This document shows positions 1-64,000 of a stretch of 64,000 nucleotides of DNA, in pieces; the stretch's first letter is position 1, and each line of letters begins with the position of its first letter. Source of the DNA: an uncultured Rhodospirillales bacterium. Lineage in GTDB: Bacteria > Pseudomonadota > Alphaproteobacteria > ATCC43930 > CGMCC-115725. Below the pieces are notes generated by a model. The model did not search any database. It was not told the origin of the DNA and saw only the letters and a program-made list of their open reading frames with translations. A program made the translations under genes and the position numbers. Location of the stretch: the NCBI GenBank assembly GCA_903822185.1, contig CAIJOA010000026.1:1-64000 (forward strand), given 5' to 3'.

Positions 1-646
1 CCAGTTGCGGTCCTTGGTTGCTGACCTTTCCAACTGCTTTGTCCACCGGCCAAAGCTGTAATCGCGACTCGGGGAATGGCTTTAGCAGTGTCGTTGCGTC
101 CGGTAGCGGTTCCTCGCCAAGCCAGCTCGCGTAGTCGTCGGGGGCGATAATTACCGGCATCCTGTCGTGTATCGGCTCCATAAGCGGATTGGCTTCTGTC
201 GTAATGATGGTGCAGCAGCGCACAGGATCGCCGCTGGTGGGTTTCCAGTCCTGCCACAGGCCAGCCATATACATCGGCTGCTTGTTCCCAAACCCTACTG
301 CGAATGGCTGCTTGTCCGTTTTGCGCCATTCGTAGAACCCATCCGTCACGACGAGACAGCGACGGCCTGCTTTCCAAGCTCCGCTAAACGGGTTCTTCGT
401 GGCTACGGTGTCTGCTCGCGCGTTGATTAGAGGCGGTCCTTTACCGTCCTTGGCCCAAGGTGCGAACAGACCCCATCGCATCCATTCCAAGGTTCGCTCG
501 CCATTCGCTGACGTAACGACAGGAATTTGGTTCGTCGGGGCTAAGTTGTAGCGCGGATGATAGGCGTCACCGATGCGGTCATGTTTAATCCGCAGTTCGA
601 TCCTGATTTCGTTTATCTCATTTGGTGTGCGAACGCGACCGCACAT
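1..646 (-). CDS. yedK: SOS response-associated peptidase (SRAP / YedK-HMCES family), 3' end outside window
   Basis: SRAP proteins shield abasic sites in single-stranded DNA by forming a thiazolidine DNA-protein crosslink through Cys2. Translation begins MCGRV, so Cys2 is available after Met removal. Further family motifs follow in order: PRYNLAPTN, RWGLFAPWAKD, NARADTV, GRRCLVVTDGFYEW and, near the C-terminus, HDRMPVI with the conserved His. About 215 residues are visible with no stop, close to the usual 220-250, so only the extreme C-terminus is missing. The ATG lies directly after the stop of the upstream 56-aa gene with no gap, which suggests translational coupling in a three-gene leftward operon. 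No LexA box was seen. Family assignment is firm; the local cellular role is inferred. Confidence 0.93.
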   Translation of the reverse strand, partial: MCGRVRTPNEINEIRIELRIKHDRIGDAYHPRYNLAPTNQIPVVTSANGERTLEWMRWGLFAPWAKDGKGPPLINARADTVATKNPFSGAWKAGRRCLVVTDGFYEWRKTDKQPFAVGFGNKQPMYMAGLWQDWKPTSGDPVRCCTIITTEANPLMEPIHDRMPVIIAPDDYASWLGEEPLPDATTLLKPFPESRLQLWPVDKAVGKVSNQGPQL

Positions 647-817
647 CTAATGCAAGGATAGACCGTAGCTTGAGGTATTGCGCGCCAACTCCCGCAGCAT
701 ATCGAAAACATTTTGGAAGGCTTCTGTGTCGGCAAATCCCGGGTGCGCCGCATGTACGGCCTCAAGCTCGGCTTCTGCTTTCTCGATTAGCTGTTCGGCC
801 CTTTTAAGGTCGGTCAC
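647..817 (-). CDS. hypothetical 56-aa protein
   Basis: A small frame starting with GTG (MTDLKRAEQLIEKAEAELEA...) and ending with TAG immediately before the SRAP start codon. GGAG lies about 8 nt upstream of the GTG (ACGGAGTAAGCC), a good ribosome binding site. The N-terminal half is strongly helical with heptad-like spacing of L/I/A residues. It sits 11 nt downstream of the 131-aa gene and abuts the SRAP gene, so all three are probably one transcript. No family was recognised. Coding status rests on the SD site, the tight packing and plausible composition; it is too short for statistical support alone. Confidence 0.6.
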   Translation of the reverse strand: MTDLKRAEQLIEKAEAELEAVHAAHPGFADTEAFQNVFDMLRELARNTSSYGLSLH

Positions 818-828
818 GGCTTACTCCG

Positions 829-1224
829 TTAGTGGTCTTTCGAGGCCTCGATCATTTCGCGCAGGTTCTTTTGCCTTTGCAAATTCCATTTCTCGAAGCT
901 GGGGACGTTCTGATTGGCTGGCGCATTTCGATGCTGCTCCGGGTAGAACCAGTCTTGGTGTTCGATGACGATAGAACGCATTTCCTCGGTCGAGAGCGTG
1001 TCCAGCGTGTTTAGATCGAGCCCGACTTTGAGCCACGGCATGTCTATCGCTGGCCCACAGAGGTAGCCCCACTCGCCTACTAAGTCGCGGATAATCAAGC
1101 AGAACGTCTCGCGCAATTCCGCATCCGGCAGGATGTGAGCCTCTCTGTCACTAAGCACCCAGAATTCGTCAGCGACTAACATTTCGGCCTCTTCCTTTTG
1201 GAAGACAGACTGTGCCATCGTCAT
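829..1224 (-). CDS. hypothetical 131-aa protein, first gene of the SRAP operon
   Basis: A soluble acidic protein of 131 residues with no signal peptide or membrane segment. The middle contains LIIRDLVGEWGYLCGPAID and LDTLSTEEMRSIVIEHQDWF, and the tail is charged (LQRQKNLREMIEASKDH). I do not recognise the family. ATG codons at 1224 and 1218 are both possible starts and neither has a clear SD. Its stop is 11 nt before the GTG of the 56-aa gene that leads into the SRAP gene. Upstream it is divergent from a CxxC protein whose start is only 33 nt away, so the two promoters must overlap each other or the coding regions. Confidence 0.7.
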   Translation of the reverse strand: MTMAQSVFQKEEAEMLVADEFWVLSDREAHILPDAELRETFCLIIRDLVGEWGYLCGPAIDMPWLKVGLDLNTLDTLSTEEMRSIVIEHQDWFYPEQHRNAPANQNVPSFEKWNLQRQKNLREMIEASKDH

Positions 1225-1257
1225 GAGAACAAATCAAGTACACGAATGAGGCACCCA

Positions 1258-1494
1258 ATGGCGCGCGATCGAAGGATTCCATTAGAGGCAATCCGGGGTT
1301 GCGACCTGCAGATTTGGCATATCGTCATTTGCGAATGCTGGGCCTGCAAACACGAACGAGTTATGCCTCACGGACCGTTTAAGCGTCGTGATCGAGCAGA
1401 CAAGCCTTTGTCAGACCTAAAATTTCGCTGCCAATGGTGCGGGGAGGATGGGCCCCACAAGCTCACTGTCGAGGCATTGCCGAAGCATTATTAG
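1258..1494 (+). CDS. small CxxC zinc-ribbon-like protein (78 aa)
   Basis: The chosen start (MARDRRIPLEAIRG) has GAGG 6 nt upstream; an ATG at 1246 is in frame but has no SD. The protein carries two paired-cysteine knuckles, C-E-C-W-A-C followed by K-H, and later C-Q-W-C-G. This spacing is typical of a treble-clef or zinc-ribbon fold, so metal binding is inferred. It ends HKLTVEALPKHY. No family name was recognised. It is divergent from the SRAP operon with only 33 nt between start codons. It may be a small nucleic-acid-binding or phage-derived protein; that is a guess from the fold. Confidence 0.6.
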   Translation: MARDRRIPLEAIRGCDLQIWHIVICECWACKHERVMPHGPFKRRDRADKPLSDLKFRCQWCGEDGPHKLTVEALPKHY

Positions 1495-1837
1495 GGCCGA
1501 GCGATGAGCTTCGCTCAAACGATGAGTTGAGATCGGCGGTTCGAGAGATCCCGCCCCAAGCGTGACCTGATTTTGCAATCAATGGTTGAATGCGGCGTGC
1601 CGCTAAAATATAGTTCTTTGCAAAGTAGGAAACTTAACGCGAAATAATTTCGGGGGAGCCGTCATGCGCTATTCGGGCATCCTGCTCGCGCTCACACTCG
1701 CGGCATGTTCAACCACTGACCAGCAGGGAGCGCAATTGCTGGCGCTTACGGACACCCACTTTCGAGATACAACGACGATCAAAGATGGCCCACTGGATGT
1801 TGTCGCCACTTTCTCGACCGTAAATGGATTTCAAGAG

Positions 1838-1877
1838 AAACACGGTCTTCTTGGGATAAACACGGTCTTCTTGGGAT
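1838..1877. repeat. exact tandem duplication, 2 x 20 bp
   Basis: The unit AAACACGGTCTTCTTGGGAT occurs twice head to tail with no mismatch. Twenty is not a multiple of three, so the second copy shifts the frame of the surrounding lipoprotein gene by two bases and creates the TAG at 1877. No other tandem repeat is nearby. Confidence 0.97.
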
Positions 1878-1878
1878 A

Positions 1879-2634
1879 GTGTGGAACGATGAGTTTCTGC
1901 GAGCCTTCGTCGATAAAAAGACCGGCACAATCAAGTTTCAGCTGTATGCAATAATTCCGTATACGGATTCCACTTGGCGATTTTACAACGGGGCAACGTA
2001 TCTGACACCGAATGGCCCAGTTGCAGCAAATGTGGACGTGATTGATCGAGACGTTGATTGCACCGGATCGTCCACGTTTGGTGGATGCTCATATACAGAA
2101 CAGGTCGCCTTTGATGTTCCGGCAGATGTTATTCAAAGGCTTGCTGATGCATATGGCACAGATGCCGCGCACCATATTTGGCTTTTCAAGTTTTCCGCAC
2201 ACAGTGGAAGTGAGTATTCCGATGGCATCATCCCCGCCGAAGCCAAAGGGCTTCTCGAGGCAATGCAGGTACACGGCATAAACACAGCGGCTGTCGCAGG
2301 TAATTCACACGACGCAGTACCGACGGCGACCTCTACCCCAAGTGGCAGTCCACCAGCACACCCAGCTATCGGCGTAACCGCCATTCCGACCCCGCTTCCA
2401 GTAGCGAATATGTTGAAGGTCAATGGCGGCCTCATGGTAATTACCGTTACTCCCGGTTCGCCAGCAGATCACGCTGGCCTCAAGCCCGGTGATGTGATCA
2501 CCAAGTATGCTGATCAATCCGTCAACGCGGTGGCTGATCTTCAATCTGCAGTAAACGCGACTTCATCAGGATCAACCGTGCAGTTGTCTGTCCAGCGAGG
2601 GAACGCCGCGAGTAAAATTTCCGTGAAATATTAA
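1879..2634 (+). CDS. C-terminal fragment with PDZ domain (downstream part of the split lipoprotein)
   Basis: A 251-residue frame beginning at a GTG that overlaps the TAG of the upstream fragment. Residues 1 to about 140 form an unrecognised domain with paired cysteines (VDCTGSSTFGGCSY). A low-complexity P/T/S/A linker covers about 145-175. The C-terminal ~70 residues are a PDZ domain (MVITVTPGSPADHAGLKPGD, then ITKYADQSV), as found in periplasmic HtrA-type or signalling proteins. Without the upstream part it lacks the lipoprotein signal and would stay in the cytoplasm if translated. The fragment is open to its end, which suggests a recent event. Confidence 0.6.
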   Translation: MWNDEFLRAFVDKKTGTIKFQLYAIIPYTDSTWRFYNGATYLTPNGPVAANVDVIDRDVDCTGSSTFGGCSYTEQVAFDVPADVIQRLADAYGTDAAHHIWLFKFSAHSGSEYSDGIIPAEAKGLLEAMQVHGINTAAVAGNSHDAVPTATSTPSGSPPAHPAIGVTAIPTPLPVANMLKVNGGLMVITVTPGSPADHAGLKPGDVITKYADQSVNAVADLQSAVNATSSGSTVQLSVQRGNAASKISVKY

Positions 2635-2676
2635 AGGCAATTTGACGCCGCAACCCATCGGAACCTGTGAGAAGAA

Positions 2677-3150
2677 ATGCTGGCAATCCTTTTTTTCATT
2701 GTCGCCGCTGTTCTCATTGTCCTTTACCTGAGAAATCAGACCAAGCAACGACAACACTGGCGCGAGAGACTTAGCCGATCAGGTTTCTCGTTTGACGAAG
2801 TTATTGCGCTAGGTGATAGCGAACTCATCATCGATCGGACTAAGCAACGCCTTGCATTTATCCACTTCAGCCTGACGCACCGTTCAGGACCCTCCGTTGG
2901 AGGTTCTCGTCGGTGGAAGTCGATGGGAGAAGCCATTCGCTTCTCTGAGGTGACAGCAGTTAGGGTTGAAAAACCAAACAACCGAACACACCGTGCGGTC
3001 TGGTTCGACTTCACCAACGAAGGCTCTACGTACGGCGCGCTCGCAGTCGTTCCAGCGCGAAGCCTTGAGAAGGTTGTGCTCCACCCGTTGACGATGTTTG
3101 TGGAAACTGACCTGTCCAAAACGATCGAATTTACTGAGCCATTATATTAG
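2677..3150 (+). CDS. hypothetical membrane-anchored protein (157 aa)
   Basis: The N-terminus (MLAILFFIVAAVLIVLYLRN) is one hydrophobic helix followed by basic residues, so the remaining ~135 residues are predicted cytoplasmic with an N-out anchor. The soluble part alternates short strands (IIDRTKQRLAFIHFS, VTAVRVEKPN, AVWFDFTNEG) and resembles a small beta-rich PH-like domain, though no family was recognised. It follows the split lipoprotein by 42 nt on the same strand and may share its transcript. TGAGAAGAA upstream of the ATG is a weak SD. It is somewhat less GC-rich than the core genes, in keeping with the accessory character of 1-5.4 kb. Confidence 0.65.
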   Translation: MLAILFFIVAAVLIVLYLRNQTKQRQHWRERLSRSGFSFDEVIALGDSELIIDRTKQRLAFIHFSLTHRSGPSVGGSRRWKSMGEAIRFSEVTAVRVEKPNNRTHRAVWFDFTNEGSTYGALAVVPARSLEKVVLHPLTMFVETDLSKTIEFTEPLY

Positions 3151-3268
3151 CGACCGCCAACCAAAGGTAGCTAGCCAACCACTCACGTTTTGATGCACTT
3201 CAGTACAAATAGTTGCGCAAGAAAAGTTTCAAGGTAGTGTCCGAAGACAGTCTCAAGCGCGAGAACAT

Positions 3269-3285
3269 TGAGCTGCTGCCGGTTC
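3269..3285 (+). repeat. IS left terminal inverted repeat
   Basis: TGAGCTGCTGCCGGTTC is a perfect 17-bp inverted match to positions 4496-4512. Confidence 0.9.
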
Positions 3286-3328
3286 CACAGACACCGAGTT
3301 AGGTGTTTTATGGAACTGGAGGTGGGTC

Positions 3329-3619
3329 ATGGATCGACGGAGATTTACGCGGGAGTTCAAGCTTGAGGCTGTACGTCTGATCAAGGAGCGCGGGGTGAGC
3401 GTTGCGCAGGCCTCGCGCGATCTGGGTGTTCACGGCACGGTGCTGCGCAACTGGGTAAAGGCGTTTGGCGACGATCCAGTCCATGCCTTTCCGGGTCACG
3501 GGCAATTGAAGCCCGAGCAGGCCGAGATCGCGCGGCTGAAGCGCGAGGTGACCAAGCTGAAGGCCGAACGAGACATCCTAAAAAAAGCCGCGGCCTACTT
3601 CGCGAAGGAATCGATGTGA
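3329..3619 (+). CDS. IS3-family transposase OrfA (helix-turn-helix)
   Basis: 96 residues. The HTH occupies roughly residues 5-50 (RRRFTREFKLEAVRLIKERG, then VSVAQASRDLGVHGTVLRNW), typical of the IS3/IS911 OrfA that binds the terminal repeats. It is followed by a leucine-zipper-like helix (AEIARLKREVTKLKAERDIL) for dimerisation. A run of seven A residues at 3580-3586 just before the end is a slippery heptamer. A -1 shift there enters the orfB frame without meeting a stop and would make the OrfAB transposase. Its stop overlaps the orfB GTG (GTGA). The gene looks intact. Confidence 0.95.
   Translation: MDRRRFTREFKLEAVRLIKERGVSVAQASRDLGVHGTVLRNWVKAFGDDPVHAFPGHGQLKPEQAEIARLKREVTKLKAERDILKKAAAYFAKESM
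3580..3586 (+). promoter_or_regulatory. programmed -1 frameshift site (A_AAA_AAA)
   Basis: Seven A residues are read as A AAA AAA in the orfA frame. A -1 slip continues through AGC CGC GGC CTA in the orfB frame with no stop up to and past the orfB GTG. This is the usual IS3-family position for making the fused OrfAB. Use of the site is inferred. Confidence 0.75.
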
Positions 3620-4482
3620 AGTTCGGATTCATCGCGAAGCACCGGGGAGTCTGGCCGGCGGAGTGGTTATGCGGGGCGCTCGGTGTCTCGCGGGGTGGGT
3701 TCTATGCCTGGCTGACACGGCCACGCAGCCGGCGTTCGCGGAGCGACGAGGAACTGGCCGCCAAGATCCGGGCCAGCTTCATCGCAAGCGATCGAACCTA
3801 CGGTGCCAGGCGGGTCTGGCACGACCTACTTGCCGATGGCATGCCGTGCGGATTGCACCGGATCGAACGATTGATGCGGCTTCAGGCCTTGCGGGCGCGT
3901 CCGCGACGCCGGCGTCTGCCGCCCGACCTGGGTGAGCGGCAGACGAGCGCCATCGCCCCCAACGTGCTCGACCGCAGCTTCGACGCCCCGGCCCCCAACC
4001 GCCGATGGATTGCAGACTTCACCTATATCTGGACGGCTGAAGGTTGGCTCTATGTAGCCGGTGTGATCGATCTCTTCTCCCGCCGGATGGTCGGCTGGTC
4101 GATGAGTGCGACCATGACGGCGCAGCTCGTCACCGATGCTCTGGTGATGGCGATCTGGCGAAGGGGAAAGCCCGATGCGCTGTTGCATCATTCCGATCGC
4201 GGCAGCCAGTACACCAGCGAACAGTTCCAGCGGCTGATGACCGATCTCGGCGTCACCTGCTCGATGAGCCGTTCGGGCAACGTCTGGGACAACGCGGCGA
4301 TGGAGAGCTTCTTCTCTTCGTTGAAGACCGAGCGCACGGCGCGGAAGATCTACCGGTCACGGGACGAGGCCAAGGCCGATGTGTTCGACTACATCGAACG
4401 CTTCTACAACACGAAACGCAGGCACTCGACGATCGGCTATCTCAGCCCTATGGAGTTCGAGAGGCAGGCCGGATTAGCTTAA
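3616..4482 (+). CDS. IS3-family transposase OrfB (DDE integrase)
   Basis: 288 residues with an N-terminal HTH_21-type region and an rve integrase core. The catalytic triad is intact: Asp134 (RRWIADFTY), Asp194 (HHSDRGSQY) and Glu230 (NAAMESFFSS), giving exact D-D-35-E spacing. The C-terminal YNTKRRHSTIGYLSPMEFE is the family's end motif. As drawn it starts at a GTG overlapping the orfA stop; the active form is probably the OrfAB frameshift product. There is no internal stop or truncation. Family identification is certain. Confidence 0.96.
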   Translation: MKFGFIAKHRGVWPAEWLCGALGVSRGGFYAWLTRPRSRRSRSDEELAAKIRASFIASDRTYGARRVWHDLLADGMPCGLHRIERLMRLQALRARPRRRRLPPDLGERQTSAIAPNVLDRSFDAPAPNRRWIADFTYIWTAEGWLYVAGVIDLFSRRMVGWSMSATMTAQLVTDALVMAIWRRGKPDALLHHSDRGSQYTSEQFQRLMTDLGVTCSMSRSGNVWDNAAMESFFSSLKTERTARKIYRSRDEAKADVFDYIERFYNTKRRHSTIGYLSPMEFERQAGLA

Positions 4483-4931
4483 GCGGGTGTCAACCGAACC
4501 GGCAGCAGCTCAATTCGATATTTCTTGTACGCGTGTAGGTCGGCTTCACGGATTTGATCGACCGTTATCGTTCCGAAGAAATTATCCAGCGTGTTTCTGA
4601 TGAAAGAGTTGTGCGACTTAACGCGTTCGTTGCTTGCGCGTCCGGCTTTGGCCAGCACTGCAAGATCTGCGAGGTACAATGTCGTGACCTGCTTGAAGGT
4701 CTTCGGTAGAGCTGCACGACCTTTGATGCGTTCGTAGTCGAGTTCCTTGTAGCGATCACCGGCGGTGCGAATTGCTGTCGGTAGGTCTGTCGTGCGTGTT
4801 GATCGTCGTTCGTATCCAGTCAGTCCAGGTATCGCTATCCGGTAGTGGATTGAACTGCGTTGGCTGTCGAGCCGCGTGTAGAGCACCACCTTTCCGTGTT
4901 CGAGGGTCGTTAGAATATTTTCAGTCGCCAT
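4479..4931 (-). pseudogene. tyrosine-recombinase integrase, N-terminal remnant truncated by the IS
   Basis: Residues 1-60 (MATENILTTLEHGKVVLYTR...) resemble the arm-binding part of phage or island integrases. Residues ~70-135 form the SAM-like core-binding domain (FKQVTTLYLADLAVLAKAGR, then NERVKSHNSFIRNTLDNFFG). Native sequence stops at the IS boundary after AYKKYRI; the last residues and the stop are read from the IS end. The catalytic domain with its R-H-R-Y residues is absent from the window. An IS plus a flanking deletion is the likeliest cause. This is evidence that the left part of the window was once an integrated element. Confidence 0.8.
4496..4512 (-). repeat. IS right terminal inverted repeat
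   Basis: GAACCGGCAGCAGCTCA, the reverse complement of the left IS end, precedes the integrase remnant. Confidence 0.9.
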
Positions 4932-5376
4932 ATTTCTCCAAAATTATTATGTAAAATTGTACGCACGGCGCGCGCTGACGGCAATTTAAATCGCGAAATA
5001 ATCGGATCGGCTAACCCTTTCTAATCGTGCTTATTTTGTGCAAATCGTCAGCCCGTCTGTCGCACCGCGCAGTAGCGCGCGAAAACGCGCGTGTACGCCG
5101 CGTGTATGCTAAAACGGTACGCCAAGAGCGCAACCAGATTTTAAAAGGCTATGGATTTCAGCGGCTTAGGAGAAAAAGCGGTCAACGACGCCGCGCGCTA
5201 CACTTTTGCCGCATTCGCAAAGCGGGGCTAACTTCTTGCTTTCGCAAGCGAAAAACAGGGCGATTTTCGGCATGCGGAATTCGCGGAACCGGGGCTTTCC
5301 GCGCGCATTTGCACGCTTCGTCCGCGGTGCTCTCCGCTTCGATTTAGTTTCCGGATCGGTCTAACGGGAGGGTGGT
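4932..5376. other. 445-bp gene-poor spacer between integrase remnant and the 391-aa gene
   Basis: No supported gene. The first ~100 bp are AT-rich (AATTATTATGTAAAATTG) and could hold the integrase promoter. A hairpin CGCGCG-AAAA-CGCGCG lies at 5076-5091. No tRNA or attachment-site core was recognised. Confidence 0.5.
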
Positions 5377-6552
5377 CTAGGCGGCGGCCTGCGCCGAGGT
5401 CTTCGCCTTGGGCGTCAACGCGCCATGAAGCTGATCGAGCAAAATCTCGAGATTATGGTCGGTCAGGCCGCGATTCGCCGTCATCATCTCGAGGCAGCCG
5501 ACGGCCTGGCTGATCTTGCCCATGGCAATACCGAGCGTGCAGGAAACCTCCCGGGCGTTGCGAAGGAATGCCAGAAAGCCGGCGGGAGACATGCTCGTCA
5601 CGAACTGGTCGTAGAGCCGGTTGTAGTCCTGAAGAACGGTGTCGATGCCGATCCAATGGTCGCGCAGGCGGGACGTGATTTCCTGCACGCGTTGGCGCAG
5701 AAAATCGCCGTGGGCCTTGGGTAAATCGGTCCGGATGCGCGAATTCTTGCTAAGCCACACAGCGAGACTTTTGCGTGTCGACTCGCTTCGAAAATAGTCG
5801 AAGCTGTAAAACATGATCGCCTTCCAGGCGCCGAAGATCTCCAGGGCTTCGTCCATGGGGCACCGCAGCGCCATGATCAAAGGCTCCAAAGCATCCAAAT
5901 CCTTGGCTTCCCACACCACGTCGATGAGCTGCGTCACCTTGCTTTCGAGTGGCTTGTCGCCGCCGAAAGCCGCCCGCACAAGCATCTCCATTTTTTTGCG
6001 GATGAATGACTGGATGGCGGCTCGTTCTTCGGGCGACACTTCGAAATAGGCTTCGTGCGCGAAGATGCCCTTCAGCGCGAGGGCATCGCGCATCAAAAAG
6101 CCGTCCATCGAGGGAAGCTGGTTGATCGTCGCCAATATCTTGAAGTCGTGTTCGAAGACAGACAGATGATCGCCCAGCGAGGTCAGGCCGACGGTTTGTT
6201 GAAGAAACGGTAGGACATCTGGGCTGTCGAACTGTATCGACCGGCCGCCCCGCTCGGGACTCTCCGGTTCATAGGGCAGATAAAGTTTCGTGCCGATCGG
6301 TGAATCGTCCGCCCGACGCGGATCGTCGCCCTGCAAAATTTCCTTGATGATGACCACGTCGTTGAGCGCCGTATTCAAAAAAAGGCGGTCGCCTTCGACA
6401 TTGGCGGTCTTCAATTTCTGATTGATTTTATTGCAATTGAAGACCCACGAGGATTTCGCCCCTAGGGTCGAGCGGAGTTTTGCGTTGGCTTGTTTCATGC
6501 GAGGGCGTGTGCTCTTGAATTCAAATGTTCTATCTGCCGGCTGTAGAGCCAC
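5377..6552 (-). CDS. hypothetical protein (391 aa), function unknown
   Basis: A soluble, largely helical protein with no signal peptide and no membrane segment. The N-terminal ~100 residues are mixed alpha/beta (WVFNCNKINQKLKTANVEGD, then LFLNTALNDVVIIKEIL). From about residue 120 onward it is helix after helix (VLPFLQQTVGLTSLGDHLSV; EERAAIQSFIRKKMEMLVRA), like a helical-repeat or scaffold protein. The tail is A/K-rich. I recognise no family and no catalytic motif. GTG at 6552 is the longest start; ATG at 6498 (MKQANAKLRST) is also possible and neither has a convincing SD. It stands alone, divergent from tldD. Confidence 0.8.
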   Translation of the reverse strand: MALQPADRTFEFKSTRPRMKQANAKLRSTLGAKSSWVFNCNKINQKLKTANVEGDRLFLNTALNDVVIIKEILQGDDPRRADDSPIGTKLYLPYEPESPERGGRSIQFDSPDVLPFLQQTVGLTSLGDHLSVFEHDFKILATINQLPSMDGFLMRDALALKGIFAHEAYFEVSPEERAAIQSFIRKKMEMLVRAAFGGDKPLESKVTQLIDVVWEAKDLDALEPLIMALRCPMDEALEIFGAWKAIMFYSFDYFRSESTRKSLAVWLSKNSRIRTDLPKAHGDFLRQRVQEITSRLRDHWIGIDTVLQDYNRLYDQFVTSMSPAGFLAFLRNAREVSCTLGIAMGKISQAVGCLEMMTANRGLTDHNLEILLDQLHGALTPKAKTSAQAAA

Positions 6553-6861
6553 ACGCGCAGGTTATCGCGCAAAAAGCCGCTTCTACATCCGGTACCCGCA
6601 AAGCTGCGGACTTCCACGGAAAGGAGAAGCTAATCCGAAAGTATGAATGAATAATTTGTTCATGCTTTTTTAAGCATTCTTCGGATCAACGTTTGATGGT
6701 GATGCCCGCCATTTGATCCCGTCGTATGGTTTGGGGCCGCGCGCAGGAGCCCCAACCTGGCGCGGGACACTGTCAGCGCCGCCCTCTATACCTATATGTT
6801 AGGTTCCTTATCCTGCTGGAACCTTCACCGGCTTCGTGGCAGAACCATTTCCGGAGCATAA
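6553..6861. other. 309-bp intergenic region between divergent genes
   Basis: No gene seen. It must hold the tldD promoter and probably that of the 391-aa gene. Two inverted repeats are visible: ATGCTT-TTTT-AAGCAT at about 6662-6677, and GGTTTGGGGC...GCCCCAACC at about 6728-6757. CCGGAG before the tldD ATG is its SD. Confidence 0.5.
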
Positions 6862-8295
6862 ATGTCCGATCTCGCCCTGACCGACGACCTCTTTTTCACC
6901 AAAACCGGCATGGATCGCGCCCGGGTTGAAAAACTCGTGGCCGAAGCCCTTAACGGTATGGATGACGGCGAGTTGTTTCTCGAATATTGCCAGTCCGAAA
7001 GCCTGAGCCTCGACGACGGCCGGATCAAATCCGCCTCGTTCGACACGGCCCAGGGCTTTGGCCTGCGCGGCCTCAGCGACGAGGCTACCGGTTATGCCCA
7101 TGCCTCAGACCTGAGCGAAGAAGCCATCCGCCGCGCCGGCCAGGCAGTGCGCGCGGTCCGCCAGGGCCAGAGCGGCACCGTCGCCGAAGGGCCGATCGGC
7201 ACCAACCGCCAGCTCTACAGCGAAGAAAATCCGCTGCATCAGATGGCCTTTGCCGAGAAGACCAAGCTGCTGGCCGAAATCGATGCCTATGCCCGGTCGA
7301 AGGATTCGCGGGTCAAACAGGTCTCGGCCTCCCTCGCCGGAAGCTGGCAGGCGGTGCAGATCATCCGCGCCGATGGCCATCGCGTCGGCGACATCCGCCC
7401 CCTCGTCCGGCTGAATGTCAGCGTCGTCGTCGGCGATGGCACCAAGATGGAAAGCGGTTCTTCCGGCACCGGCGGGCGGCTCGCCTATGAACGGTTCGTC
7501 GATCCGGCGAACTGGAAGGCCCAGGTCGATGAGGCGTTGCGCCAGGCGCTGGTCAATCTCGACGCGGTCGCGGCCCCGGCCGGCGAAATGACCGTCGTGC
7601 TCGGCTCGGGTTGGCCCGGCGTCATGCTGCATGAAGCGGTCGGCCACGGCCTTGAAGGCGATTTCAACCGCAAGAAGACCTCGGCCTTCGCCGGGCTGAT
7701 CGGCCAGCGCGTCGCCAGCCCCGGCGTCACCGTCGTCGATGACGGCACCATTCCCGACCGTCGCGGCTCGCTGTCGGTCGATGACGAAGGCACGCCGTCG
7801 TCCTGCACCGTGCTGATCGAGGACGGCATCCTCAAAGGCTATATGCAGGATCGGCTCAATGCCCGGCTGATGGGCATGCGCCCGACCGGCAATGGCCGGC
7901 GCCAGGGTTTCGCTTATGCGCCGATGCCGCGCATGACCAACACCTACATGCTGGCCGGCGACAAGGACCCGAAGGAAATTCTCGCCTCGGTGAAGCGCGG
8001 CCTTTACGCCGTCAATTTCGGCGGCGGACAGGTCGATATCACTTCGGGCAAGTTCGTCTTCTCGGCCGCCGAGGCCTATCTGATCGAGGACGGCAAAGTC
8101 GGTCGTGCCGTCAAAGGCGCGACCCTGATCGGCAACGGCCCCGACGCCATGACCAAAGTCTCGATGATCGGCAACGATCTCGCCCTCGACGGCGGCATCG
8201 GCACCTGCGGCAAGGACGGGCAAGGCGTGCCGGTCGGCGTCGGCCAGCCGACCCTGCGCATGGACGGCCTGACCGTCGGCGGTACGGCGTCGTAA
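6862..8295 (+). CDS. tldD: metalloprotease TldD
   Basis: TldD forms a heterodimeric zinc protease with TldE/PmbA that degrades unstructured peptides, for example in microcin B17 and CcdA processing. The 477-residue length is normal for TldD. The zinc motif H-E-A-V-G-H is at residues 257-262 (LHEAVGHGLEGDFNRKKTS). The N-terminal ECQSES-type strand region and the C-terminal VSMIGNDLALDGGIGTCGKD are family-typical. CCGGAG sits a few bases before the ATG. Its partner pmbA is 6.3 kb downstream, so both halves of the complex are encoded here. A repeat element starts 20 nt after the stop. Confidence 0.97.
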   Translation: MSDLALTDDLFFTKTGMDRARVEKLVAEALNGMDDGELFLEYCQSESLSLDDGRIKSASFDTAQGFGLRGLSDEATGYAHASDLSEEAIRRAGQAVRAVRQGQSGTVAEGPIGTNRQLYSEENPLHQMAFAEKTKLLAEIDAYARSKDSRVKQVSASLAGSWQAVQIIRADGHRVGDIRPLVRLNVSVVVGDGTKMESGSSGTGGRLAYERFVDPANWKAQVDEALRQALVNLDAVAAPAGEMTVVLGSGWPGVMLHEAVGHGLEGDFNRKKTSAFAGLIGQRVASPGVTVVDDGTIPDRRGSLSVDDEGTPSSCTVLIEDGILKGYMQDRLNARLMGMRPTGNGRRQGFAYAPMPRMTNTYMLAGDKDPKEILASVKRGLYAVNFGGGQVDITSGKFVFSAAEAYLIEDGKVGRAVKGATLIGNGPDAMTKVSMIGNDLALDGGIGTCGKDGQGVPVGVGQPTLRMDGLTVGGTAS

Positions 8296-8314
8296 TCATG
8301 AGACGAGGCGAGAT

Positions 8315-8382
8315 CCCCCTCACCCAAACCCTCTCCCCGACGGGGAGAGGGAGGGACCCGCGTTAGCGGGAGGGTGAGGGGG
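8315..8382. repeat. palindromic repeat, CCCCTCACCC/GGGTGAGGGG family, copy 1
   Basis: The 68-bp element has outer arms CCCCCTCACCC and GGGTGAGGGGG, a nested CTCTCCCCGACGGGGAGAG hairpin, and a second hairpin ACCCGCGTTAGCGGG. The same family recurs at 12505, 12894, 15960, 26463 and 26562. Its right end GAGGGTGAGGGGG lies where the SD of the following glycoside hydrolase gene must be. Confidence 0.9.
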
Positions 8383-8389
8383 ACATATC

Positions 8390-10324
8390 TTGTACGTTGC
8401 CAAGTGGTGGCCGTCGGTTGCGGCGAGTCTTGTTGCGTTCATAACCTTTCCGGCTCTCGCCTGCGATCTCGATAGCGCCGCTTCGACGCATTGGTCGATC
8501 GCCCGCGACGGCGGCAAAAGCTTTCTCGTCACGCCCTGCGGCGATCGGTTCTTTTCGGTCGGAGTCAATGTGATCGATGGCGGCGTCACCGCCGACTCGC
8601 TCGACCGCGCGCATTACGATTGGCACAACGCGGCATCGTCGCTCGACGAATGGGTCGGGCAGACCAAGCAACGCCTCAAGCAATGGGATTTCAATTCCGC
8701 CGGCGGCTGGTCGCTGCCGCCGCAGCAATTGAAGCTGCCCAGCGTCATCAATCTCGAATTGGGCCGGCTGGCGCAGTTCCACTGGTTCGACCCGTTCGAT
8801 CCGGCGACGACCAAGAAGATGTTCGACGAGGCCAAGCGCCTCACCGCACCCTATCGCAACACGCCCTATCGCATCGGCTACTTCTCCGACAATGAAGTCG
8901 GCTGGTGGGGCGGCGCGCTGTTCCTGTTCTATGCACAAAAGCCGGCGTCGAATTTCACCAAGCAGCGCTGGCTGCAGGTGATGCAGTCGCAATATCGCGA
9001 CGACTGGCAAAGCTTCACGCGCGACTTCCTGCCACCCGCCGGCGTCAAATCATGGCGTGGCCTGTTGCAGGCCGAAGCGCCGACGAAGCTGCGTCCCGGC
9101 GGGCATGGCGTCGTTGCCGTCCAGCGTTGGACCGCCATCGTCGCCGAGCATTATTACAAGACCGCGCGCGCCGCGCTGAAAGCCGCCGATCCTGACGCCC
9201 TGTTCTTCGGCGATCGCCTGCCGATCTATTACGACCCCGCCGCGATCGCCGTCGAAGCGCCGAATGTCGATGCCATGGCGATCAACTATAATGTCGATAG
9301 CCCCGAAGGCTGGCTTGCGCCTTACTTCTTCGATGGTCTGCGTCAACTCACCAAGGGCAAGCCCGAGCTGATTTCGGAATGGTTCTATGCCGCGCGCGAG
9401 AACCGCACCGGCAATCGCAACAACGGTCATCTGATGACCGTCGATACCCAGGTTGAGCGCGCCCAGGGAGCCGCCGAAGCAGCCAAGCGTTTCGCCGCAA
9501 TCCCCGAAGTGACCGGGCTGCACTGGTTCCAATATTACGATTATCCGGTCGGCGGCCGCGCCGACAGCGAGGACTATAATTTCGGCCTCGTCGATATTCA
9601 CGATCAGCCCTACGAAGAAGTGGTCTCGGCACTGGGCGACGCCAATCGCCGCCTGCCCGCGATCCACGCCCGTGCCCAGACCGCGATGCGCGCGACCCGC
9701 GCCGATTTCGCCATTCCCTATGCGGTGATCGACCCCAAACATCTGTCGCTGATCGATTGGCCGAAGCCGCGGTCGCTGTTGCCGCCGTTGAAGGCCAAGC
9801 CCGGCACGATCGCGTTCGGCGAGGCCTATCTATCTTGGAGCGCGACCGGCATCGCCATCGCCAGCATCGGCCAGGATTATTACGATCTCGACCTGCTCGC
9901 CTATCGCGACGCTTTTCCGCTGACCGAAGCGTATCGGTTGGAGATCGGCGTCGATGCCGGCGCGGGTCCGAAACATTTCACGCTCTATTTCATCCCGCCC
10001 AAAGGCAAGACGCGCGATTACCCGCCGATGGAGCCCAAGCTCTGCGCCGGCAGCGTCGCGGATCTTCGTGATAATGATTGCGCGGCGGTGCCGGGCGCAC
10101 AGGCGCTTTATTTCGGCGCCGATCAGCCGCGCATCGTCACCGAGGCGATGCTGCCCTGGCAAGCGCTGGGCCTCGGCGCGGCACCGAAAGACGGCAAGAT
10201 CAAAATCGAAATCGCCGCCAGCGCCTGGCTCAATGCACGCTGGATGTCGCTATCGGGCCTCGCCCCGAAGGACGGCATGGCACACGCCGCGCGATGGACG
10301 GAAATGAAGCTCAGCCCGCAATAG
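8390..10324 (+). CDS. secreted glycoside hydrolase, clan GH-A (agarase/beta-galactosidase-like)
   Basis: 644 residues. The N-terminus MYVAKWWPSVAASLVAFITF...ALAC is a signal peptide (AxA site). Residues ~30-410 are a TIM-barrel glycosidase: YFSDNEVGWWG gives the clan-A Asn168-Glu169 acid/base pair and ELISEWFYAARE gives Glu330 as nucleophile candidate. Residues ~480-640 form a beta-rich domain resembling a CBM9-type module (AYLSWSATGIAIASIGQDYY). The closest known types are beta-agarase and related periplasmic GH-A enzymes; the substrate is not deducible. It starts at TTG 8390, with the only SD-like sequence (GAGGGGGA) inside the upstream repeat. Convergent gshA follows after 20 nt. Confidence 0.8.
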   Translation: MYVAKWWPSVAASLVAFITFPALACDLDSAASTHWSIARDGGKSFLVTPCGDRFFSVGVNVIDGGVTADSLDRAHYDWHNAASSLDEWVGQTKQRLKQWDFNSAGGWSLPPQQLKLPSVINLELGRLAQFHWFDPFDPATTKKMFDEAKRLTAPYRNTPYRIGYFSDNEVGWWGGALFLFYAQKPASNFTKQRWLQVMQSQYRDDWQSFTRDFLPPAGVKSWRGLLQAEAPTKLRPGGHGVVAVQRWTAIVAEHYYKTARAALKAADPDALFFGDRLPIYYDPAAIAVEAPNVDAMAINYNVDSPEGWLAPYFFDGLRQLTKGKPELISEWFYAARENRTGNRNNGHLMTVDTQVERAQGAAEAAKRFAAIPEVTGLHWFQYYDYPVGGRADSEDYNFGLVDIHDQPYEEVVSALGDANRRLPAIHARAQTAMRATRADFAIPYAVIDPKHLSLIDWPKPRSLLPPLKAKPGTIAFGEAYLSWSATGIAIASIGQDYYDLDLLAYRDAFPLTEAYRLEIGVDAGAGPKHFTLYFIPPKGKTRDYPPMEPKLCAGSVADLRDNDCAAVPGAQALYFGADQPRIVTEAMLPWQALGLGAAPKDGKIKIEIAASAWLNARWMSLSGLAPKDGMAHAARWTEMKLSPQ

Positions 10325-10344
10325 CGGACGAGGCCGTCGCGGTA

Positions 10345-11718
10345 TTAACCCGCGACGGTATCCTCGACATAAGCCGGCTCGACATGACCCTGCCAGCGCG
10401 TGGCATAGTCGTTGAGCAGCCGGTCGGCGGGGGTTTTGCCTTCTTTGGCGTTCTCGATCAGAAATTGCATGAAATGGCTTTCGTCGTCGCCGCTGCCGTC
10501 GAGCCGTGCGCGGCGCTTGAGGCCGTCGCGGGCAAGATTCAGCACGGTCATTGCCAGTTTCTGAATCTTCTCGCCGCGGAAGATCGTGTTGAGGCCCGTC
10601 CTCGGAATCTCGACATGAAGCCGTTCGCGCTCCTCATCGGTCCAATCTTTGACGAGCTGCCATGCGGCATCCAGCGAGACGGGATCATACAGAAGCCCGG
10701 TCCAGAACGCCGGCAAGGCGCAGATCGCCTGCCACGGACCGCTGTCGGCGCCGCGCATTTCGATGAAGCGCTTGATGCGGATTTCGGGGAACACCGTCGT
10801 CAGATGGTCCGACCAGTCGCTCATGGTCGGAGTCTGGCCCGGGAGGCCAGGCAGCTTGCCCTGCATAAAGTCGCGGAAACTTTGACCGGCGACGTCGATG
10901 TACTGACCGTCGCGATAGACAAAATACATCGGCACATCGAGCATGTAATCGACATAGCGTTCGAAGCCGAAGCCCTGTTCGAAGACGAACGGGATCATGC
11001 CCGAGCGATTGCGATCGACATCGGTCCAGATGTGATTGCGGTACGACAGATAGCCCGAGGGTTTGCCTTCAAGGAACGGCGAGTTGGCGAAGAACGCCGC
11101 CGCGAGCGGCTGCAAGGCAAGACTCGCCCGTGCCTTTAAGACCATGTCGGCTTCGGATTCGAAGTCGAGATTGACCTGCACCGTGCAGGTCCGCAGCATC
11201 ATGTCGAGACCGAGCGTGCCGACCTTCGGCATATAGCGCCGCATCACCGCATAGCGCCGCTTCGGCATCCAATGGCAGTCTTCGCGCGTCCATTTCGGCA
11301 GGAAGCCCAGGCCAAGCATGCCAAGGCCGAGTTCCTCGGTGACCTCGGTCATCTGCTTCAGATGCGTGTGTAGTTCAGAACAGGTCTGATGGATCGTTTC
11401 GAGCGGCGCACCCGACAGCTCGAACTGCCCGCCGGGTTCCAGCGAAATCGCGCCGCCGCCCGCCTCCGACAGCCCGACGATGTTGTCGCCGTCCAGCACG
11501 GGGGTCCAGCCATAGCGTTGCAGCTTTTCGAGAATCACCCGAATGCCGTCTTCACCCTCATAGGCAATCGGGCGGCGGTCGCTTTGGCGGAAGATGAATT
11601 TTTCGTGCTCGGTGCCGATGCGCCAATCGGCGCGCGGCTTGCAGCCTTCAGCGAGATACGCGACGAGTTGGCGCTTGTCGGTGATCGGCGCGCCGCCGGA
11701 ATGCGAAGGTGCCGACAT
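10345..11718 (-). CDS. gshA: glutamate-cysteine ligase (glutathione synthesis)
   Basis: Catalyses ATP-dependent joining of Glu and Cys, the first step of glutathione biosynthesis. At 457 residues it matches the plant/alphaproteobacterial GCS2 type rather than the 518-aa E. coli enzyme. Visible motifs are RIGTEHEKF (residues ~32-40), [21 protein letters not shown] with the conserved Cys region, FANSPFLEG and [12 protein letters not shown] at 11718 is 24 nt after the rsmE stop on the same strand, giving a likely operon DUF559-rsmE-gshA. It is convergent with the glycoside hydrolase. Length and motifs are complete. Confidence 0.96.
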
Positions 11719-11742
11719 GAATGATGAAGCTCCAGATACGCT

Positions 11743-12489
11743 TTATGACCGGCGTCGCGGCCCTTCCCCCCGGAGCGCCTGCAACACCGCCAGAGCCACG
11801 ATCGCTGCCGTATCGGCGCGTAAGATGCGTGGTCCCAGACTGACCGGGCGAACAAAGGGGAGTTTCCGCAACCCGTCAAGCTCATCTTCGGCAAAGCCGC
11901 CTTCCGGACCGATAAGCGTAGCCCATGCACCGGACGCCGCGTCGGCAAGCGCCTCGGCGATCGGTGGCGCTGTCCCGGTTTCGTCACACAGCATCAGATT
12001 ACGACTCGAATCCCATGACGCCATGAGCGCGTCCAACGATTGCGGTTCATGGACCAACGGTACGGTCAGCCGCTCGCTTTGCTCCGCCGCCTCGACGGCA
12101 TGGGCCTGCAGCCGGTCGAGATTCATCCGTTCGACATTCGTGCGGCGCGTCATCACCGGCAATAGAGAGCTGGCGCCCAGCTCGGTCGCCTTTTCGATCA
12201 GGAAATCGATCCGCGCCCGCTTGATCGGCGCGAAGACCAGCCAGATATCGGCCTCGGCTTCCTGCTGGCGACTCTGCGTATCGATCACCGCCGTCGCCTG
12301 ACGCTTGCCCATCGCCTCGACACGCCCATACCACTCGCCATCGCGTCCGTTGAAGAACGCAACGACATCGCCTTCCTTGAGGCGCAGCACATTCTTGAGA
12401 AAATGCGCATGGTCTTCCGACAAGACGAGCGACTGCCCCGCCGCCAGGTCCTGTTCAACAAAGAGTCGTGTTTCAGCTTTATCGGTCAT
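11743..12489 (-). CDS. rsmE: 16S rRNA (uracil1498-N3)-methyltransferase
   Basis: RsmE uses SAM to make m3U1498 in helix 44 of 16S rRNA. The 248 residues have a PUA-like N-terminal domain (VLRLKEGDVVAFFNGRDGEW) and a C-terminal SPOUT domain with the trefoil-knot signatures LIGPEGGFAEDE and LGPRILRADTA. The ATG at 12489 (MTDKAETRLFVEQDL) is preferred over a TTG one codon earlier. It overlaps the TGA of the upstream DUF559 gene (TGATG), so the two may be translationally coupled. gshA follows 24 nt downstream. Confidence 0.95.
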   Translation of the reverse strand: MTDKAETRLFVEQDLAAGQSLVLSEDHAHFLKNVLRLKEGDVVAFFNGRDGEWYGRVEAMGKRQATAVIDTQSRQQEAEADIWLVFAPIKRARIDFLIEKATELGASSLLPVMTRRTNVERMNLDRLQAHAVEAAEQSERLTVPLVHEPQSLDALMASWDSSRNLMLCDETGTAPPIAEALADAASGAWATLIGPEGGFAEDELDGLRKLPFVRPVSLGPRILRADTAAIVALAVLQALRGEGPRRRS

Positions 12490-12893
12490 CAAGGCTTCAG
12501 ACTACTCCCTCTCTGCCCCTTGGGGCGGAGAGGGTTGGGGTGAGGTGGGGGTTTCTCAACCTCGCGTTGGATAACTTCAAGCACGCCATCGAGATTTTCG
12601 AGAACCTCATTATTCCAAAAGCGGATCACACGATAGCCGCGTTTTGCCAGAGCAGCAGAACGCATAGCATCCGCAGCGGCTTGTTCGATATGTTGGCTTC
12701 CATCCAACTCGATGATCAACTTTCGCGCCGGACAGGCAAAGTCGGCGACGTAATTTCCAAGGGGGTGCTGACGACGGAATCGCACCGAAATAATGCTTTC
12801 CCGAAGAGCATACCAGAGCACCCTTTCGACATCCGTGCCGTTACGACGAAGGTTTCGCGCTAAGACTGTTTTAGGCCGGAGCGGTGCCGCCAT
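12489..12893 (-). CDS. DUF559-domain endonuclease-like protein
   Basis: The 134-residue frame contains the DUF559 fold, a PD-(D/E)XK nuclease relative of Vsr and restriction-type enzymes: ERVLWYALRE, VRFRRQHPLGNYVADFACP and KLIIELDGSQH, with the Asp of VADF and Glu of IELDG as candidate metal ligands. ATG 12893 was chosen because conserved sequence begins there (MAAPLRPKTVLARNLRRNGT) and GAGGTGGGGG precedes it. That SD and the last ~20 residues (PPPHPNPLRPKGQRG) are encoded by copies of the palindromic repeat on either side. The gene plus flanking inverted repeats may therefore be one inserted unit. Biological function of DUF559 proteins is unknown. Confidence 0.82.
   Translation of the reverse strand: MAAPLRPKTVLARNLRRNGTDVERVLWYALRESIISVRFRRQHPLGNYVADFACPARKLIIELDGSQHIEQAAADAMRSAALAKRGYRVIRFWNNEVLENLDGVLEVIQREVEKPPPHPNPLRPKGQRGSSLKP
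12505..12551. repeat. palindromic repeat, copy 2 (3' side of the DUF559 gene)
   Basis: Core GGGGCGGAGAGGGTTGGGG plus TGAGGTGGGGG. It is inverted relative to copy 3 at 12894-12941 and encodes the C-terminal tail of the DUF559 protein. Confidence 0.85.
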
Positions 12894-12941
12894 CCCCCAC
12901 CTCATCCTAAATCCTTCTCCGCCCCCAAGGGCAGAGAAGGA
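12894..12941. repeat. palindromic repeat, copy 3 (5' side of the DUF559 gene)
   Basis: CCCCCACCTCATCCTAAATC followed by CTTCTCCGCCCCCAAGGG. This is an imperfect inverted match to copy 2, with about 25 of 31 aligned bases identical by eye. On the minus strand its end supplies GAGGTGGGGG directly before the DUF559 start codon. Confidence 0.85.
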
Positions 12942-12996
12942 CTTTATCTCGTCATCTCTTCTTGAGCTTAGCACGCCGCGTCGCCATCCTCGCCTC

Positions 12997-13902
12997 ATGA
13001 CCGACATCCGGACCGATATTCGCCTGGGCGACTGGGTCGGCGTTTATGCGCCGTCGTGGCTGCGGCCTTATCTGCGTCTGGCGCGGCTCGACCGGCCGAT
13101 CGGAACGTGGCTGCTGCTGTTTCCGTGCTGGTGGGGCATTGCGCTGGCGGCGGATGGATTCCCAAGCCTTTATTTCATGGTGCTGTTCGGTGTCGGCGCG
13201 GTGGTGATGCGCGGTGCGGGCTGCACCTTTAACGATATCGTCGATCGGAAATTCGACGCGCAGGTCGAGCGCACGCGGTTGCGCCCGATCCCCAGCGGCG
13301 ATGTCAGCGTGCCCGCCGCCATAGCTTTCATGATCTTTCAGCTCTCGATCGGCGCGGCGATTCTGTTTTCGCTCAATCGTCTATCGATCTCGCTGGGCGT
13401 CGCGGTGATGCTGCTGATCGGCACCTATCCGTTCATGAAGCGCATTACTTATTGGCCGCAGTTTTTCCTGGGGCTCAATTTCAATTGGGGTGCACTGATG
13501 GGTTGGACCGCGGTGCGGGACGATCTGCACTGGCCGGCGATCCTGCTGTATCTGGGCGGCATCGCCTGGACGCTCGGTTACGACACGATCTACGCGCATC
13601 AGGACAAAGAGGACGATGTCCTGATCGGGATCAAATCCTCCGCCCTTGCTTTGGGCGGGCGGACGCGACCATTTCTATTCCTGTTCTATGCCGTCGCGGT
13701 TGTGTTATGGGCGCTGACCGGTTGGGCCGCCGGCTTCGGGCTTATCTACGAAATCGCGCTCGTCCTCGTTCTCGGTCAGCTTTTCTGGCAAGCCGCCTTC
13801 GTCGATACGGCGAGCCAACCCGATTGCAGCCTCAAATTCCGCTCCAACCGTTGGACCGGATGGATTCTTCTGGCAGGGATCGTGGCAGCACATGTCTTCT
13901 AA
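12997..13902 (+). CDS. ubiA: 4-hydroxybenzoate polyprenyltransferase
   Basis: An integral membrane prenyltransferase that attaches the polyprenyl chain to 4-hydroxybenzoate in ubiquinone synthesis. The 301-residue product starts MTDIRTDIRLGDWVG; upstream in-frame sequence is repeat-derived and excluded. The two Asp-rich prenyl-diphosphate motifs are present: GCTFNDIVDRKFD (~residues 73-85) and GYDTIYAHQDKEDD. Seven to nine hydrophobic helices are visible, among them RLDRPIGTWLLLFPCWWGIA. The last 11 bp overlap the methyltransferase gene. The SD is weak. Confidence 0.95.
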   Translation: MTDIRTDIRLGDWVGVYAPSWLRPYLRLARLDRPIGTWLLLFPCWWGIALAADGFPSLYFMVLFGVGAVVMRGAGCTFNDIVDRKFDAQVERTRLRPIPSGDVSVPAAIAFMIFQLSIGAAILFSLNRLSISLGVAVMLLIGTYPFMKRITYWPQFFLGLNFNWGALMGWTAVRDDLHWPAILLYLGGIAWTLGYDTIYAHQDKEDDVLIGIKSSALALGGRTRPFLFLFYAVAVVLWALTGWAAGFGLIYEIALVLVLGQLFWQAAFVDTASQPDCSLKFRSNRWTGWILLAGIVAAHVF

Positions 13903-14542
13903 AGCCGCCGACTTCATCCGCGCCCAGACCGTGATCGCGACGCCGTCGCTGGTCCCCGAGATCAAGCTGTATCTCGCCACCGAAGTGACGCCGCTCTGGC
14001 ATGCGACGGAAGAAACGCTCGAAAAATCGCAACTGCCGCCACCCTACTGGGCCTTCGCCTGGCCCGGTGGACAAGCAGTAACGCGATTGCTGCTGGATCA
14101 TCCCGCTCATGTCCGGGGCCGCACCGTTCTCGACTTGGGCGCCGGCTGCGGTCTCGTCGCCATCGCCGCGATGAAAGCCGGCGCAGCAAAAGCGACAGCA
14201 ACCGAGATCGACGATTTCGCCATCGCCGCAATCATTCTCAACGCGGCGCTGAACGAGGTCGAGGTCGAGGTCGCAACCGAAGACGTCATCGGCCGCGAGA
14301 ACGCGCCCTGGCAGACCATCCTGATCGGCGACATGTGTTACGAGAAACCGCTGGCCGACCGGCTGACGGTCTGGCTGCGCCGCCGGGTTCATCGCGGTGC
14401 GACGGTGCTGATCGGCGATCCGGGCCGGGCCTACCTGCCGAAGGACGGGCTGCGCGAGGTTGGGCGCTATACCATTCCGACCTCGTTCGATCTCGAGGAC
14501 CGGACCAGCCGCGAAACGGTGATTTGGCAACTCAACGCCTGA
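13892..14542 (+). CDS. class I SAM methyltransferase, EtfB-lysine methyltransferase (METTL20-like) family
   Basis: 216 residues. SAM-binding motif I is VLDLGAGCGLVAIAAMKAGA (~residues 74-93), preceded by LPPPYWAFAWPGGQAVTR, a hallmark of the bacterial/mitochondrial METTL20 family that methylates lysines of the electron-transfer flavoprotein beta subunit. GDMCYEKP matches the family's D-x-[FC]-Y post-motif II signature. The ATG lies inside the end of ubiA (11-bp overlap), so it is co-translated. The alternative label nicotinamide N-methyltransferase-like refers to the same broad superfamily. EtfB as substrate is inferred from family only; etf genes are not in the window. Confidence 0.82.
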   Translation: MSSKAADFIRAQTVIATPSLVPEIKLYLATEVTPLWHATEETLEKSQLPPPYWAFAWPGGQAVTRLLLDHPAHVRGRTVLDLGAGCGLVAIAAMKAGAAKATATEIDDFAIAAIILNAALNEVEVEVATEDVIGRENAPWQTILIGDMCYEKPLADRLTVWLRRRVHRGATVLIGDPGRAYLPKDGLREVGRYTIPTSFDLEDRTSRETVIWQLNA

Positions 14543-14600
14543 CCGTGGCAGGACGCCTTCGTGATCGCTATATGAGTCGAAGATCATTCGAGGGAATTTC

Positions 14601-15950
14601 ATGCCGACACAACAAGACGCGCTATCGCTGCTCGGCGATTTGATCGGCCGCGCCAAAAAGGCCGGGGCCGAGGCTGCCGACGCGGTGCTGTTCGAGGGCG
14701 CTTCCCTCTCTCATTCCCAGCGCCTCGGCAAGGTCGAAAAGCTGGAACGGTCCGAGGGTTTCGATCTCGGCCTGCGCGTCCTCATCGGCAAGCAACAGGC
14801 AATCGTCTCGTCCAACGACCGTAGTAAGCAGGCCCTCGAGGAACTCGTCACCCGCGCTATCGACATGGCGAAGACGGTCCCGGAAGACCCCTTCTGCGGC
14901 ATCGCCGATCCGGCGGACCTGGCCAAGGATTGGCCCTCGGCGGAACTGGAACTCGACGATCCGGTCGAGCCCGCCCCCGAAAAACTGATCGCGATGGCGA
15001 GCGCCGCCGAGGATGCCGCGCGTGCCGTCGCCGGCGTCACCAATTCCGAGGGCGCGGAAGCCGGTTGGGGCCGGTCGAGCGTTGCCATGGTCGCCTCGAA
15101 CGGCTTTGCCGGCACCTATTCCGGCACCAGCCATTCCGTCAGCGTTTCCGTCCTTGCCGGCACCGGCACGGCGATGGAACGCGATTACGATTATTCGAGC
15201 ACGGTCTGGGCCGAGGATCTCGCCGACCCGCAAGCCATCGGCAAAAATGCCGGCGAGCGCGCGGTAAAGCGCCTCAACGCCCGCAAGGTCGCGACCCAGC
15301 AAGTGCCGGTCGTGTTCGATCCGCGCGTCAGCGGCGGCATCATGCGCCATCTGATCGGCGCGATCACCGGTCCTTCGATCGCGCGCGGCACCAGCTTTTT
15401 GAAAGACAAACTCGGCAAGCAGATTCTGCCGCCGGGCCTCGCCATCATCGATGATCCGCATCGGAAGCGCGGCCTGCGCACCAAGCCGTTCGACGGCGAA
15501 GGCGTGCGCAATCAGCGCCGCGCCATCGTCGAGGACGGCATCCTGCAGACCTGGCTGCTCGATCTGCGCTCGGCACGACAGTTGGGCCTCAAGACCACTG
15601 GCCACGCCAGCCGCGGCACGTCCGGCCCGCCCTCGCCCGGCCCGACCAATCTTTACATGGAGCCAGGTACGATGACGGTCGAAGAGCTGATCGCCGACAT
15701 CAAGCAGGGCCTTTACGTCAACGAGCTGATGGGCATGGGCGTCAACGGCCTGACCGGCGATTACAGCCGCGGCGCCGCCGGTTTCTGGATCGAGAACGGC
15801 GAGATCGCCTATCCGGTCAGCGAGATCACCATCGCCAGCAATCTGAACGAAATGTTCCTGCATCTGACGCGAGCGAACGATCTCGTCTTCAAGACCGGTT
15901 CCGATGCGCCGACCATCCGCATCGAAGGCATGACCATCGCCGGCACGTAA
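14601..15950 (+). CDS. pmbA: TldE/PmbA, partner subunit of the TldD protease
   Basis: 449 residues homologous to TldD in fold but without the HExxxH zinc motif, as expected for PmbA/TldE. The N-terminal region carries LSHSQRLGKVEKLERSEGFD. The C-terminal half has HASRGTSGPPSPGPTNLYME, NELMGMGVNGLTGDYSRGA and FWIENGEIAYPVSEITIASN, all diagnostic of PmbA. It follows the methyltransferase by 58 nt. With tldD at 6.9 kb, both halves of the complex are present. A palindromic repeat follows 10 nt after the stop and may serve as 3' structure. Confidence 0.96.
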   Translation: MPTQQDALSLLGDLIGRAKKAGAEAADAVLFEGASLSHSQRLGKVEKLERSEGFDLGLRVLIGKQQAIVSSNDRSKQALEELVTRAIDMAKTVPEDPFCGIADPADLAKDWPSAELELDDPVEPAPEKLIAMASAAEDAARAVAGVTNSEGAEAGWGRSSVAMVASNGFAGTYSGTSHSVSVSVLAGTGTAMERDYDYSSTVWAEDLADPQAIGKNAGERAVKRLNARKVATQQVPVVFDPRVSGGIMRHLIGAITGPSIARGTSFLKDKLGKQILPPGLAIIDDPHRKRGLRTKPFDGEGVRNQRRAIVEDGILQTWLLDLRSARQLGLKTTGHASRGTSGPPSPGPTNLYMEPGTMTVEELIADIKQGLYVNELMGMGVNGLTGDYSRGAAGFWIENGEIAYPVSEITIASNLNEMFLHLTRANDLVFKTGSDAPTIRIEGMTIAGT

Positions 15951-15959
15951 AGCAGAGAG

Positions 15960-16027
15960 CCCCCTCACCCTCCCGCTGACGCGGGTCCCTCCCTCTCCCC
16001 GCCGGGGAGAGGGTTGGGGTGAGGGGG
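15960..16027. repeat. palindromic repeat, copy 4
   Basis: Full-length copy in the opposite orientation to copy 1: CCCCCTCACCCTCCCGCTGA then GCGGGTCCCTCCCTCTCCCC and GCCGGGGAGAGGG, ending TTGGGGTGAGGGGG. It lies between the convergent pmbA and lipid kinase genes, touching the stop of the latter. Confidence 0.9.
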
Positions 16028-16028
16028 T

Positions 16029-16931
16029 TCACGCGATGATCTGCAACGGCTTCGCAGATAAACCAATACTGACGGGCAGATAGGCCCGGATATCGCCGTC
16101 GATCTGTACAGGCACTGTCTTCGGCCCATCGATGACGATCCGTTCCGCCGTATGCCATTCGACATCGGCTTGATGCCGCAGCCGGCCGGTCACCATTGCC
16201 GTCATATAGCGTAATGCCGCGAAGCGCGAAGCGCCGGGAAACAGCACCGCATGCAGCATCGGCTCGTCGAGCCGCGCTGACGGCGCCAGCACGAAACGCC
16301 CGCCATAGAAATGCGCACGCGCGACAACCAAAGCCGCAGGCGTTTTATCAACCTCGCCGATACGCGTGGTGAAGCCGCGCGGCGCACGACGCACCAACTG
16401 CTTCAGGCTCTCGATGACATAGGCGCTTTTGCCGAGCCGCTTTTTCCAGCGCAGATCGATATTGGCGACGACCTCGGCATCGAAGCCGATCCCAGCCATC
16501 AGCAAGAAACGCCACGGCTCAGCCATGCCCTTGGCCATGATCTCACCGGGCCAGACCGGACGTGCCGGCGCGAAGGCCGCGATCTGCGCCAGGGCATCGA
16601 TGTCGGAGGGTAGATTGAGTTCTTGCGCCAGCACGTTGGCGGTGCCGAGCGGCAGCAGCGCCAGCGGCAGCGCCCCCTGCATCAGTCCGTTGACCGCCTC
16701 ATTGATCGTGCCGTCACCGCCGGCCACGGCCACCGCATCGAACAGCGCCGGGTCGGCTTGGCGGGCAAGTTCCTGAGCATGGAGCGGCGCCTGGGTTTCG
16801 GCGAGCGTGACCTGCGCCCCGCGTTGAGCCAGCGCGCCGCGCCAGCGTTCCAACTTGTCGTGCGCGCGCCGTCCGGCGGTTGGGTTGTAGATCAGCAAGA
16901 GCCGGCGTGCCGGCCCGTCCACCGAATTCAT
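16029..16931 (-). CDS. diacylglycerol/lipid kinase family protein (YegS-like)
   Basis: 300 residues with a DAGK catalytic domain: LLLIYNPTAGRRAHDK at residues ~10-25, the nucleotide-binding VAVAGGDGTINEAVNGL (~65-81) and LPLGTANVLAQEL, all characteristic. The C-terminal half is the beta-sandwich of YegS-type kinases (AGIGFDAEVVANIDLRWKKR). It transfers phosphate from ATP to a lipid (diacylglycerol, sphingosine or phosphatidylglycerol types); the exact substrate is unknown. The gene is divergent from the msbA operon with ~200 bp between. The start context is weak. Overall family is clear. Confidence 0.9.
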   Translation of the reverse strand: MNSVDGPARRLLLIYNPTAGRRAHDKLERWRGALAQRGAQVTLAETQAPLHAQELARQADPALFDAVAVAGGDGTINEAVNGLMQGALPLALLPLGTANVLAQELNLPSDIDALAQIAAFAPARPVWPGEIMAKGMAEPWRFLLMAGIGFDAEVVANIDLRWKKRLGKSAYVIESLKQLVRRAPRGFTTRIGEVDKTPAALVVARAHFYGGRFVLAPSARLDEPMLHAVLFPGASRFAALRYMTAMVTGRLRHQADVEWHTAERIVIDGPKTVPVQIDGDIRAYLPVSIGLSAKPLQIIA

Positions 16932-17139
16932 AAGGCTCCCGCTGCGTTTCCCCGAACGGTCATTCCCTTATCCGAAAGCCGTGAAAGCCGCTACCGCGAC
17001 AAATTCACAATCCGCCGTTTTTGGAAAATCTATTGCAAAACAGATGCTTGGCGGATAATTACGCATCCCGCCCAAGGCGTTCCGCCATGCTATGATGGCG
17101 GCCGATCCGTGATCCCCAACCCTGGGACGTAGCCCGACC

Positions 17140-18960
17140 TTGAGCGCCGACACCAAGACCAAGCCCCACGTCGAATTCAGCCACGAGACCGGCCCGCTGC
17201 TCCGCCGGCTCGTCGGGGAATTCCTGCGCCCGCATATGGGCAAGATGGCGCTGGCCTTCCTCGCCATGGGATTGGTCGCCGCCTCGACGGCCGCCAATGC
17301 CTGGCTAATGCAGCCGCTGATGGACAAGGTCTTCGTCGAACGCGACCAGAACCTGCTGCTGATGATTCCGATCGGCATCATCATCCTGGCCGTCGTCAAA
17401 GGCTTCGCCGGCTATGGCCAGTCGGTCTGGATGACCACGGTCGGGCAGCGCATCGTTGCCGACATTCAGTTGAAGCTGTTCGCGCGACTGATGCGCGCCG
17501 ATATCGCCTTCTTCCACGCCAACCCGACCGGCACGCTGATCACCCGCTTCACCAACGATGCGGGCATGCTGCGCGCCTGCGCGACAACCGTGCTCGCGGG
17601 ACTCGGCAAGGAGGCGGTCACCGCTGTCTTCCTCGTCGCGTTGATGTTCTATCAGGATTGGCTGCTGGCGATCATCGCCTTCGTCGCCTTCCCCGTCGCA
17701 CTGCGACCGATGCAGCGTATCGGCAAGCGCATGCGCCGCGTCTCCGCCAACACCCAGGTCGAGACCGGGCAGTTCATTACGATCCTCAATCAGACCTTCC
17801 AGGGCGCACGCTATGTGAAAGCCTATGGCATGGAGGATTACGAACAAGGCCGCGTCGCGCGCATCATCGAAAGCCTCTATCGCCTCGTCGAGAAAGCCCA
17901 GCGCGCGCGGTCGATTTCGTCGCCGTTGATGGAAAGCCTGGGCGGCATCGCCATCGCCTTGGTCATTCTCTATGGCGGCCATCAGGTCTTGGTCGGCGGT
18001 CGTACGCCAGGCGCGTTCTTCTCGTTCATCACCGCCTTGCTGCTGGCCTATCAGCCGTTGAAGACGCTGGCCAATCTCAATGCCAACCTGCAGGAAGGCC
18101 TTGCCGCGGCGCAGCGTCTTTTCACCGTGCTCGACATCGAACCGGCGATCCGCGACAGCGCCGACGCAAAGCCGCTGGCCATCAATCGCGGCGCCGTGCA
18201 TTTCGATAAGGTGCAATTCTCGTACGGCGAAGGCATCGCCGCCTTGAAGGACGTGACGATCGACGTTCCCGCCGGCAAGACGGTCGCGTTGGTCGGCGCA
18301 TCGGGCGCGGGCAAATCGACGATCATGAATTTGATCCCGCGTTTTTATGACATCGACGCCGGCGCGGTGACGATTGACGGCCAGGATGTGCGTAACCTGA
18401 CGCTCGCGTCCTTGCGCGGCGCGATCGGGTTGGTCAGCCAGGAAGTCAGCCTCTTCGACGACACCGTGCGCGGCAACATCGCCTATGGCCGCTTCGGCGC
18501 CAGCGATGCCGAGATCGAAGCCGCTGCCAAAGCCGCCGCCGCGCATGATTTCATCTGCGCCCTTCCGCAAGGCTATGACACTTTCGTCGGCGAACAGGGC
18601 GTCAAACTATCCGGCGGCCAACGCCAGCGTCTGTCGATCGCGCGCGCGATGCTGAAGAACGCCCCGATCCTGCTGCTGGATGAAGCGACCTCGGCGCTCG
18701 ACACCGAATCCGAGCGCCAGGTTCAGACCGCGCTCAAGACCCTGATGGAAGGCCGCACCACGCTGGTCATCGCCCATCGCCTGTCCACCGTGCAGGAAGC
18801 CGACATCATCTATGTCATCGATGATGGCCGCATCGTCGAGCAAGGCACCCACGCCGAATTGATTCGTCGCGACGGCACCTATGCGCGGCTGCACGCGCTG
18901 CAGTTCGTCGGCGACGAACGGCGCGTGCCGGCGGACGACGAGGCGCGGGTGCAGGCCTGA
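17140..18960 (+). CDS. msbA: lipid A export ABC transporter MsbA (permease-ATPase)
   Basis: A 606-residue half transporter that flips lipid A-core across the inner membrane. Six TM helices lie in residues ~35-325. The nucleotide-binding domain has Walker A GASGAGKS (residues 386-393), Q-loop SQEVSLFDD, signature LSGGQRQR, Walker B ILLLDEATSALD and the switch IAHRLST. First of five tightly spaced LPS genes, which makes MsbA more likely than a generic exporter. Start is TTG at 17140 with GGGA about 11 nt before it; the next ATG (MGKMALAFL, ~residue 34) would remove the cytoplasmic N-terminus. Confidence 0.93.
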   Translation: MSADTKTKPHVEFSHETGPLLRRLVGEFLRPHMGKMALAFLAMGLVAASTAANAWLMQPLMDKVFVERDQNLLLMIPIGIIILAVVKGFAGYGQSVWMTTVGQRIVADIQLKLFARLMRADIAFFHANPTGTLITRFTNDAGMLRACATTVLAGLGKEAVTAVFLVALMFYQDWLLAIIAFVAFPVALRPMQRIGKRMRRVSANTQVETGQFITILNQTFQGARYVKAYGMEDYEQGRVARIIESLYRLVEKAQRARSISSPLMESLGGIAIALVILYGGHQVLVGGRTPGAFFSFITALLLAYQPLKTLANLNANLQEGLAAAQRLFTVLDIEPAIRDSADAKPLAINRGAVHFDKVQFSYGEGIAALKDVTIDVPAGKTVALVGASGAGKSTIMNLIPRFYDIDAGAVTIDGQDVRNLTLASLRGAIGLVSQEVSLFDDTVRGNIAYGRFGASDAEIEAAAKAAAAHDFICALPQGYDTFVGEQGVKLSGGQRQRLSIARAMLKNAPILLLDEATSALDTESERQVQTALKTLMEGRTTLVIAHRLSTVQEADIIYVIDDGRIVEQGTHAELIRRDGTYARLHALQFVGDERRVPADDEARVQA

Positions 18961-18964
18961 CCGC

Positions 18965-19708
18965 ATGGCTTTTCTCAAGCGCGCTTTGCGCAGCGATCCG
19001 GGCATGCGTCTGCTCTGCTGGTTGGTCCAGGCCTATGTCCGGCTGGTCTATCGCAGCGGGCGCTGGATCGTCGAAGGCGAAGACTTCGCCCGCACCATCC
19101 GCGCCCAGGGCGGCGCCTTCATCCTCGCCTTCTGGCATGGACGACTGCTGATGATGCCGATGGCGTGGCAGGGTCTCGCCCCGATGCACATGTTGATCTC
19201 GGGTCATGCCGATGGCCGGTTGATCGCCGGCGCGGTGCGTTATTTCGGCATCGATTCGGTCGCGGGATCATCCAACCAAGGCGGCACCGCCGCGTTGCGC
19301 GGCATGGTGCGCTGGCTGAAAGCCGGTGACTGCGTCGGCATCACCCCCGACGGTCCCGATGGTCCGGCGATGTGCGCCAGCGTCGGCATCGCCGCAGTCG
19401 CACGCCTAGCCGGTGTCCCGATCGTGCCCTTGGCCTACGCGACGCGCCGGCGCCGTATCCTCGGCAGTTGGGATCGCTTTCATCTGCCCGCACCGTTCAG
19501 CCGCGGCATCTTTATCTGGGGCGAACCGATTTTGGTGCCCGCCGATCTCGACGAGGCAGGGCTTGAAGCAAGCCGCGCCGCGATCGAGCAAGGTCTCAAC
19601 AAGATCACCGCCGAGGCCGATCGCCGCATGGGCCGCGATGCGGTGAGCCCCGGCACGCTGGACCGTATAACGCTGCGTGATCAACGCCGCGCGGCGCGTG
19701 CTCGATGA
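18965..19708 (+). CDS. lysophospholipid acyltransferase family protein (DUF374)
   Basis: 247 residues starting MAFLKRALRSDPGMRLLCWL 4 nt after msbA. Conserved DUF374 features are FILAFWHGRLLMMPMAW (His of the acyltransferase site), SGHADGRLIAGAVRYFG, SSNQGGTAALRGM and GITPDGPDGP. DUF374 proteins always seem to neighbour waaA/lpxK in alphaproteobacteria and probably take part in lipid A acylation or transport; the exact reaction is not established. Its 3' end overlaps waaA (ATGA), so the genes are coupled. One N-terminal hydrophobic segment suggests membrane association. Confidence 0.88.
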   Translation: MAFLKRALRSDPGMRLLCWLVQAYVRLVYRSGRWIVEGEDFARTIRAQGGAFILAFWHGRLLMMPMAWQGLAPMHMLISGHADGRLIAGAVRYFGIDSVAGSSNQGGTAALRGMVRWLKAGDCVGITPDGPDGPAMCASVGIAAVARLAGVPIVPLAYATRRRRILGSWDRFHLPAPFSRGIFIWGEPILVPADLDEAGLEASRAAIEQGLNKITAEADRRMGRDAVSPGTLDRITLRDQRRAARAR

Positions 19709-20997
19709 ATTTATTATCGCTCTATCGCGCCGCGACGACGGCCCTCGGCCCGGTGGTTGCGCTGTATCTCGCGCATCGCATGTCGCGCGGCAAAGAAGAT
19801 CGCGAACGTTTTGCCGAACGCCAGGGTTACCCCGGGCGCGCCCGGCCACCAGGACCGTTGTTATGGGTTCATGCCGCGAGCAACGGCGAAGCGGTGTCGA
19901 TGCTGTCGCTGATCGACCGTTTGCTGGTCGAGCGGCCGACGCTGTCGGTGTTGATCACGACGGGGACCGTTACCTCCGCGCGTCTTCTCGAGCATCGCCT
20001 GCCCGCCGATCGCGCCTGGCATCAATATGTCCCGGTTGATCGGTCCGCTTATGTGCGCCGCTTCCTCGATCATTGGAAACCCGACTTGGCCCTTTGGATC
20101 GAATCGGAGCTTTGGCCCAATCTCGTCGCGCAAACCGATCGCGCGGGTATTCCGCTGTTGCTGCTCAACGGGCGCATGTCGTTGCGCTCGTTTCAAGGCT
20201 GGCAGCGTTTCCCGAGTTTGATAGGACCGCTGCTCGCCTGTTTCGAACTCTGCCTCGCGCAGGACGATGCCCAGGCCGAACGTCTGCGGCGCCTTGGTGC
20301 AGCCGGTGCGAGTTCTGTAGGCGATTTGAAAACCGCGGCGGCGCCTTTGCCGGTCGATGATAGCGAATTGGCGCGCATCGCCGCGCATGCCGCCGACCGG
20401 CCGCTATGGCTTGCCGCCAGCACCCATCAGGGCGAGGAAGAAGCCGCTGCGGATGCGCATCGCGCGCTGATGCGCGAGCGGCCCGGCCTTCTCACCATCA
20501 TCGCGCCGCGACACCCGGTCCGTGCCGACGCCATCGCCGCGATGCTGACAGCGCGCGGCCTTAACGTTGCGCGGCGTTCGGGCGGCGAGCCGCTCGATTC
20601 ATCAACCGATATCTATCTCGCCGACACGCTCGGCGAACTCGGCTTGTTCTATCGATTGGCCGGCATCGCTTTCGTCGGCGGCTCGCTGACGCCGATGGGC
20701 GGACACAATCCGCTGGAAGCCGCCTTGCTCGATTGCGCGATCCTGCACGGACCCGACATGAGCAATTGCGCCGCCATGTCCGAAAGCCTCGCCACCGCCG
20801 GCGCAACCATCGCCATCAACAATGCCGCTGAACTCGCCGCCGCGATCCGTCGCCTGCTCAACGATCCGGTCGAGCGCGCGGCGCGCGCCGCGGCGGCAGC
20901 CGGTGTTGCCGCCGATAATCGCGCCGTGCTCGATGCGGTTTTGACGCGCATCGCGCCGTGGCTCGATCGCTTGGCCGGTCATGCCGCACGCGCCTGA
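19705..20997 (+). CDS. waaA: 3-deoxy-D-manno-octulosonic acid (Kdo) transferase
   Basis: A GT-B glycosyltransferase (430 aa) that adds Kdo to lipid IVA at the inner membrane, using CMP-Kdo. An N-terminal membrane-proximal helix (LLSLYRAATTALGPVVALYL) is followed by the donor-independent domain with LLWVHAASNGEAVSM, whose Glu matches the catalytic residue of KdtA. C-terminal motifs are IIAPRHPVRAD, YLADTLGELGLFYRLAGIAF and GGSLTPMGGHNPLEAA. It overlaps DUF374 upstream by 4 bp and lpxK downstream by 17 bp. Length is normal. Confidence 0.96.
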   Translation: MNLLSLYRAATTALGPVVALYLAHRMSRGKEDRERFAERQGYPGRARPPGPLLWVHAASNGEAVSMLSLIDRLLVERPTLSVLITTGTVTSARLLEHRLPADRAWHQYVPVDRSAYVRRFLDHWKPDLALWIESELWPNLVAQTDRAGIPLLLLNGRMSLRSFQGWQRFPSLIGPLLACFELCLAQDDAQAERLRRLGAAGASSVGDLKTAAAPLPVDDSELARIAAHAADRPLWLAASTHQGEEEAAADAHRALMRERPGLLTIIAPRHPVRADAIAAMLTARGLNVARRSGGEPLDSSTDIYLADTLGELGLFYRLAGIAFVGGSLTPMGGHNPLEAALLDCAILHGPDMSNCAAMSESLATAGATIAINNAAELAAAIRRLLNDPVERAARAAAAAGVAADNRAVLDAVLTRIAPWLDRLAGHAARA

Positions 20998-21952
20998 TTT
21001 CTGGAAGCGGAAAGGACTCGTTTCCGATCTGCTGTTGCCGTTCGGATGGGCCTATGCCGGGATCGGCATTGCGCGGCGTGAATTCGCCCAACCGCATCGC
21101 GTCTCGGTGCCGGTAATCTGCATCGGCAATCTGGTGGCCGGCGGCGCGGGCAAGACGCCTGTCGCCCTCAGCCTCGCCAAGATGCTCACCGACGCCGGCA
21201 TGAAACCGCACATCCTCAGCCGTGGTTATGGCGGCAGCCTCAAAGGTCCGGTGCGCGTCGATCTCGACCGGCACGACGCCGACGACACCGGCGACGAGCC
21301 GTTGCTGCTGGCCCAGGCTGCACCGGTTTGGATCGGCGCAAACCGGGTTACCTCGGCCTTGGCTGCGATCGATCATGGCGCGGACATCCTGCTGCTCGAT
21401 GACGGCTTTCAGAATCCGTCGCTGCATAAAGACATCGCGTTAATCGTGATCGACGGCGGTTATGGCATCGGCAATGGCCGCGTCATGCCGGCCGGCCCGT
21501 TGCGCGAGCCGGTCGAGGAAGCACTGATGCGCGCCACCGCTGTCGTGATGATGGGCGACGATCCAAACCGTTCCGCGCCGCGCGACAAGCCGATGCTGCG
21601 TGCGCGTCTGGCGCCACGCGACGCGGTTGAACTCAAAGGCCAGCGCGTCGTCGCCTTTGCCGGCATCGGCCGGCCGGGGAAGTTCTTTGCCACGATGCGC
21701 GAGATCGGCAGCGACGTCGTCGCGACGCATGAGTTCCCTGATCATCACGCCTATGGCGACGCCGAATTGGCGAAGCTAGGCGTCGAAGCTCATGCCGTGG
21801 ATGCCATGCTGGTCACGACCGAAAAAGATTGGGTGCGACTACCGCCGTCATGGCGCAACCGGGTGCGCGCCGTGAAAGTCGAAGTCGAATGGCAGGACCT
21901 GACAGCATTGAGAGCTTTGCTCGCGCCGGTGACAGGGGGCCGTCTTGGCTAA
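20981..21952 (+). CDS. lpxK: tetraacyldisaccharide 4'-kinase
   Basis: 323 residues. LpxK phosphorylates the 4' position of the lipid A disaccharide with ATP at the inner membrane face. P-loop CIGNLVAGGAGKTPVALSLA (~residues 47-66) and the downstream SRGYGGSLKGPVRVD, GDEPLLLA and LLLDDGFQNPSLHKD are diagnostic. The start overlaps waaA by 17 bp and the stop overlaps the acyltransferase gene by 8 bp. A hydrophobic N-terminal stretch (LVSDLLLPFGWAYAGIGIA) matches the family's membrane helix. Confidence 0.96.
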   Translation: MPHAPDFWKRKGLVSDLLLPFGWAYAGIGIARREFAQPHRVSVPVICIGNLVAGGAGKTPVALSLAKMLTDAGMKPHILSRGYGGSLKGPVRVDLDRHDADDTGDEPLLLAQAAPVWIGANRVTSALAAIDHGADILLLDDGFQNPSLHKDIALIVIDGGYGIGNGRVMPAGPLREPVEEALMRATAVVMMGDDPNRSAPRDKPMLRARLAPRDAVELKGQRVVAFAGIGRPGKFFATMREIGSDVVATHEFPDHHAYGDAELAKLGVEAHAVDAMLVTTEKDWVRLPPSWRNRVRAVKVEVEWQDLTALRALLAPVTGGRLG

Positions 21953-22829
21953 AAAACGGCTGTCGTTATCGAACTATGTCGAAGGCGTCGGTGCGGTCGT
22001 CCTCTATTTTCTTTTCCGCGCCATGCCGGTCGATGTCGCTTCGGCGATCGGTGGCTTCCTTGCCCGAATGTTCGGCCCGATGCTGGGCATCACCAAGCGT
22101 GGACGCGAGAATCTACGCCGCGCTTTGCCCGAATTAAGCGCCGAACAGCATGAGCGCATCCTGCGCGATATGTGGGACAATCTGGGCCGCGTCGTCGCCG
22201 AATATCCGCATCTCAACAAGTTCCGCTTGTTCGAAAAGAATGGCCGTATCGAAGGGCTCGACGGCGGCAACATCCTCACCAACCACGATCCGACGAAACG
22301 CTACATCTTCTTTTCCGGCCATTGCGGCAATTGGGAAATCGGCATGCGTACCGCATCGCAAGTCGGCTTCCAAGTCGTCGGCGTCTATCGCGCGCCGAAC
22401 AATCCGATCGTCGATCGCCTGATGATCTGGGCGCGCGGGAGCGAAAGCGGCGAGCTTGTCCCGAAAGGCGACATCGCCGCGCGACGTGCCTTTGGCGCGG
22501 TGCGCGAGGGCAAGTCGCTCTGCATGCTGGTCGATCAGAAAATGAACGACGGCATCCCGGTGCCGTTCTTCGGCCGCGACGCGATGACCGCCCCGGCGCT
22601 GGCCGTGCTGGCGCTGCGCTACGATTGCGAGGTCGTGCCGATCCGCATGGTGCGGCTCAAAGGCGCGTATTTCCGCATGGAATCGGAGCCGCCTTTGGCG
22701 TTGCCCAAGACCGGCAACAACGAAGCCGACCGGCTCGCGCTGATGACGAAATGCAACCGCGTTCTCGAACGTTGGATTCGCCAATATCCAGCGCAGTGGT
22801 TGTGGGTCCATCGTCGCTGGCCGGATTGA
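21945..22829 (+). CDS. lpxL: lipid A biosynthesis late acyltransferase (LpxL/HtrB family)
   Basis: 294 residues, start TTG (LAKKRLSLSNYVEG) overlapping lpxK by 8 bp, with CAGGGGG ahead of it. One N-terminal membrane helix (AVVLYFLFRAMPVDVAS) precedes the LABLAT domain. The catalytic H-x4-E motif is in FSGHCGNWEIGM (~residues 125-136), followed by FGAVREGKSLCMLVDQKMND. It adds a secondary acyl chain to lipid A from acyl-ACP. LpxL versus LpxM cannot be decided from sequence reading. It is the last gene of the msbA operon; a double hairpin follows. Confidence 0.92.
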   Translation: MAKKRLSLSNYVEGVGAVVLYFLFRAMPVDVASAIGGFLARMFGPMLGITKRGRENLRRALPELSAEQHERILRDMWDNLGRVVAEYPHLNKFRLFEKNGRIEGLDGGNILTNHDPTKRYIFFSGHCGNWEIGMRTASQVGFQVVGVYRAPNNPIVDRLMIWARGSESGELVPKGDIAARRAFGAVREGKSLCMLVDQKMNDGIPVPFFGRDAMTAPALAVLALRYDCEVVPIRMVRLKGAYFRMESEPPLALPKTGNNEADRLALMTKCNRVLERWIRQYPAQWLWVHRRWPD

Positions 22830-22855
22830 CGACACTCTATCGAGTCAAAATATTT

Positions 22856-22937
22856 GTCGTCACCCCCGCGAAAGCGGGGGTCCATGCAGGCAACATATCT
22901 GTTGAATGATGGATTCCCGCTTTCGCGGGAATAACGA
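22856..22937. repeat. paired-hairpin intergenic repeat (likely bidirectional terminator)
   Basis: Two 7-bp stems with tetraloops: CCCCCGC-GAAA-GCGGGGG at 22863-22880 and TTCCCGC-TTTC-GCGGGAA at 22914-22931, joined by ~33 nt including TCCATGCAGG. This matches the widespread two-hairpin repeats of proteobacteria. It sits between convergent lpxL and the flavin oxidoreductase gene. Confidence 0.85.
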
Positions 22938-22947
22938 GTAAATAAAA

Positions 22948-23985
22948 TCAGTCCGCGGGATTAAGTCCGGCAAGACGTGGCGCAACCTCGGTCATGAAAC
23001 GGGTCATCGAGCGGGCGCGCTGCTCGTTGGTGCCCCAGTCCTTGCCCGCCAGAATCAGCAGCGTGCCGAAGCCACCCAGTTCGTCGTAGAAATCCTTGAG
23101 CTGCTTATAGACGCGTTCCGGATCGCCGCAAACGAAGGCGCCACGATCGATCAGATCGGCGACGGTGATGTCGTTACGGGTGCCGTTCGGCGGAATATAA
23201 GCATCGAGCCGGCGGCTGGCATGGATCGGCACCAGATCGATATCGGCGAGATCGCGCTTCGCCTCGGCGACGGAATCGCAGACATAGATGAGGCGGCAAA
23301 CGCGCATGCGGCTGCGCCGCGGCGGATCGACCGAGTTGGAATAGCCCAGATAGGTGTTGATCATCGTGTTGATCTGGTCGGCCGGATTCGACCAGTTGAG
23401 CAACGGGTAGAAACCCTTTTCCGCCGCGAGTTCCAGCGTCGTGTCGGTGCGCGAACAAGCGATCGCAACTTCAGGACGCGGCTGGGTAAACGGCTTGGGA
23501 ATAATCTTCCAGTTCTTGCCTTGCCAGACCTGGCCGTTGAAATCGAACGGTTCGGGTTCGGTCCAGGCCTTCAAAATGATCTCGACCGCTTCGCGCATCA
23601 TCACGCGCTGCGGCGCCGGCAGGGGACCACGCTGGCCGCCGCCATCGCCGATACCAAGACCGAAGCCCGCCATGTAGCGGCCATTGGTCAGGTGATCGCA
23701 GACCGCCACATCGGTCGCGACCTGCATCGGATGGAAGTACGGCAGCGGACGGATGCCCGGCCCCATCTTGATCTGTTTGGTCAGGGCTGCTGCCTTGCAG
23801 ATGAAGGGATCGGCATTCGGTAATTGATCGGGCGCGTGGAAGGTGACGAAGACGCCGTGCTCACTGATCCAGGCTTCATGCACGCCGAGGCTGTCGGCGA
23901 GAATGATCTCGTCGAGATCTTCCTGATAGCTGGTCGTGGCAAGCGCGTTGCGGCGTTGTCCGTTCGAGAACAGTCCGAACTTCAT
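22948..23985 (-). CDS. LLM-class flavin-dependent oxidoreductase (luciferase-like)
   Basis: 345 residues with a luciferase-type TIM barrel: N-terminal MKFGLFSNGQ, EAWISEHGVFVTFHAPD (~residues 37-53), the central VCDHLTNGRYMAGFGLGIGD and the C-terminal FVCGDPERVYKQLKDF. Such enzymes use reduced FMN or F420 for monooxygenation; substrate and cofactor are not deducible. It is a single gene separated by 189 bp from the xseA fusion upstream and convergent with the lipid A operon. SD and start context are ordinary. Confidence 0.88.
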   Translation of the reverse strand: MKFGLFSNGQRRNALATTSYQEDLDEIILADSLGVHEAWISEHGVFVTFHAPDQLPNADPFICKAAALTKQIKMGPGIRPLPYFHPMQVATDVAVCDHLTNGRYMAGFGLGIGDGGGQRGPLPAPQRVMMREAVEIILKAWTEPEPFDFNGQVWQGKNWKIIPKPFTQPRPEVAIACSRTDTTLELAAEKGFYPLLNWSNPADQINTMINTYLGYSNSVDPPRRSRMRVCRLIYVCDSVAEAKRDLADIDLVPIHASRRLDAYIPPNGTRNDITVADLIDRGAFVCGDPERVYKQLKDFYDELGGFGTLLILAGKDWGTNEQRARSMTRFMTEVAPRLAGLNPAD

Positions 23986-24174
23986 CGTCTTTCCTTATCG
24001 ATCAAACGCGCCGGCGACTTCAATGAAGCGTTGCGTCGCGTTGTTTCCCCCCACCGCCGCCCGAACGGGCAAAGCGGCCTTTCAAAATCTCTACGCTTTC
24101 GAGACGAAGGGATCAAGCTTAACCGCGCGGCACAAGGGTTTCCGCACCGATCCGGGGCGAGCGTGACCGTAAGT

Positions 24175-26397
24175 TCAATGTCCGGGCATCGGTCCGACAA
24201 CAAGAACGGGGTCGAGCCGCACCTGATACCAGTTGACGCCCAAATGAAGGTTCGGACCCGTCGCACGCCCGGTCGCGCCCAACGTGCCGATCGACTGCCC
24301 CTGCGTCACCACCGACCCGACCTTCACCGCGATGGTCGAAAGATGGACATAGGTGGTGGAAAGGCCATAGCCGTGATCGATGACCACGGTGCCGCCGGTG
24401 AAATAGAGATCGGGTTCCGACAGCGTCACGACCCCACCCGCTGCCGCCTTAATCGGCGTGCCGGCCGGCGCCGCAATATCGACGCCGAGATGCGGTGAAC
24501 GCGGCTCGCCGTTGAGCACGCTCTGACTGCCATAAATGCCGCTGAGCACGCCGATGACCGGCCAGATCAGTTTCTGCTCGAACGATAAGCCAGTGCTTTT
24601 TCCGGCGAGGGCTTCGTTGAGCAGAGCGGTTTCGCGATGAATTCGCGTCATCGTCGCAGCGTCGGGCGAGACCTGATCGGGCGGTAGGCCGTTGATACGG
24701 CGGATGTCCCATTCACGCGGTTTCACATCGAGATCGCGATGCGATGTTGTGCCGTCGGGAAAGACCGCATCGAGGGTTGCTTTCTTTCCGACATCACGAC
24801 CAAAACCGAAAATGAAATGACCGTCGGGCGCGACATGCACTGGCTTGCCATCAAGGCTCAGACGCGTACCCGGATCGGCAATGCCGTGAATCAATCCACC
24901 CGGCGTTACCGTACCATCGAGAGTGAGCGTGGTAGCCTGCGCCGATCCGAACACCATCAGCGCCAGCGCGGCGCCGAGAAGGCTGCCTTGGAGACCCGGC
25001 GGCGGTTTCGGCTTGGCGCGTTTCGCCGTGCCGTCCGCCGTCGCGGCGATTTTGCCGTCGTGGAATTCGATCGAGAGCGCCGCGCCCGGCGCGATATCCG
25101 CCGCCCCCGTCACCAGCTTGCTGTCGGCGCGCACGATGGCGTAGCCGAGCTTCAGCATCTTCTCGACCGTCGCTTCCTTATTCAGTTCCAGCCGCGCGAC
25201 GAAGCCTTCCATCAGGTGACGCTGGCGTTCGATCGCACGTTCGACGGCTTGATGAAGACGCGGCGGCAAATGACCAACCTTGTCGCGGGCGCGGTCGATC
25301 TGGCCCAGCAGGGATTGATGGCTGATGCGATCCGCGACGGCTTTGAGGTGAAGTCCTTGAGCCCGCACATAGCTGCGCAGCGATTGGCCCAGACGTTCGC
25401 TACGATCGTCGAGTTTCTGCGCCGCGTTGCCGATCAGGCTCGCAGGATCGGGCAGGCCGCGCGCCAAGCCCAACACATGATTGCGTTGTTCGGCGAGACT
25501 TCGGGCCAACGAGCGCGACAGGCGCATCGCCTTGGCCTGCAATTCGGACATCAATTCGGTCCGCACCGGCACCGCCATTTCGGCGGCCGCCGTCGGCGTC
25601 GGGGCACGGCGATCCGAGGCGAAATCGATCAGCGTCGTGTCGGTTTCATGCCCGACCGCCGAGATCAGCGGAATCTGCGACTCAGCCGCCGCGCGTACCA
25701 CGATCTCTTCATTGAAGGCCATCAGATCTTCGAGACTGCCGCCGCCGCGCGCGACGATCAGCAGATCGGGCCGTGGAATGGCGCCGCCTGGGGTGAGCGC
25801 ATTGAAGCCGTTGATCGCCGCTGCGACCTGCGCCGCCGCGCCCTCGCCCTGGACCGCCACCGGCCAGACGATGACATGACGCGGAAAGCGGTCTTCGAGG
25901 CGATGGAGAATGTCGCGGATGACCGCACCGGTCGGCGAGGTGACGACGCCGATGACCGCCGGCAGATACGGCAGCTTGCGCTTGCGGTCGTCGGCGAAGA
26001 GACCTTCGGCTTCGAGCTTCTTCTTGCGGTCTTCCAGCAGCTTCAGCAGTGCACCGACGCCGGCGAGTTCGACGCTTTCGATCACGAGCTGATATTTCGA
26101 GCGGCCGGGATAGGTGGTGAGCTTGCCGGTGCAGACGACTTCCATGCCGTCCTCGGGCTTCAACCCCAATCGCGCGGCGGTCGGCCGCCAGATCACCGCA
26201 TCCATCGCCGCGTCCGCATCTTTCAAGGCGAGATAGCAATGGCCTGAACTGTGCCGCTTGAAGCCCGAAATCTCGCCGCGCACCCGCACATAGGAAAAAT
26301 TCTGCTCCACCGTACGCTTGAGCAACTGGGAGATTTCAGTCACCGAATATTCCGGCGAATTGGTGCGGAGATCGGCCTTCGGGGTGATGTCATTCAT
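24175..26397 (-). CDS. xseA: exodeoxyribonuclease VII large subunit fused in frame to an M23 (LytM) peptidase domain
   Basis: 740 residues. Residues 1-474 are a complete XseA: OB-fold N-terminus (PEYSVTEISQLLKRTVEQNF, then RVRGEISGFKRHSSGHCYLA), the catalytic core VARGGGSLEDLMAFNEE and SAVGHETDTTLIDFASDRRA, a long helical region, and the usual GxQGSLL C-terminus at 470-474 where a stop is expected. The frame runs straight into GAALALMVFGSAQA, the hydrophobic core and cleavage region of a signal peptide, then a beta-rich domain and an M23 domain (HLGVDIAAPAGTPIKAAAGG, YVHLS, GPNLHLG). Two normally separate proteins, one cytoplasmic and one exported, are joined. ATG 26397 was chosen by family alignment; ATGs at 26424 and 26442 are in frame. 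A lost stop or a sequencing indel could explain it. Confidence 0.9.
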   Translation of the reverse strand: MNDITPKADLRTNSPEYSVTEISQLLKRTVEQNFSYVRVRGEISGFKRHSSGHCYLALKDADAAMDAVIWRPTAARLGLKPEDGMEVVCTGKLTTYPGRSKYQLVIESVELAGVGALLKLLEDRKKKLEAEGLFADDRKRKLPYLPAVIGVVTSPTGAVIRDILHRLEDRFPRHVIVWPVAVQGEGAAAQVAAAINGFNALTPGGAIPRPDLLIVARGGGSLEDLMAFNEEIVVRAAAESQIPLISAVGHETDTTLIDFASDRRAPTPTAAAEMAVPVRTELMSELQAKAMRLSRSLARSLAEQRNHVLGLARGLPDPASLIGNAAQKLDDRSERLGQSLRSYVRAQGLHLKAVADRISHQSLLGQIDRARDKVGHLPPRLHQAVERAIERQRHLMEGFVARLELNKEATVEKMLKLGYAIVRADSKLVTGAADIAPGAALSIEFHDGKIAATADGTAKRAKPKPPPGLQGSLLGAALALMVFGSAQATTLTLDGTVTPGGLIHGIADPGTRLSLDGKPVHVAPDGHFIFGFGRDVGKKATLDAVFPDGTTSHRDLDVKPREWDIRRINGLPPDQVSPDAATMTRIHRETALLNEALAGKSTGLSFEQKLIWPVIGVLSGIYGSQSVLNGEPRSPHLGVDIAAPAGTPIKAAAGGVVTLSEPDLYFTGGTVVIDHGYGLSTTYVHLSTIAVKVGSVVTQGQSIGTLGATGRATGPNLHLGVNWYQVRLDPVLVVGPMPGH

Positions 26398-26462
26398 GGC
26401 GGTGCATGATGTTGTGTGGGACATGGTGAAGTCCAGAGGCAACGCGCAAACGACTCGGCTGC

Positions 26463-26526
26463 CTTACCCCTCTCCGCGCTTGCGGGGAGAGGGAGGGGCC
26501 TGTCGCGCAGCGATGGGAGGGTGAGG
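26463..26526. repeat. palindromic repeat, copy 5
   Basis: CTTACCCCTCTCCGCGCTTG with CGGGGAGAGGGAGGGG and terminal GGGAGGGTGAGG. Family as at 8315; it lies upstream of the xseA fusion. Confidence 0.85.
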
Positions 26527-26561
26527 TGTCTTTCAACGGTGAAATCTCATCCGTTCAACTA

Positions 26562-26607
26562 CCCCACCTCACCCTGCCCTCTCCCCCCCCCCAAAGGGCG
26601 GAGAGGG
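26562..26607. repeat. palindromic repeat, copy 6
   Basis: CCCCACCTCACCCTGCCCTC followed by a run of ten C residues (26583-26592) and AAAGGGCGGAGAGGG. It is opposite in orientation to copy 5, 35 bp away, and abuts the cupin stop. Confidence 0.85.
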
Positions 26608-26608
26608 T

Positions 26609-26938
26609 TTAAGGCGAAGGAACGTAATGTACCGCGAGCCAAATCGTCGGCTCGTCCTTCGAAGTCCATTCCACGCGATGACGGACATGCGCCGGAATGT
26701 TCACATGATCGCCCGGTTTCATGATTCGGGGTGCGGCATCGCCCTCGAACCACAGCCCCGCCGAACCGCGCAGCACCATCACCCATTCGCTGCGATCCTG
26801 ATCGAGCCATTCTCCGGGCGGTGTTGCTTGTCCGTCCGAGACAATCCGCTCGATCCGCAGCGCAGGCGTTTGCAGGAGGTCGAGAAACGTCTCGCGATCC
26901 GCTGTGGCAGCGATGCCGTCGTAAATGTTGTCATCCAT
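26609..26938 (-). CDS. small cupin-domain protein
   Basis: 109 residues from MDDNIYDGIAATADRETFLD. One double-stranded beta-helix domain: WVMVLRGSAGLWFEGD, IMKPGDHVNIPAHVRHRVEW and AVHYVPSP. The metal site would use His/Glu from the two cupin motifs; the PAHVRHRVEW motif is clear, but motif 1 is degenerate (SEWVMVLRG, no His pair). Upstream in-frame codons to 27052 overlap the LexA box, so the internal ATG is preferred. The gene is divergent from dnaE2. No substrate can be inferred. Confidence 0.82.
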   Translation of the reverse strand: MDDNIYDGIAATADRETFLDLLQTPALRIERIVSDGQATPPGEWLDQDRSEWVMVLRGSAGLWFEGDAAPRIMKPGDHVNIPAHVRHRVEWTSKDEPTIWLAVHYVPSP

Positions 26939-27035
26939 GCAAGGCATCCGGTTTAGAGATGAAGCAAGATCAAGCACATAGCAGAAGCCGGCTCGAATCA
27001 CCTTGACCGTCTTGTCTTCACGCGGAATCAATTGA

Positions 27036-27050
27036 GAACAAAATAGGAAC
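27036..27050. promoter_or_regulatory. LexA box (alphaproteobacterial SOS operator) before dnaE2
   Basis: GAACAAAATAGGAAC matches GAAC-N7-GAAC, the reverse complement of the alphaproteobacterial LexA consensus GTTC-N7-GTTC, with both half-sites exact. It lies 28 nt upstream of the dnaE2 start and 97 nt upstream of the cupin start, so it can repress either promoter. Confidence 0.88.
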
Positions 27051-27078
27051 AATTCAGAAGAGGCGGGCTTTCATTTCA

Positions 27079-30000
27079 ATGGCGTATGCGGAATTGCAGG
27101 CCATCAGCAATTTCAGCTTCCTGCGCGGAGGATCGCATCCGCTTGAGCTCGTCGATCAAGCCCATCTGCTTAAGCTGTCCGCCATCGCCATTGCCGACCG
27201 CAACACGCTGGCCGGTGCCGTCCGCGCCTTCGCCAGAGGGCGCCTGAGAGAGGTACGCGTCATCACCGGCGCGCGGCTCGAATTCGCCGATGCGCAGACT
27301 GTGCTGTGCTTTCCGACGGATCGTGCCGCTTATGGCCGGTTGTCGCAGATGCTGACCGACGGCAAGCGGCGCGCGAAAAAGGGCGAATGCGATCTGCGTT
27401 TCGCCGATCTGTTTCAGTATGGCGTAGGACAACGGCTCATCGCCGTGCCACCCGAGGAGATCGACGAAAACTATGCCGCGCAGTTGCGGGCGCTGACAGA
27501 GCGTTTCCCTGGCGCGGTTTCTCTCGCCGCGAGTCATCTTTGTCGCGGCGACGACGCAAAGCGTATCGCACGATTGGACATCTTGGCCGCGAGCGTGAAA
27601 GCGCCGCTGGTCGCGACCAACGACGTGCTCTACCACGCGCCCGAACGTCGCATGCTGCAGGATGTTCTGACCTGCATCCGCGAAGGCTGCACCATCGCCG
27701 AGGCCGGGTTTCGTCTCACCGCCAATGCCGAGCGCCATCTGAAATCGCCCGACGAGATGAAGCGGCTGTTCCGCGACCGGCCCGAGGCGATCCAACGCAG
27801 CATCGAAATCGCCGAAAGCATCACCTTCTCGCTCGCCGAATTGAAATACGAATATCCGGCCGAGCCCGTGCCGGAAAACCGCACGCCGCAAGAAGAACTA
27901 GCGCGTCTGGTCGCACTGAATCTGCCCACTCGCTATCCCAACGGCACCTCAGAGAAAGTCCGCGATCTCATCGCGAAGGAAATGGCGCTGATCGAAGATC
28001 GCAATTACGCGCGCTATTTTCTCACCGTTTACGACATCGTTCGGAAAGCAAAAGAACTTGATATCCTTTGCCAGGGCCGAGGTTCGGCGGCCAATTCGGT
28101 CGTCTGCTACATACTCGGCATCACTGCCGTCAGCCCGGAACAAGCGACCCTGCTATTCGAACGTTTTGTGTCGGCCGCGCGGGATGAACCTCCCGATATC
28201 GACGTCGATTTCGAGCACGCAAAACGCGAAGAGATCATTCAATATATCTATGAGAAATATGGTCGCCACCGCGCCGGCATCGTCGCCACTGTCATCAGCT
28301 ATCGCCCGCGCAGCGCCGTGCGCGATGTCGGTAAGGCGATGGGGCTTTCGGCCGATATAATCGCAACCTTGTCCAAAACGCTTTGGGGCTGGGGCCGCGA
28401 AGGGATCCGCGATGATTATATCCGTGAAGCCGGCCTCGATCCGACTGATCCGGTCCTGAGTCTCGTCATCGCGCTGGCGATCGAGATCATCAACTTCCCC
28501 CGTCATCTGTCGCAACACACCGGCGGCTTCGTCATCACCAAAGGAAATTTATCCGAAGTCGTACCGATCGAGAACGCGGCGATGGAAGAGCGAACTGTTA
28601 TCGAATGGAACAAAGACGATCTCGATGATCTGGGAATGTTGAAAATCGATGTGCTGGCGCTCGGCATGCTGACCTGCATCCACAAAAGCCTCCATCTCTT
28701 GAAGATGCATTACGGTATCGAGCGCGAACTTTATCAAATTACCAAGGAAGATGATCCGAAGGTTTACGACATGTTGTGTAAGGCGGATTCTGTCGGCGTA
28801 TTCCAGGTCGAGAGCCGCGCACAGATGACGATGTTGCCACGCCTCAAGCCGCGCGAATATTACGACCTCGTCATCGAGGTTGCGATCGTTCGTCCAGGCC
28901 CGATCCAGGGCAACATGGTACATCCCTATCTGACGCAACGCGCCAAAGGAAAAGGCGCGACGATCCATTACCCTAAGGAAGAATTGGCAGAAGTCCTGTC
29001 ACGGACTTGCGGCGTTCCCTTGTTCCAAGAGCAGGCGATGAGCATCGCCATGATCGCCGCACGCTTTACACCCGATCAAGCCAACCAGCTTCGCCGAGCG
29101 ATGGCGACCTTTCGCCAGAACGGCACGATCGGGAAACTGAAGGAATTGTTCATCGAAGGGATGGTGAATAATGAATACGAGCGCGATTTCGCCGAACGAT
29201 GCTTCAGCCAGATTGAAGGCTTCGGCGAATATGGTTTTCCTGAAAGCCACGCCGCGAGTTTCGCGCTTCTGGTTTATGCATCCGCTTGGCTTAAACATTA
29301 TTATCCAGCCGTCTTCGCCTGCGCGATTCTCAACAGTCAGCCCATGGGGTTCTATTCAGCGGCGCAACTTGTGCGCGACGCGAAGGAGCATGGCGTTACG
29401 GTGATGCCCGTCGATATCGGCCACAGCGATTGGGATCATACACTTGAAGCTGACGGCAAAGGCGGCTTCGATTTGCGATTGGGATTTCGTCAAGTTAAAG
29501 GACTGCGCGAAGGCGATGTCAAAAAACTGATCGCTGCGCGCACCAGCGGCAACGATGTGGGCATGCAAGCGATCTGGCAGCGCGCGAAGATCAAGCGCGG
29601 CGCGTTCGAGGCGCTGGCCGATGGCGATGGCTGGAATTCGCAGGATCTCAGTCGTCGCCCGGCCTTGTGGCAGGCCGCCGGCTTAAGAGATGATACGACA
29701 TCGCTGCCACTCTTCGCCGCCGCTGCGTCGGAAATGCCGCACGACGAGCCGCCGGCGCCTTTGCCGATGATGTCCCTGGGCGAGGAAATCACCGCCGACT
29801 ACAATCATCTGCGCCTGTCGCTAAAAGCGCATCCGATGTCGCTGCTACGCGACGGGCTGACACACGAGCGATTCATCCCCAGCATCAACTTGCGCGATCT
29901 CCGCAATGGCAAGACCGTCAAGGTCGCCGGGCTTGTCCTCGTGCGCCAGCAGCCGGGAACGGCGAGTGGCGTCATCTTCATGACGCTCGAGGACGAGACG

Positions 30001-30264
30001 GGCATCGCGAATATCGTGCTATGGCCGACGATCTTCGCCAAATTTCGCCGCATCGCCGTGACCAGCCGCGTCCTCGGCGTCACCGGCAAGGTGCAGCGCG
30101 ACGAAAGCGGTTACGTCATCCATGTCATCGCCGACAAATTGGTCGATCTCTCCTCCCGACTCGCCGACCTAGCCGAGCCGCCCATCCCCAACGAAATGCC
30201 CCAACCTGATTCCCACGACCGAAGCCGGCGACTCGTCCTGCCGCCGTCGCGGGATTTTCATTGA
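27079..30264 (+). CDS. dnaE2: error-prone DNA polymerase DnaE2
   Basis: A 1061-residue C-family polymerase acting in SOS mutagenesis with ImuA and ImuB. An N-terminal PHP domain (YAELQAISNFSFLRGGSHPL) lacks several metal-binding residues of DnaE1. The polymerase core has GRGSAANSVVCYILGIT and PPDIDVDFEHAKREEIIQYI with the catalytic Asp pair, then HLSQHTGGFVITKG. A C-terminal OB fold (VKVAGLVLVRQQPGTASG) follows. Length and the alternative motifs distinguish it from replicative DnaE1 (~1150 aa). An exact LexA box is just upstream. imuA and imuB, usually adjacent, are not here. The start has no strong SD. Confidence 0.97.
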   Translation: MAYAELQAISNFSFLRGGSHPLELVDQAHLLKLSAIAIADRNTLAGAVRAFARGRLREVRVITGARLEFADAQTVLCFPTDRAAYGRLSQMLTDGKRRAKKGECDLRFADLFQYGVGQRLIAVPPEEIDENYAAQLRALTERFPGAVSLAASHLCRGDDAKRIARLDILAASVKAPLVATNDVLYHAPERRMLQDVLTCIREGCTIAEAGFRLTANAERHLKSPDEMKRLFRDRPEAIQRSIEIAESITFSLAELKYEYPAEPVPENRTPQEELARLVALNLPTRYPNGTSEKVRDLIAKEMALIEDRNYARYFLTVYDIVRKAKELDILCQGRGSAANSVVCYILGITAVSPEQATLLFERFVSAARDEPPDIDVDFEHAKREEIIQYIYEKYGRHRAGIVATVISYRPRSAVRDVGKAMGLSADIIATLSKTLWGWGREGIRDDYIREAGLDPTDPVLSLVIALAIEIINFPRHLSQHTGGFVITKGNLSEVVPIENAAMEERTVIEWNKDDLDDLGMLKIDVLALGMLTCIHKSLHLLKMHYGIERELYQITKEDDPKVYDMLCKADSVGVFQVESRAQMTMLPRLKPREYYDLVIEVAIVRPGPIQGNMVHPYLTQRAKGKGATIHYPKEELAEVLSRTCGVPLFQEQAMSIAMIAARFTPDQANQLRRAMATFRQNGTIGKLKELFIEGMVNNEYERDFAERCFSQIEGFGEYGFPESHAASFALLVYASAWLKHYYPAVFACAILNSQPMGFYSAAQLVRDAKEHGVTVMPVDIGHSDWDHTLEADGKGGFDLRLGFRQVKGLREGDVKKLIAARTSGNDVGMQAIWQRAKIKRGAFEALADGDGWNSQDLSRRPALWQAAGLRDDTTSLPLFAAAASEMPHDEPPAPLPMMSLGEEITADYNHLRLSLKAHPMSLLRDGLTHERFIPSINLRDLRNGKTVKVAGLVLVRQQPGTASGVIFMTLEDETGIANIVLWPTIFAKFRRIAVTSRVLGVTGKVQRDESGYVIHVIADKLVDLSSRLADLAEPPIPNEMPQPDSHDRSRRLVLPPSRDFH

Positions 30265-30575
30265 GCAACGGCAAAGCGATTGGAACTTCTCAAGCCGAAA
30301 TCGGTGCCGCGCACAATTTCACCTTACCCTGAGCCTGTCGAAGGGCTCGTGATATGAGTGCACGCGTAATCTTCAACGATGCTTCTGTAGTGACAAAGGC
30401 TTTTTGGCATAAACAACACGAGCCCTTCGACAAGCTCAGGGTGAGGAAAGTATTTTAACGGCCTCTCCCGTTTAACCTTCGATGCCGGACGTCCTTTTCG
30501 AACTTCCCGTCCCGCAAAGCAGCGAAACCCCCACGAACCTGCTACACCCCCCCCCAGGAGATCAGGAGCAGACGA
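30265..30575. other. 311-bp intergenic region with a long inverted repeat
   Basis: No supported gene. It contains the inverted repeat at 30322-30446 and a run of nine C residues at 30547-30555, then AGGAG and the purD SD. A short frame from 30482 ([12 protein letters not shown]) is not convincing. Confidence 0.5.
30322..30446. repeat. inverted repeat with CCCTGAGCCTGTCGAAGGG arms
   Basis: The left arm CTTACCCTGAGCCTGTCGAA continues GGGCTCGTG (30322-30351). The right arm CACGAGCCCTTCGACAAGCT continues CAGGGTGAGG (30417-30446). The arms pair over about 30 bp with two or three mismatches, around a 65-nt loop. The CCTTCGACAAGCTCAGG motif is a common dispersed repeat in proteobacterial genomes. 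It could terminate dnaE2 transcription. Confidence 0.88.
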
Positions 30576-31850
30576 ATGCGGGTGTTGGTGGTCGGATCAG
30601 GTGGGCGGGAGCATGCGCTGTGTTGGGCGCTGGCGGCGTCGCCGTTGTGTGATGCGTTGTTCTGCGCGCCCGGCAATCCCGGCATTGCCGCCGAGGCGAC
30701 TTGTGTGCCGATTGCCGTGACCGACCTCGACGGGATTCTCGCTTTCTGCCGCCAAGAAAAGATCACCTTCGTCATTGTCGGCCCTGAAGCACCGCTGGTC
30801 ATGGGTCTGGTCGATAAACTGGAAGCCGCCGGCATCGCCGCTTTCGGTCCAACCGCCGCCGCCGCCGCGCTGGAAGGGTCGAAGGGTTTCACCAAAGACC
30901 TCTGTGCGAAGTACGACATCCCGACCGGCAGCTATGGCCGCTTCACCGAGGCGGCCACCGCCAAAGACTATGTGCGCAAGCACGGCGCGCCGATCGTCGT
31001 CAAAGCCGATGGGCTTGCCGCCGGCAAAGGCGTCACCGTCGCCATGACCGTCGCCGAAGCGGAAAGCGCGATCGACGATGCGTTGCTGGATAACCGGTTC
31101 GGTTCGGCCGGCGCCGAGGTCGTGGTCGAGGAATTCCTCGCCGGCGAAGAAGCCAGCTTCTTCGCCCTGACCGACGGCAAGACGGCGCTGCCGCTCGCCT
31201 CGGCGCAAGATCACAAGCGCGTCGGCGATGGCGATGTCGGCCCCAACACCGGCGGCATGGGCGCTTATTCGCCCGCCCCCTGCGTCACACCCGAGATCGC
31301 CGCGACGGTGATGCAGCGCATCATCAACCCGACGTTGGCCGCGATGGCGAAAGAAGGCACGCCGTACAAAGGCGTGCTCTATGCCGGGCTGATGCTGACC
31401 CAGGACGGGCCAAAGCTGATCGAATACAACGCGCGTTTCGGCGATCCCGAATGTCAGGTGCTGTTGCCGCGGCTCAAAAGCGATCTGCTGCCGGCGTTGC
31501 TGGCTTCGCGCGACGGCGTCCTCAAGGATTTCGATCTGCGCTGGCGCGACGAGGTCGCGTTATGTGTTGTCATGGCGGCGAAGGGCTATCCCGACGATCC
31601 GCAAAAAGGCAGCGTGATCCGTCATCTCGCCGAGGCCCAGGCCAGCGACCCGACGGTGCAGATTTTCCATGCCGGGACGAAAAGCCAAGGCGAATCGCTA
31701 GTCGCCGATGGCGGGCGCGTTCTCAATGTCGTCGGCACCGGCGCAACGGTCGCCGAGGCGCGGCAGCATGCCTATGCCGTCATCGACAAGATCGATTGGC
31801 CTGAAGGTTTCTGCCGCCGCGACATAGGCTGGCGCGCCCTCGAAAAATAA
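30576..31850 (+). CDS. purD: phosphoribosylamine-glycine ligase
   Basis: An ATP-grasp enzyme (424 aa) of de novo purine synthesis making GAR from PRA, glycine and ATP. N-terminal [20 protein letters not shown] and APGNPGIA, the ATP-grasp [32 protein letters not shown] and [12 protein letters not shown] are diagnostic. AGGAGATCAGGAGC precedes the ATG and follows a C9 tract that could slip. Gene length is standard. The next gene, an MFS carrier, is 90 nt downstream with its own strong SD. Confidence 0.97.
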
Positions 31851-31940
31851 ATCGTGATCGGTCGCGGGGCCTGAGCCACGCGAACCCGCTTGCCCTTCTT
31901 CCCTTAATCGGTGAGGCTTACCGCAGGGAGGAACCAAAAC

Positions 31941-33317
31941 ATGGCAATTGCTCCAGTGGGTGCTCAAACAGGCGCTCCAATCGGCCTCAGCCGCGAGCAG
32001 CGCGAAGCCTCGGTGCTGCGCAAGGTCTCGAACCGCTTTCTGTGGTTTCTCCTGATCTGCTTCATGATCAATTTCATCGACCGCACCAATATCGGTTTTG
32101 CGGCCCTGACCATGAACAAGGATCTGGGCCTGACCGCGACGACCTTCGGCCTCGCCGGGTCGGCCCTCTCCCTCACCTACCTGCTGTTCGAGATTCCGTC
32201 GAACCTCGTCCTCGAGCGGGTCGGCGCGCGCAAATGGCTGGCGCGAATCATGATCACCTGGGGCATCGCCGCCGCCGCGACGATGTTTGCCAGCGGTCCC
32301 TGGAGCCTCGTCGCGCTGCGCATGCTGGTCGGCATCGCCGAGGCAGGCTTCGCGCCGGGCCTCGTGCTCTACATGACCTATTGGTATCCGCAATATAGCC
32401 GCGCCCGCGCGCAGACCGTCTTCATGATCGGCCAGCCGCTGGCCGGCATGTTGGGCGCGATGATCTCGGGCGCGCTGCTGGGCCTCAACGGCGTCGGCGG
32501 CCTTGCCGGCTGGCAATGGCTGTTCCTGCTCGAAGGCCTGCCCGCCATCGTCTTCGGCACGGCGATCTATTTCTATCTCGCCGACAAACCGAAGGACGCA
32601 AAGTTCCTGTCGGCCGATGAAAAGCAAACGCTGATCGATCTCTTGGAACGCGACGAGGAAGAACGCCGCCGCCTGCAACCCGCGGGTCCGGCGCGGTCGG
32701 TCACCGGCCATATCCTCTCGCGCAACATGCTGCTGATCTCGTTCGCTTATGGCTGCCTCATCGCGACCTTCAGCGCCCTCACCCTGTGGACGCCGCAGAT
32801 CGTGCGCGCCTTCTCGACGCCGGGCACATCGTTCTGGCAAATCGGCCTCATCACCGCGATCCCGCCGACCCTGTCGATCGGCTGGATGATCTATTGGACG
32901 CGGCATTCGGACCGACGCAAAGAACGGTTCTGGCATTGCACCGCGCCGATGCTGGTCGCCGCCGTGGGATGGGCAATGGCGGCGTTGATCCCCAATCCGG
33001 TGCTGCAGCTGCTGGGCCTCACCATCGCTTCGGCTTTTGGTCTGTCGGCATGGCCCGTCTTCTTCACCACGCCCTCGATCATCCTGCCGCGCGAGGCGCA
33101 TGCGGCAGGCCTCGCCTTCCTCAACACGATCGGCATTCTCGGCTCGACCTTGAGCCCGGTGCTGGTCGGCACCTTGCGCGATGCGACCGGCAGCTTCGCC
33201 GTGCCGCAACTGGCGATCGCCGCACTCCTCGTGATCGGCGTTGTGTTGATGATGTTCGTGCCGCGTGGCTTGCTCGGCTGCAGCGTCGAGCCCGAGGTCG
33301 GCGTTACCGCAACCTAA
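31941..33317 (+). CDS. MFS transporter, anion:cation symporter (ACS) family
   Basis: 458 residues, start ATG 31941 with GGGAGGAA 8 nt upstream, preferred over an earlier in-frame start. About 12 TM helices. MINFIDRTNIGFAALTMNKD in TM1 is typical of the ACS family (phthalate, tartrate, hexuronate carriers), and IPSNLVLERVGARKWLARIM forms motif A. A central cytoplasmic loop (LSADEKQTLIDLLERDEEER) separates the halves. The substrate is probably an organic acid anion; nothing nearby defines it. Its last 4 bp overlap convergent tadA. Confidence 0.9.
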   Translation: MAIAPVGAQTGAPIGLSREQREASVLRKVSNRFLWFLLICFMINFIDRTNIGFAALTMNKDLGLTATTFGLAGSALSLTYLLFEIPSNLVLERVGARKWLARIMITWGIAAAATMFASGPWSLVALRMLVGIAEAGFAPGLVLYMTYWYPQYSRARAQTVFMIGQPLAGMLGAMISGALLGLNGVGGLAGWQWLFLLEGLPAIVFGTAIYFYLADKPKDAKFLSADEKQTLIDLLERDEEERRRLQPAGPARSVTGHILSRNMLLISFAYGCLIATFSALTLWTPQIVRAFSTPGTSFWQIGLITAIPPTLSIGWMIYWTRHSDRRKERFWHCTAPMLVAAVGWAMAALIPNPVLQLLGLTIASAFGLSAWPVFFTTPSIILPREAHAAGLAFLNTIGILGSTLSPVLVGTLRDATGSFAVPQLAIAALLVIGVVLMMFVPRGLLGCSVEPEVGVTAT

Positions 33318-33760
33318 CGGCGGGACGCGAAGAATTCCTTGAGCAGCGCGGAGGCCCGCTGCTCTTCGATGCCGCCGTAAAGTTCGGGCCGATGGTGACA
33401 GGTCGGCTGGGTGAAAAAGCGTGGCCCGTGCTCGACCGCACCGCCCTTTGGATCGTAAGCGCCGAAATAGAGCCGGCGAATCCGCGCAAAGGAAATCGCC
33501 GCCGCGCACATCGCGCACGGTTCCAGCGTTACATAAAGATCGCAGGCTTCGAGCCGCGGCGTCCGCACCTTTGCCGCCGCCGCCCGCAGCACCATGATTT
33601 CGGCATGGGCGGTCGGATCGGTCAGCGCCTCGGTCTCGTTGCCCGCCGAGGCCAGCACGACCCCCGTCGCCGCCTCGACCAACACCGCGCCGACGGGCAC
33701 CTCGCCGCGCACGCCCGCACGGGCCGCCTCTTGCAGCGCCAATTCCATAAACGAGGACAT
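33314..33760 (-). CDS. tadA: tRNA-specific adenosine deaminase
   Basis: 148 residues. TadA converts A34 to inosine in tRNA-Arg(ACG). Zinc motifs HAE (residues 52-54, Glu54 as proton shuttle) and PCAMC (81-85) are intact, with ASAGNETEALTDPTAHAE in family context. The C-terminal RHxx-type tail (FFTQPTCHHRPELYGGIEEQ, then RASALLKEFF) is also typical. It is divergent from the amidotransferase gene with a 47-nt gap. Length and motifs complete. Confidence 0.96.
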   Translation of the reverse strand: MSSFMELALQEAARAGVRGEVPVGAVLVEAATGVVLASAGNETEALTDPTAHAEIMVLRAAAAKVRTPRLEACDLYVTLEPCAMCAAAISFARIRRLYFGAYDPKGGAVEHGPRFFTQPTCHHRPELYGGIEEQRASALLKEFFASRR

Positions 33761-33807
33761 TCGGCCCTTTCTTGCCGCGCCGGGTGGCGGGTCTTACAAC
33801 CCTCAGC

Positions 33808-34521
33808 ATGGCACAACCCGTTATCGGCCTCACCCTCGATTCCGAGCCGCCCGGCGGCTATTCGAAGACCCATCCCTGGTACGCACTGCGCGAGAATTAC
33901 TGCACGGCGGTGGTCGCGGCCGGCGGGTTGCCGATTCTGTTGCCGCATGAGCCGGAACAGGCGGCAGCTTATTTGGGCCTGATCCAGGGTCTGGTCGTCA
34001 CCGGCGGCGCGTTCGATGTCGATCCTGCGCTGTTCGGCGCGACCAACCGGCACGCGACGGTCATCACCAAGGACCGCCGCACGGCGTTCGAGCTGGCCGT
34101 GACGCGCGGCGCGCTGGCTGCCGACAAGCCGGTGTTCGGCATCTGCGGCGGGCAGCAACTGCTGAATGTCGCGCTGGGCGGATCGCTGATTCAGCACATC
34201 CCCGACGAGGTGCCGCAAGCCTTGGCGCACGAACAGCCGAACCCGCGTACCGAGCCGGGCCATACCGTCCGCGTCACCCCAGGTACGCAGCTTCACCGCA
34301 TCACGCAAAGCGACGAGCTTCCCGTCAATTCAGCACATCATCAGGCAGTCAAAGCCGTGGCCCCCGGCCTCGTCATCGATGCGGTCGCGCCCGACGGCGT
34401 GATCGAAGGCATCGAAGACCCCAGCAAGCGTTTCTGCATCGGCGTGCAATGGCATCCCGAATACGGCATTTCGGAAGGCGATAACCGCTTGTTCAAAGCC
34501 TTCATCGCTGCCTGCCCATGA
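33808..34521 (+). CDS. gamma-glutamyl-gamma-aminobutyrate hydrolase family (class I glutamine amidotransferase-like)
   Basis: 237 residues starting MAQPVIGLTLDSEPPGGYSK. The peptidase C26 domain has a nucleophile Cys in VFGICGGQQLLNVALGGSL and His-Glu at GVQWHPEYG. The VTGGAFDVDP loop corresponds to the GGxDVxP of PuuD-type hydrolases. Likely role: hydrolysis of gamma-glutamyl amides, as in polyamine or GABA routes. The exact substrate is unknown because no puu genes are nearby. It overlaps rluB by 4 bp (ATGA), so it is translated with an rRNA modification gene. Confidence 0.87.
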   Translation: MAQPVIGLTLDSEPPGGYSKTHPWYALRENYCTAVVAAGGLPILLPHEPEQAAAYLGLIQGLVVTGGAFDVDPALFGATNRHATVITKDRRTAFELAVTRGALAADKPVFGICGGQQLLNVALGGSLIQHIPDEVPQALAHEQPNPRTEPGHTVRVTPGTQLHRITQSDELPVNSAHHQAVKAVAPGLVIDAVAPDGVIEGIEDPSKRFCIGVQWHPEYGISEGDNRLFKAFIAACP

Positions 34522-35303
34522 GCGACGACCAAAAACCCGACGTCACGGTCCCGGAAAAAGGGGAGCGCGTCGCAAAGCTTCTCGCCCGTGCCGGTCTGTG
34601 TTCGCGCCGCGATGCCGAACGCTGGATCGCCGAGGGCCGCGTCAGTTTGCGCGGCACGGTGCTGAAGTCGCCGGCGATCAACGTCGTCGATCCCAGTGAA
34701 CTCACCGTCAACGGCAAGCCGCTGCCGGGCGCCGAGCGGTCGCGACTCTTCCGCTATCACAAGCCCGTCGGACTCGTCACGACACATCGCGACGAGAAAG
34801 GCCGGCCGACCGTCTTCGACAGCCTGCCCAAGGCCCTGCCGCGCGTCATCTCGGTCGGGCGGCTTGATCTCAATTCCGAAGGCTTACTGCTGCTGACCAA
34901 TGACGGCGAGTTGGCGCGCAAAATGGAATTGCCGGCGAATGGCTGGCTGCGGCGTTACAAGGTGCGGGTGCACGGCCATATCGACCCGGCGCAACTCGAA
35001 AGCCTCGCCAACGGCGTCACCATCGAAGGCATTTCTTATGGCCCCATCGAGGCGGTGCTGGAACGTCAGCAAGGCGCCAATGCCTGGATCGTCGTCAGCC
35101 TGCGCGAAGGCAAGAACCGCGAAATCCGCCGCGTGATGCAGCATCTGCAATTACCGGTGAGCCGCCTCATCCGTCTCGCCTATGGGCCCTTTCAACTCGG
35201 CAGCCTCAAGGGCGGCGACATCGAAGAAGTCCCGCCCCGCGTGCTGCGCGATCAATTGAGCATCACCGATGCGAATCATCGCCGGCAAACATCGCGGCCG
35301 TAA
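34518..35303 (+). CDS. rluB: 23S rRNA pseudouridine synthase RluB-type
   Basis: 261 residues: N-terminal S4 RNA-binding domain (ERVAKLLARAGLCSRRDAER) and an RsuA/RluB catalytic domain. The catalytic Asp is in VGRLDLNSEGLLLLTNDG (~residue 115), followed by the REGKNREIRRVMQHL motif. It makes pseudouridine in 23S rRNA (position 2605 in E. coli for RluB); RluE/RsuA-type specificity cannot be excluded. Its 3' end overlaps rsmD by 35 bp, so both rRNA modification genes are probably co-expressed. Confidence 0.9.
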   Translation: MSDDQKPDVTVPEKGERVAKLLARAGLCSRRDAERWIAEGRVSLRGTVLKSPAINVVDPSELTVNGKPLPGAERSRLFRYHKPVGLVTTHRDEKGRPTVFDSLPKALPRVISVGRLDLNSEGLLLLTNDGELARKMELPANGWLRRYKVRVHGHIDPAQLESLANGVTIEGISYGPIEAVLERQQGANAWIVVSLREGKNREIRRVMQHLQLPVSRLIRLAYGPFQLGSLKGGDIEEVPPRVLRDQLSITDANHRRQTSRP

Positions 35304-35835
35304 ACTCGCCGCGCCCGAAGGCCCGGCCGTGCGTCCGACCAGCGACCGGGCACGCGAATCCTTGTTCGATATCCTCGCCCATGGCCGCTTTTCAGAAACC
35401 GACGCCTGTCGCGACGCGATGGTGCTGGACGCCTTCGCCGGCACCGGCGCCTTCGGCCTCGAAGCCCTCTCGCGCGGCGCACGGCGCGCCAGCTTCATCG
35501 AACGCGACCGCACTGCCCGCACGATGCTGCTGCAGAACATCACGACGTTGGGCGAGACGCAGAACGCTGCCGTCGTCTCCGGCGACGCCACACGCCCGCC
35601 GCGCGCCACCGGCGGCTGCTCGCTTATCTTTCTCGATCCGCCTTACGACGAAGAAATCGCGCCATCGGCGCTCAAGGCGTTGGTGCAAAGCGGCTGGATT
35701 GCCGACGAGGCATTGGTGATCGTCGAGATATCGTCGAAAAACAATCTCGAACCGCCGGAACATTTCACGATGCTGGAGGAACGACGTTACGGCGCGGCGA
35801 AGTTCGTGTTTTTGCGATACCAAAGAGTTAATTAG
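35269..35835 (+). CDS. rsmD: 16S rRNA (guanine966-N2)-methyltransferase
   Basis: 188 residues. N-terminal MRIIAGKHRGRKLAAPEGPA and VRPTSDRARESLFDIL are diagnostic of RsmD. SAM motif I is VLDAFAGTGAFGLEALSRGA and the target-base motif is LDPPYDEEI. It methylates G966 of 16S rRNA using SAM. The start lies within the rluB 3' end (35-bp overlap); the conserved N-terminus fixes it. Its last bases overlap the convergent AT-rich membrane gene by 8 bp. Confidence 0.95.
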   Translation: MRIIAGKHRGRKLAAPEGPAVRPTSDRARESLFDILAHGRFSETDACRDAMVLDAFAGTGAFGLEALSRGARRASFIERDRTARTMLLQNITTLGETQNAAVVSGDATRPPRATGGCSLIFLDPPYDEEIAPSALKALVQSGWIADEALVIVEISSKNNLEPPEHFTMLEERRYGAAKFVFLRYQRVN

Positions 35836-36424
35836 GCTGGACGTACACGCGCTTGGGCGACTGATACGGGTGTGTTTGGTTTATGCCGATGATTACGATA
35901 CCAACAAAGATCGCTACGAATAGAAGCATTTCAACCATCACAAACCGGGTCATTCCTTTGATGGTCGGAGGTGTTCCAAGAACGACGCTCTGAAACGGTC
36001 TAGAAGACCTTAGCGCTTCAGACTTAAGAACGTCCTGAATCTGCTGCAATTGATCTTTGCTAAAAGCGTGGGTCGAAAGCCGTATCCAACCCCATTTTTC
36101 GGAAGTATTGATCGTAAGGAACTCGACGCATTTTACGGATGAAAAAAGAGCGGACGTTACGTCGGCTAACTTTAATGACTTGGCACCAAAAGCACTGCGC
36201 CGAATAATTTCCGAAGAAGTCAGCTCAACTCGTTGAGACATGTGATATAAAAAAAATAAAAATGCCAAAGTAGAAATGGCAAAAAAAACCGTGCCGCCCG
36301 ACCACGCGATCGGTACTGACGTCCACATCAGTACACCGAAAAAAGCGGATATAAACGAAGGAATCAAAAGAAATATTACCATGCAAATGATGCTAGATTG
36401 CGAAGGATAAAAGATCTCCCGCAT
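35828..36424 (-). CDS. hypothetical membrane protein (198 aa), AT-rich
   Basis: From MREIFYPSQSSIICMVIFLL, two N-terminal TM helices (~residues 10-35 and 45-65) precede a soluble beta-rich domain (VELTSSEIIRRSAFGAKSLK) resembling a PH-like bPH domain. A C-terminal TM helix (MVEMLLFVAIFVGIVIIGIN) follows. No family was recognised with confidence. Base composition is clearly lower in GC than both neighbours (rsmD and mutL), a sign of recent transfer. GAGAAG-type SD before 36424 is weak. It overlaps the rsmD stop and sits 43 nt from the mutL stop. Confidence 0.72.
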   Translation of the reverse strand: MREIFYPSQSSIICMVIFLLIPSFISAFFGVLMWTSVPIAWSGGTVFFAISTLAFLFFLYHMSQRVELTSSEIIRRSAFGAKSLKLADVTSALFSSVKCVEFLTINTSEKWGWIRLSTHAFSKDQLQQIQDVLKSEALRSSRPFQSVVLGTPPTIKGMTRFVMVEMLLFVAIFVGIVIIGINQTHPYQSPKRVYVQPN

Positions 36425-36467
36425 CAAACTTCTCCAAATTAAATTATCAAAGAAGTATCGAAAAAAA

Positions 36468-38285
36468 TCACCGCCGCCCGAACAGCTTCTCGATATCCTC
36501 GAGCCGTAACTCGACATAGGTCGGGCGGCCGTGGTTGCATTGGCCGGAATAGGGCGTGGCTTCCATCTGGCGCAGCAGGGCGTTCATTTCTTCGGGCAGG
36601 AGACGGCGGCCGGCGCGGACGGAGCCGTGGCAGGCGAGTGTGCCGCAGACGGTTTCGAGTTTTTCCTTGAGTGACAGCGCATTGCCGAGTTCGGCGAGTT
36701 CATCGGCAAGATCGCGCACGAGACCCGCCGCATCTATTTCGCCGAGTAAAGCCGGGACTTCGCGCACGACAACCGCGCCGGGGCCGAAGGCTTCGATGAC
36801 GAGGCCCAGTTCCGTGAGTTCATCCGTGCGAGCGAGAAGACGCGCGATGCCGCCTTCATCGAGTTCCACCACTTCGGGCAGCAAGAGGATCTGGCGTTTG
36901 ACGCCGGTCGAGCTGAGCGCCTCTTTCATGCGTTCATAGACCAGCCGTTCATGCGCCGCGTGCTGATCGACGATGACGATGCCGTCGGCAGTTTGCGCGA
37001 CGACATAGGTTTCATGGACCTGCGCCACCGCAGCGCCCAAGGGAAAGCGTGTCGTGTCCGGCGCGATGTCAGAGGCTGGACGGGTGGCCGGCGCGGCGAA
37101 ATCCATCGTCGGCGCGTGCATACCGAGTGGAGCTTGGCCGAACGGCGCCTGATAGTAAGCCGCTTCATCGGCAAGGCCGCGCGACGGTGAATCGGGATAG
37201 GCGTAGGACGTGTAAGAGCCGCCGCCCGGACGGAAGGCGGCAAGCGTCGCCTCGGCCACCGTGGTTGAGGCGCGATGGCCCGCCGCCGCCAAGGCCTGGC
37301 GTAACGCGACGACGATGAGGCCGCGCACGAGATTTGAATCGCGGAAACGGACTTCGGCTTTCGCCGGATGGACATTGACGTCGATCGATTCCGCCGGGCC
37401 GTCGAGGAACAGCACCACCATCGGATGACGGTCGCGGGCGAGGAAATCCTGATAAGCGCCGCGCACCGCACCGACCAACAGCTTGTCGCGCACCGGGCGG
37501 CCATTGACGAAGAGATACTGATCGCGCGAGGTCGCCCGATTGAACGTCGGCAAGCCGGCGAGGCCAGTCAGGCGGAAGTCTTCGCGTTGCGCCGTGATGG
37601 TCAGCGCGTTATCGCCGAACTCACGCCCCAGCACGGCGGCGAGACGCATCCGGCGCGCATCGCTGCCGGCAAGATCGGATTCGACTGGGTTCAACCGCAA
37701 CAATGCGCGGTCTTCATCGCCCGTCACCGTGAAGGCAATACCGGGATAAGCCATCGCCAGACGTTTGACGGTATCGACAACGGCGTCCCGTTCGGAACGT
37801 ACTGTCTTGAGGAATTTCAGCCGTGCGGGCGTCGCGTAGAAAAGATCGCGCACTTCGATGCGGGTGCCGTTGGACAAGGCCGCCGGCATCACCTTCGATT
37901 TTTCGCCGCCTTCGACACTGATCGACCAGGCTTCATCCGCGCCGCGCTTGCGGCTGGTGATCGACAAGCGGCTGACGGCGCCGATCGAGGGCAAAGCCTC
38001 ACCGCGAAAACCGAGATGTTCGATGGTGAGAAGATCGTCGTCCGGAAGCTTCGAGGTGCAATGACGTTCGACCGCCAGCGACAGCTCATCGCGATCCATT
38101 CCGAAGCCGTCATCGGTGACCGCGATGAGGCTTTGGCCGCCGTCGCGCAACGTCACCTCGATGCGGGTCGCGCCGGCATCGATCGAGTTTTCGATCAGTT
38201 CTTTGACCGCCGCGGCGGGGCGTTCGACGACCTCGCCGGCGGCGATGCGATTGACGACGACCGGCGGCAGTTGGCGGATGTGCAT
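36468..38285 (-). CDS. mutL: DNA mismatch repair protein MutL
   Basis: 605 residues. The N-terminal GHKL ATPase has [60 protein letters not shown] and [20 protein letters not shown]. The C-terminal dimerisation domain ([19 protein letters not shown]) and [16 protein letters not shown] are present. The absence of a visible DQHA(X)2E(X)4E metal site was not tested; [12 protein letters not shown] does fit that endonuclease pattern. Start [10 protein letters not shown] at 38285 is chosen because upstream codons belong to pgi. Last gene of the maoC-to-mutL leftward run. Confidence 0.97.
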
Positions 38286-38289
38286 CCGC

Positions 38290-39603
38290 CTATTGTGCCT
38301 TGCCAGTCCCCATTTCGCCAAGATATTGGCGCGCGATGATCTTGCCTTCTTCGACCGCCGGCTGATCGAACGCATCGACTCCGAGGAGATCGGCGGCGAT
38401 GACGGTTTCGAGCATGAAGTGCATCAGCAGCCCGCCCAGAGTCTTTTCGTCGAGTCGCGTGATGTGCATGAGACGAGTCGGGCGGCCGTTGCGGATAAGG
38501 CTTTGCGCCGTCGCCCGTTGTTCGGCATCGAGCAGATCGCCCATCCGTTTATTAACGAGATAGGCGAGCGACGGGTCGCTGGCGAGATCGGGCGAGACCG
38601 CCGCGCCGGTATCGGCAACATCGCTGGTGACTAACGTAAACATCTTGTCGGCGGGACCGGCGAGATAAAGCTGCAACTGGCTGTGCTGATCGACTGTGCC
38701 CATGGCGCGGATCGGCGTCGTGCCCTTGCCGTTCTTGCCGAGGCTTTCGGCCCAGAGCTGGCGGAACCACAGCCCGAAATGCGCGAGGCGATCAACATAG
38801 GGCATGATGACGGTGGTGTTGATACCGTGCTTTTCCGACAGCGCGATGCCGACCGCCGCACCAAGCGCCGGTGCCGCATCACGCGGATCTTGCGCCGCGA
38901 GGGTCGCTTCCAACACGTCGCCGGCCCCGGCACGCAGCGCCGCAACATCGAGACCCGACAGCATCGCCGGCAGCAGCCCGACATTCGAGAGTACCGAGTA
39001 GCGCCCGCCGACGCCGGGATCGTGATCGAGGATCGGCGTCTTAAGCCGCATCGCCAGCAGCCGTAGCGGGCTGTCTTTCGGTTCGGTGATCGCCAGCGTA
39101 TGACGGCCGACCGCGTCGGCATCGAGCGTCTGGCGCAGCCAGTCGATGCAGATCGCGAACTGGGTCATCGTTTCGGCGGTGCCGCCCGACTTCGAGATCG
39201 CGACGACGCCGGTGCGCTTCGGATCGAGCGCGGCGAAAATCGTCTCGAACGTCGCCGGGTCAATGTTGTCGAGGAAATGGATCGTCGGCAGTTCATGCTG
39301 ATCGGCAAGCGCATAGAGCGTTTGGCCGCCGAGGCTGGACCCGCCGGTGCCGAGGATGATCACATCGTTGAATTTCATCCGCGGCGCGGCGCGGAATGTC
39401 TGCAGGATGCGTTTCAATTGCGCGATGTCGTCACGCCGCTTCGGCAATTGCAGCAGCGGCAGCGAATTGTCCGTGTGATGACGGCGCAGTTTTTCGAGCG
39501 CCGGCACGGCGCGTTGCAGCATCGCGTCGAGCGTTGCCTTATCAAGCCCGCGTTCGCCGATCGTTTCGGCAAGGCAGCCGGAAATGTCCTGGCTAAATTC
39601 CAT
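38290..39603 (-). CDS. pgi: glucose-6-phosphate isomerase
   Basis: 437 residues, shorter than the ~549-aa E. coli enzyme but within the range of compact bacterial PGI. Two SIS subdomains: [20 protein letters not shown] (~residues 82-101), then [20 protein letters not shown], the second with [13 protein letters not shown] and [40 protein letters not shown] matches the PGI active-site region around Glu/His. It interconverts glucose-6-P and fructose-6-P. mutL starts 4 nt after its stop; the non-catalytic M16 gene precedes it by 21 nt. Confidence 0.94.
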
Positions 39604-39624
39604 GTTAAAGACCCGTTTGTTGAT

Positions 39625-40965
39625 TTATCCGCCGGGGATAACGCGCTGAGCCCCTTGAAGGTTCTCGGGCGATCCGACGACGACGAAGGAGAGCATGGCA
39701 GGGTCGAGCAGACGTTTCGCGACGCGCTTGGCATCGGCCAGCGTCACCTTGTCGATGAGCGCCGCACGCCGGTTGAGATAATCGATGCCGAGATGATCGA
39801 ACTGGATCGAGACGAGCGTCGCCGCAATCTGACCGGTGGAATCGAGGCTGAGCGGGAACGAGCCGGTCAGATAGGTCTTTGAATCGGTTAGTTCCTTGGC
39901 GGTCGGGCCATCGTCGTGCATCCGCTTCCAGACATCGCGAATGACATCGATCGCTTGGGCGACGCGGGCGTTCTGGCTGCCGACTTGGCCGATGATGACG
40001 CCCGCATGTTGCAGCGGGTTAAGCGATGCGGACACCGAATAAGCCAAGCCACGCTGCTCGCGCACTTCCAGCGCAACGCGCGAAGTAAGGCCGCCGGAGC
40101 TGAGAATATTCATCACCACCAGCGCCGTGTACCAGTCGGGATCGTTCCGCTTGATGCCGTTTTCGCCGAAGATGACGACGCTTTGCGGGATCGGCATGGC
40201 CACGACTTTGACCTCACCCGGCGCGCGTTCCTGGGTTTCCACCGTCGCGCCCGCCGCCGCGTGATCGGGCAACGTGCCGAAGGTGCTGTCGAGCATATCT
40301 TTCAGCTTGGCGGGCGTGATGTCGCCGACCACGCCGATGACCATCTGGTCCTTGCCGAACCGGTCGTGCATCATCGCGCGCATGTCGTCGGTGCTGATCC
40401 CGGCGACGGATTCCTTGGTACCCCGAACGGAGCGAGCATAAGGATGATCGGCAAAACCGTTCTTCCACCAAAGCCGCGCGGCGATCGCATTCGGCTGCTT
40501 TTCCGCGCTGGCGAGGCCGTCGATGATATGCGCCCGCACCCGCGCCACCGGCGCATCATCGAAACGCGGCGCGGTGAAAGAAAGCCGCAGCAGATCGAAC
40601 ACCGACGTCGCATTGGCGCTGAGCGTGCGCATATGCGCGGCGAACATATCCTGGCTGACATCGAAGGTCAGCGACGCGGATAAATCCTCGACCTTGCTTT
40701 GATAGGCCGTGCTGTCGAGATCGCCGGCGCCTTCATCGAGCAGATCGGCGGTAAAATTGGCGATGCCCGCCTTGTCCTGCGGATCGAGCGCGGCACCCCC
40801 ACGAAAGGCAACATCCATCGAAACGACCGGGACGCTGTGATCCTCGACGAGCCAGGCAGTGATCCCTTGCGCGGTTTTCACTTCCTCGATCGTGACGGCA
40901 TGCGCCGGCAACGCGAGGAGAACGACGGGCACAAGCAGCGCCGCGAGGCGAACCACGCCCTTCAT
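39625..40965 (-). CDS. M16-family protein without HxxEH (probable non-catalytic partner)
   Basis: 446 residues with a signal peptide (MKGVVRLAALLVPVVLLALP...AHA). Two M16 halves: the first where HxxEH is expected reads GIANFTADLLDEG, so the zinc motif is lost; the second retains the R/Y pair (LEVREQRGLAYSVSASL) that contacts substrate. It overlaps the catalytic M16 gene upstream by 4 bp. Paired inactive/active M16 peptidases form heterodimers, as in other bacteria and mitochondria; that is inferred here. Predicted periplasmic. Confidence 0.9.
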   Translation of the reverse strand: MKGVVRLAALLVPVVLLALPAHAVTIEEVKTAQGITAWLVEDHSVPVVSMDVAFRGGAALDPQDKAGIANFTADLLDEGAGDLDSTAYQSKVEDLSASLTFDVSQDMFAAHMRTLSANATSVFDLLRLSFTAPRFDDAPVARVRAHIIDGLASAEKQPNAIAARLWWKNGFADHPYARSVRGTKESVAGISTDDMRAMMHDRFGKDQMVIGVVGDITPAKLKDMLDSTFGTLPDHAAAGATVETQERAPGEVKVVAMPIPQSVVIFGENGIKRNDPDWYTALVVMNILSSGGLTSRVALEVREQRGLAYSVSASLNPLQHAGVIIGQVGSQNARVAQAIDVIRDVWKRMHDDGPTAKELTDSKTYLTGSFPLSLDSTGQIAATLVSIQFDHLGIDYLNRRAALIDKVTLADAKRVAKRLLDPAMLSFVVVGSPENLQGAQRVIPGG

Positions 40966-42314
40966 GATGTCGGCCCCGGCATCAGAATCCCCGTGATCGC
41001 GGTATCGTCATGAAGGATCGACTGTGCCGCCGCGCGCACATCGTTGAGCGTCACCGCCCCGATCTTATCGGGCCAGCTTTGAATATCGTTGAGGCTGCGG
41101 CCCAGCGCCAAGGCCATGCCGACGATGCGCGCCGGCCCCGCCACGCTGTCGCGTGCATAGACCGCATTCGACATCATGCGCTGCTTGGCGCGATCGACCT
41201 GTTCCGCGGTGATGCCGCCTTCCAGCGCTTGTTTGACGATGCCGTCGAGAGCCGCTTCAAAATCATCGACGCTGACGCCGTTTTTCAGTGTCGCGCTGAA
41301 ACCGAAGGTCGCGAGATCGAACATGTTCGGGTCGTAGGACGCACCGGCCGAAGTCGCGAGCGTGCGATCGATCACCAGCCCCTTATAAAGCGGCGAGGCG
41401 GCGCTGCCGCCCAGCACTTCGGCCAGAACCTGCAAGGCATAGGCATATTTCGTATCGCCGACGCGATAGCTGGGCGCGAGATACTGGCGGCTCCAATTGA
41501 TCTGCGTGACGCGCGGGTTTTTCATCGTCAGCCGCGCCGAGGCGACCTTGGCCGGCTCTTCGACACGTTGCCGTTGCGGTACGGCGCGGCGCGGGATCGG
41601 CCCGTAATATTTCGTCGCCAGCGTCTTCACTTGCTCGGTCGTAACGTCACCCGAGATCACCAGCACCGCGTTATTCGGCGCGTACCAACGATGATAAAAA
41701 TCGAGCGCATCCTGCGTCGTCAGGCGATGCATCTCGTTTTCCCAACCGATCGTCGGGATGCGATAGGGATGATGCAGAAACAGGGAGGTCTCGAGCTGTT
41801 CGTCGAACAAAGCCGCCGGGCTGTTGCCGATGCGCATGCGGCGTTCTTCGATAATCACTTCGCGTTCGGGCTCGACCACCTTATCGCTGATGACCAGGTT
41901 GGCCATGCGATCGGATTCGAGCTTCATCACCATGTCGAGCCGGTCGGCAGCGACGTTTTGGAAATAGGCGGTGTAGTCGTGCGTCGTGAAGGCGTTATCA
42001 CGGCCGCCGTTCTGCGCGACGATGCGCGAGAACGCGCCCGGCGTCACCGTCTTGGTGCCGCGGAACATCAGATGTTCGAGAAAATGGGCAATGCCGGATT
42101 TTCCGGTCGGCTCATCGGCGGCACCGGTCTTGTACCACACCATCTGGGTGACGATCGGCGCGCGATGATTGGGGATGACGACGACCTGCAGCCCGTTCGG
42201 CAGGGTGAAGTCATGCGCTTCGAACAATTCCGCGCGCGACGGCAACGCCGCGGCAAGAACGAGGGATAGGCTAAAAAACGGTAACGAAAGGCGCCGCAGG
42301 AACTGCAAAGTCAT
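40962..42314 (-). CDS. M16-family zinc metallopeptidase (catalytic subunit)
   Basis: 450 residues with an N-terminal signal peptide (LRRLSLPFFSLSLVLAAALP). The inverted zinc motif HxxEH is in KSGIAHFLEHLMFRGT, with the distal Glu in the EREVIIEERRMRI segment, typical of pitrilysin/insulinase peptidases. The C-terminal half has the non-catalytic repeat. It sits directly upstream of its likely inactive partner (4-bp overlap) and downstream of the DUF3035 lipoprotein. Export to the periplasm is predicted; the substrates may be small or misfolded peptides. Confidence 0.93.
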   Translation of the reverse strand: MTLQFLRRLSLPFFSLSLVLAAALPSRAELFEAHDFTLPNGLQVVVIPNHRAPIVTQMVWYKTGAADEPTGKSGIAHFLEHLMFRGTKTVTPGAFSRIVAQNGGRDNAFTTHDYTAYFQNVAADRLDMVMKLESDRMANLVISDKVVEPEREVIIEERRMRIGNSPAALFDEQLETSLFLHHPYRIPTIGWENEMHRLTTQDALDFYHRWYAPNNAVLVISGDVTTEQVKTLATKYYGPIPRRAVPQRQRVEEPAKVASARLTMKNPRVTQINWSRQYLAPSYRVGDTKYAYALQVLAEVLGGSAASPLYKGLVIDRTLATSAGASYDPNMFDLATFGFSATLKNGVSVDDFEAALDGIVKQALEGGITAEQVDRAKQRMMSNAVYARDSVAGPARIVGMALALGRSLNDIQSWPDKIGAVTLNDVRAAAQSILHDDTAITGILMPGPTS

Positions 42315-42345
42315 CGGCGGGCCTCCCAGGGGCAGCGGCGGCTAT

Positions 42346-42966
42346 CTAAAATAGCCAGTCGAACCAGCCGCTCGATTTCTTACCATTACGGTCGAAGGTC
42401 GGGGTTCCGGTATCCCCGTTCGCGGGCGGGTTCGGAACCGGGCCGGTCGTTTTGGCCACGCTTTGCGACAAGCGAATCCTCGATGCCTCGGCACCGGGAT
42501 CGATCGTATCGTTCGTCGGCGGGGTCGTCGGGCCTTCCCAGAAAACGAGCTTATCGACCAAGCTGCGTTCGAACGGCACGCCTTCCTTGGGATCGCTATC
42601 GAGCGTCCGGCGGATATCCGGCGCGGCATTCTGGGCGCCGCTTTCGCGAAGCAGGTCGGCCTCGCCCTGGCTCCGGCCGGTTTTGGGCGCGGGAAGGGCC
42701 GATTGCGCATCGCCGCCGCCACCGGCACGGAAAACGGTTTCGCGGGCCTGCAAGGTGGTGCTTTGATCCTGGGCAAGCCCTGCTACGCGGGGCGGACGGA
42801 TGGTGTAATCGGGCGGAATTGCCAGCGGCGCGTTGGACACGACCTGGAATTCGTCGGGAATCACCCGCTTTTTGCCAATGGCGCGATTGAAACTATCGCA
42901 GCCAGCCAACGATACGGACGCAATCGCCAGGATTGCCGTAAATGTTAACGTTGTCCGAGACGTCAC
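42346..42966 (-). CDS. DUF3035 lipoprotein
   Basis: 206 residues. Lipoprotein signal MTSRTTLTFTAILAIASVSL followed by lipobox LAGC (Cys at ~23). The mature part starts DSFNRAIGKKRVIPDEFQVV, then APLAIPPDYTIRPPR, the conserved block of the DUF3035 family of alphaproteobacteria. The remainder is low in structure. Function is unknown. It lies between lspA and the M16 pair, and its signal would be processed by that LspA. The C-terminus is glycine/serine-rich (GKKSSGWFDWLF). Confidence 0.9.
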   Translation of the reverse strand: MTSRTTLTFTAILAIASVSLAGCDSFNRAIGKKRVIPDEFQVVSNAPLAIPPDYTIRPPRVAGLAQDQSTTLQARETVFRAGGGGDAQSALPAPKTGRSQGEADLLRESGAQNAAPDIRRTLDSDPKEGVPFERSLVDKLVFWEGPTTPPTNDTIDPGAEASRIRLSQSVAKTTGPVPNPPANGDTGTPTFDRNGKKSSGWFDWLF

Positions 42967-42989
42967 GCCTTCACTCCCAATAGCCGTAT

Positions 42990-43466
42990 TTACTTAGGCA
43001 TTTCTTTGGGGCCAAGCAAGCCGTCTATGAGCAGGCACCCGACTCCGATGCAAATAGCCGCATCCGCCAAGTTAAAGGCGAACCAATGCCAATCGCCCAA
43101 GTGGAAATCGAGGAAATCCACAACCGCGCCGAGGTAAATTCTGTCAATTACGTTACCAATCGCGCCGCCGATGACCAGACCGAGAGCGAGGCGCATCAAT
43201 TGGGTTTTCGCCCGCCGCATCCAGACGATCAGGGCGATGACGATGGCCGTGGCCAGGACCGTGAAAACGATCGCGTTCATCGTCGCGTTGTTGTTGAAGA
43301 GGCCGAAGCTCATCCCCCGGTTGCCGGTCAGGACCAGATTGAAGAACGAGGTCTGTTCGGCATAAGGCGGCTGGTCCGGGCGGGCCGCGAAAAACCGCAG
43401 CACCCAGATCTTCGATAGCTGATCGGCGATCGCGACGAGCACCGCCGCGGCAAGTCCCAAAAACAT
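42990..43466 (-). CDS. lspA: lipoprotein signal peptidase (signal peptidase II)
   Basis: 158 residues, four TM helices. Cleaves prolipoproteins after lipid modification at the inner membrane. Active-site Asp motifs NVIDRIY and FNLADAAICIGV are both present, with VLTGNRGMSFGLFNN in the conserved loop. It starts 2 nt downstream of the ileS stop, the common ileS-lspA arrangement, and is followed by the DUF3035 lipoprotein, a likely substrate. Confidence 0.97.
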   Translation of the reverse strand: MFLGLAAAVLVAIADQLSKIWVLRFFAARPDQPPYAEQTSFFNLVLTGNRGMSFGLFNNNATMNAIVFTVLATAIVIALIVWMRRAKTQLMRLALGLVIGGAIGNVIDRIYLGAVVDFLDFHLGDWHWFAFNLADAAICIGVGCLLIDGLLGPKEMPK

Positions 43467-43468
43467 GA

Positions 43469-46303
43469 TTATTGTCCTGCGAGCGCCAGGCTATCGATCG
43501 CACCGGCGCATCGATGGCAAAGATCGGAATGGGCGGGAACGGTCCCGACCTCGGTGAGAACCCGCCAGCAGCGCTGGCATTTTTCGCCCGGCGCCAGCGT
43601 CACAACCACGCCAATGCCCGAAACGTCGGGCAAGGTGAAGCTGTCCGCCGGCGGCGCGCCCTGCCGTACCGTGCCGGTCGAAGTGATGCACAGTTCGGGT
43701 AGATCGACCCCGTCGAGCGCGGCGATGAAATCGGGCGTGACGAAAATCTCGACCGCCGCCTGAAGGCTCGATCCGATCCGCTTCTGTGCCCGCTCCAACT
43801 CCAACGCACCGGTGACGACACGGCGCAGATCGCGCAGCTTCACCCATTTCGCGCCGAGGGCTTCGTTGCGCCACGATGTCGGTACATCGAGCAGTTGCTG
43901 CAGATGCACGCTGTCATCAACATTGCCGTGGCGTGCCAGATAAGCCTCTTCGGCAGTGAAGCACAGCACCGGCGCAAGCCAGCGCACCAGCGTTTCGAAC
44001 ACGCGATCCATCACCGTCCGCGCAGCGCGCCGCGCCGCCGATGTCGGCGCATCGCAATAGAGCGTGTCCTTGCGCACGTCGAAATAGAAGGCCGATAGAT
44101 CGACCGAGCAGAAATTATGAATCGCCGTAAACATCGTGTGAAAGTCGTAATCCGCGATGGTGCGGCGTACGAGTTCGTCCATTTCGGCCAAACGATGCAG
44201 CACGAAACGTTCGAGTTCCGGCATCGTTTCGGGCTCAACGCGCTCGCTGTCCGAGAAACCTTCGAGCGCGCCCAGCAGATAGCGCAGCGTGTTGCGCAGG
44301 CGGCGATAGACGTCGCTCTGGCTTTGCAGGATGCCTTTGCCGATGCGCAGATCTTCGGAATAGTCCGAGGCGACGACCCACAGACGCAGAATATCCGCGC
44401 CGCTTTGCGAGACGACCTCCTGCGGCGCGACGACGTTACCGTCCGACTTCGACATCTTGCGGCCGCGCTCGTCGAGGACGAAGCCGTGCGTCAGCACCGC
44501 CTCATAGGGCGCACGGCCACGGGTACCGCAGGATTCAAGCAGCGAAGAATGGAACCAGCCGCGATGCTGATCCGAGCCTTCGAGATACAACGAGGCCGGC
44601 CATTTGAGGTCGGGGCGTTGTTCCAGCACGAAGGCATGGGTACAGCCGCTGTCGAACCAGACATCGACGACGTCTTTGACTTGTTCGTAATCCGCAGGGT
44701 CGCGACCAGGGCCGAGAAACACGGCCGGATCGGTTGCGTACCAGGCATCGGCGCCTTCTTTTTCAAACGCGGCGGCGATGCGATCGACCACATCTTGATC
44801 GCGCAGCACCTCGCCGGTGCGCTTATCGACGAACACGGCGATCGGCACGCCCCAAGCGCGCTGACGCGAAATGCACCAGTCGGGACGCGTTTCGACCATC
44901 GCGCGGATGCGGTTCTGGCCTTGCGGCGGATACCATTTCGTCACATCGATCGCGGCGAGCGCCTTGGTGCGCAGATCGTTCTTTTCCATGCCGATGAACC
45001 ATTGCGGCGTGGTGCGGAAGATCAGCGGCGCCTTCGAGCGCCAGGAATGCGGATAGGAATGAAGCAGCGGCGCGTGGCCCAGCAGCGCACCCGCATTGGT
45101 CAGCGCTTCGAGCACCGTCTTGTTAGCATCGCCGGTCTTGCCGTTCGGCCAATAGACATGCTTGCCGGCAAAAAGCGGCACGGTGTCGTAATAGACGCCA
45201 TCGGGACCGACCGTTTGCGGCACCGGAATGCCGTGCTTCTGACCGAGCTCGAAATCGTCCGCGCCATGGCCCGGCGCGATATGGACGAAGCCCGTACCGT
45301 CGGTTGCGGTAACGAAATCGCCGGCCAGCAGCGGCACGTCGAAATCATAGCCCTGGCCATGCAGCGGATGACGGCAGATCGTCCCGGCGAGATATTTGCC
45401 GGACACCAGTTCGACCTTGCCGCTGATCTTGGCGACCTCGGCGAAATTCACTTCGAGCGGCGCGGCGACGATCAGCTTGTCGCCGACCTTCGCGGTGCTG
45501 CCTTCGCGCACCTCGGTCACGTCGATGACGACGTAATCGAGATCGGTGTTGAAGGCGATCGCGCGGTTGCCCGGCATCGTCCAGGGCGTCGTCGTCCAGA
45601 TCACGACCGATGCGCCTTCGAGCGCCGGCACGCTGGCCTTCGCCACCGGGAAACGCACCCAGATCTGCGTCGAGGTGTGGTCGTGATATTCGATCTCGGC
45701 TTCGGCCAGCGCCGTTTGTTCGACCACTGACCACATCACCGGCTTGGCGCCCCGGAAGAGGCCGCCGTTCATCAGGAACTTGCCGATTTCGCGAACGATC
45801 TGCGCCTCGGCCGGGTAGGCCATGGTCGTATAGGGATGAGCCCAGTCGCCGATCACACCGAGGCGCTTGAATTCTTCACGCTGCACGTCGATCCAGTGCG
45901 CGGCGAACTCGCGGCATTCCTGACGGAATTCGAGGATCGGCACATCGTCTTTCGACCGTTTCTTGGCACGGTACTGCTCTTCGATCTTCCATTCGATCGG
46001 CAGGCCGTGGCAGTCCCAGCCGGGGACATAGATGGCGTCCTTGCCCTGCATCTGCTGAGCCCGGCAGATCACGTCCTTCAGGATTTTGTTGAGAGCGTGA
46101 CCGATATGGAGGTTGCCGTTGGCATAAGGCGGGCCGTCATGAAGGATGAATTTCTCACGGCCCTTGGCCTGGGCGCGCTGCCGGCCGAACAAATCCATCG
46201 CTTCCCAGCGCGCCAAATGGTCGGGCTCGCGCTTGGGCAAATCGCCCCGCATCGGGAAGTCGGTCTGGGGTAAAAAGACGGTTTTACGGTAATCTTCGGG
46301 CAT
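43469..46303 (-). CDS. ileS: isoleucyl-tRNA synthetase
   Basis: 944 residues, class I synthetase. HIGH motif at residues 66-69 (ANGNLHIGHALNK), KMSKS in ERGRKMSKSDGNV, an editing CP1 insertion (VIWTTTPWTMPGNRAI, GTGFVHIAPGHGADDF) and a C-terminal zinc finger of four cysteines (KCQRCWRVLTEVG...CHRCAG). It charges tRNA-Ile and edits Val. 2 nt before lspA and 31 nt after ribF on the same strand. Length normal. No T-box or other leader was seen. Confidence 0.98.
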   Translation of the reverse strand: MPEDYRKTVFLPQTDFPMRGDLPKREPDHLARWEAMDLFGRQRAQAKGREKFILHDGPPYANGNLHIGHALNKILKDVICRAQQMQGKDAIYVPGWDCHGLPIEWKIEEQYRAKKRSKDDVPILEFRQECREFAAHWIDVQREEFKRLGVIGDWAHPYTTMAYPAEAQIVREIGKFLMNGGLFRGAKPVMWSVVEQTALAEAEIEYHDHTSTQIWVRFPVAKASVPALEGASVVIWTTTPWTMPGNRAIAFNTDLDYVVIDVTEVREGSTAKVGDKLIVAAPLEVNFAEVAKISGKVELVSGKYLAGTICRHPLHGQGYDFDVPLLAGDFVTATDGTGFVHIAPGHGADDFELGQKHGIPVPQTVGPDGVYYDTVPLFAGKHVYWPNGKTGDANKTVLEALTNAGALLGHAPLLHSYPHSWRSKAPLIFRTTPQWFIGMEKNDLRTKALAAIDVTKWYPPQGQNRIRAMVETRPDWCISRQRAWGVPIAVFVDKRTGEVLRDQDVVDRIAAAFEKEGADAWYATDPAVFLGPGRDPADYEQVKDVVDVWFDSGCTHAFVLEQRPDLKWPASLYLEGSDQHRGWFHSSLLESCGTRGRAPYEAVLTHGFVLDERGRKMSKSDGNVVAPQEVVSQSGADILRLWVVASDYSEDLRIGKGILQSQSDVYRRLRNTLRYLLGALEGFSDSERVEPETMPELERFVLHRLAEMDELVRRTIADYDFHTMFTAIHNFCSVDLSAFYFDVRKDTLYCDAPTSAARRAARTVMDRVFETLVRWLAPVLCFTAEEAYLARHGNVDDSVHLQQLLDVPTSWRNEALGAKWVKLRDLRRVVTGALELERAQKRIGSSLQAAVEIFVTPDFIAALDGVDLPELCITSTGTVRQGAPPADSFTLPDVSGIGVVVTLAPGEKCQRCWRVLTEVGTVPAHSDLCHRCAGAIDSLALAGQ

Positions 46304-46334
46304 ATCTCTTTATGACGGGCGGCTGCGGGGGTGG

Positions 46335-47273
46335 TCAACCGGAGGCCAGGACCTCGCGCGCCTTGGCGCAATCCGCCGCAATCGCCGCCTTCAGCGCCTC
46401 CAGCCCATCGAAGCGCAATTCGGGCCGCAGATATTCGACCATCGCGATGCGTAAGTGCTTCCCATAGAGATCGCCGTCGAAATCGAACAAATGGGTCTCG
46501 AACCGGAGGTCGGTCCCGCCGACGGTCGGCCGCCAGCCGATGCTGGCCGCCCCGCCATACCAGTCGGTGCGGCTGCCCTCCTCGATCCCGACCCGAACGG
46601 CATAGATGCCCTCAGCCGGTCGCAGATAATCGGCCATCGGGATATTGGCGGTTGGAAAACCAATCGTGCGCCCGATCTGGTCGCCCATTTCGACCCGGCC
46701 CTCGATTTCCCAGGGACGACCCAACAGGGCTGCCGCCTCGCGCATCCGGCCGGCCACCAGATGCTCGCGAATATGCGTCGAGGAATAAACCTGTCCGCCC
46801 GGCCCGGTCACCGGCTGCACCACGCGGACGCCGAAGCCGTGTTTCTTGCCTTCGGCTTCCAGCATCGCCGGCGTGCCGCGGCGCTGATGGCCGAAGACGA
46901 AATCATAACCGACGACGATTTCTTTAACGCCCAGACCGGCGACGAGAATTTCGGTGACGAATTCCTCGGCGCTTTTTTTGGCGAAGGCGAGATCGAAATG
47001 CAGCGTGAACAGCAGATCAACGCCCAGCGTTTCGAGCGCCATCGCTTTCGAACGGAACGGCGTCAGACGGAACGGCGGCGCGCCTGGTTGGAACACCGCG
47101 CGCGGATGCGGCTCGAACGCCAGCACCGCGAAGGGCGCATGATCCGCCTCTGCCGCAGCCTTTACTTGTGCCAGGACAGCCTGATGACCGAGATGGACCC
47201 CGTCGAAATTGCCGACGGCGACCACGGCGCCACGCTCGCTGCCGGTCGCATTGGTATGACGATAAACGCGCAT
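46335..47273 (-). CDS. ribF: bifunctional riboflavin kinase/FAD synthetase
   Basis: 312 residues. The N-terminal FAD synthetase domain has VAVGNFDGVHLGHQAVLAQV (HxGH of the nucleotidyl transferase) and VGYDFVFGHQRRGTP. The C-terminal flavokinase has GRTIGFPTANIP and EGIYAVRVG. It makes FMN and FAD from riboflavin and ATP in the cytoplasm. It is 4 nt downstream of the maoC-like gene and 31 nt upstream of ileS. The ribF-ileS-lspA order is conserved in many proteobacteria. Confidence 0.97.
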   Translation of the reverse strand: MRVYRHTNATGSERGAVVAVGNFDGVHLGHQAVLAQVKAAAEADHAPFAVLAFEPHPRAVFQPGAPPFRLTPFRSKAMALETLGVDLLFTLHFDLAFAKKSAEEFVTEILVAGLGVKEIVVGYDFVFGHQRRGTPAMLEAEGKKHGFGVRVVQPVTGPGGQVYSSTHIREHLVAGRMREAAALLGRPWEIEGRVEMGDQIGRTIGFPTANIPMADYLRPAEGIYAVRVGIEEGSRTDWYGGAASIGWRPTVGGTDLRFETHLFDFDGDLYGKHLRIAMVEYLRPELRFDGLEALKAAIAADCAKAREVLASG

Positions 47274-47277
47274 CAGA

Positions 47278-47709
47278 TCAGGTTTGCGTCACCAAGACGG
47301 TCGCCTCGCCGTCGATCACCAAAGCGTCGCCAACGTAACATTGGGTCTTCAAGACGACTTGCTTTCGCTCACGTTTCATCTCGGTGATGGTGGCACGAGC
47401 CTCGAGCTTGTCGCCGGGACGGACCGGCGCTTTGAAGGACAGATTCTGCCCCAGATAAATGGTGCCGGGTCCGGGCAGTTTCGAGGCCAGCACGGTCGAA
47501 ATGAAACTCGCCCCGAGCATGCCGTGCGCGATCAACCCTTTGAAGCGTGTCGCCTTGGCGAAAGCCTCGTCGAGATGCACCGGATTATGATCGCCCGAAA
47601 CCTCGGCAAAGGCTTCGACGTCTTCTTGAGTGACGACCCGCGCATAGGACGCGGTCATGCCGACCGACAGCTCGTCGATCGTATAGCCTCGCGCGGGTTG
47701 ATCGGCCAT
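47278..47709 (-). CDS. MaoC-like (R)-hydratase/dehydratase
   Basis: 143 residues from MADQPARGYTIDELSVGMTA; upstream codons are excluded because no homology or SD supports them. Single hot-dog domain with the hydratase motif D-x-N-P-x-H in SGDHNPVHLDEAFA (Asp and His catalytic), followed by ARFKGL-type GLIAHGMLGASFISTVL. Likely acts on enoyl-CoA esters; substrate unknown. First gene of the leftward run, divergent from the Rieske oxygenase gene. The promoter would lie in the ~125 bp between them. Confidence 0.9.
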   Translation of the reverse strand: MADQPARGYTIDELSVGMTASYARVVTQEDVEAFAEVSGDHNPVHLDEAFAKATRFKGLIAHGMLGASFISTVLASKLPGPGTIYLGQNLSFKAPVRPGDKLEARATITEMKRERKQVVLKTQCYVGDALVIDGEATVLVTQT

Positions 47710-47834
47710 CCTGCCCCTCGATTCCGGATGGGTGCAGCTTAACACGCGATCCACGCAAAGGCATGGCCTCTCAAAGCGCTGGCCCCTCAAAAGCCCGCTG
47801 AGTAATCTCACCTCCAGTTGACCAGGGAGTTTTT

Positions 47835-48872
47835 GTGGAAGCCGACAGCGCCGCGCCGCTTCGGGAGATGTGGTACTACGCCGTTCCCGGCGACCGCCTC
47901 CGCCCCGGAAAGATGCTGCCGAAACAATTACTCGGCGAGCCTTTGCTGCTGGGCCGCGACGCCGCCGGCAAAGTCTTTGCGCTGCGCAATATCTGCCCGC
48001 ATCGCGGCATTCCGCTGAGCGACGGCCGTTTCGACGGCAGCGAGATCGAATGCTGCTATCACGGCTGGCGTTTCGATTGCGCCGGACGCTGCACCGCCAT
48101 CCCCTCACTGGTCGCCGATCAAGCTTTCGACCGAAGCATGATCGCGGTCGAGCGCTATCCAGCGATCGAACGGCAGGGCAATGTCTGGGTTTTCTTCGGC
48201 AGTAGTCCGGACAGGGCACCACCGCCGCCGGAATTGCCCGGCATCGGCGAGCGAGTCCCCGATCTCTACGAGACCGTGACGCTTCCCTGCAGCATCGATC
48301 ATGCCGTGGTCGGGCTGATGGACCCCGCGCACGGCCCCTTCGTCCATACCTCGTGGTGGTGGCGTCAGCGCGGTTCGATCCACGAGAAGAGCAAAGCCTT
48401 CGGCCCGAGCCCCTGGGGCTTCTCGATGCTGCGTCATTCGCCGTCGAGCAATTCCTACGCCTATAAAATCCTCGGCGGCAAACCCGAGACCGAGATCAGC
48501 TTTCGCCTGCCCAGCGTGCGCATCGAGCACATCACGGTCGGCAAACACACGGTCATCAACCTGACCGCGGTGACGCCGCTGTCGGCGCAGGAAACCCAGA
48601 TCAACCAAGTCCTTTATTGGACCACACCGGTTCTTACGGCGCTGAAACCGGTGCTGCGCCCCTTCGTTAAACGCTTCCTCGATCAGGATCGCGCGGTGAT
48701 GGTGCGGCAGCGCGAAGGGCTTAAATACAATCCGCCTTTGGCCCTGATCGACGATGCCGACACGCAAGCGCGTTGGTACTACCGTCTGAAGGCCGAATAT
48801 GCGCGGGCCAAAAGCGAGGGCCGCGATTTCGTCAATCCGGTGAAAGAACGCGTGCTGCGCTGGCGAAGCTGA
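47835..48872 (+). CDS. Rieske aromatic ring-hydroxylating oxygenase alpha subunit-like
   Basis: 345 residues. N-terminal Rieske domain with Cys54-x-His56 (NICPHRGIPL) and Cys73-x2-His76 (ECCYHGWRF) for the [2Fe-2S] cluster. The catalytic domain has HAVVGLMDPAHGPFVHTSWW, giving the His/His/Asp mononuclear iron site candidates. GTG start with CAGGGAG 5-6 nt upstream; the gene begins at the only well-placed start. It acts on unknown aromatic or terpenoid substrates and would need a reductase, not seen in the window. hisI follows 63 nt downstream but is functionally unrelated. Confidence 0.88.
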   Translation: MEADSAAPLREMWYYAVPGDRLRPGKMLPKQLLGEPLLLGRDAAGKVFALRNICPHRGIPLSDGRFDGSEIECCYHGWRFDCAGRCTAIPSLVADQAFDRSMIAVERYPAIERQGNVWVFFGSSPDRAPPPPELPGIGERVPDLYETVTLPCSIDHAVVGLMDPAHGPFVHTSWWWRQRGSIHEKSKAFGPSPWGFSMLRHSPSSNSYAYKILGGKPETEISFRLPSVRIEHITVGKHTVINLTAVTPLSAQETQINQVLYWTTPVLTALKPVLRPFVKRFLDQDRAVMVRQREGLKYNPPLALIDDADTQARWYYRLKAEYARAKSEGRDFVNPVKERVLRWRS

Positions 48873-48935
48873 GCCACGCTTGCGAAAGCCGCGCCGAGCT
48901 ACCAGATTCTATCGTCGTCTAAGGAGATCATTATC

Positions 48936-49313
48936 ATGAGCCCATCCGGTCGGGCCGCGCCCGATGCGGTCGCCGCAGTGCTGGCGTCGCTGTCCTTCAA
49001 TAGCGACGGTCTCGTCGCTGCGGTCGCGCAACAGCACGACACCGGCGAAGTGCTGATGCTCGCTTGGATGAATCGGGATTCGGTGACGGAAACGCTGCAG
49101 ACCGGGCAGGTCTGCTATTGGTCGCGCTCGCGCAAATCGCTGTGGCGCAAAGGCGAGACATCCGGCCATCACCAGGCCTTGATCGAGTTACGCGTCGATT
49201 GCGACGGCGATGCGGTCTTATTGCTGGTCGATCAGACCGGCCCGGCCTGTCACACGGGCGAGCGCAGCTGTTTCTTCCGCGCCGCCCGCGCTGACAACTT
49301 GGTCGCCGTCTAA
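48936..49313 (+). CDS. hisI: phosphoribosyl-AMP cyclohydrolase
   Basis: 125 residues, the monofunctional HisI form (third step of histidine synthesis, PR-AMP to ProFAR). Metal-site cysteines are in [20 protein letters not shown] and [21 protein letters not shown] is 8-9 nt before the ATG. HisE is not fused or nearby, as expected for the alphaproteobacterial arrangement. The stop is 16 nt from the convergent secreted-protein gene. Confidence 0.96.
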
Positions 49314-49328
49314 CGACGCCCTTAGCTC

Positions 49329-49787
49329 TTAGGGACGCGGGCAGGCCAGCGTCGCCTGCGCTTGGCGTAAGGCGGTCTGATCGTAGGTACGGCCGGCACA
49401 GGTGACGTTGTAAGCCGCAACTGCCTGATTATAGCGATCGGCAACGACATCGAATTCTTGCGTCCCCGTGCTCGCCGCGTCGGCCGCGGTGTCGCGCTGC
49501 TCCAAGAGTTTCTTGAAAGCTTCGATTTCGTCGTTGTTATAGACGTTGATCTGCGCCCGGCGTGCATCGACCTGTGCGTTCAACGAGGCCGCCGATTTCT
49601 GGCTGTGCTCGTAAAGCGCGCGGCGTGCATTGACCGCGTCCTGCAGCGTCAGCACCGTTTGCTGCTCGCAAAGGCAAGAGCGAATGGTTGCCGGATCCCG
49701 CACCAAGGTTTCCTGCGCGCCGGCTGACCCGATCCCCACGCCGACAACCCAAACCGCTACGATGGCCGCTAAAATGACGTTGCGCAT
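49329..49787 (-). CDS. hypothetical secreted coiled-coil protein (152 aa)
   Basis: From MRNVILAAIVAVWVVGVGIG...AGAQ, a clear signal peptide. The mature part has two early cysteines (IRSCLCEQQ), then a long helix rich in A/Q/R/D (TLQDAVNARRALYEHSQKSA; RRAQINVYNNDEIEAFKKLL), probably a coiled coil, and two more cysteines near the end (NVTCAGRTYD and LACPRP). No family name was recognised. It faces hisI and is followed across a ~240-bp gap by the OmpA lipoprotein on the other strand. Predicted periplasmic. Confidence 0.75.
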   Translation of the reverse strand: MRNVILAAIVAVWVVGVGIGSAGAQETLVRDPATIRSCLCEQQTVLTLQDAVNARRALYEHSQKSAASLNAQVDARRAQINVYNNDEIEAFKKLLEQRDTAADAASTGTQEFDVVADRYNQAVAAYNVTCAGRTYDQTALRQAQATLACPRP

Positions 49788-50027
49788 CTTGTCTCCACTA
49801 CCCGGTAAGCGATCGAAAACGACGCTTTGCCCCACATCATTTTGATAGGTGCCCGTCCTGCCCCCCGTCAATCGGCTTTAAGACATACTGCGATCGATCT
49901 GGACCGGATTCGCTCACCATGCGATATTGCCGCCGGGCGTCACGGCATATTGATCGCGGCGCCTGTGGTTTGTCGCACGACGATGACAATCGCGTGCCTT
50001 CAGGCTGCCGCACATTGGGGGATGAAA

Positions 50028-50924
50028 ATGCAGAAATCACGTATCTTGGGCGCCGCCTGGGCGCTTCTCGCTGGCCTCAGTCTGGCCGGATGTTCCACCT
50101 GGTCGGACAATCCGTCGATCCGGGGCAACCCGCAAACCGCGAGCTGGAATCTGTCGAACGCCAAGGCGGGTGTGACGCAGAATGCCACGGCCTTCGTGCC
50201 GGCGCTGGCCAGCGAATATGTTCAGTTGGCGACGACACTCGATCAACGCGGCGATGTCGCCGATGCCGATTATTTCGCGCGTAAGGCGATTGCCGCCGAA
50301 CGCGGCGTCGCGGTCCCGCCGGAAGCCCTGACGGCATGGGCGATCCCGATGGACAACGCGACCGGTTTTCGCGCCGAGCTGACGGCCGCACGGCAACGGC
50401 TTGTGACCGCACTCGACGGCGGCGCGCGCAACCGCGTGCCCGCGCTCGCGGCTCGTGCCCAGGCAAGCTTCGATTGCTGGATCGAACGCGTCGAAAAGGA
50501 TTGGGCCGGCGCGTCGAAAAGCGAATGCCGTACCGCGTTCCTCGCGGCGATGGATCAGATCGAAGGCAAAACCGCCACCGCGGCCATGGGCGTCGGCACG
50601 CCGATCAATGTCTTCTTCGAGTTCGGCAAGACCAGCCTGACACGCGAAGGACGCGAGATCGTCGGGCAGCTTGCGGCGCAGATGAAGGCCAACAGCAAAG
50701 CGACCGTCACGATCCTGGGCAAAGCGGATTTGACCGGCTCCGACGCTGCGAATCTGGCGTTAAGCCGGCGTCGCGCCGAAGCCGTCGCCGCGGAACTGCG
50801 GCGTGGTGGCGTTGCCGCCAACCGCATCACCGTGCAATCGGTCGGCATGCGGCAACCGCCGGTCGCGACCGCCAAGGGCGTTCGCGAGCCCCGCAACCGG
50901 GTCGTCGAGATAACGCTGCACTAA
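50028..50924 (+). CDS. OmpA-family lipoprotein
   Basis: 298 residues. Start ATG 50028 (MQKSRILGAAWALLAGLSLA) with GGGG 5-7 nt upstream; an ATG at 50022 is also in frame. Lipobox SLAGC, then a helical region with TPR-like spacing (ALASEYVQLATTLDQRGDVA). The C-terminal ~110 residues are an OmpA/MotB peptidoglycan-binding domain (INVFFEFGKTSLTREGREIV; NLALSRRRAEAVAAELRRGG). Probably anchors in the outer membrane and binds peptidoglycan. It is followed by a strong hairpin shared with the convergent stress-protein gene. Confidence 0.87.
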   Translation: MQKSRILGAAWALLAGLSLAGCSTWSDNPSIRGNPQTASWNLSNAKAGVTQNATAFVPALASEYVQLATTLDQRGDVADADYFARKAIAAERGVAVPPEALTAWAIPMDNATGFRAELTAARQRLVTALDGGARNRVPALAARAQASFDCWIERVEKDWAGASKSECRTAFLAAMDQIEGKTATAAMGVGTPINVFFEFGKTSLTREGREIVGQLAAQMKANSKATVTILGKADLTGSDAANLALSRRRAEAVAAELRRGGVAANRITVQSVGMRQPPVATAKGVREPRNRVVEITLH

Positions 50925-50931
50925 AAACAAA

Positions 50932-50964
50932 GGCCCCGCATTCGTCACCGAAGAACGCGGGGCC
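50932..50964. terminator. bidirectional terminator hairpin between OmpA lipoprotein and USP genes
   Basis: GGCCCCGC...GCGGGGCC, with an inner TTC/GAA extension and 9-nt loop. On the minus strand it is followed by TTTGTTTTTAG, so it best ends the universal stress gene; on the plus strand GATCGTTTCTTC is weaker. Confidence 0.8.
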
Positions 50965-50979
50965 GATCGTTTCTTCCCG

Positions 50980-51831
50980 TTAGTGCGCGAGAATAACCGG
51001 GATATCGGCTTCCATGATGATGTGGCGCGTCGCACCGCCGAAGATCATCTGCCGCAAGCGGCTTTGGGTATAAGCACCCTTCACCATCAGATCGCAGTTG
51101 AATGCCTTCGCTTCGGCGAGGAAGGCTTCGCCCGCCTGACGCCCTGCCGCCGGCACGACGCGCGAGGTCGCCGCAATCCCGCGTCGGCGCAGCGCCGCCG
51201 CCATGTCCTCGGCCAAGGGTCCCGGCTGCATCTGGTCTTGGATCGAAACGACCAGGACGCTTTGCGCCAGGGCGAGATAAGGCGTCGCCATCGCCACGGT
51301 CCGCGCGCTTTCCGTGCTGCCGTTCCAGGCGATCACGACGCGCTCGCCGATGGTCTTGGGTGCAACCGGCGGCGCCATCAGCACCGGACGACCGCTTTCG
51401 AACAACGCATCTTCGAGCGTCGCTTCGGCCAGCGAGGCGAGTTTCGCCGGACGTTCGACGACGATGAGATCGAAGACGCGGCCGAGCGAACCGACGACGG
51501 CATTTTGCCGGCCTGATTCTTCGCGCCATTCGGCGCTGACTCCTTGCGCCGGCGCGGACTCATCGGCCGTCACCGGGACGTTGCGGCTGCGCATAAAGCT
51601 TTCGAACAAGGCGCGCGCCGCCATCCGGCGGTCATGACCTTCGCGTTCCAGCGTGCGATCAACCTCGGACGAAACCGAAAAGCCCATCTCGCCGCCGAAG
51701 ACCACGGCATATTCCGTGGTGAGGGCGTTCAGTCCGATCACGCGCCCATCGAATTTGCGCGCCGCCACCAAAGCGGTTTCGAGCACCGGCGTGGCGGTGC
51801 CGTCACCGACGACCGTCAACAAGGTTCTCAT
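50980..51831 (-). CDS. universal stress protein, tandem UspA domains
   Basis: 283 residues made of two ~140-residue UspA domains. The first starts MRTLLTVVGDGTATPVLETA; the second contains ERVVIAWNGSTESARTVAMA and ends AFNCDLMVKGAYTQSRLRQM plus ADIPVILAH. The ATP-binding G-x2-G-x9-G(S/T) signature is degenerate (KGAYTQSRLRQMIFGGATRH), so nucleotide binding is uncertain. Such proteins respond to starvation or oxidative stress. No regulator is adjacent. The terminator hairpin at 50932 follows. Confidence 0.9.
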   Translation of the reverse strand: MRTLLTVVGDGTATPVLETALVAARKFDGRVIGLNALTTEYAVVFGGEMGFSVSSEVDRTLEREGHDRRMAARALFESFMRSRNVPVTADESAPAQGVSAEWREESGRQNAVVGSLGRVFDLIVVERPAKLASLAEATLEDALFESGRPVLMAPPVAPKTIGERVVIAWNGSTESARTVAMATPYLALAQSVLVVSIQDQMQPGPLAEDMAAALRRRGIAATSRVVPAAGRQAGEAFLAEAKAFNCDLMVKGAYTQSRLRQMIFGGATRHIIMEADIPVILAH

Positions 51832-51982
51832 GTATCACCCCGTTCTTGCGCAGCCCCAATGCTGCTTCGGCGCGAAGTATATCCCAGAGCACGGCTTGGA
51901 CCCAACTGGCTCTTTGCGCCTGCTTGCATGACCGTCCACGAATCGCGAAAGTGCGCCATCGTCAAAAAAGGAGAAACGACCG

Positions 51983-52363
51983 ATGAAAAGCTACAACCCC
52001 GCCGACATGCCGGCCCCGAATGGCTACAGCTATGGCGTCGAAGTGCCGCCGAACGCGCGCGTCCTATTTTGCGCCGGTCAGATCGGCGCCGATGCCGAGG
52101 GTAAAATCCCGGCCGACGCCCGCACCCAGTCCGAGTTGGCCTGGAAAAATGTCGGCAAGGTGCTCGCCGCCGCCGGTATGGGCTTCGAAAATCTCGTGCG
52201 GGTGAATAATTACGTCGTCGGCGCCGAGAATTTGGCGGCCTATCGCGAAGTTCGCGGCCAGTTCCTCGGCAAGAACGCGCCGGCCTCGACCTTGCTGGTC
52301 GTCGCGGGATTGGCGCAGCCGAATATCCTGGTGGAAGTCGAAGTCGTCGCGGCCAAGGAATAG
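51983..52363 (+). CDS. Rid (YjgF/UK114) family protein
   Basis: 126 residues, chorismate-mutase-like trimer fold: FCAGQIGADAEGKIPADART, RTQSELAWKNVGKVLAAAGM, VRVNNYVVGAENLAAY and NILVEVEVVAAKE. AAGGAG precedes the ATG by 10 nt. The Arg that RidA uses to bind the imine carboxylate (normally in PAR-S/T near residue 105) reads PASTLLVV here, so classical enamine deaminase activity is doubtful and an Rid1-7 subgroup without that activity is more likely. A single gene between USP and a membrane protein. Confidence 0.9.
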   Translation: MKSYNPADMPAPNGYSYGVEVPPNARVLFCAGQIGADAEGKIPADARTQSELAWKNVGKVLAAAGMGFENLVRVNNYVVGAENLAAYREVRGQFLGKNAPASTLLVVAGLAQPNILVEVEVVAAKE

Positions 52364-52403
52364 CCGCGACTTCACTCTTTATACGAACAGGCTGAGTTCA
52401 ACC

Positions 52404-52796
52404 TCAGGCGTAGCGGCGGGCCGTGCGAGCGGCCCGCTCATTCGCCGCCTCAACAGATTTCGGGCGATAAGCCCCGGCACGCGGCGCAACGCCGATGAGT
52501 TCGAGCGGCGTTTCCGGCAGATCTTCGTAGCGTTCCATTTGTCCACGGGCGCGCAGGCGATGCCACGGTCCCAGTGTGAAGACGCCGACGACACAGCCGA
52601 TCACGACGCCCCACAGGGTAGCGACGGCCATGATGATTTCTTTCGCGCCGGACCCCGGCGGATAGATCGCCGCCAGCGGCGCCGTTGCAACGATCAACAG
52701 CAGGACCACGACGGCGCCGGTGAACACCGAGAGCAGCGTGAACATTGCATAGACGAGCAAATCGCCGAACGATGAAGAGGAGGAATGATGGCTCAT
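52404..52796 (-). CDS. hypothetical membrane protein (130 aa)
   Basis: Starts MSHHSSSSSFGDLLVYAMFT. Two hydrophobic helices (~residues 12-38, LLVYAMFTLLSVFTGAVVVL, and ~50-75, IIMAVATLWGVVIGCVVGVF) connected by a short loop, followed by a basic, Arg-rich soluble tail (RARGQMERYEDLPETPLELI). No family was recognised. The serine/histidine-rich N-terminus is unusual. Upstream lies a 259-bp spacer, AT-rich in the middle with repeated GTTAAC/TTAACGTTAA elements, probably its promoter region. Confidence 0.7.
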   Translation of the reverse strand: MSHHSSSSSFGDLLVYAMFTLLSVFTGAVVVLLLIVATAPLAAIYPPGSGAKEIIMAVATLWGVVIGCVVGVFTLGPWHRLRARGQMERYEDLPETPLELIGVAPRAGAYRPKSVEAANERAARTARRYA

Positions 52797-53055
52797 GATA
52801 TCGCGTCCTGATTGCCGCGCCCGCAGGCGAAAACCGCATTAAGGTTACCGCGACATAAGAAGACGAAATTTTCGGGATATCAAGAAAAATATAGTTAAAA
52901 CAAAGAGTTAACGTAATAGTTTGTCAAAGAATCATGGTTAACGTTAAGGACTCGTCGGAATATTTGGCGAACGGCGCAAGTAACCGTTTCCAGATTCGCG
53001 AAGAAGCTGGAACGAAGGAAACGGAAAGACTTTGAGCAAGAGACGAACGACGGCC

Positions 53056-54177
53056 TCAGCGGCCGCCGTAACCGTCATCCGAGAGATTGAGCAGCGGAAA
53101 CGCGCTGTGAACATGCGGCACAGTGAAGGATTGTGCCGTCGCGACATAAGACTTGTTGAGTTCGGCAAAGCCGGTGACGCCGAGAAGCGCGAGACAGGTT
53201 TTGATTTCCTGCTCGAGAATTTCGAGGACGCGGGCAACGCCCGGGCCGCCCGCCGCGGCGAGGCCGTATAAATAGAGTCGGCCGATCGCGACGGTGTTCG
53301 CGCCGAGCGCGATGGCCTTCACGACATCGGAGCCGCGATAGAAGCCGCCATCGATGATGATCTGCGCCCGGCCGGCCACCGCATCGACCACTTCCGGCAG
53401 GATATCGAGCGTGCCGCGCACATGATCGAGCTGACGGCCGCCGTGATTGGTGATGTAGATGCCTTCAACACCATGCTCGCAGGCAATGGCGGCGTCTTCC
53501 CCGGTTTGGATGCCTTTAAGAATCAGCGGCAGCTTATGACCGTGCTTGTCCTTGAAGCGCTTCACTTCGTTCCAGGACAAAGACTGCTGACGATAATCGC
53601 CGCCATCATCGATGATCGAGCGATTGGAAACACGGCGCGCGATATCGCGCTCGCGGCGGCCGTAAAAGGCGCTATCGACCGTGTAGCAAAAGGCTTCGAA
53701 ACCGGCATCGACGGCGCGGGCTACAACCTCGTCGGTCGCCGTATCCTGGCCGCGACGGTAGAGCTGAAAGAATTTGCGGCCCGTGGAGGCTTTCGCCGTC
53801 GCCTCGAGGCCCGGATCGCTGACCGAACTGAGCATTTGCGTGATGCCGAATTGACCGGCGGCGCGCGCAACCGGGGCCGCGCCTTCGGGATCGAGCCGTT
53901 CGAGACCGCCGACCGGCGCCAGCATCACGGGAAGACGTGACGGCTTGCCCATGACAACGCCCGAACATTCGACGCCCGAGATATCGCGCAGCACGCGCGG
54001 CCGAAAGGCGATCGAATCGATCGCATAGCGGTTCCGTTTGAGGGTGGTTTCGGTTTCGGCAGCGCCGATAACATAATCCCAGCGCTCGGCAGTCAGGCGT
54101 TGCTTCGCCGCTTTGATAAATTCATGCAGCGTCTGGAATTTGCCTTCGAGTCCGCTCGAATTCGGCTTGTCGCTCAT
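53056..54177 (-). CDS. FMN-dependent 2-hydroxy acid oxidase/dehydrogenase
   Basis: 373 residues, (S)-2-hydroxy acid oxidase family (lactate, glycolate, mandelate enzymes). FMN TIM barrel with VMLAPVGGLERLDPEGAAPV, SFDEV-type phosphate loops, the active-site GIYITNHGGRQLDHVRGTLD (His and Arg for substrate) and the FMN-binding IDGGFYRGSDVVKAIALGAN. LldD-like, but lactate as substrate is not established. In the same leftward direction as the cupin gene, 82 nt downstream of it. No dedicated regulator nearby. Confidence 0.9.
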   Translation of the reverse strand: MSDKPNSSGLEGKFQTLHEFIKAAKQRLTAERWDYVIGAAETETTLKRNRYAIDSIAFRPRVLRDISGVECSGVVMGKPSRLPVMLAPVGGLERLDPEGAAPVARAAGQFGITQMLSSVSDPGLEATAKASTGRKFFQLYRRGQDTATDEVVARAVDAGFEAFCYTVDSAFYGRRERDIARRVSNRSIIDDGGDYRQQSLSWNEVKRFKDKHGHKLPLILKGIQTGEDAAIACEHGVEGIYITNHGGRQLDHVRGTLDILPEVVDAVAGRAQIIIDGGFYRGSDVVKAIALGANTVAIGRLYLYGLAAAGGPGVARVLEILEQEIKTCLALLGVTGFAELNKSYVATAQSFTVPHVHSAFPLLNLSDDGYGGR

Positions 54178-54259
54178 GATCCTGCCCTCCCCGGTCGCGT
54201 TATGACGTCACCCTAGCGAAGTGCGGCGCGGCGGAACAGTCCGCCGCACCGCCCGTTTT

Positions 54260-54736
54260 TCAACCGTTCGCTTTAAGGGTTTTGCCGCCCGCTTCGACCG
54301 ACTTCGCGTAAATCAGCGAGAAGGCAATGACGCAGGGTTCGGTACCATTATTGATCCAGTTATGGATCGTGCCGCGCTGCACGAGCACGTCACCCGCCTT
54401 CAGATGAACGACCGCGCCGTCGATATCCATGTCGATTTCGCCGGACATCACGACCGCGTAATCGATGGTATCGGTGCGATGATTGCGCGGCGTCACGCCC
54501 GGATCGAAACGGACGATGCGAAAGACCGTGCCGTTTTCGAGCATCGTGTGCGTCTTGCGCTGCGACTCGTCTTCCGAGCCGTCGTTATTCACCGGCCAGC
54601 CTTCGCTGGTCCAGACCACGCAGGCGGTCGCGCCCGGACGACCCTGCGAAACCTCTTTGCCGATTTCGTCATACAGCACGATCGCCTTACCGTTGCTGTC
54701 ATGGCCCGTGACCACACGCCTAATTTTCAGATCCAT
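54260..54736 (-). CDS. cupin-domain protein (158 aa)
   Basis: From MDLKIRRVVTGHDSNGKAIV, with GGGAGAG before the ATG; longer in-frame sequence upstream is antisense to the ABC permease. The conserved cupin-2 domain is in the last ~70 residues: NHRTDTIDYAVVMSGEIDMD, GAVVHLKAGDVLVQRGTIHN and WINNGTEPCVIAFSLIYAKS, with metal-ligand candidates His in the first motif and RGTIHNW. Its shape resembles cupins of aromatic or uronate catabolism. Probably co-transcribed with the downstream 2-hydroxy acid oxidase. Confidence 0.85.
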   Translation of the reverse strand: MDLKIRRVVTGHDSNGKAIVLYDEIGKEVSQGRPGATACVVWTSEGWPVNNDGSEDESQRKTHTMLENGTVFRIVRFDPGVTPRNHRTDTIDYAVVMSGEIDMDIDGAVVHLKAGDVLVQRGTIHNWINNGTEPCVIAFSLIYAKSVEAGGKTLKANG

Positions 54737-54859
54737 CTTGCTCTCCCTATTTTTGGCGACGCGCCAATACCCCCATCTATTTTCGCCAGGGTACCGTTCG
54801 TCAAGGATTCGATCTTCGCGCAGGTTGGATGCTAGATTGCCGCGGTCAGGGGAGTTCCA

Positions 54860-55708
54860 TTGGAAAAGCCGAATCAACCCGCCGGATCGCTGCCGCCCGT
54901 CGCGGCAGAGGCCGACAGCAGCGAGGTCGCCGTTCCGCGCAATTGGCGCGGGATAACCCGGCCGCTGACGACGCTTGTCATCATTTTGATCGGCTGGGAA
55001 GTGATTGGCCGGTACGTCCTGACCAACCCCCTGTTCTTCGCGCCGTTGTCCGAGGTCGCCGAAGCCGCCGTGCAGCTTTGGTCCACCGGCGAGTTGCAAA
55101 AACATATCTGGGTCAGCTTCAGCGAATTGATGCAGGGCACCTTTGCCGCCATCGTCTTCGGCATCGCCGCCGGCGTCGGCATCGGCATCAGCCAGCGCGT
55201 CCGCGATTACACCGAGATATACATCACCGCGCTCTATGCGACGCCGTTGGTCGCGGTGACGCCGCTTCTTATTCTGTGGCTGGGCATCGGCGTATTCTCG
55301 AAAGCTGCCGTGGTCTTTCTGACCGCCGTGTTTCCGATCCTGATCAACACCGCCGCCGGCATCCGCTCGACCGATCCGCTGTTGATCGAGGTTGCGCGCA
55401 GCTTTTGCGGCACGCGATCCCAGATCATCACTAAGGTGATGCTGCCTGCCGCCGTCCCGTTCATGCTGACCGGCATCCGGCTGGGCATCGGCCGCGGCAT
55501 CGTCGGCGTCGTGGTCGGTGAGCTGTTCGGCGCGCGCGCGGGTCTCGGCTATCTCATCTTTACCTCGGGTCAGACCTTCGAAGTGCCGGCCTTGTTCGTC
55601 GGCATCCTCGCCCTTGCGGCGATGGGCGTCGGGCTGACCTTCGCGGCGCAACTGGTCGAACGCTATGCGCTGCGCTGGCGCCGTTCGACGGAGATGGACG
55701 GGTCATGA
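54860..55708 (+). CDS. ABC transporter permease, nitrate/sulfonate/taurine type
   Basis: 282 residues, TTG start with CAGGGGAG 6 nt upstream. Six TM helices, with the conserved EAA loop LIEVARSFCGTRSQIITKVM at ~residues 175-195. VGELFGARAGLGYLIFTSGQ is typical of SsuC/TauC-type permeases. Overlaps the ATPase gene by 4 bp. A substrate-binding protein, always needed, is absent from the window. The neighbouring divergent cupin and hydroxy acid oxidase suggest an organic acid or sulfonate substrate, but that is only context. Confidence 0.9.
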   Translation: MEKPNQPAGSLPPVAAEADSSEVAVPRNWRGITRPLTTLVIILIGWEVIGRYVLTNPLFFAPLSEVAEAAVQLWSTGELQKHIWVSFSELMQGTFAAIVFGIAAGVGIGISQRVRDYTEIYITALYATPLVAVTPLLILWLGIGVFSKAAVVFLTAVFPILINTAAGIRSTDPLLIEVARSFCGTRSQIITKVMLPAAVPFMLTGIRLGIGRGIVGVVVGELFGARAGLGYLIFTSGQTFEVPALFVGILALAAMGVGLTFAAQLVERYALRWRRSTEMDGS

Positions 55709-56481
55709 CCGAACTCAAGACAGGCGTACGCCCGGCGACCGTCAGCGTCGAACATCTGGAAATGGTCTTCACCGCCCGCGGGCGGCGACAGAAAGCGCTC
55801 GAAGACATCAATCTGACGATCGCGCCCGGCGAGTTCTTCGTCATCGTCGGCCCGTCGGGTTGCGGCAAAACGACATTGCTGCGAATTCTCCAGGGCCTCG
55901 CCCATCCGACCGGCGGGCGAGCCCTGATCGGCGACCGCGAAGTCACCGGCCCCGGCATCGATCGCGGCTTTGTCTTCCAGCAAGACGCGCTCTATCCCTG
56001 GCGCAACGTGACGCGGAACGTCGCCTTCGGCCTCGAGCTGCAAGGCATCACCAAAGCAGACGCTGCCAAGCGCACGCAGGAAATGATCGAGCTGGTCGGG
56101 CTGACGGGCTTCGAGACATATTATCCGCACGAGTTGTCGGGCGGCATGCGGCAGCGCGTCAATCTGGCCCGCGCCCTCGCCATCGCCCCGGCGATTCTGC
56201 TGATGGACGAACCCTTCGCCGCGCTTGACGCCCTTACACGCGAAAGCATGCAGCGGGAATTGCTGCGCATCGCCGCCGCCGCCGGCACGACCATCGTCTT
56301 TATTACCCATCAGATCGATGAAGCGATTCTGCTGGGCGATCGCGTCGCGGTGTTTTCGCCGCGTCCCGGCCGGGTGCGCGAGATCATTTCGATCGATCTG
56401 CCGCGCCCGCGCCCCGAAAGCGTGAAGCAGAGCCCGGAATTCCAGGCTTATGTCGGGCATATCAGCGCCCTGATCGGCTGA
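55705..56481 (+). CDS. ABC transporter ATPase, nitrate/sulfonate/taurine type
   Basis: 258 residues with Walker A IVGPSGCGKTTLLRILQGLA, Q-loop FVFQQDALYPWRNV, signature ELSGGMRQRVNLARALAIAP and Walker B ILLMDEPFAALDALTRESM, then the switch FITHQIDEAILLGDR. Belongs to the SsuB/TauB/NrtD group. It begins at ATG 55705, overlapping the permease stop. A perfect 12-bp hairpin follows 6 nt after the stop and can terminate both this gene and convergent pstS. Confidence 0.94.
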   Translation: MTELKTGVRPATVSVEHLEMVFTARGRRQKALEDINLTIAPGEFFVIVGPSGCGKTTLLRILQGLAHPTGGRALIGDREVTGPGIDRGFVFQQDALYPWRNVTRNVAFGLELQGITKADAAKRTQEMIELVGLTGFETYYPHELSGGMRQRVNLARALAIAPAILLMDEPFAALDALTRESMQRELLRIAAAAGTTIVFITHQIDEAILLGDRVAVFSPRPGRVREIISIDLPRPRPESVKQSPEFQAYVGHISALIG

Positions 56482-56487
56482 TAAAAA

Positions 56488-56513
56488 AACGGCGCAGCCG
56501 AGGCTGCGCCGTT
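56488..56513. terminator. terminator between ABC ATPase and pstS (perfect hairpin with T-tract)
   Basis: AACGGCGCAGCC-GA-GGCTGCGCCGTT is a perfect 12-bp stem. On the minus strand a T run (GTTTTTTTAT) follows directly, so it is a textbook intrinsic terminator for pstS; the A run on the plus strand gives a weaker signal for the ABC operon. Confidence 0.92.
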
Positions 56514-56547
56514 CTCATTCGTCGAGAAGAAAGACTTACGCGTTAGG

Positions 56548-57603
56548 TCAATTCCAAACCGACTTGCCGCTCGCGTCTTTGATTTCCTTCTTCCAGCTGT
56601 CCTGGATCACCGGAACAACCGCGGCCGGCATCGCGACGTAAGCGAGCGGGTCGGCCATCGGCTTGCCGTTCTTGTAGGCCCAATCGAAGAACTTCAGGAC
56701 CTGTGCCGAATTTTCGGCCTTATCGGTCTTCACCTGCATCAGCGCCCAGGTCGTGGCCGTGATCGGCCAGGAATTGTCGCCGACTTGGTCGGTGATGACG
56801 AGGTTGAAGCCCGGCGCGCTCTTCCAATCGGCATTGGCCGCGGCCGCTGCGAAAGTCTCGAGGCTCGGCATCATCGTCTTGCCGTTCTTGTTGACCAGCT
56901 TGGTGAAGGCGAGGTTGTTCTGGAGGGCGTAGGCATATTCGACATAGCCGATCGCACCCTGGGTGCGGGCCGCGAGCGCCGCGACGCCTTCGTTACCCTT
57001 GCCGCCGAGACCCGAGACCGGCCATTCGACCGCGGTATCTTCGCCGACTTTGTCGCGCCATTCCGCGCTGACCTTCGAGAGATAGTCGGTGAAGTTGAAG
57101 GTCGTGCCCGACCCGTCCGAGCGATGAACGACGGCGATATCGAGCGCCGGCAGCTTCACGCCGGGGTTGAGTTTGGCGATCGCCACGTCATCCCACTTGG
57201 TGATCTTGCCGAGATACATATTGGCGAGCGTCGCGCCATCGAGGGTCAGTTGACCCTTTTCGATGCCGGGGAGGTTCACCAGGACGACGACGCCGCCCAT
57301 GATGAACGGGAACTGGGTCAGACCGTTCTTCTGCAGGTCAGCCGCGCTGAGCGGCTTGTCGGTCGCGCCGAAATCGACGGTCTTGGCTTCGATCTGATTG
57401 ATGCCGCCGCCCGAGCCGATCGACTGGTAGTTGAGGCTGGAACCGGTTGCGGCCTTATAGCTCTCGGCCCACTTCGCGAGGATCGGATAGGCGAAGGTCG
57501 AGCCCGCGCCGGTCATTTCCGCCGCGTTGGCGGCATGCGCCGCGACAAGCCCGATGACGGCTACCGAAGCAGCCCGCAACATCGTGCGTCCCAAGTTTCT
57601 CAT
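56548..57603 (-). CDS. pstS: phosphate ABC transporter substrate-binding protein PstS
   Basis: 351 residues with a signal peptide (MRNLGRTMLRAASVAVIGLV...ANA). The mature sequence starts AEMTGAGSTFAYPILAKWAE, a PstS hallmark; phosphate-binding loops are GAGSTF, QSIGSGGGINQIEAK and HRSDGSGTTFNFTDYL. CAGGAG precedes the ATG by 7 nt. pstC, pstA, pstB and phoU are not in the window, so this is a stand-alone pstS copy. Four Pho half-sites lie 75-113 nt upstream of the start and imply PhoB control. Confidence 0.96.
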   Translation of the reverse strand: MRNLGRTMLRAASVAVIGLVAAHAANAAEMTGAGSTFAYPILAKWAESYKAATGSSLNYQSIGSGGGINQIEAKTVDFGATDKPLSAADLQKNGLTQFPFIMGGVVVLVNLPGIEKGQLTLDGATLANMYLGKITKWDDVAIAKLNPGVKLPALDIAVVHRSDGSGTTFNFTDYLSKVSAEWRDKVGEDTAVEWPVSGLGGKGNEGVAALAARTQGAIGYVEYAYALQNNLAFTKLVNKNGKTMMPSLETFAAAAANADWKSAPGFNLVITDQVGDNSWPITATTWALMQVKTDKAENSAQVLKFFDWAYKNGKPMADPLAYVAMPAAVVPVIQDSWKKEIKDASGKSVWN

Positions 57604-57677
57604 AATTTCTCCTGAATAGGTTTTTAGCAGCGCGCCCCTCGCGCGCTTTGAAGACGAATGGACCTTAGGGGGCCGGG

Positions 57678-57716
57678 GTTGCACCCATATGACAGTGGCG
57701 TTGCATATTTGTGACA
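57678..57716 (-). promoter_or_regulatory. tandem PHO boxes (four half-sites, 11-bp period) upstream of pstS
   Basis: Reading toward pstS on the minus strand: TGTCAC, then TGCAAC, TGTCAT and TGCAAC, each starting exactly 11 bp after the previous one. The PHO box consensus is two CTGTCAT-type 7-mers separated by 4 bp, that is an 11-bp period. Two adjacent boxes are therefore visible ~75 nt upstream of the pstS start. PhoB activation under phosphate limitation is the established role of such sites. Confidence 0.88.
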
Positions 57717-58107
57717 CATATCCCCGGAGGCTCCGGCCGCGCCGGTAGCGCGGATCGCCTCTCTATCCTGGTAGGAGATCGACCCGCCGGCCTCGGACGA
57801 GACTTGTAGAGGAGTCGAAATGGAATTGAGATGAAGCCGACAACAAATTCGCGGCACTTCATCGCGCCGTCGATAATCATTCAATCGATCCGCCGCCGGG
57901 CGTAAATCCACGCAGAAGAATGATCGGCGAATTTGTTTTCGACTATCGCGCTACTCGTCAACAACGCCTCGAGAGGGTGTTCGGAGTCGTTTCTCCACAC
58001 GGCCACATCTAGCCCGATGACGTTCTTGCTACACAAATTCTGGGGGTGATGGTAAATTTTAAATGCGGGCGGTGCATTGGATGGGCCGATGCAGAGCCCC
58101 TCGTTCA
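57717..58107. other. gene-poor spacer between PHO boxes and the lysine-rich peptide gene
   Basis: No supported gene. A minus-strand frame from 57881 to 58216 is antisense to the lysine-rich peptide and has no SD. The promoter of the peptide gene is expected here; TTGCTA at 58026 and TAAATT at 58053 are possible but poorly spaced elements. Confidence 0.45.
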
Positions 58108-58120
58108 GAGGAAAGCCATC

Positions 58121-58189
58121 ATGGCAGCAAAGAAAAAGGCTAAGAAGGTTGTGAAGAAGAAGAAGGCCGCGAAGAAGAAAAAGAAGTAG
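58121..58189 (+). CDS. 22-residue lysine-rich micro-protein
   Basis: An open frame of 22 codons: MAAKKKAKKVVKKKK followed by AAKKKKK. It is about 70% lysine with Ala/Val interruptions. GAGGA lies exactly 8 nt before the ATG, and two strong hairpins follow, so it reads as a complete transcription unit. The composition resembles the basic C-terminal tails of histone H1-like, AlgP-type and Hc-like bacterial nucleoid proteins, but here there is no other domain. Binding to DNA, RNA or polyphosphate is plausible and untested. It lies in the same interval as two Pho-type elements. No annotated homologue is recalled. Confidence 0.6.
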   Translation: MAAKKKAKKVVKKKKAAKKKKK

Positions 58190-58216
58190 TCTTCTTTCTT
58201 CTAGCTTTCTACCCAT

Positions 58217-58261
58217 GGTGGGGCTGCTTCCGAGTCGATAAAACTCAGAGGCAGCCCCACC
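58217..58261 (+). terminator. stem-loop after the lysine-rich peptide gene
   Basis: GGTGGGGCTGC...GCAGCCCCACC is a perfect 11-bp outer stem, with a partly paired inner GAGT/ACTC. It is followed by AACCTTTTGG. It lies 28 nt after the TAG of the peptide gene and probably works with the next hairpin. Confidence 0.8.
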
Positions 58262-58271
58262 AACCTTTTGG

Positions 58272-58298
58272 AGCCTCGTTTTTCTTCAAAACGAGGCT
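58272..58298 (+). terminator. intrinsic terminator, second hairpin
   Basis: AGCCTCGTTTT-TCTTC-AAAACGAGGCT is a perfect 11-bp stem, followed by AAATTTTTGCC. A classical Rho-independent terminator for the transcript with the lysine-rich peptide. Confidence 0.88.
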
Positions 58299-58348
58299 AA
58301 ATTTTTGCCTTGAAATCCTGGCTCGAAATCGGCTGCGACCGTCCAATT

Positions 58349-58366
58349 TTGACAGTGCTGTGACAG
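58349..58366 (-). promoter_or_regulatory. PHO-box-like element, unassigned target
   Basis: On the minus strand it reads CTGTCAC-AGCA-CTGTCAA, two 7-mers 11 bp apart, close to the CTGTCAT-N4-CTGTCAT consensus. No gene lies immediately downstream on either strand. On the plus strand a terminator-ended interval follows (58375-58442). Confidence 0.55.
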
Positions 58367-58419
58367 CCCTGTGCGGTATCGGTTTAGCAACACTTCAATC
58401 ATCGTGACCGCGCCGAAAG

Positions 58420-58442
58420 CCGCATGAATATGCGGGTTTTTT
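58420..58442 (+). terminator. intrinsic terminator without an obvious gene
   Basis: CCGCAT-GAAT-ATGCGG plus GTTTTTT gives a 6-bp stem and a T6 tail. No open frame ends here, so it may end a short non-coding RNA from the preceding ~60-130 nt. Confidence 0.75.
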
Positions 58443-59163
58443 AATCACGGCTTTCTTTATCCATTGATATTGAAACATCGACGCATATTGCACCACGCAA
58501 TACGCCTGACGTCTCCTCCATCGCACCCGATGCACGGCGCAATGAGGATGATCGACTCATTAAGGCGATCGCATCCTGCTGCATGTGAATGACGAACCTC
58601 GCGATCGCAATCGAGCCCACGACGCCGGCAACAGCACCGTCGCTTCGTCGCGCCATCGGATCGTCGGCGTCCCGCCGCGCCGCTTCTAGATCATCGCGCG
58701 CGACGAAAAACGATCGCGCGACGGATCACGCGATCCTATTTTTGAATCGCACCGCGCGGCGGCGTGTTTCCCCCGATTTTCGCGACTCGCGGGGGAAATT
58801 GGATTTTCGGACCCGCGAATGCGATCCGCGGATCGGCGCGTGAGCGTCATCGCATGCGCGTCGATCGATGCGATGCGTCACCCCAACGACGCTCGCTACC
58901 GCCGAGTTTGGAAACCGCAACGCTATCGGACTGAAGTTGCGTGATCGCGCACGCTGCTGCGATCGCTCTTGTTTGGATTTACGAAAGCCGTGTGCGTCAT
59001 CACGCGCGATGTCGGACATCGTCTTCGCGGCGCCCGTAGAGGTGTGATCGTTATGCAACAGTACGAACTACGCGTGAAATCGAATTCGATGATGCGGCGG
59101 CGCGATGAAGAATGCGAAGAGTCGATGCGGCGGTCGTCGCAGCGCGCCACATATATAAAGAGA
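58443..59163. other. ~720-bp region without recognisable genes
   Basis: Short frames of 60-100 codons exist on both strands but are Arg/Ser-rich and lack SD sites. A 9-bp hairpin TTTCCCCCG...CGGGGGAAA is at 58767-58798. Short palindromes such as GCGATCGC and TCGATCGA are common. No tRNA, RNase P, SRP or tmRNA motif was found. Confidence 0.5.
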
Positions 59164-59193
59164 AAGGCCCGCCGTGATATCACGGCGGGCCTT
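59164..59193 (-). terminator. perfect 30-bp palindrome after rpmB
   Basis: AAGGCCCGCCGTGATATCAC followed by GGCGGGCCTT is self-complementary over 30 bp. In the rpmB direction it is followed by TCTCTTTATATAT, giving an intrinsic terminator about 47 nt after the rpmB stop. Confidence 0.85.
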
Positions 59194-59212
59194 AGTCGGA
59201 AATTTTTAGAAG

Positions 59213-59232
59213 GCGGCTCGGAAACGAGCCGC
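59213..59232 (-). terminator. hairpin just downstream of the rpmB stop
   Basis: GCGGCTCG-GAAA-CGAGCCGC, an 8-bp stem with a tetraloop, 8 nt after the rpmB stop codon on the minus strand. It probably stabilises the 3' end or forms a tandem terminator with the 30-bp palindrome. Confidence 0.7.
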
Positions 59233-59239
59233 GATTTCT

Positions 59240-59542
59240 TTAGGCGTGCGCGGCTTCGCGTTTTGCCTTCGCGTTTTCGACGCGGCGCTTCAAGCGGCGC
59301 GCATCGACCGAGAGTTTCGCATCCGACGTGCTCAGCAGATAGCTGTCGAGGCCGCCATTATGCTCGATGGTGCGGATGGCATTGGTCGTCAGACGCATCG
59401 GCACGGCAAAGCCGAGAATGTCGGAGAGGACCGCAGTGCGCTGCAGGTTCGGCAGAAAGCGCCGTTTGGTTTTGTTGTTGGCGTGGCTGACATTGTTGCC
59501 AACTTGAACGCCTTTACCCGTGATGCTGCAACGCCGCGACAT
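59240..59542 (-). CDS. rpmB: 50S ribosomal protein L28
   Basis: 100 residues from [20 protein letters not shown], the family start; two upstream codons (MI) are also open. [15 protein letters not shown] and the basic C-terminus [20 protein letters not shown] are typical of alphaproteobacterial L28 (~97-100 aa). It is a single gene with a tandem hairpin terminator downstream and an Atm1-type exporter gene upstream on the same strand after ~150 bp. Confidence 0.96.
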
Positions 59543-59690
59543 GATCAATCCTCGTTTTCGGAACGCGGTTTTTTAATGGAAACCGCTGAAATGGTCAAGC
59601 CAAAGCGCCCGATTGGGCATCTTTACCTTCGTTAGACCGCCAAGATTGGCGCAAAACGGTGCCCGCCGGGTGCCAAACCCGGCTTTGACC

Positions 59691-61562
59691 CTACTCCGCG
59701 ACCTCGATTTGGGTCTCGGCGGCGAGCGCAGCGGCGCGGGCGTCGGCTTCCTGCTGACGTTCCCACATCGCGGCATAGACACCGTGGCGGGCGATGAGCT
59801 GACCGTGATTGCCGCGTTCGACGATACGGCCGTCATCGACCACGAGAATCTCGTTGGCGTGAATAACGGTCGAAAGACGATGAGCAATGATCAGCGTCGT
59901 GCGGTCCTGCGAGACTTCATCAAGGCTCGCTTGGATCTCGCGTTCGGTCGCCGTATCGAGCGCCGAAGTCGCCTCATCGAACAAGAGGATGCGCGGTTCC
60001 TTGAGGATCACGCGGGCGATCGCGACGCGCTGCTTCTCCCCACCCGAGAGCTTCAAGCCGCGCTCGCCGACGGCGCTGTTGTAACCGTCGGGCAGGGCCT
60101 TCACGAATTCGGCGATCTGGGCGTGACGCGCCGCGCCTTCCACTTCGGCGGCGGAAGCGCCGGGACGGCCATAGGCGATATTGTAGAAAATCGAATCGTT
60201 GAACAGCACCGTATCCTGCGGCACCACACCGATGGCGCGGCGAATGCTGTCTTGGCTGACATCGCGCAGATCCTGCCCGTCGATTTTGATCGAGCCTTCG
60301 TTCACGTCGTAGAAACGGAACAGCAGCCGCGAGATGGTCGATTTACCGGCGCCCGACGGACCAACGATGGCCAACGTGCCGCCCGGCGCGATGCGGAACG
60401 ACACGTCCTTCAGAATCGGCCGGCGCGGATCGTAGGCGAAAGACACATGATCGAAGACGATCTCGCCCCGCGTCGCGGTCAAAGCCGGCGCGGCGGGCTT
60501 GTCCTGTACCTCGGGTGCAACGCCCAGCAGACGGAACATCGATTCGAGATCGGTCAGCGACTGCTTGATGTTGCGATAGACCGTGCCGAGCACGTTGAGC
60601 GGCTGATAAAGCTGCACGAGGTATGAGTTCACCAGCACGAAATCGCCGACCGTCATACGGCCGGCGCTGACGCCCTCCGCCGCGAGCAGCATCACGCTGA
60701 CGAGGCCGGTGGTGATGATGATGCCCTGGCCGATATTGAGGAACGACAGCGTGTGCTGGCTTTTGACCGCGGCGAATTCATAAGCCTGCAAGGCGCGATC
60801 GAAACGCTTCGATTCGTGATCCTCGTTGGCGAAATATTTGACCGTCTCGTAGTTGAGCAGGCTGTCGATCGCCTTGGTGTTCGCCTCGCTGTCGCGCTCG
60901 TTCATCTCGCGGCGGAACTGCAGCCGCCAATCGGTGACGAGGAAGGTAAAGGTGACATAGGCGGCGATGGTGACGACCGTCACCGCCGCGAAGGTCCATT
61001 CGTACAGGCTCCACAGGATGGCGCAGACCAGTACGATCTCGAACATCGTCGGGACGAACGAGAAGAGGAAATAATCGAGCAGGAATTCGGTGCCGCGAAT
61101 ACCGCGTTCGACCGCGCGCGACAGGCCGCCGGTCTGGCGTTCGAGATGAAAGCGCAGCGACAACTGATGCAAATGGCGGAACGTCGTCAGCGCGACATCG
61201 CGCACCGCGCGCTGTCCGACTTTGGCGAAGACCGCATCGCGCAATTCGGCAAAGGCCTGGGCGCCAACGCGGGCGACGCCATAACCGACGATCAGCATGA
61301 TCGGCACGCCGATCAGCAGCGCCTTGCCCGGCGTCAGCGCATCGACCGCATGCTTATAAAACATCGGCACATAGACGGTCAGCGACTTGGCGCAGACCAG
61401 CAGCCCCAGCGCGATGACGACGCGAACCCGCAAATCCCAATGGCCGCGCGGCCAGAGATACGGAAACAGCTTGGTGACGGCTTTCAACTCGTCCTTGAAC
61501 TTGACCTCGCGGACCCGGTCGATGCGGCGTTTTTGCCCGCCGCGGTCTCTGCTCATGCTCAA
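59691..61562 (-). CDS. ABC exporter of the Atm1/HMT1 (ABCB7-like) family
   Basis: 623 residues: N-terminal soluble segment, six TM helices (~residues 45-330) and a C-terminal ATPase. LNYETVKYFANEDHESKRFD is the Atm1-family signature. NBD motifs are Walker A GPSGAGKSTISRLL, signature LSGGEKQRVAIARVIL, Walker B ILLFDEATSALDTAT and AHRLST. Alphaproteobacterial Atm1 exports glutathione-bound metals or persulfides. The start overlaps the MFS gene by 4 bp (61559-61562), suggesting joint expression of two exporters. Confidence 0.93.
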   Translation of the reverse strand: MSMSRDRGGQKRRIDRVREVKFKDELKAVTKLFPYLWPRGHWDLRVRVVIALGLLVCAKSLTVYVPMFYKHAVDALTPGKALLIGVPIMLIVGYGVARVGAQAFAELRDAVFAKVGQRAVRDVALTTFRHLHQLSLRFHLERQTGGLSRAVERGIRGTEFLLDYFLFSFVPTMFEIVLVCAILWSLYEWTFAAVTVVTIAAYVTFTFLVTDWRLQFRREMNERDSEANTKAIDSLLNYETVKYFANEDHESKRFDRALQAYEFAAVKSQHTLSFLNIGQGIIITTGLVSVMLLAAEGVSAGRMTVGDFVLVNSYLVQLYQPLNVLGTVYRNIKQSLTDLESMFRLLGVAPEVQDKPAAPALTATRGEIVFDHVSFAYDPRRPILKDVSFRIAPGGTLAIVGPSGAGKSTISRLLFRFYDVNEGSIKIDGQDLRDVSQDSIRRAIGVVPQDTVLFNDSIFYNIAYGRPGASAAEVEGAARHAQIAEFVKALPDGYNSAVGERGLKLSGGEKQRVAIARVILKEPRILLFDEATSALDTATEREIQASLDEVSQDRTTLIIAHRLSTVIHANEILVVDDGRIVERGNHGQLIARHGVYAAMWERQQEADARAAALAAETQIEVAE

Positions 61563-62725
61563 ACCGTTTTCTCCCCGCGCGGCAGCTTCATGGCCATCAC
61601 GACCACCGCCACCATGATAATTGCCCCGCCATAATACGGCGCGTCACGGCCTACCGCACTGTAAACCAGCCCCGCGAACAACGGCCCCAGGATGCGCGAC
61701 AAGCTTTGCGCCGATTGATTGACCCCCAGAATCCCGCCGCGATCGGTCGAGCCGGCTTCCTTCGAGACGAGACTCGTGATCGTCGGATTAAGCAGCCCCA
61801 TCCCCGCTGCCAGCAGCGCCATCACCGCCAACACCGTCGGCAGATTGAAGCTGAACGGCAGCGCGGCGAGTCCGATCGTCAGCAGGATCGTGCCGCCGAT
61901 CGCGACCTGGCGTTCGCCGAATCGCTTGGTCAGCCGGCCGATCAAACCGCCCTGAATTGCCGCGAGCACCAGACCGACAAAGAAGAAGACCCAGCCGACC
62001 TGTTTCGGTCCCCATCCGAAAACATCGGTCGCCCAAAGCGCAAAGGTCGTCTCGACGCCGGCGAAGGCGATGCTGGTCCAGAAGAACAACAAAATGACAT
62101 GACGCAGATTGGTTCGGCTGAAGGCCTCGCGTGCCAAGGCAAACCGGCTCGCCCGCCGCGTCCCGCCGCGCAAAGCCGCTGGCAGGCTTTCCTTCAACAG
62201 CAGCAGCGTCAGGATCAGCGCGACACCCGAGAGAAACGCCGCCGCGAGTGCCGGCCGCGCGAGCGCGGCGTTGGTCGGATCGTCACCGGCCAGCATGCCG
62301 CCAAACGCCGGGCCCAGCGTAAAGCCGAGTCCGAAAGCGGCGCCGATCATGCCCATGCCCTTGGCGCGTTTGTCCTCGGTCGTAATGTCGGTGATATAGG
62401 CCTGCGCCGCCGCGATATTCCCGGCCCCCGCCCCGGCCAGCAACCGCGCGGCATAGATCATCCACAGCGCATCGGCCAAACCGAGCCAGATATAAGAGCA
62501 GACCGAGCAGACGAGACTCGCCACCAGCACCGGCTTGCGGCCCAATTTATCGGAGAGCCGGCCGAGGATCGGCGAGGAAAAGAACTGCGCGAACGAGTAG
62601 CACGCCATCAACGAGGTGACCTCGAGCGGCGAGGCGTGAAAATGCAGCGCGTAATAGGGCAACAGGGGAATAACCACCCCGAAGCCAATCAGATCGACAA
62701 AGACGATGAGGAAGAGGACGGACAT
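61559..62725 (-). CDS. MFS drug-resistance transporter, Tet (DHA1) type
   Basis: 388 residues, 12 predicted TM helices, no long central loop. Begins MSVLFLIVFVDLIGFGVVIP. Motif A PILGRLSDKLGRKPVLVASL (~residues 53-72) and motif C GFTLGPAFGGMLA (~130-142) are those of TetA-like proton antiporters. The presence of motif C makes efflux more likely than uptake; the substrate is unknown and tetracycline resistance should not be assumed. Overlaps the Atm1-type gene by 4 bp. A TetR-type regulator is not seen nearby. Confidence 0.9.
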   Translation of the reverse strand: MSVLFLIVFVDLIGFGVVIPLLPYYALHFHASPLEVTSLMACYSFAQFFSSPILGRLSDKLGRKPVLVASLVCSVCSYIWLGLADALWMIYAARLLAGAGAGNIAAAQAYITDITTEDKRAKGMGMIGAAFGLGFTLGPAFGGMLAGDDPTNAALARPALAAAFLSGVALILTLLLLKESLPAALRGGTRRASRFALAREAFSRTNLRHVILLFFWTSIAFAGVETTFALWATDVFGWGPKQVGWVFFFVGLVLAAIQGGLIGRLTKRFGERQVAIGGTILLTIGLAALPFSFNLPTVLAVMALLAAGMGLLNPTITSLVSKEAGSTDRGGILGVNQSAQSLSRILGPLFAGLVYSAVGRDAPYYGGAIIMVAVVVMAMKLPRGEKTV

Positions 62726-63008
62726 GAGACAGCGCGCTCCATAGCGCGGATTCCGGCGGCAAAACAGTGCGCTAAGCCACGCTCGCTTAGGCGTGAAGAG
62801 CAGCGAGCTAGCCTGAAAATTGGGTTCGTTTCGTAATTTTTCTCTTTATCCTTGTGATACAGAGAGTTAGCCAGGGCGCCAATGAACGCCTTTAGCGTTC
62901 ATTTATGTGGTCCGACCCGACAAAAAATCAAGGTTTCTTATGCTTTTTAGCGATCACCCAGCCTTCGCCACATCTATGCAAATCACGTACAAATTTGGCT
63001 TCGGCTTG
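62726..63008. other. intergenic region before the right-edge operon
   Basis: No gene seen. A hairpin AATGAACGC-CTTTA-GCGTTCATT lies at 62881-62903. The right end carries promoter-like TTGATA (63006) just before the palindromic operator. Confidence 0.5.
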
Positions 63009-63033
63009 ATATATACGCTGATGGCGTATATAT
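63009..63033 (+). promoter_or_regulatory. palindromic operator overlapping a promoter, right-edge operon
   Basis: ATATATACGC-TGATG-GCGTATATAT is a perfect 10-bp inverted repeat with a 5-bp spacer. It covers the space between TTGATA (63006-63011) and TATATA (63029-63034), spaced 17 bp, so a bound regulator would block RNA polymerase. The downstream HTH protein is the obvious candidate. The predicted start of transcription falls at or next to the GTG at 63043, implying a leaderless message. Confidence 0.75.
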
Positions 63034-63042
63034 AATTGTCGC

Positions 63043-63384
63043 GTGTGGACAGCAGCGCACATTCGGATCGATTTGGTGGTCGATACTACCGACGATCCCG
63101 TCGTTACCGCCGAAATCATCACGCCGGCCGGAACGCTGCGCGCCATGGCGGAGCCGGAACGGCGCGACGGAATTTTGATCCTGCATGGCTGTCACATGCA
63201 TGGCGAAGATGTCGGTCCGAATGAATTTGGCGCGCCGCAACTGCGATGGCTCGCGCAAGCAGCGATGGAGATGTTCGATGTCGATGAAATCCGAGTTGAG
63301 GGAGAAGTTCGGACCTCAGGTGCAAATCCGGGACATCGCCCGCGTCCCCTCCGGTTCACCCGCAAGATACGTCCTGAAAGCTGA
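63043..63384 (+). CDS. hypothetical protein (113 aa), first gene of the right-edge operon
   Basis: GTG start without SD. Mixed alpha/beta protein (MWTAAHIRIDLVVDTTDDPV), with a central GILILHGCHMHGEDVGPNE, a helix LRWLAQAAMEMF, and a basic Arg/Pro-rich tail (GHRPRPLRFTRKIRPES). The Cys/His cluster (HGCHMHGED) could bind a metal. No family was recognised; it is not a recognisable RelE/ParE/HigB toxin. Its last 107 bp overlap the HTH gene in another frame, so the C-terminal end or the next gene's start may be wrong. Position directly behind the operator and before an HTH gene suggests a toxin-like or partner role, as inference only. Confidence 0.55.
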   Translation: MWTAAHIRIDLVVDTTDDPVVTAEIITPAGTLRAMAEPERRDGILILHGCHMHGEDVGPNEFGAPQLRWLAQAAMEMFDVDEIRVEGEVRTSGANPGHRPRPLRFTRKIRPES

Positions 63385-63793
63385 CACGCCGTTCCATCGC
63401 ACCGTCACCGTGGCAGAAGCTTTGACGAAACGCGGACTCACCTTGTTGCAAGCGAAGCGGATCGTGACGCGGCTCGCGAACGGAGAGGGCGTCGCCGTGG
63501 AAATGCCGATGGTCGAGGATCAGGAAATTTTCGAGCAGGAGCTATTGGGTCTCCGCGTCGTACCCGAAAGACGCGATCCGCCTGATGAGGTGAACGTGAA
63601 AGAGATTCGCGAACGCCTTGGGCTGTCCCAGGATGAGTTTGCGACGCGATTTGGGTTCGATACGGCATCCCTACGGAACTGGGAGCAGCAGCGCACCACT
63701 CCTGAAATTGCTGTGCGTTCATTTTTTCGAGTCATTCAAACTAATCCAAAGGCTGTTGAGAATGCCCTCTCATCGCCTAAAGAAAATGAATAG
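63278..63793 (+). CDS. HTH (XRE/HigA-like) regulator, probable antitoxin-type protein
   Basis: 171 residues, from MSMKSELREKFGPQVQIRDI; GGAG lies 7 nt ahead (an ATG two codons later is also possible). Residues ~1-105 are an unrecognised N-terminal domain (VAEALTKRGLTLLQAKRIVT). The C-terminal domain is a clear helix-turn-helix: EIRERLGLSQDEFATRFGFD, then ASLRNWEQQRTTPEIAVRSF, very like HigA/XRE antitoxins of type II toxin-antitoxin systems. It overlaps the first gene by 107 bp and the DUF4238 gene by one base (TAGTG), so it is the middle gene of a coupled operon. It probably binds the palindrome at 63009. Confidence 0.82.
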   Translation: MSMKSELREKFGPQVQIRDIARVPSGSPARYVLKADTPFHRTVTVAEALTKRGLTLLQAKRIVTRLANGEGVAVEMPMVEDQEIFEQELLGLRVVPERRDPPDEVNVKEIRERLGLSQDEFATRFGFDTASLRNWEQQRTTPEIAVRSFFRVIQTNPKAVENALSSPKENE

Positions 63794-64000
63794 TGTCCGA
63801 CGAGAACCAACATTGGGTACCAAAGTTCTTGATAAAAAATTTCGCCGATACTGACGGGCGCGTGTTCTGCCTAAATATCAAGACAGACGAAATTACAAAA
63901 CCTCCCCCGAAATACGCGGCATCCAGCCCAGGATTTAACAACTTCTCAACAGAAGGCGGCGCGGTCTCTTTCGAAGATCAACTGGAAAAAATAGAAACTT
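63793..64000 (+). CDS. DUF4238-family protein, N-terminal part (runs off window)
   Basis: GTG start overlapping the HTH gene stop. The 69 visible residues begin MSDENQHWVPKFLIKNFADT then DGRVFCLNIKTDEITKPPPK, an excellent match to the DUF4238 N-terminal motif (QHYVPRFLL-x-F, RVFxYD-like strand). The family has no established function and often occurs in accessory and defence-type gene neighbourhoods, a general recollection rather than something shown here. Open to the edge at 64000. Third gene of the operon; its coupling to the regulator suggests it is the effector. Confidence 0.85.
   Translation, partial: MSDENQHWVPKFLIKNFADTDGRVFCLNIKTDEITKPPPKYAASSPGFNNFSTEGGAVSFEDQLEKIET

Follow-up and report, generated by a model that had tools for sequence, protein, structure and literature searches.

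A conserved lysine-rich micro-gene upstream of pstS and its look-alikes in Alphaproteobacteria: candidates for minimal polyanion-coating peptides

A lysine-rich frame upstream of pstS

Upstream of pstS, in the window (the whole 64-kb stretch of DNA analyzed here), lies a frame of 22 codons, most of them for lysine, which raises the question of whether so short and biased a sequence is a gene and, if it is, what a peptide of this kind would do in the cell. The first-pass annotation of the locus had described a 22-residue Lys/Ala/Val frame of about 70% lysine, preceded by its own Shine-Dalgarno sequence GAGGA. Both the frame and the GAGGA motif were found where it had placed them (Table 1), but the lysine count is lower, 14 of 22 residues (64%). 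The remainder of the peptide MAAKKKAKKVVKKKKAAKKKKK consists of five alanines, two valines, and one methionine, with no acidic, aromatic, or strongly hydrophobic residues and no arginine, which gives a net charge of approximately +14. Of the lysine codons, 12 are AAG and 2 are AAA. No other short ORF in the window reaches 45% lysine, and none appeared in 20 random windows generated with a first-order Markov model.

Table 1. Coordinates of the micro-gene, its neighboring elements, and related features in the second genus (g8)
Feature	Position	Strand	Remarks
pstS (phosphate ABC transporter substrate-binding protein)	56551..57603	-	divergent neighbor
DnaA-like box TTCTCCACA	57991..57999	+	DnaA box TTATCCACA with one mismatch
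Upstream block, presumed promoter region	58008..58066	+	GCTRYACWAWAT and RTGNTA motifs align in 5 genomes
5' leader hairpin TGCATTGGATGGGCCGATGCA	58073..58093	+	conserved, pairs covary
Shine-Dalgarno GAGGA	58108..58112	+	8 nt 5' of the ATG at 58121
Micro-ORF MAAKKKAKKVVKKKKAAKKKKK	58121..58189	+	22 aa, stop TAG
Terminator hairpin 1 (T1)	58216..58262	+	TTTT follows
Hairpin 2 (T2)	58272..58298	+	perfect 11-bp stem, loop of 5, T tail
g8 paralogues	G017:C406 (L007/L161), G022:C270 (L200), G008:C234 (L201)		
mmgR in g8	L156:7832-7903, L157:6457-6528, L158:3850-3922, L199:1681-1752		

Conservation in two genera

A covariance model built from the leader hairpin, the frame, and T1 found the gene in both genomes of the genus (2/2) and in all four of a second genus, g8 (4/4). 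All six copies were recovered with E values from 6e-50 to 1e-41, and the next matches, mostly other K-rich frames, had E values of about 1e-8 or weaker. In the sister species (G001) the gene occupies the corresponding position, with pstS on one side and rpmB on the other, and lies in a block that is 75% identical and is bounded on both sides by intergenic sequence that cannot be aligned; the peptide there is MAAKKKAKKKAKKAKKKKK. Three of the g8 genomes code for MAAKKKAKAKPAKRAAKKKK, MVAKKKAKPVKKTAKRKKK, and MAAKKKAKPAKKTAKRKKK on the strand opposite to pstS and upstream of it, while the contig with the fourth copy ends before pstS, where the linkage is not visible. The divergent arrangement is kept in the two genera wherever the flank can be seen.

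The six peptides are 19, 20, or 22 residues long, with indels of whole codons, and their pairwise differences at codon positions 1, 2, and 3 number 50, 47, and 110, respectively. The combination of whole-codon indels and a third-position excess is the mark of a translated frame. The first-pass annotation had proposed a search of related genomes for conserved short frames with the same hairpins; the frame is kept in six genomes of two genera, and T1 with it, but T2 is not. Simpler DNA searches were less productive, since a strict pattern for the start of the ORF, run across the order, was too narrow and matched in the genus only, and a pattern with five terminal lysines gave no relevant match across the class. 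Judged by its sequence, 58121-58189 is a real, previously unlisted micro-gene with its own signals.

Leader and terminator structures

The two hairpins downstream had been described as perfect 11-bp stems forming a double terminator. This is exactly right for T2, which carries a T tail and is followed by AAATTTTT, but T1 is longer: its minimum free energy fold has 15 pairs, a mismatch, and 4 more pairs, with 20-nt arms that are 90% complementary. Both hairpins are present in the window, but they are not kept as a unit, because T2 is not conserved in the sister species and T1 alone is. The T1 stem (GGGGCTGCT/GCAGCCCC) is nearly identical in the two genera and shows compensatory changes, whereas the flanks diverge. 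A 211-nt region of the locus folds with a z score of -7.3 against dinucleotide shuffles. Across the six copies, 93% of the cells in the leader hairpin and T1 are paired (85.5% in shuffles), and 13 cells have changed on both sides (4.2 in shuffles, with 0 of 500 as high), far more than in any slid version. No sigma-70 consensus promoter was matched upstream of the micro-ORF, and the promoter presumably lies among the aligned upstream motifs.

Stems conserved beyond the needs of a plain terminator could mean that the RNA is the functional product, a terminator-bounded structured sRNA (leader hairpin plus T1) acting by base-pairing; the peptide would then be either incidental or an additional product. 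We consider this unlikely, given that the frame has the third-position excess and the whole-codon length changes described above, that no Rfam family covers the RNA at gathering score, and that the leaders and terminators of look-alikes in other families (see below) are unrelated to those of the window gene, which makes the peptide, not the RNA, the common factor.

Look-alikes in other Alphaproteobacteria

Scanning the class with a DNA pattern revealed free-standing K-rich micro-ORFs of the same start and style in three other alphaproteobacterial families, with unrelated neighbors. These look-alikes code for 16 to 26 amino acids, all with a strong Shine-Dalgarno sequence of their own and most with an obvious terminator. 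Two of them, MAAKKKAKKVAKKKTAKKKKKK and MPMAAKKKAKKKAPAKKKAKKAKKKK, belong to two species of one genus and follow gatA-gatB in both; MAAKKKAKKKTAKKKK and MAAKKKAKKKAAKKKK, from two genera of one family, are near a NUDIX gene, one of them after ftsY; and MAAKKKAKKAPAKKPAKKKAKKK is near a frame that we read by eye as rpoD. Among named genomes, the pattern matched in Bradyrhizobium neotropicale, where the look-alike is MAKKAKKAAKKKAKKAKKAKKK. A DNA search at ≥80% identity recovered this sequence and its variants at 21 loci, corresponding to all the Bradyrhizobium genomes searched plus one alphaproteobacterial metagenome-assembled genome (MAG), and at 21/21 the frame, of around 20 to 24 residues, is kept and has its own Shine-Dalgarno sequence; for the MAKKAKKAAKKK version, Bradyrhizobium diazoefficiens would be a practical host. 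Differences in the Bradyrhizobium frame are spread over codon positions 1, 2, and 3 as 359, 379, and 392, with no clear third-position excess, perhaps because indels of repeat units confuse the alignment. In Bradyrhizobium and a related MAG, the neighbors of the K-peptide gene are a GGDEF gene and one for an amino-acid exporter of the LysE/RhtB type (L261:875-1486, L264).

The exact MA-X-KKKAKK start was found in no other genome of a phylum sample of 397 genomes and is therefore restricted. A protein profile search over 43 genomes missed even the copy in the window as a consequence of composition bias, and it neither supports nor excludes wider homology. Pfam (E ≤ 10) and NCBIfam gave nothing convincing for the peptide or its look-alikes, the look-alike loci fall in no Rfam family, and a literature search of open-licence papers returned none with the sequence MAAKKKAKK. 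The look-alikes of different families are alike in composition and style but too short and biased to prove common descent, and they may be one family or repeated inventions. What all the copies have in common is composition, charge, a Shine-Dalgarno sequence and, mostly, a terminator, but not the neighbor.

A putative free-standing polycation

We infer that the micro-gene is transcribed independently and translated into an intrinsically disordered, purely cationic Lys/Ala(/Val) polycation. Such a peptide would coat and neutralize cellular polyanions by charge alone, RNA or DNA in the first place, acting like a histone H1-type tail devoid of a folded domain. That all the copies share composition and charge, and not a neighbor, fits charge being the function. 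We give a probability of roughly 0.55 to this reading, a real and independently transcribed micro-gene for a free-standing, polyanion-coating polycation peptide. Binding to nucleic acid, and the target itself, we infer from composition; as the peptide has no acidic or strongly hydrophobic residues to tell targets apart, the candidates include RNA, DNA, polyphosphate, acidic protein, and membrane.

The likeness to histone H1-like tails proposed by the first-pass annotation holds for the low-complexity Lys/Ala composition. The tails of AlgP and PhaF of Pseudomonas and the Hc1/Hc2 proteins of Chlamydia have the same Lys/Ala make-up, for which disorder and polyanion binding are expected. However, these are long Lys-rich tails or proteins, usually with a long repeat tail and a separate N-terminal domain (in AlgP, the N-terminal domain is helical and 124 aa long, and the region of KPAA repeats spans 154 aa [PMC9239181]), while the K-peptide is in all 22 aa long, free, and encoded by its own gene. 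The window copy also has no proline, in contrast to the Lys/Ala/Pro composition of H1-like tails. Another comparison is with the DUF1127 proteins (SDPs, CcaF1, YjiS), likewise small, basic, and common in Alphaproteobacteria, some of which have a role in phosphate uptake, acting on PhoR, and one of which binds RNA (PMC12501420). These are Arg-rich, often under 50 aa, and have two predicted helices, whereas the 22-aa K-peptide is free of arginine; with no Pfam match at E ≤ 10 either, membership in DUF1127 was rejected.

From the recurrence of look-alikes we suspect that a class of minimal peptides that coat nucleic acid has been overlooked. In its boldest form, which we advance as speculation with the odds clearly against it, the class of 16- to 26-residue Lys/Ala microproteins in several alphaproteobacterial families and in every Bradyrhizobium genome searched would be the smallest genetically encoded bacterial nucleic-acid coat of the histone-tail or protamine kind; in two or more lineages, a DnaA box upstream would link it to the cell cycle. 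The exact box (TTATCCACA/TGTGGATAA) is found in the sister species at -130 (L047), the same position as the window copy, and at about -145 from the ATG in 21/21 Bradyrhizobium-type loci (L247-L267), and is absent in g8 and most other families tested. A regulatory role for this motif, which was spotted post hoc, is a lead only.

K-peptides of this size are under the limits of gene callers and are lost to low-complexity filters, and trypsin or Lys-C should destroy them in proteomics, so that all three routes could have missed a class that is conserved and possibly abundant. If the binding to nucleic acid or polyphosphate is true, they would be natural minimal polycations and a probe of charge-only chromatin or condensate behavior. 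Bradyrhizobium is a group in which the question is directly testable.

Phosphate and other readings

The divergent linkage to pstS in two genera is consistent with a role in phosphate physiology, the peptide acting as a coat of polyphosphate or as a tuner of PhoR/PhoB signaling. There are precedents for both, since the K/A/P tail of AlgP is needed for the spacing of polyphosphate granules (PMC9239181) and DUF1127 proteins act on PhoR (PMC12501420). By analogy, polyphosphate is a possible bound polyanion. The first-pass annotation had suggested polyphosphate from the position of the gene between two Pho-type elements, and the adjacency to pstS does extend to two genera, but the Pho-like box at 58350-58365 is missing in the sister species. 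This box also lies beyond the gene, and no conserved Pho box was found at the micro-gene promoter; the pstS-proximal repeats, which face pstS, are separated from the ORF by some 400 bp. Membership in the Pho regulon was rejected on these grounds. Furthermore, none of 80 named pstS loci of other taxa has a K-rich micro-ORF nearby, and outside the two genera the look-alikes adjoin gatB, ftsY/NUDIX, rpoD, or the LysE-type exporter and GGDEF genes. The case for phosphate is weak, and we regard it as quite unlikely.

A peptide bound to the ribosome and stabilizing rRNA, comparable with the small 30S peptide bTHX, would suit the size and charge as well as a gene that is led by a Shine-Dalgarno sequence and bounded by a terminator. 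Nevertheless, what is kept is mostly charge, with no fixed motif as would be expected for a defined rRNA pocket, and no family match was obtained, which makes this reading improbable.

Fourteen lysine codons followed by hairpins also recall the leader peptides of attenuators, likewise short frames rich in one residue, in which the codons would act as a sensor of lysyl-tRNA that controls the operon downstream. However, attenuator leaders control the gene that follows, whereas here the hairpins end a stand-alone unit, the frame and terminator being conserved together. On the 3' side rpmB and an ABC transporter are both on the minus strand, and in g8 the next protein gene is likewise on the other strand; with no co-directional gene to control, lysine attenuation was rejected as highly improbable. 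Finally, an accidental frame in a chance purine-rich (AAG)n tract, an idea favored by the low complexity and the uninformative protein-level searches, is refuted by the frame, Shine-Dalgarno sequence, start, and stop kept in six genomes, in addition to the uniqueness of the micro-ORF in the window and its absence from random ones, and its probability is negligible.

Other elements around the gene and related proteins

The sequence at 58350-58365 is a perfect 11-nt-phased TGACA repeat, the only one in the window, and has the orientation of a promoter on the minus strand, from which transcription toward pstS would run antisense to the K-peptide gene. Further on, a non-conserved intergenic stretch between the K-peptide and rpmB (58500-58960) is full of short GATCGCG-like palindromes.

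The alphaproteobacterial RNA mmgR (RF00519), a granule regulator, was found in neither the window nor the sister species. All four g8 genomes (4/4) have it 0.3 to 1.9 kb downstream of the K-peptide gene, on the same strand (Table 1). The occurrence of mmgR in a sister genus of the same family, along with the named relatives of the proteins, suggests that the window is alphaproteobacterial. There is also a second K-peptide paralogue in g8 (MAAKKKAAKKKPAKKAAKKR, MAKAKKAAKKKPAAKKVAKKK, and MAAKKKAAKKKPAAKKPAKRK), each followed by a GC-rich hairpin. The genome of the window itself (G000) codes for a longer H1-like K/A-rich protein of 61 to 74 aa (L193, G000:C15, about 936-1160), and a second K/A-rich H1-like protein starts with MAAKKKAKKKTVAKK before a larger frame (L033, G000:C14:67226).
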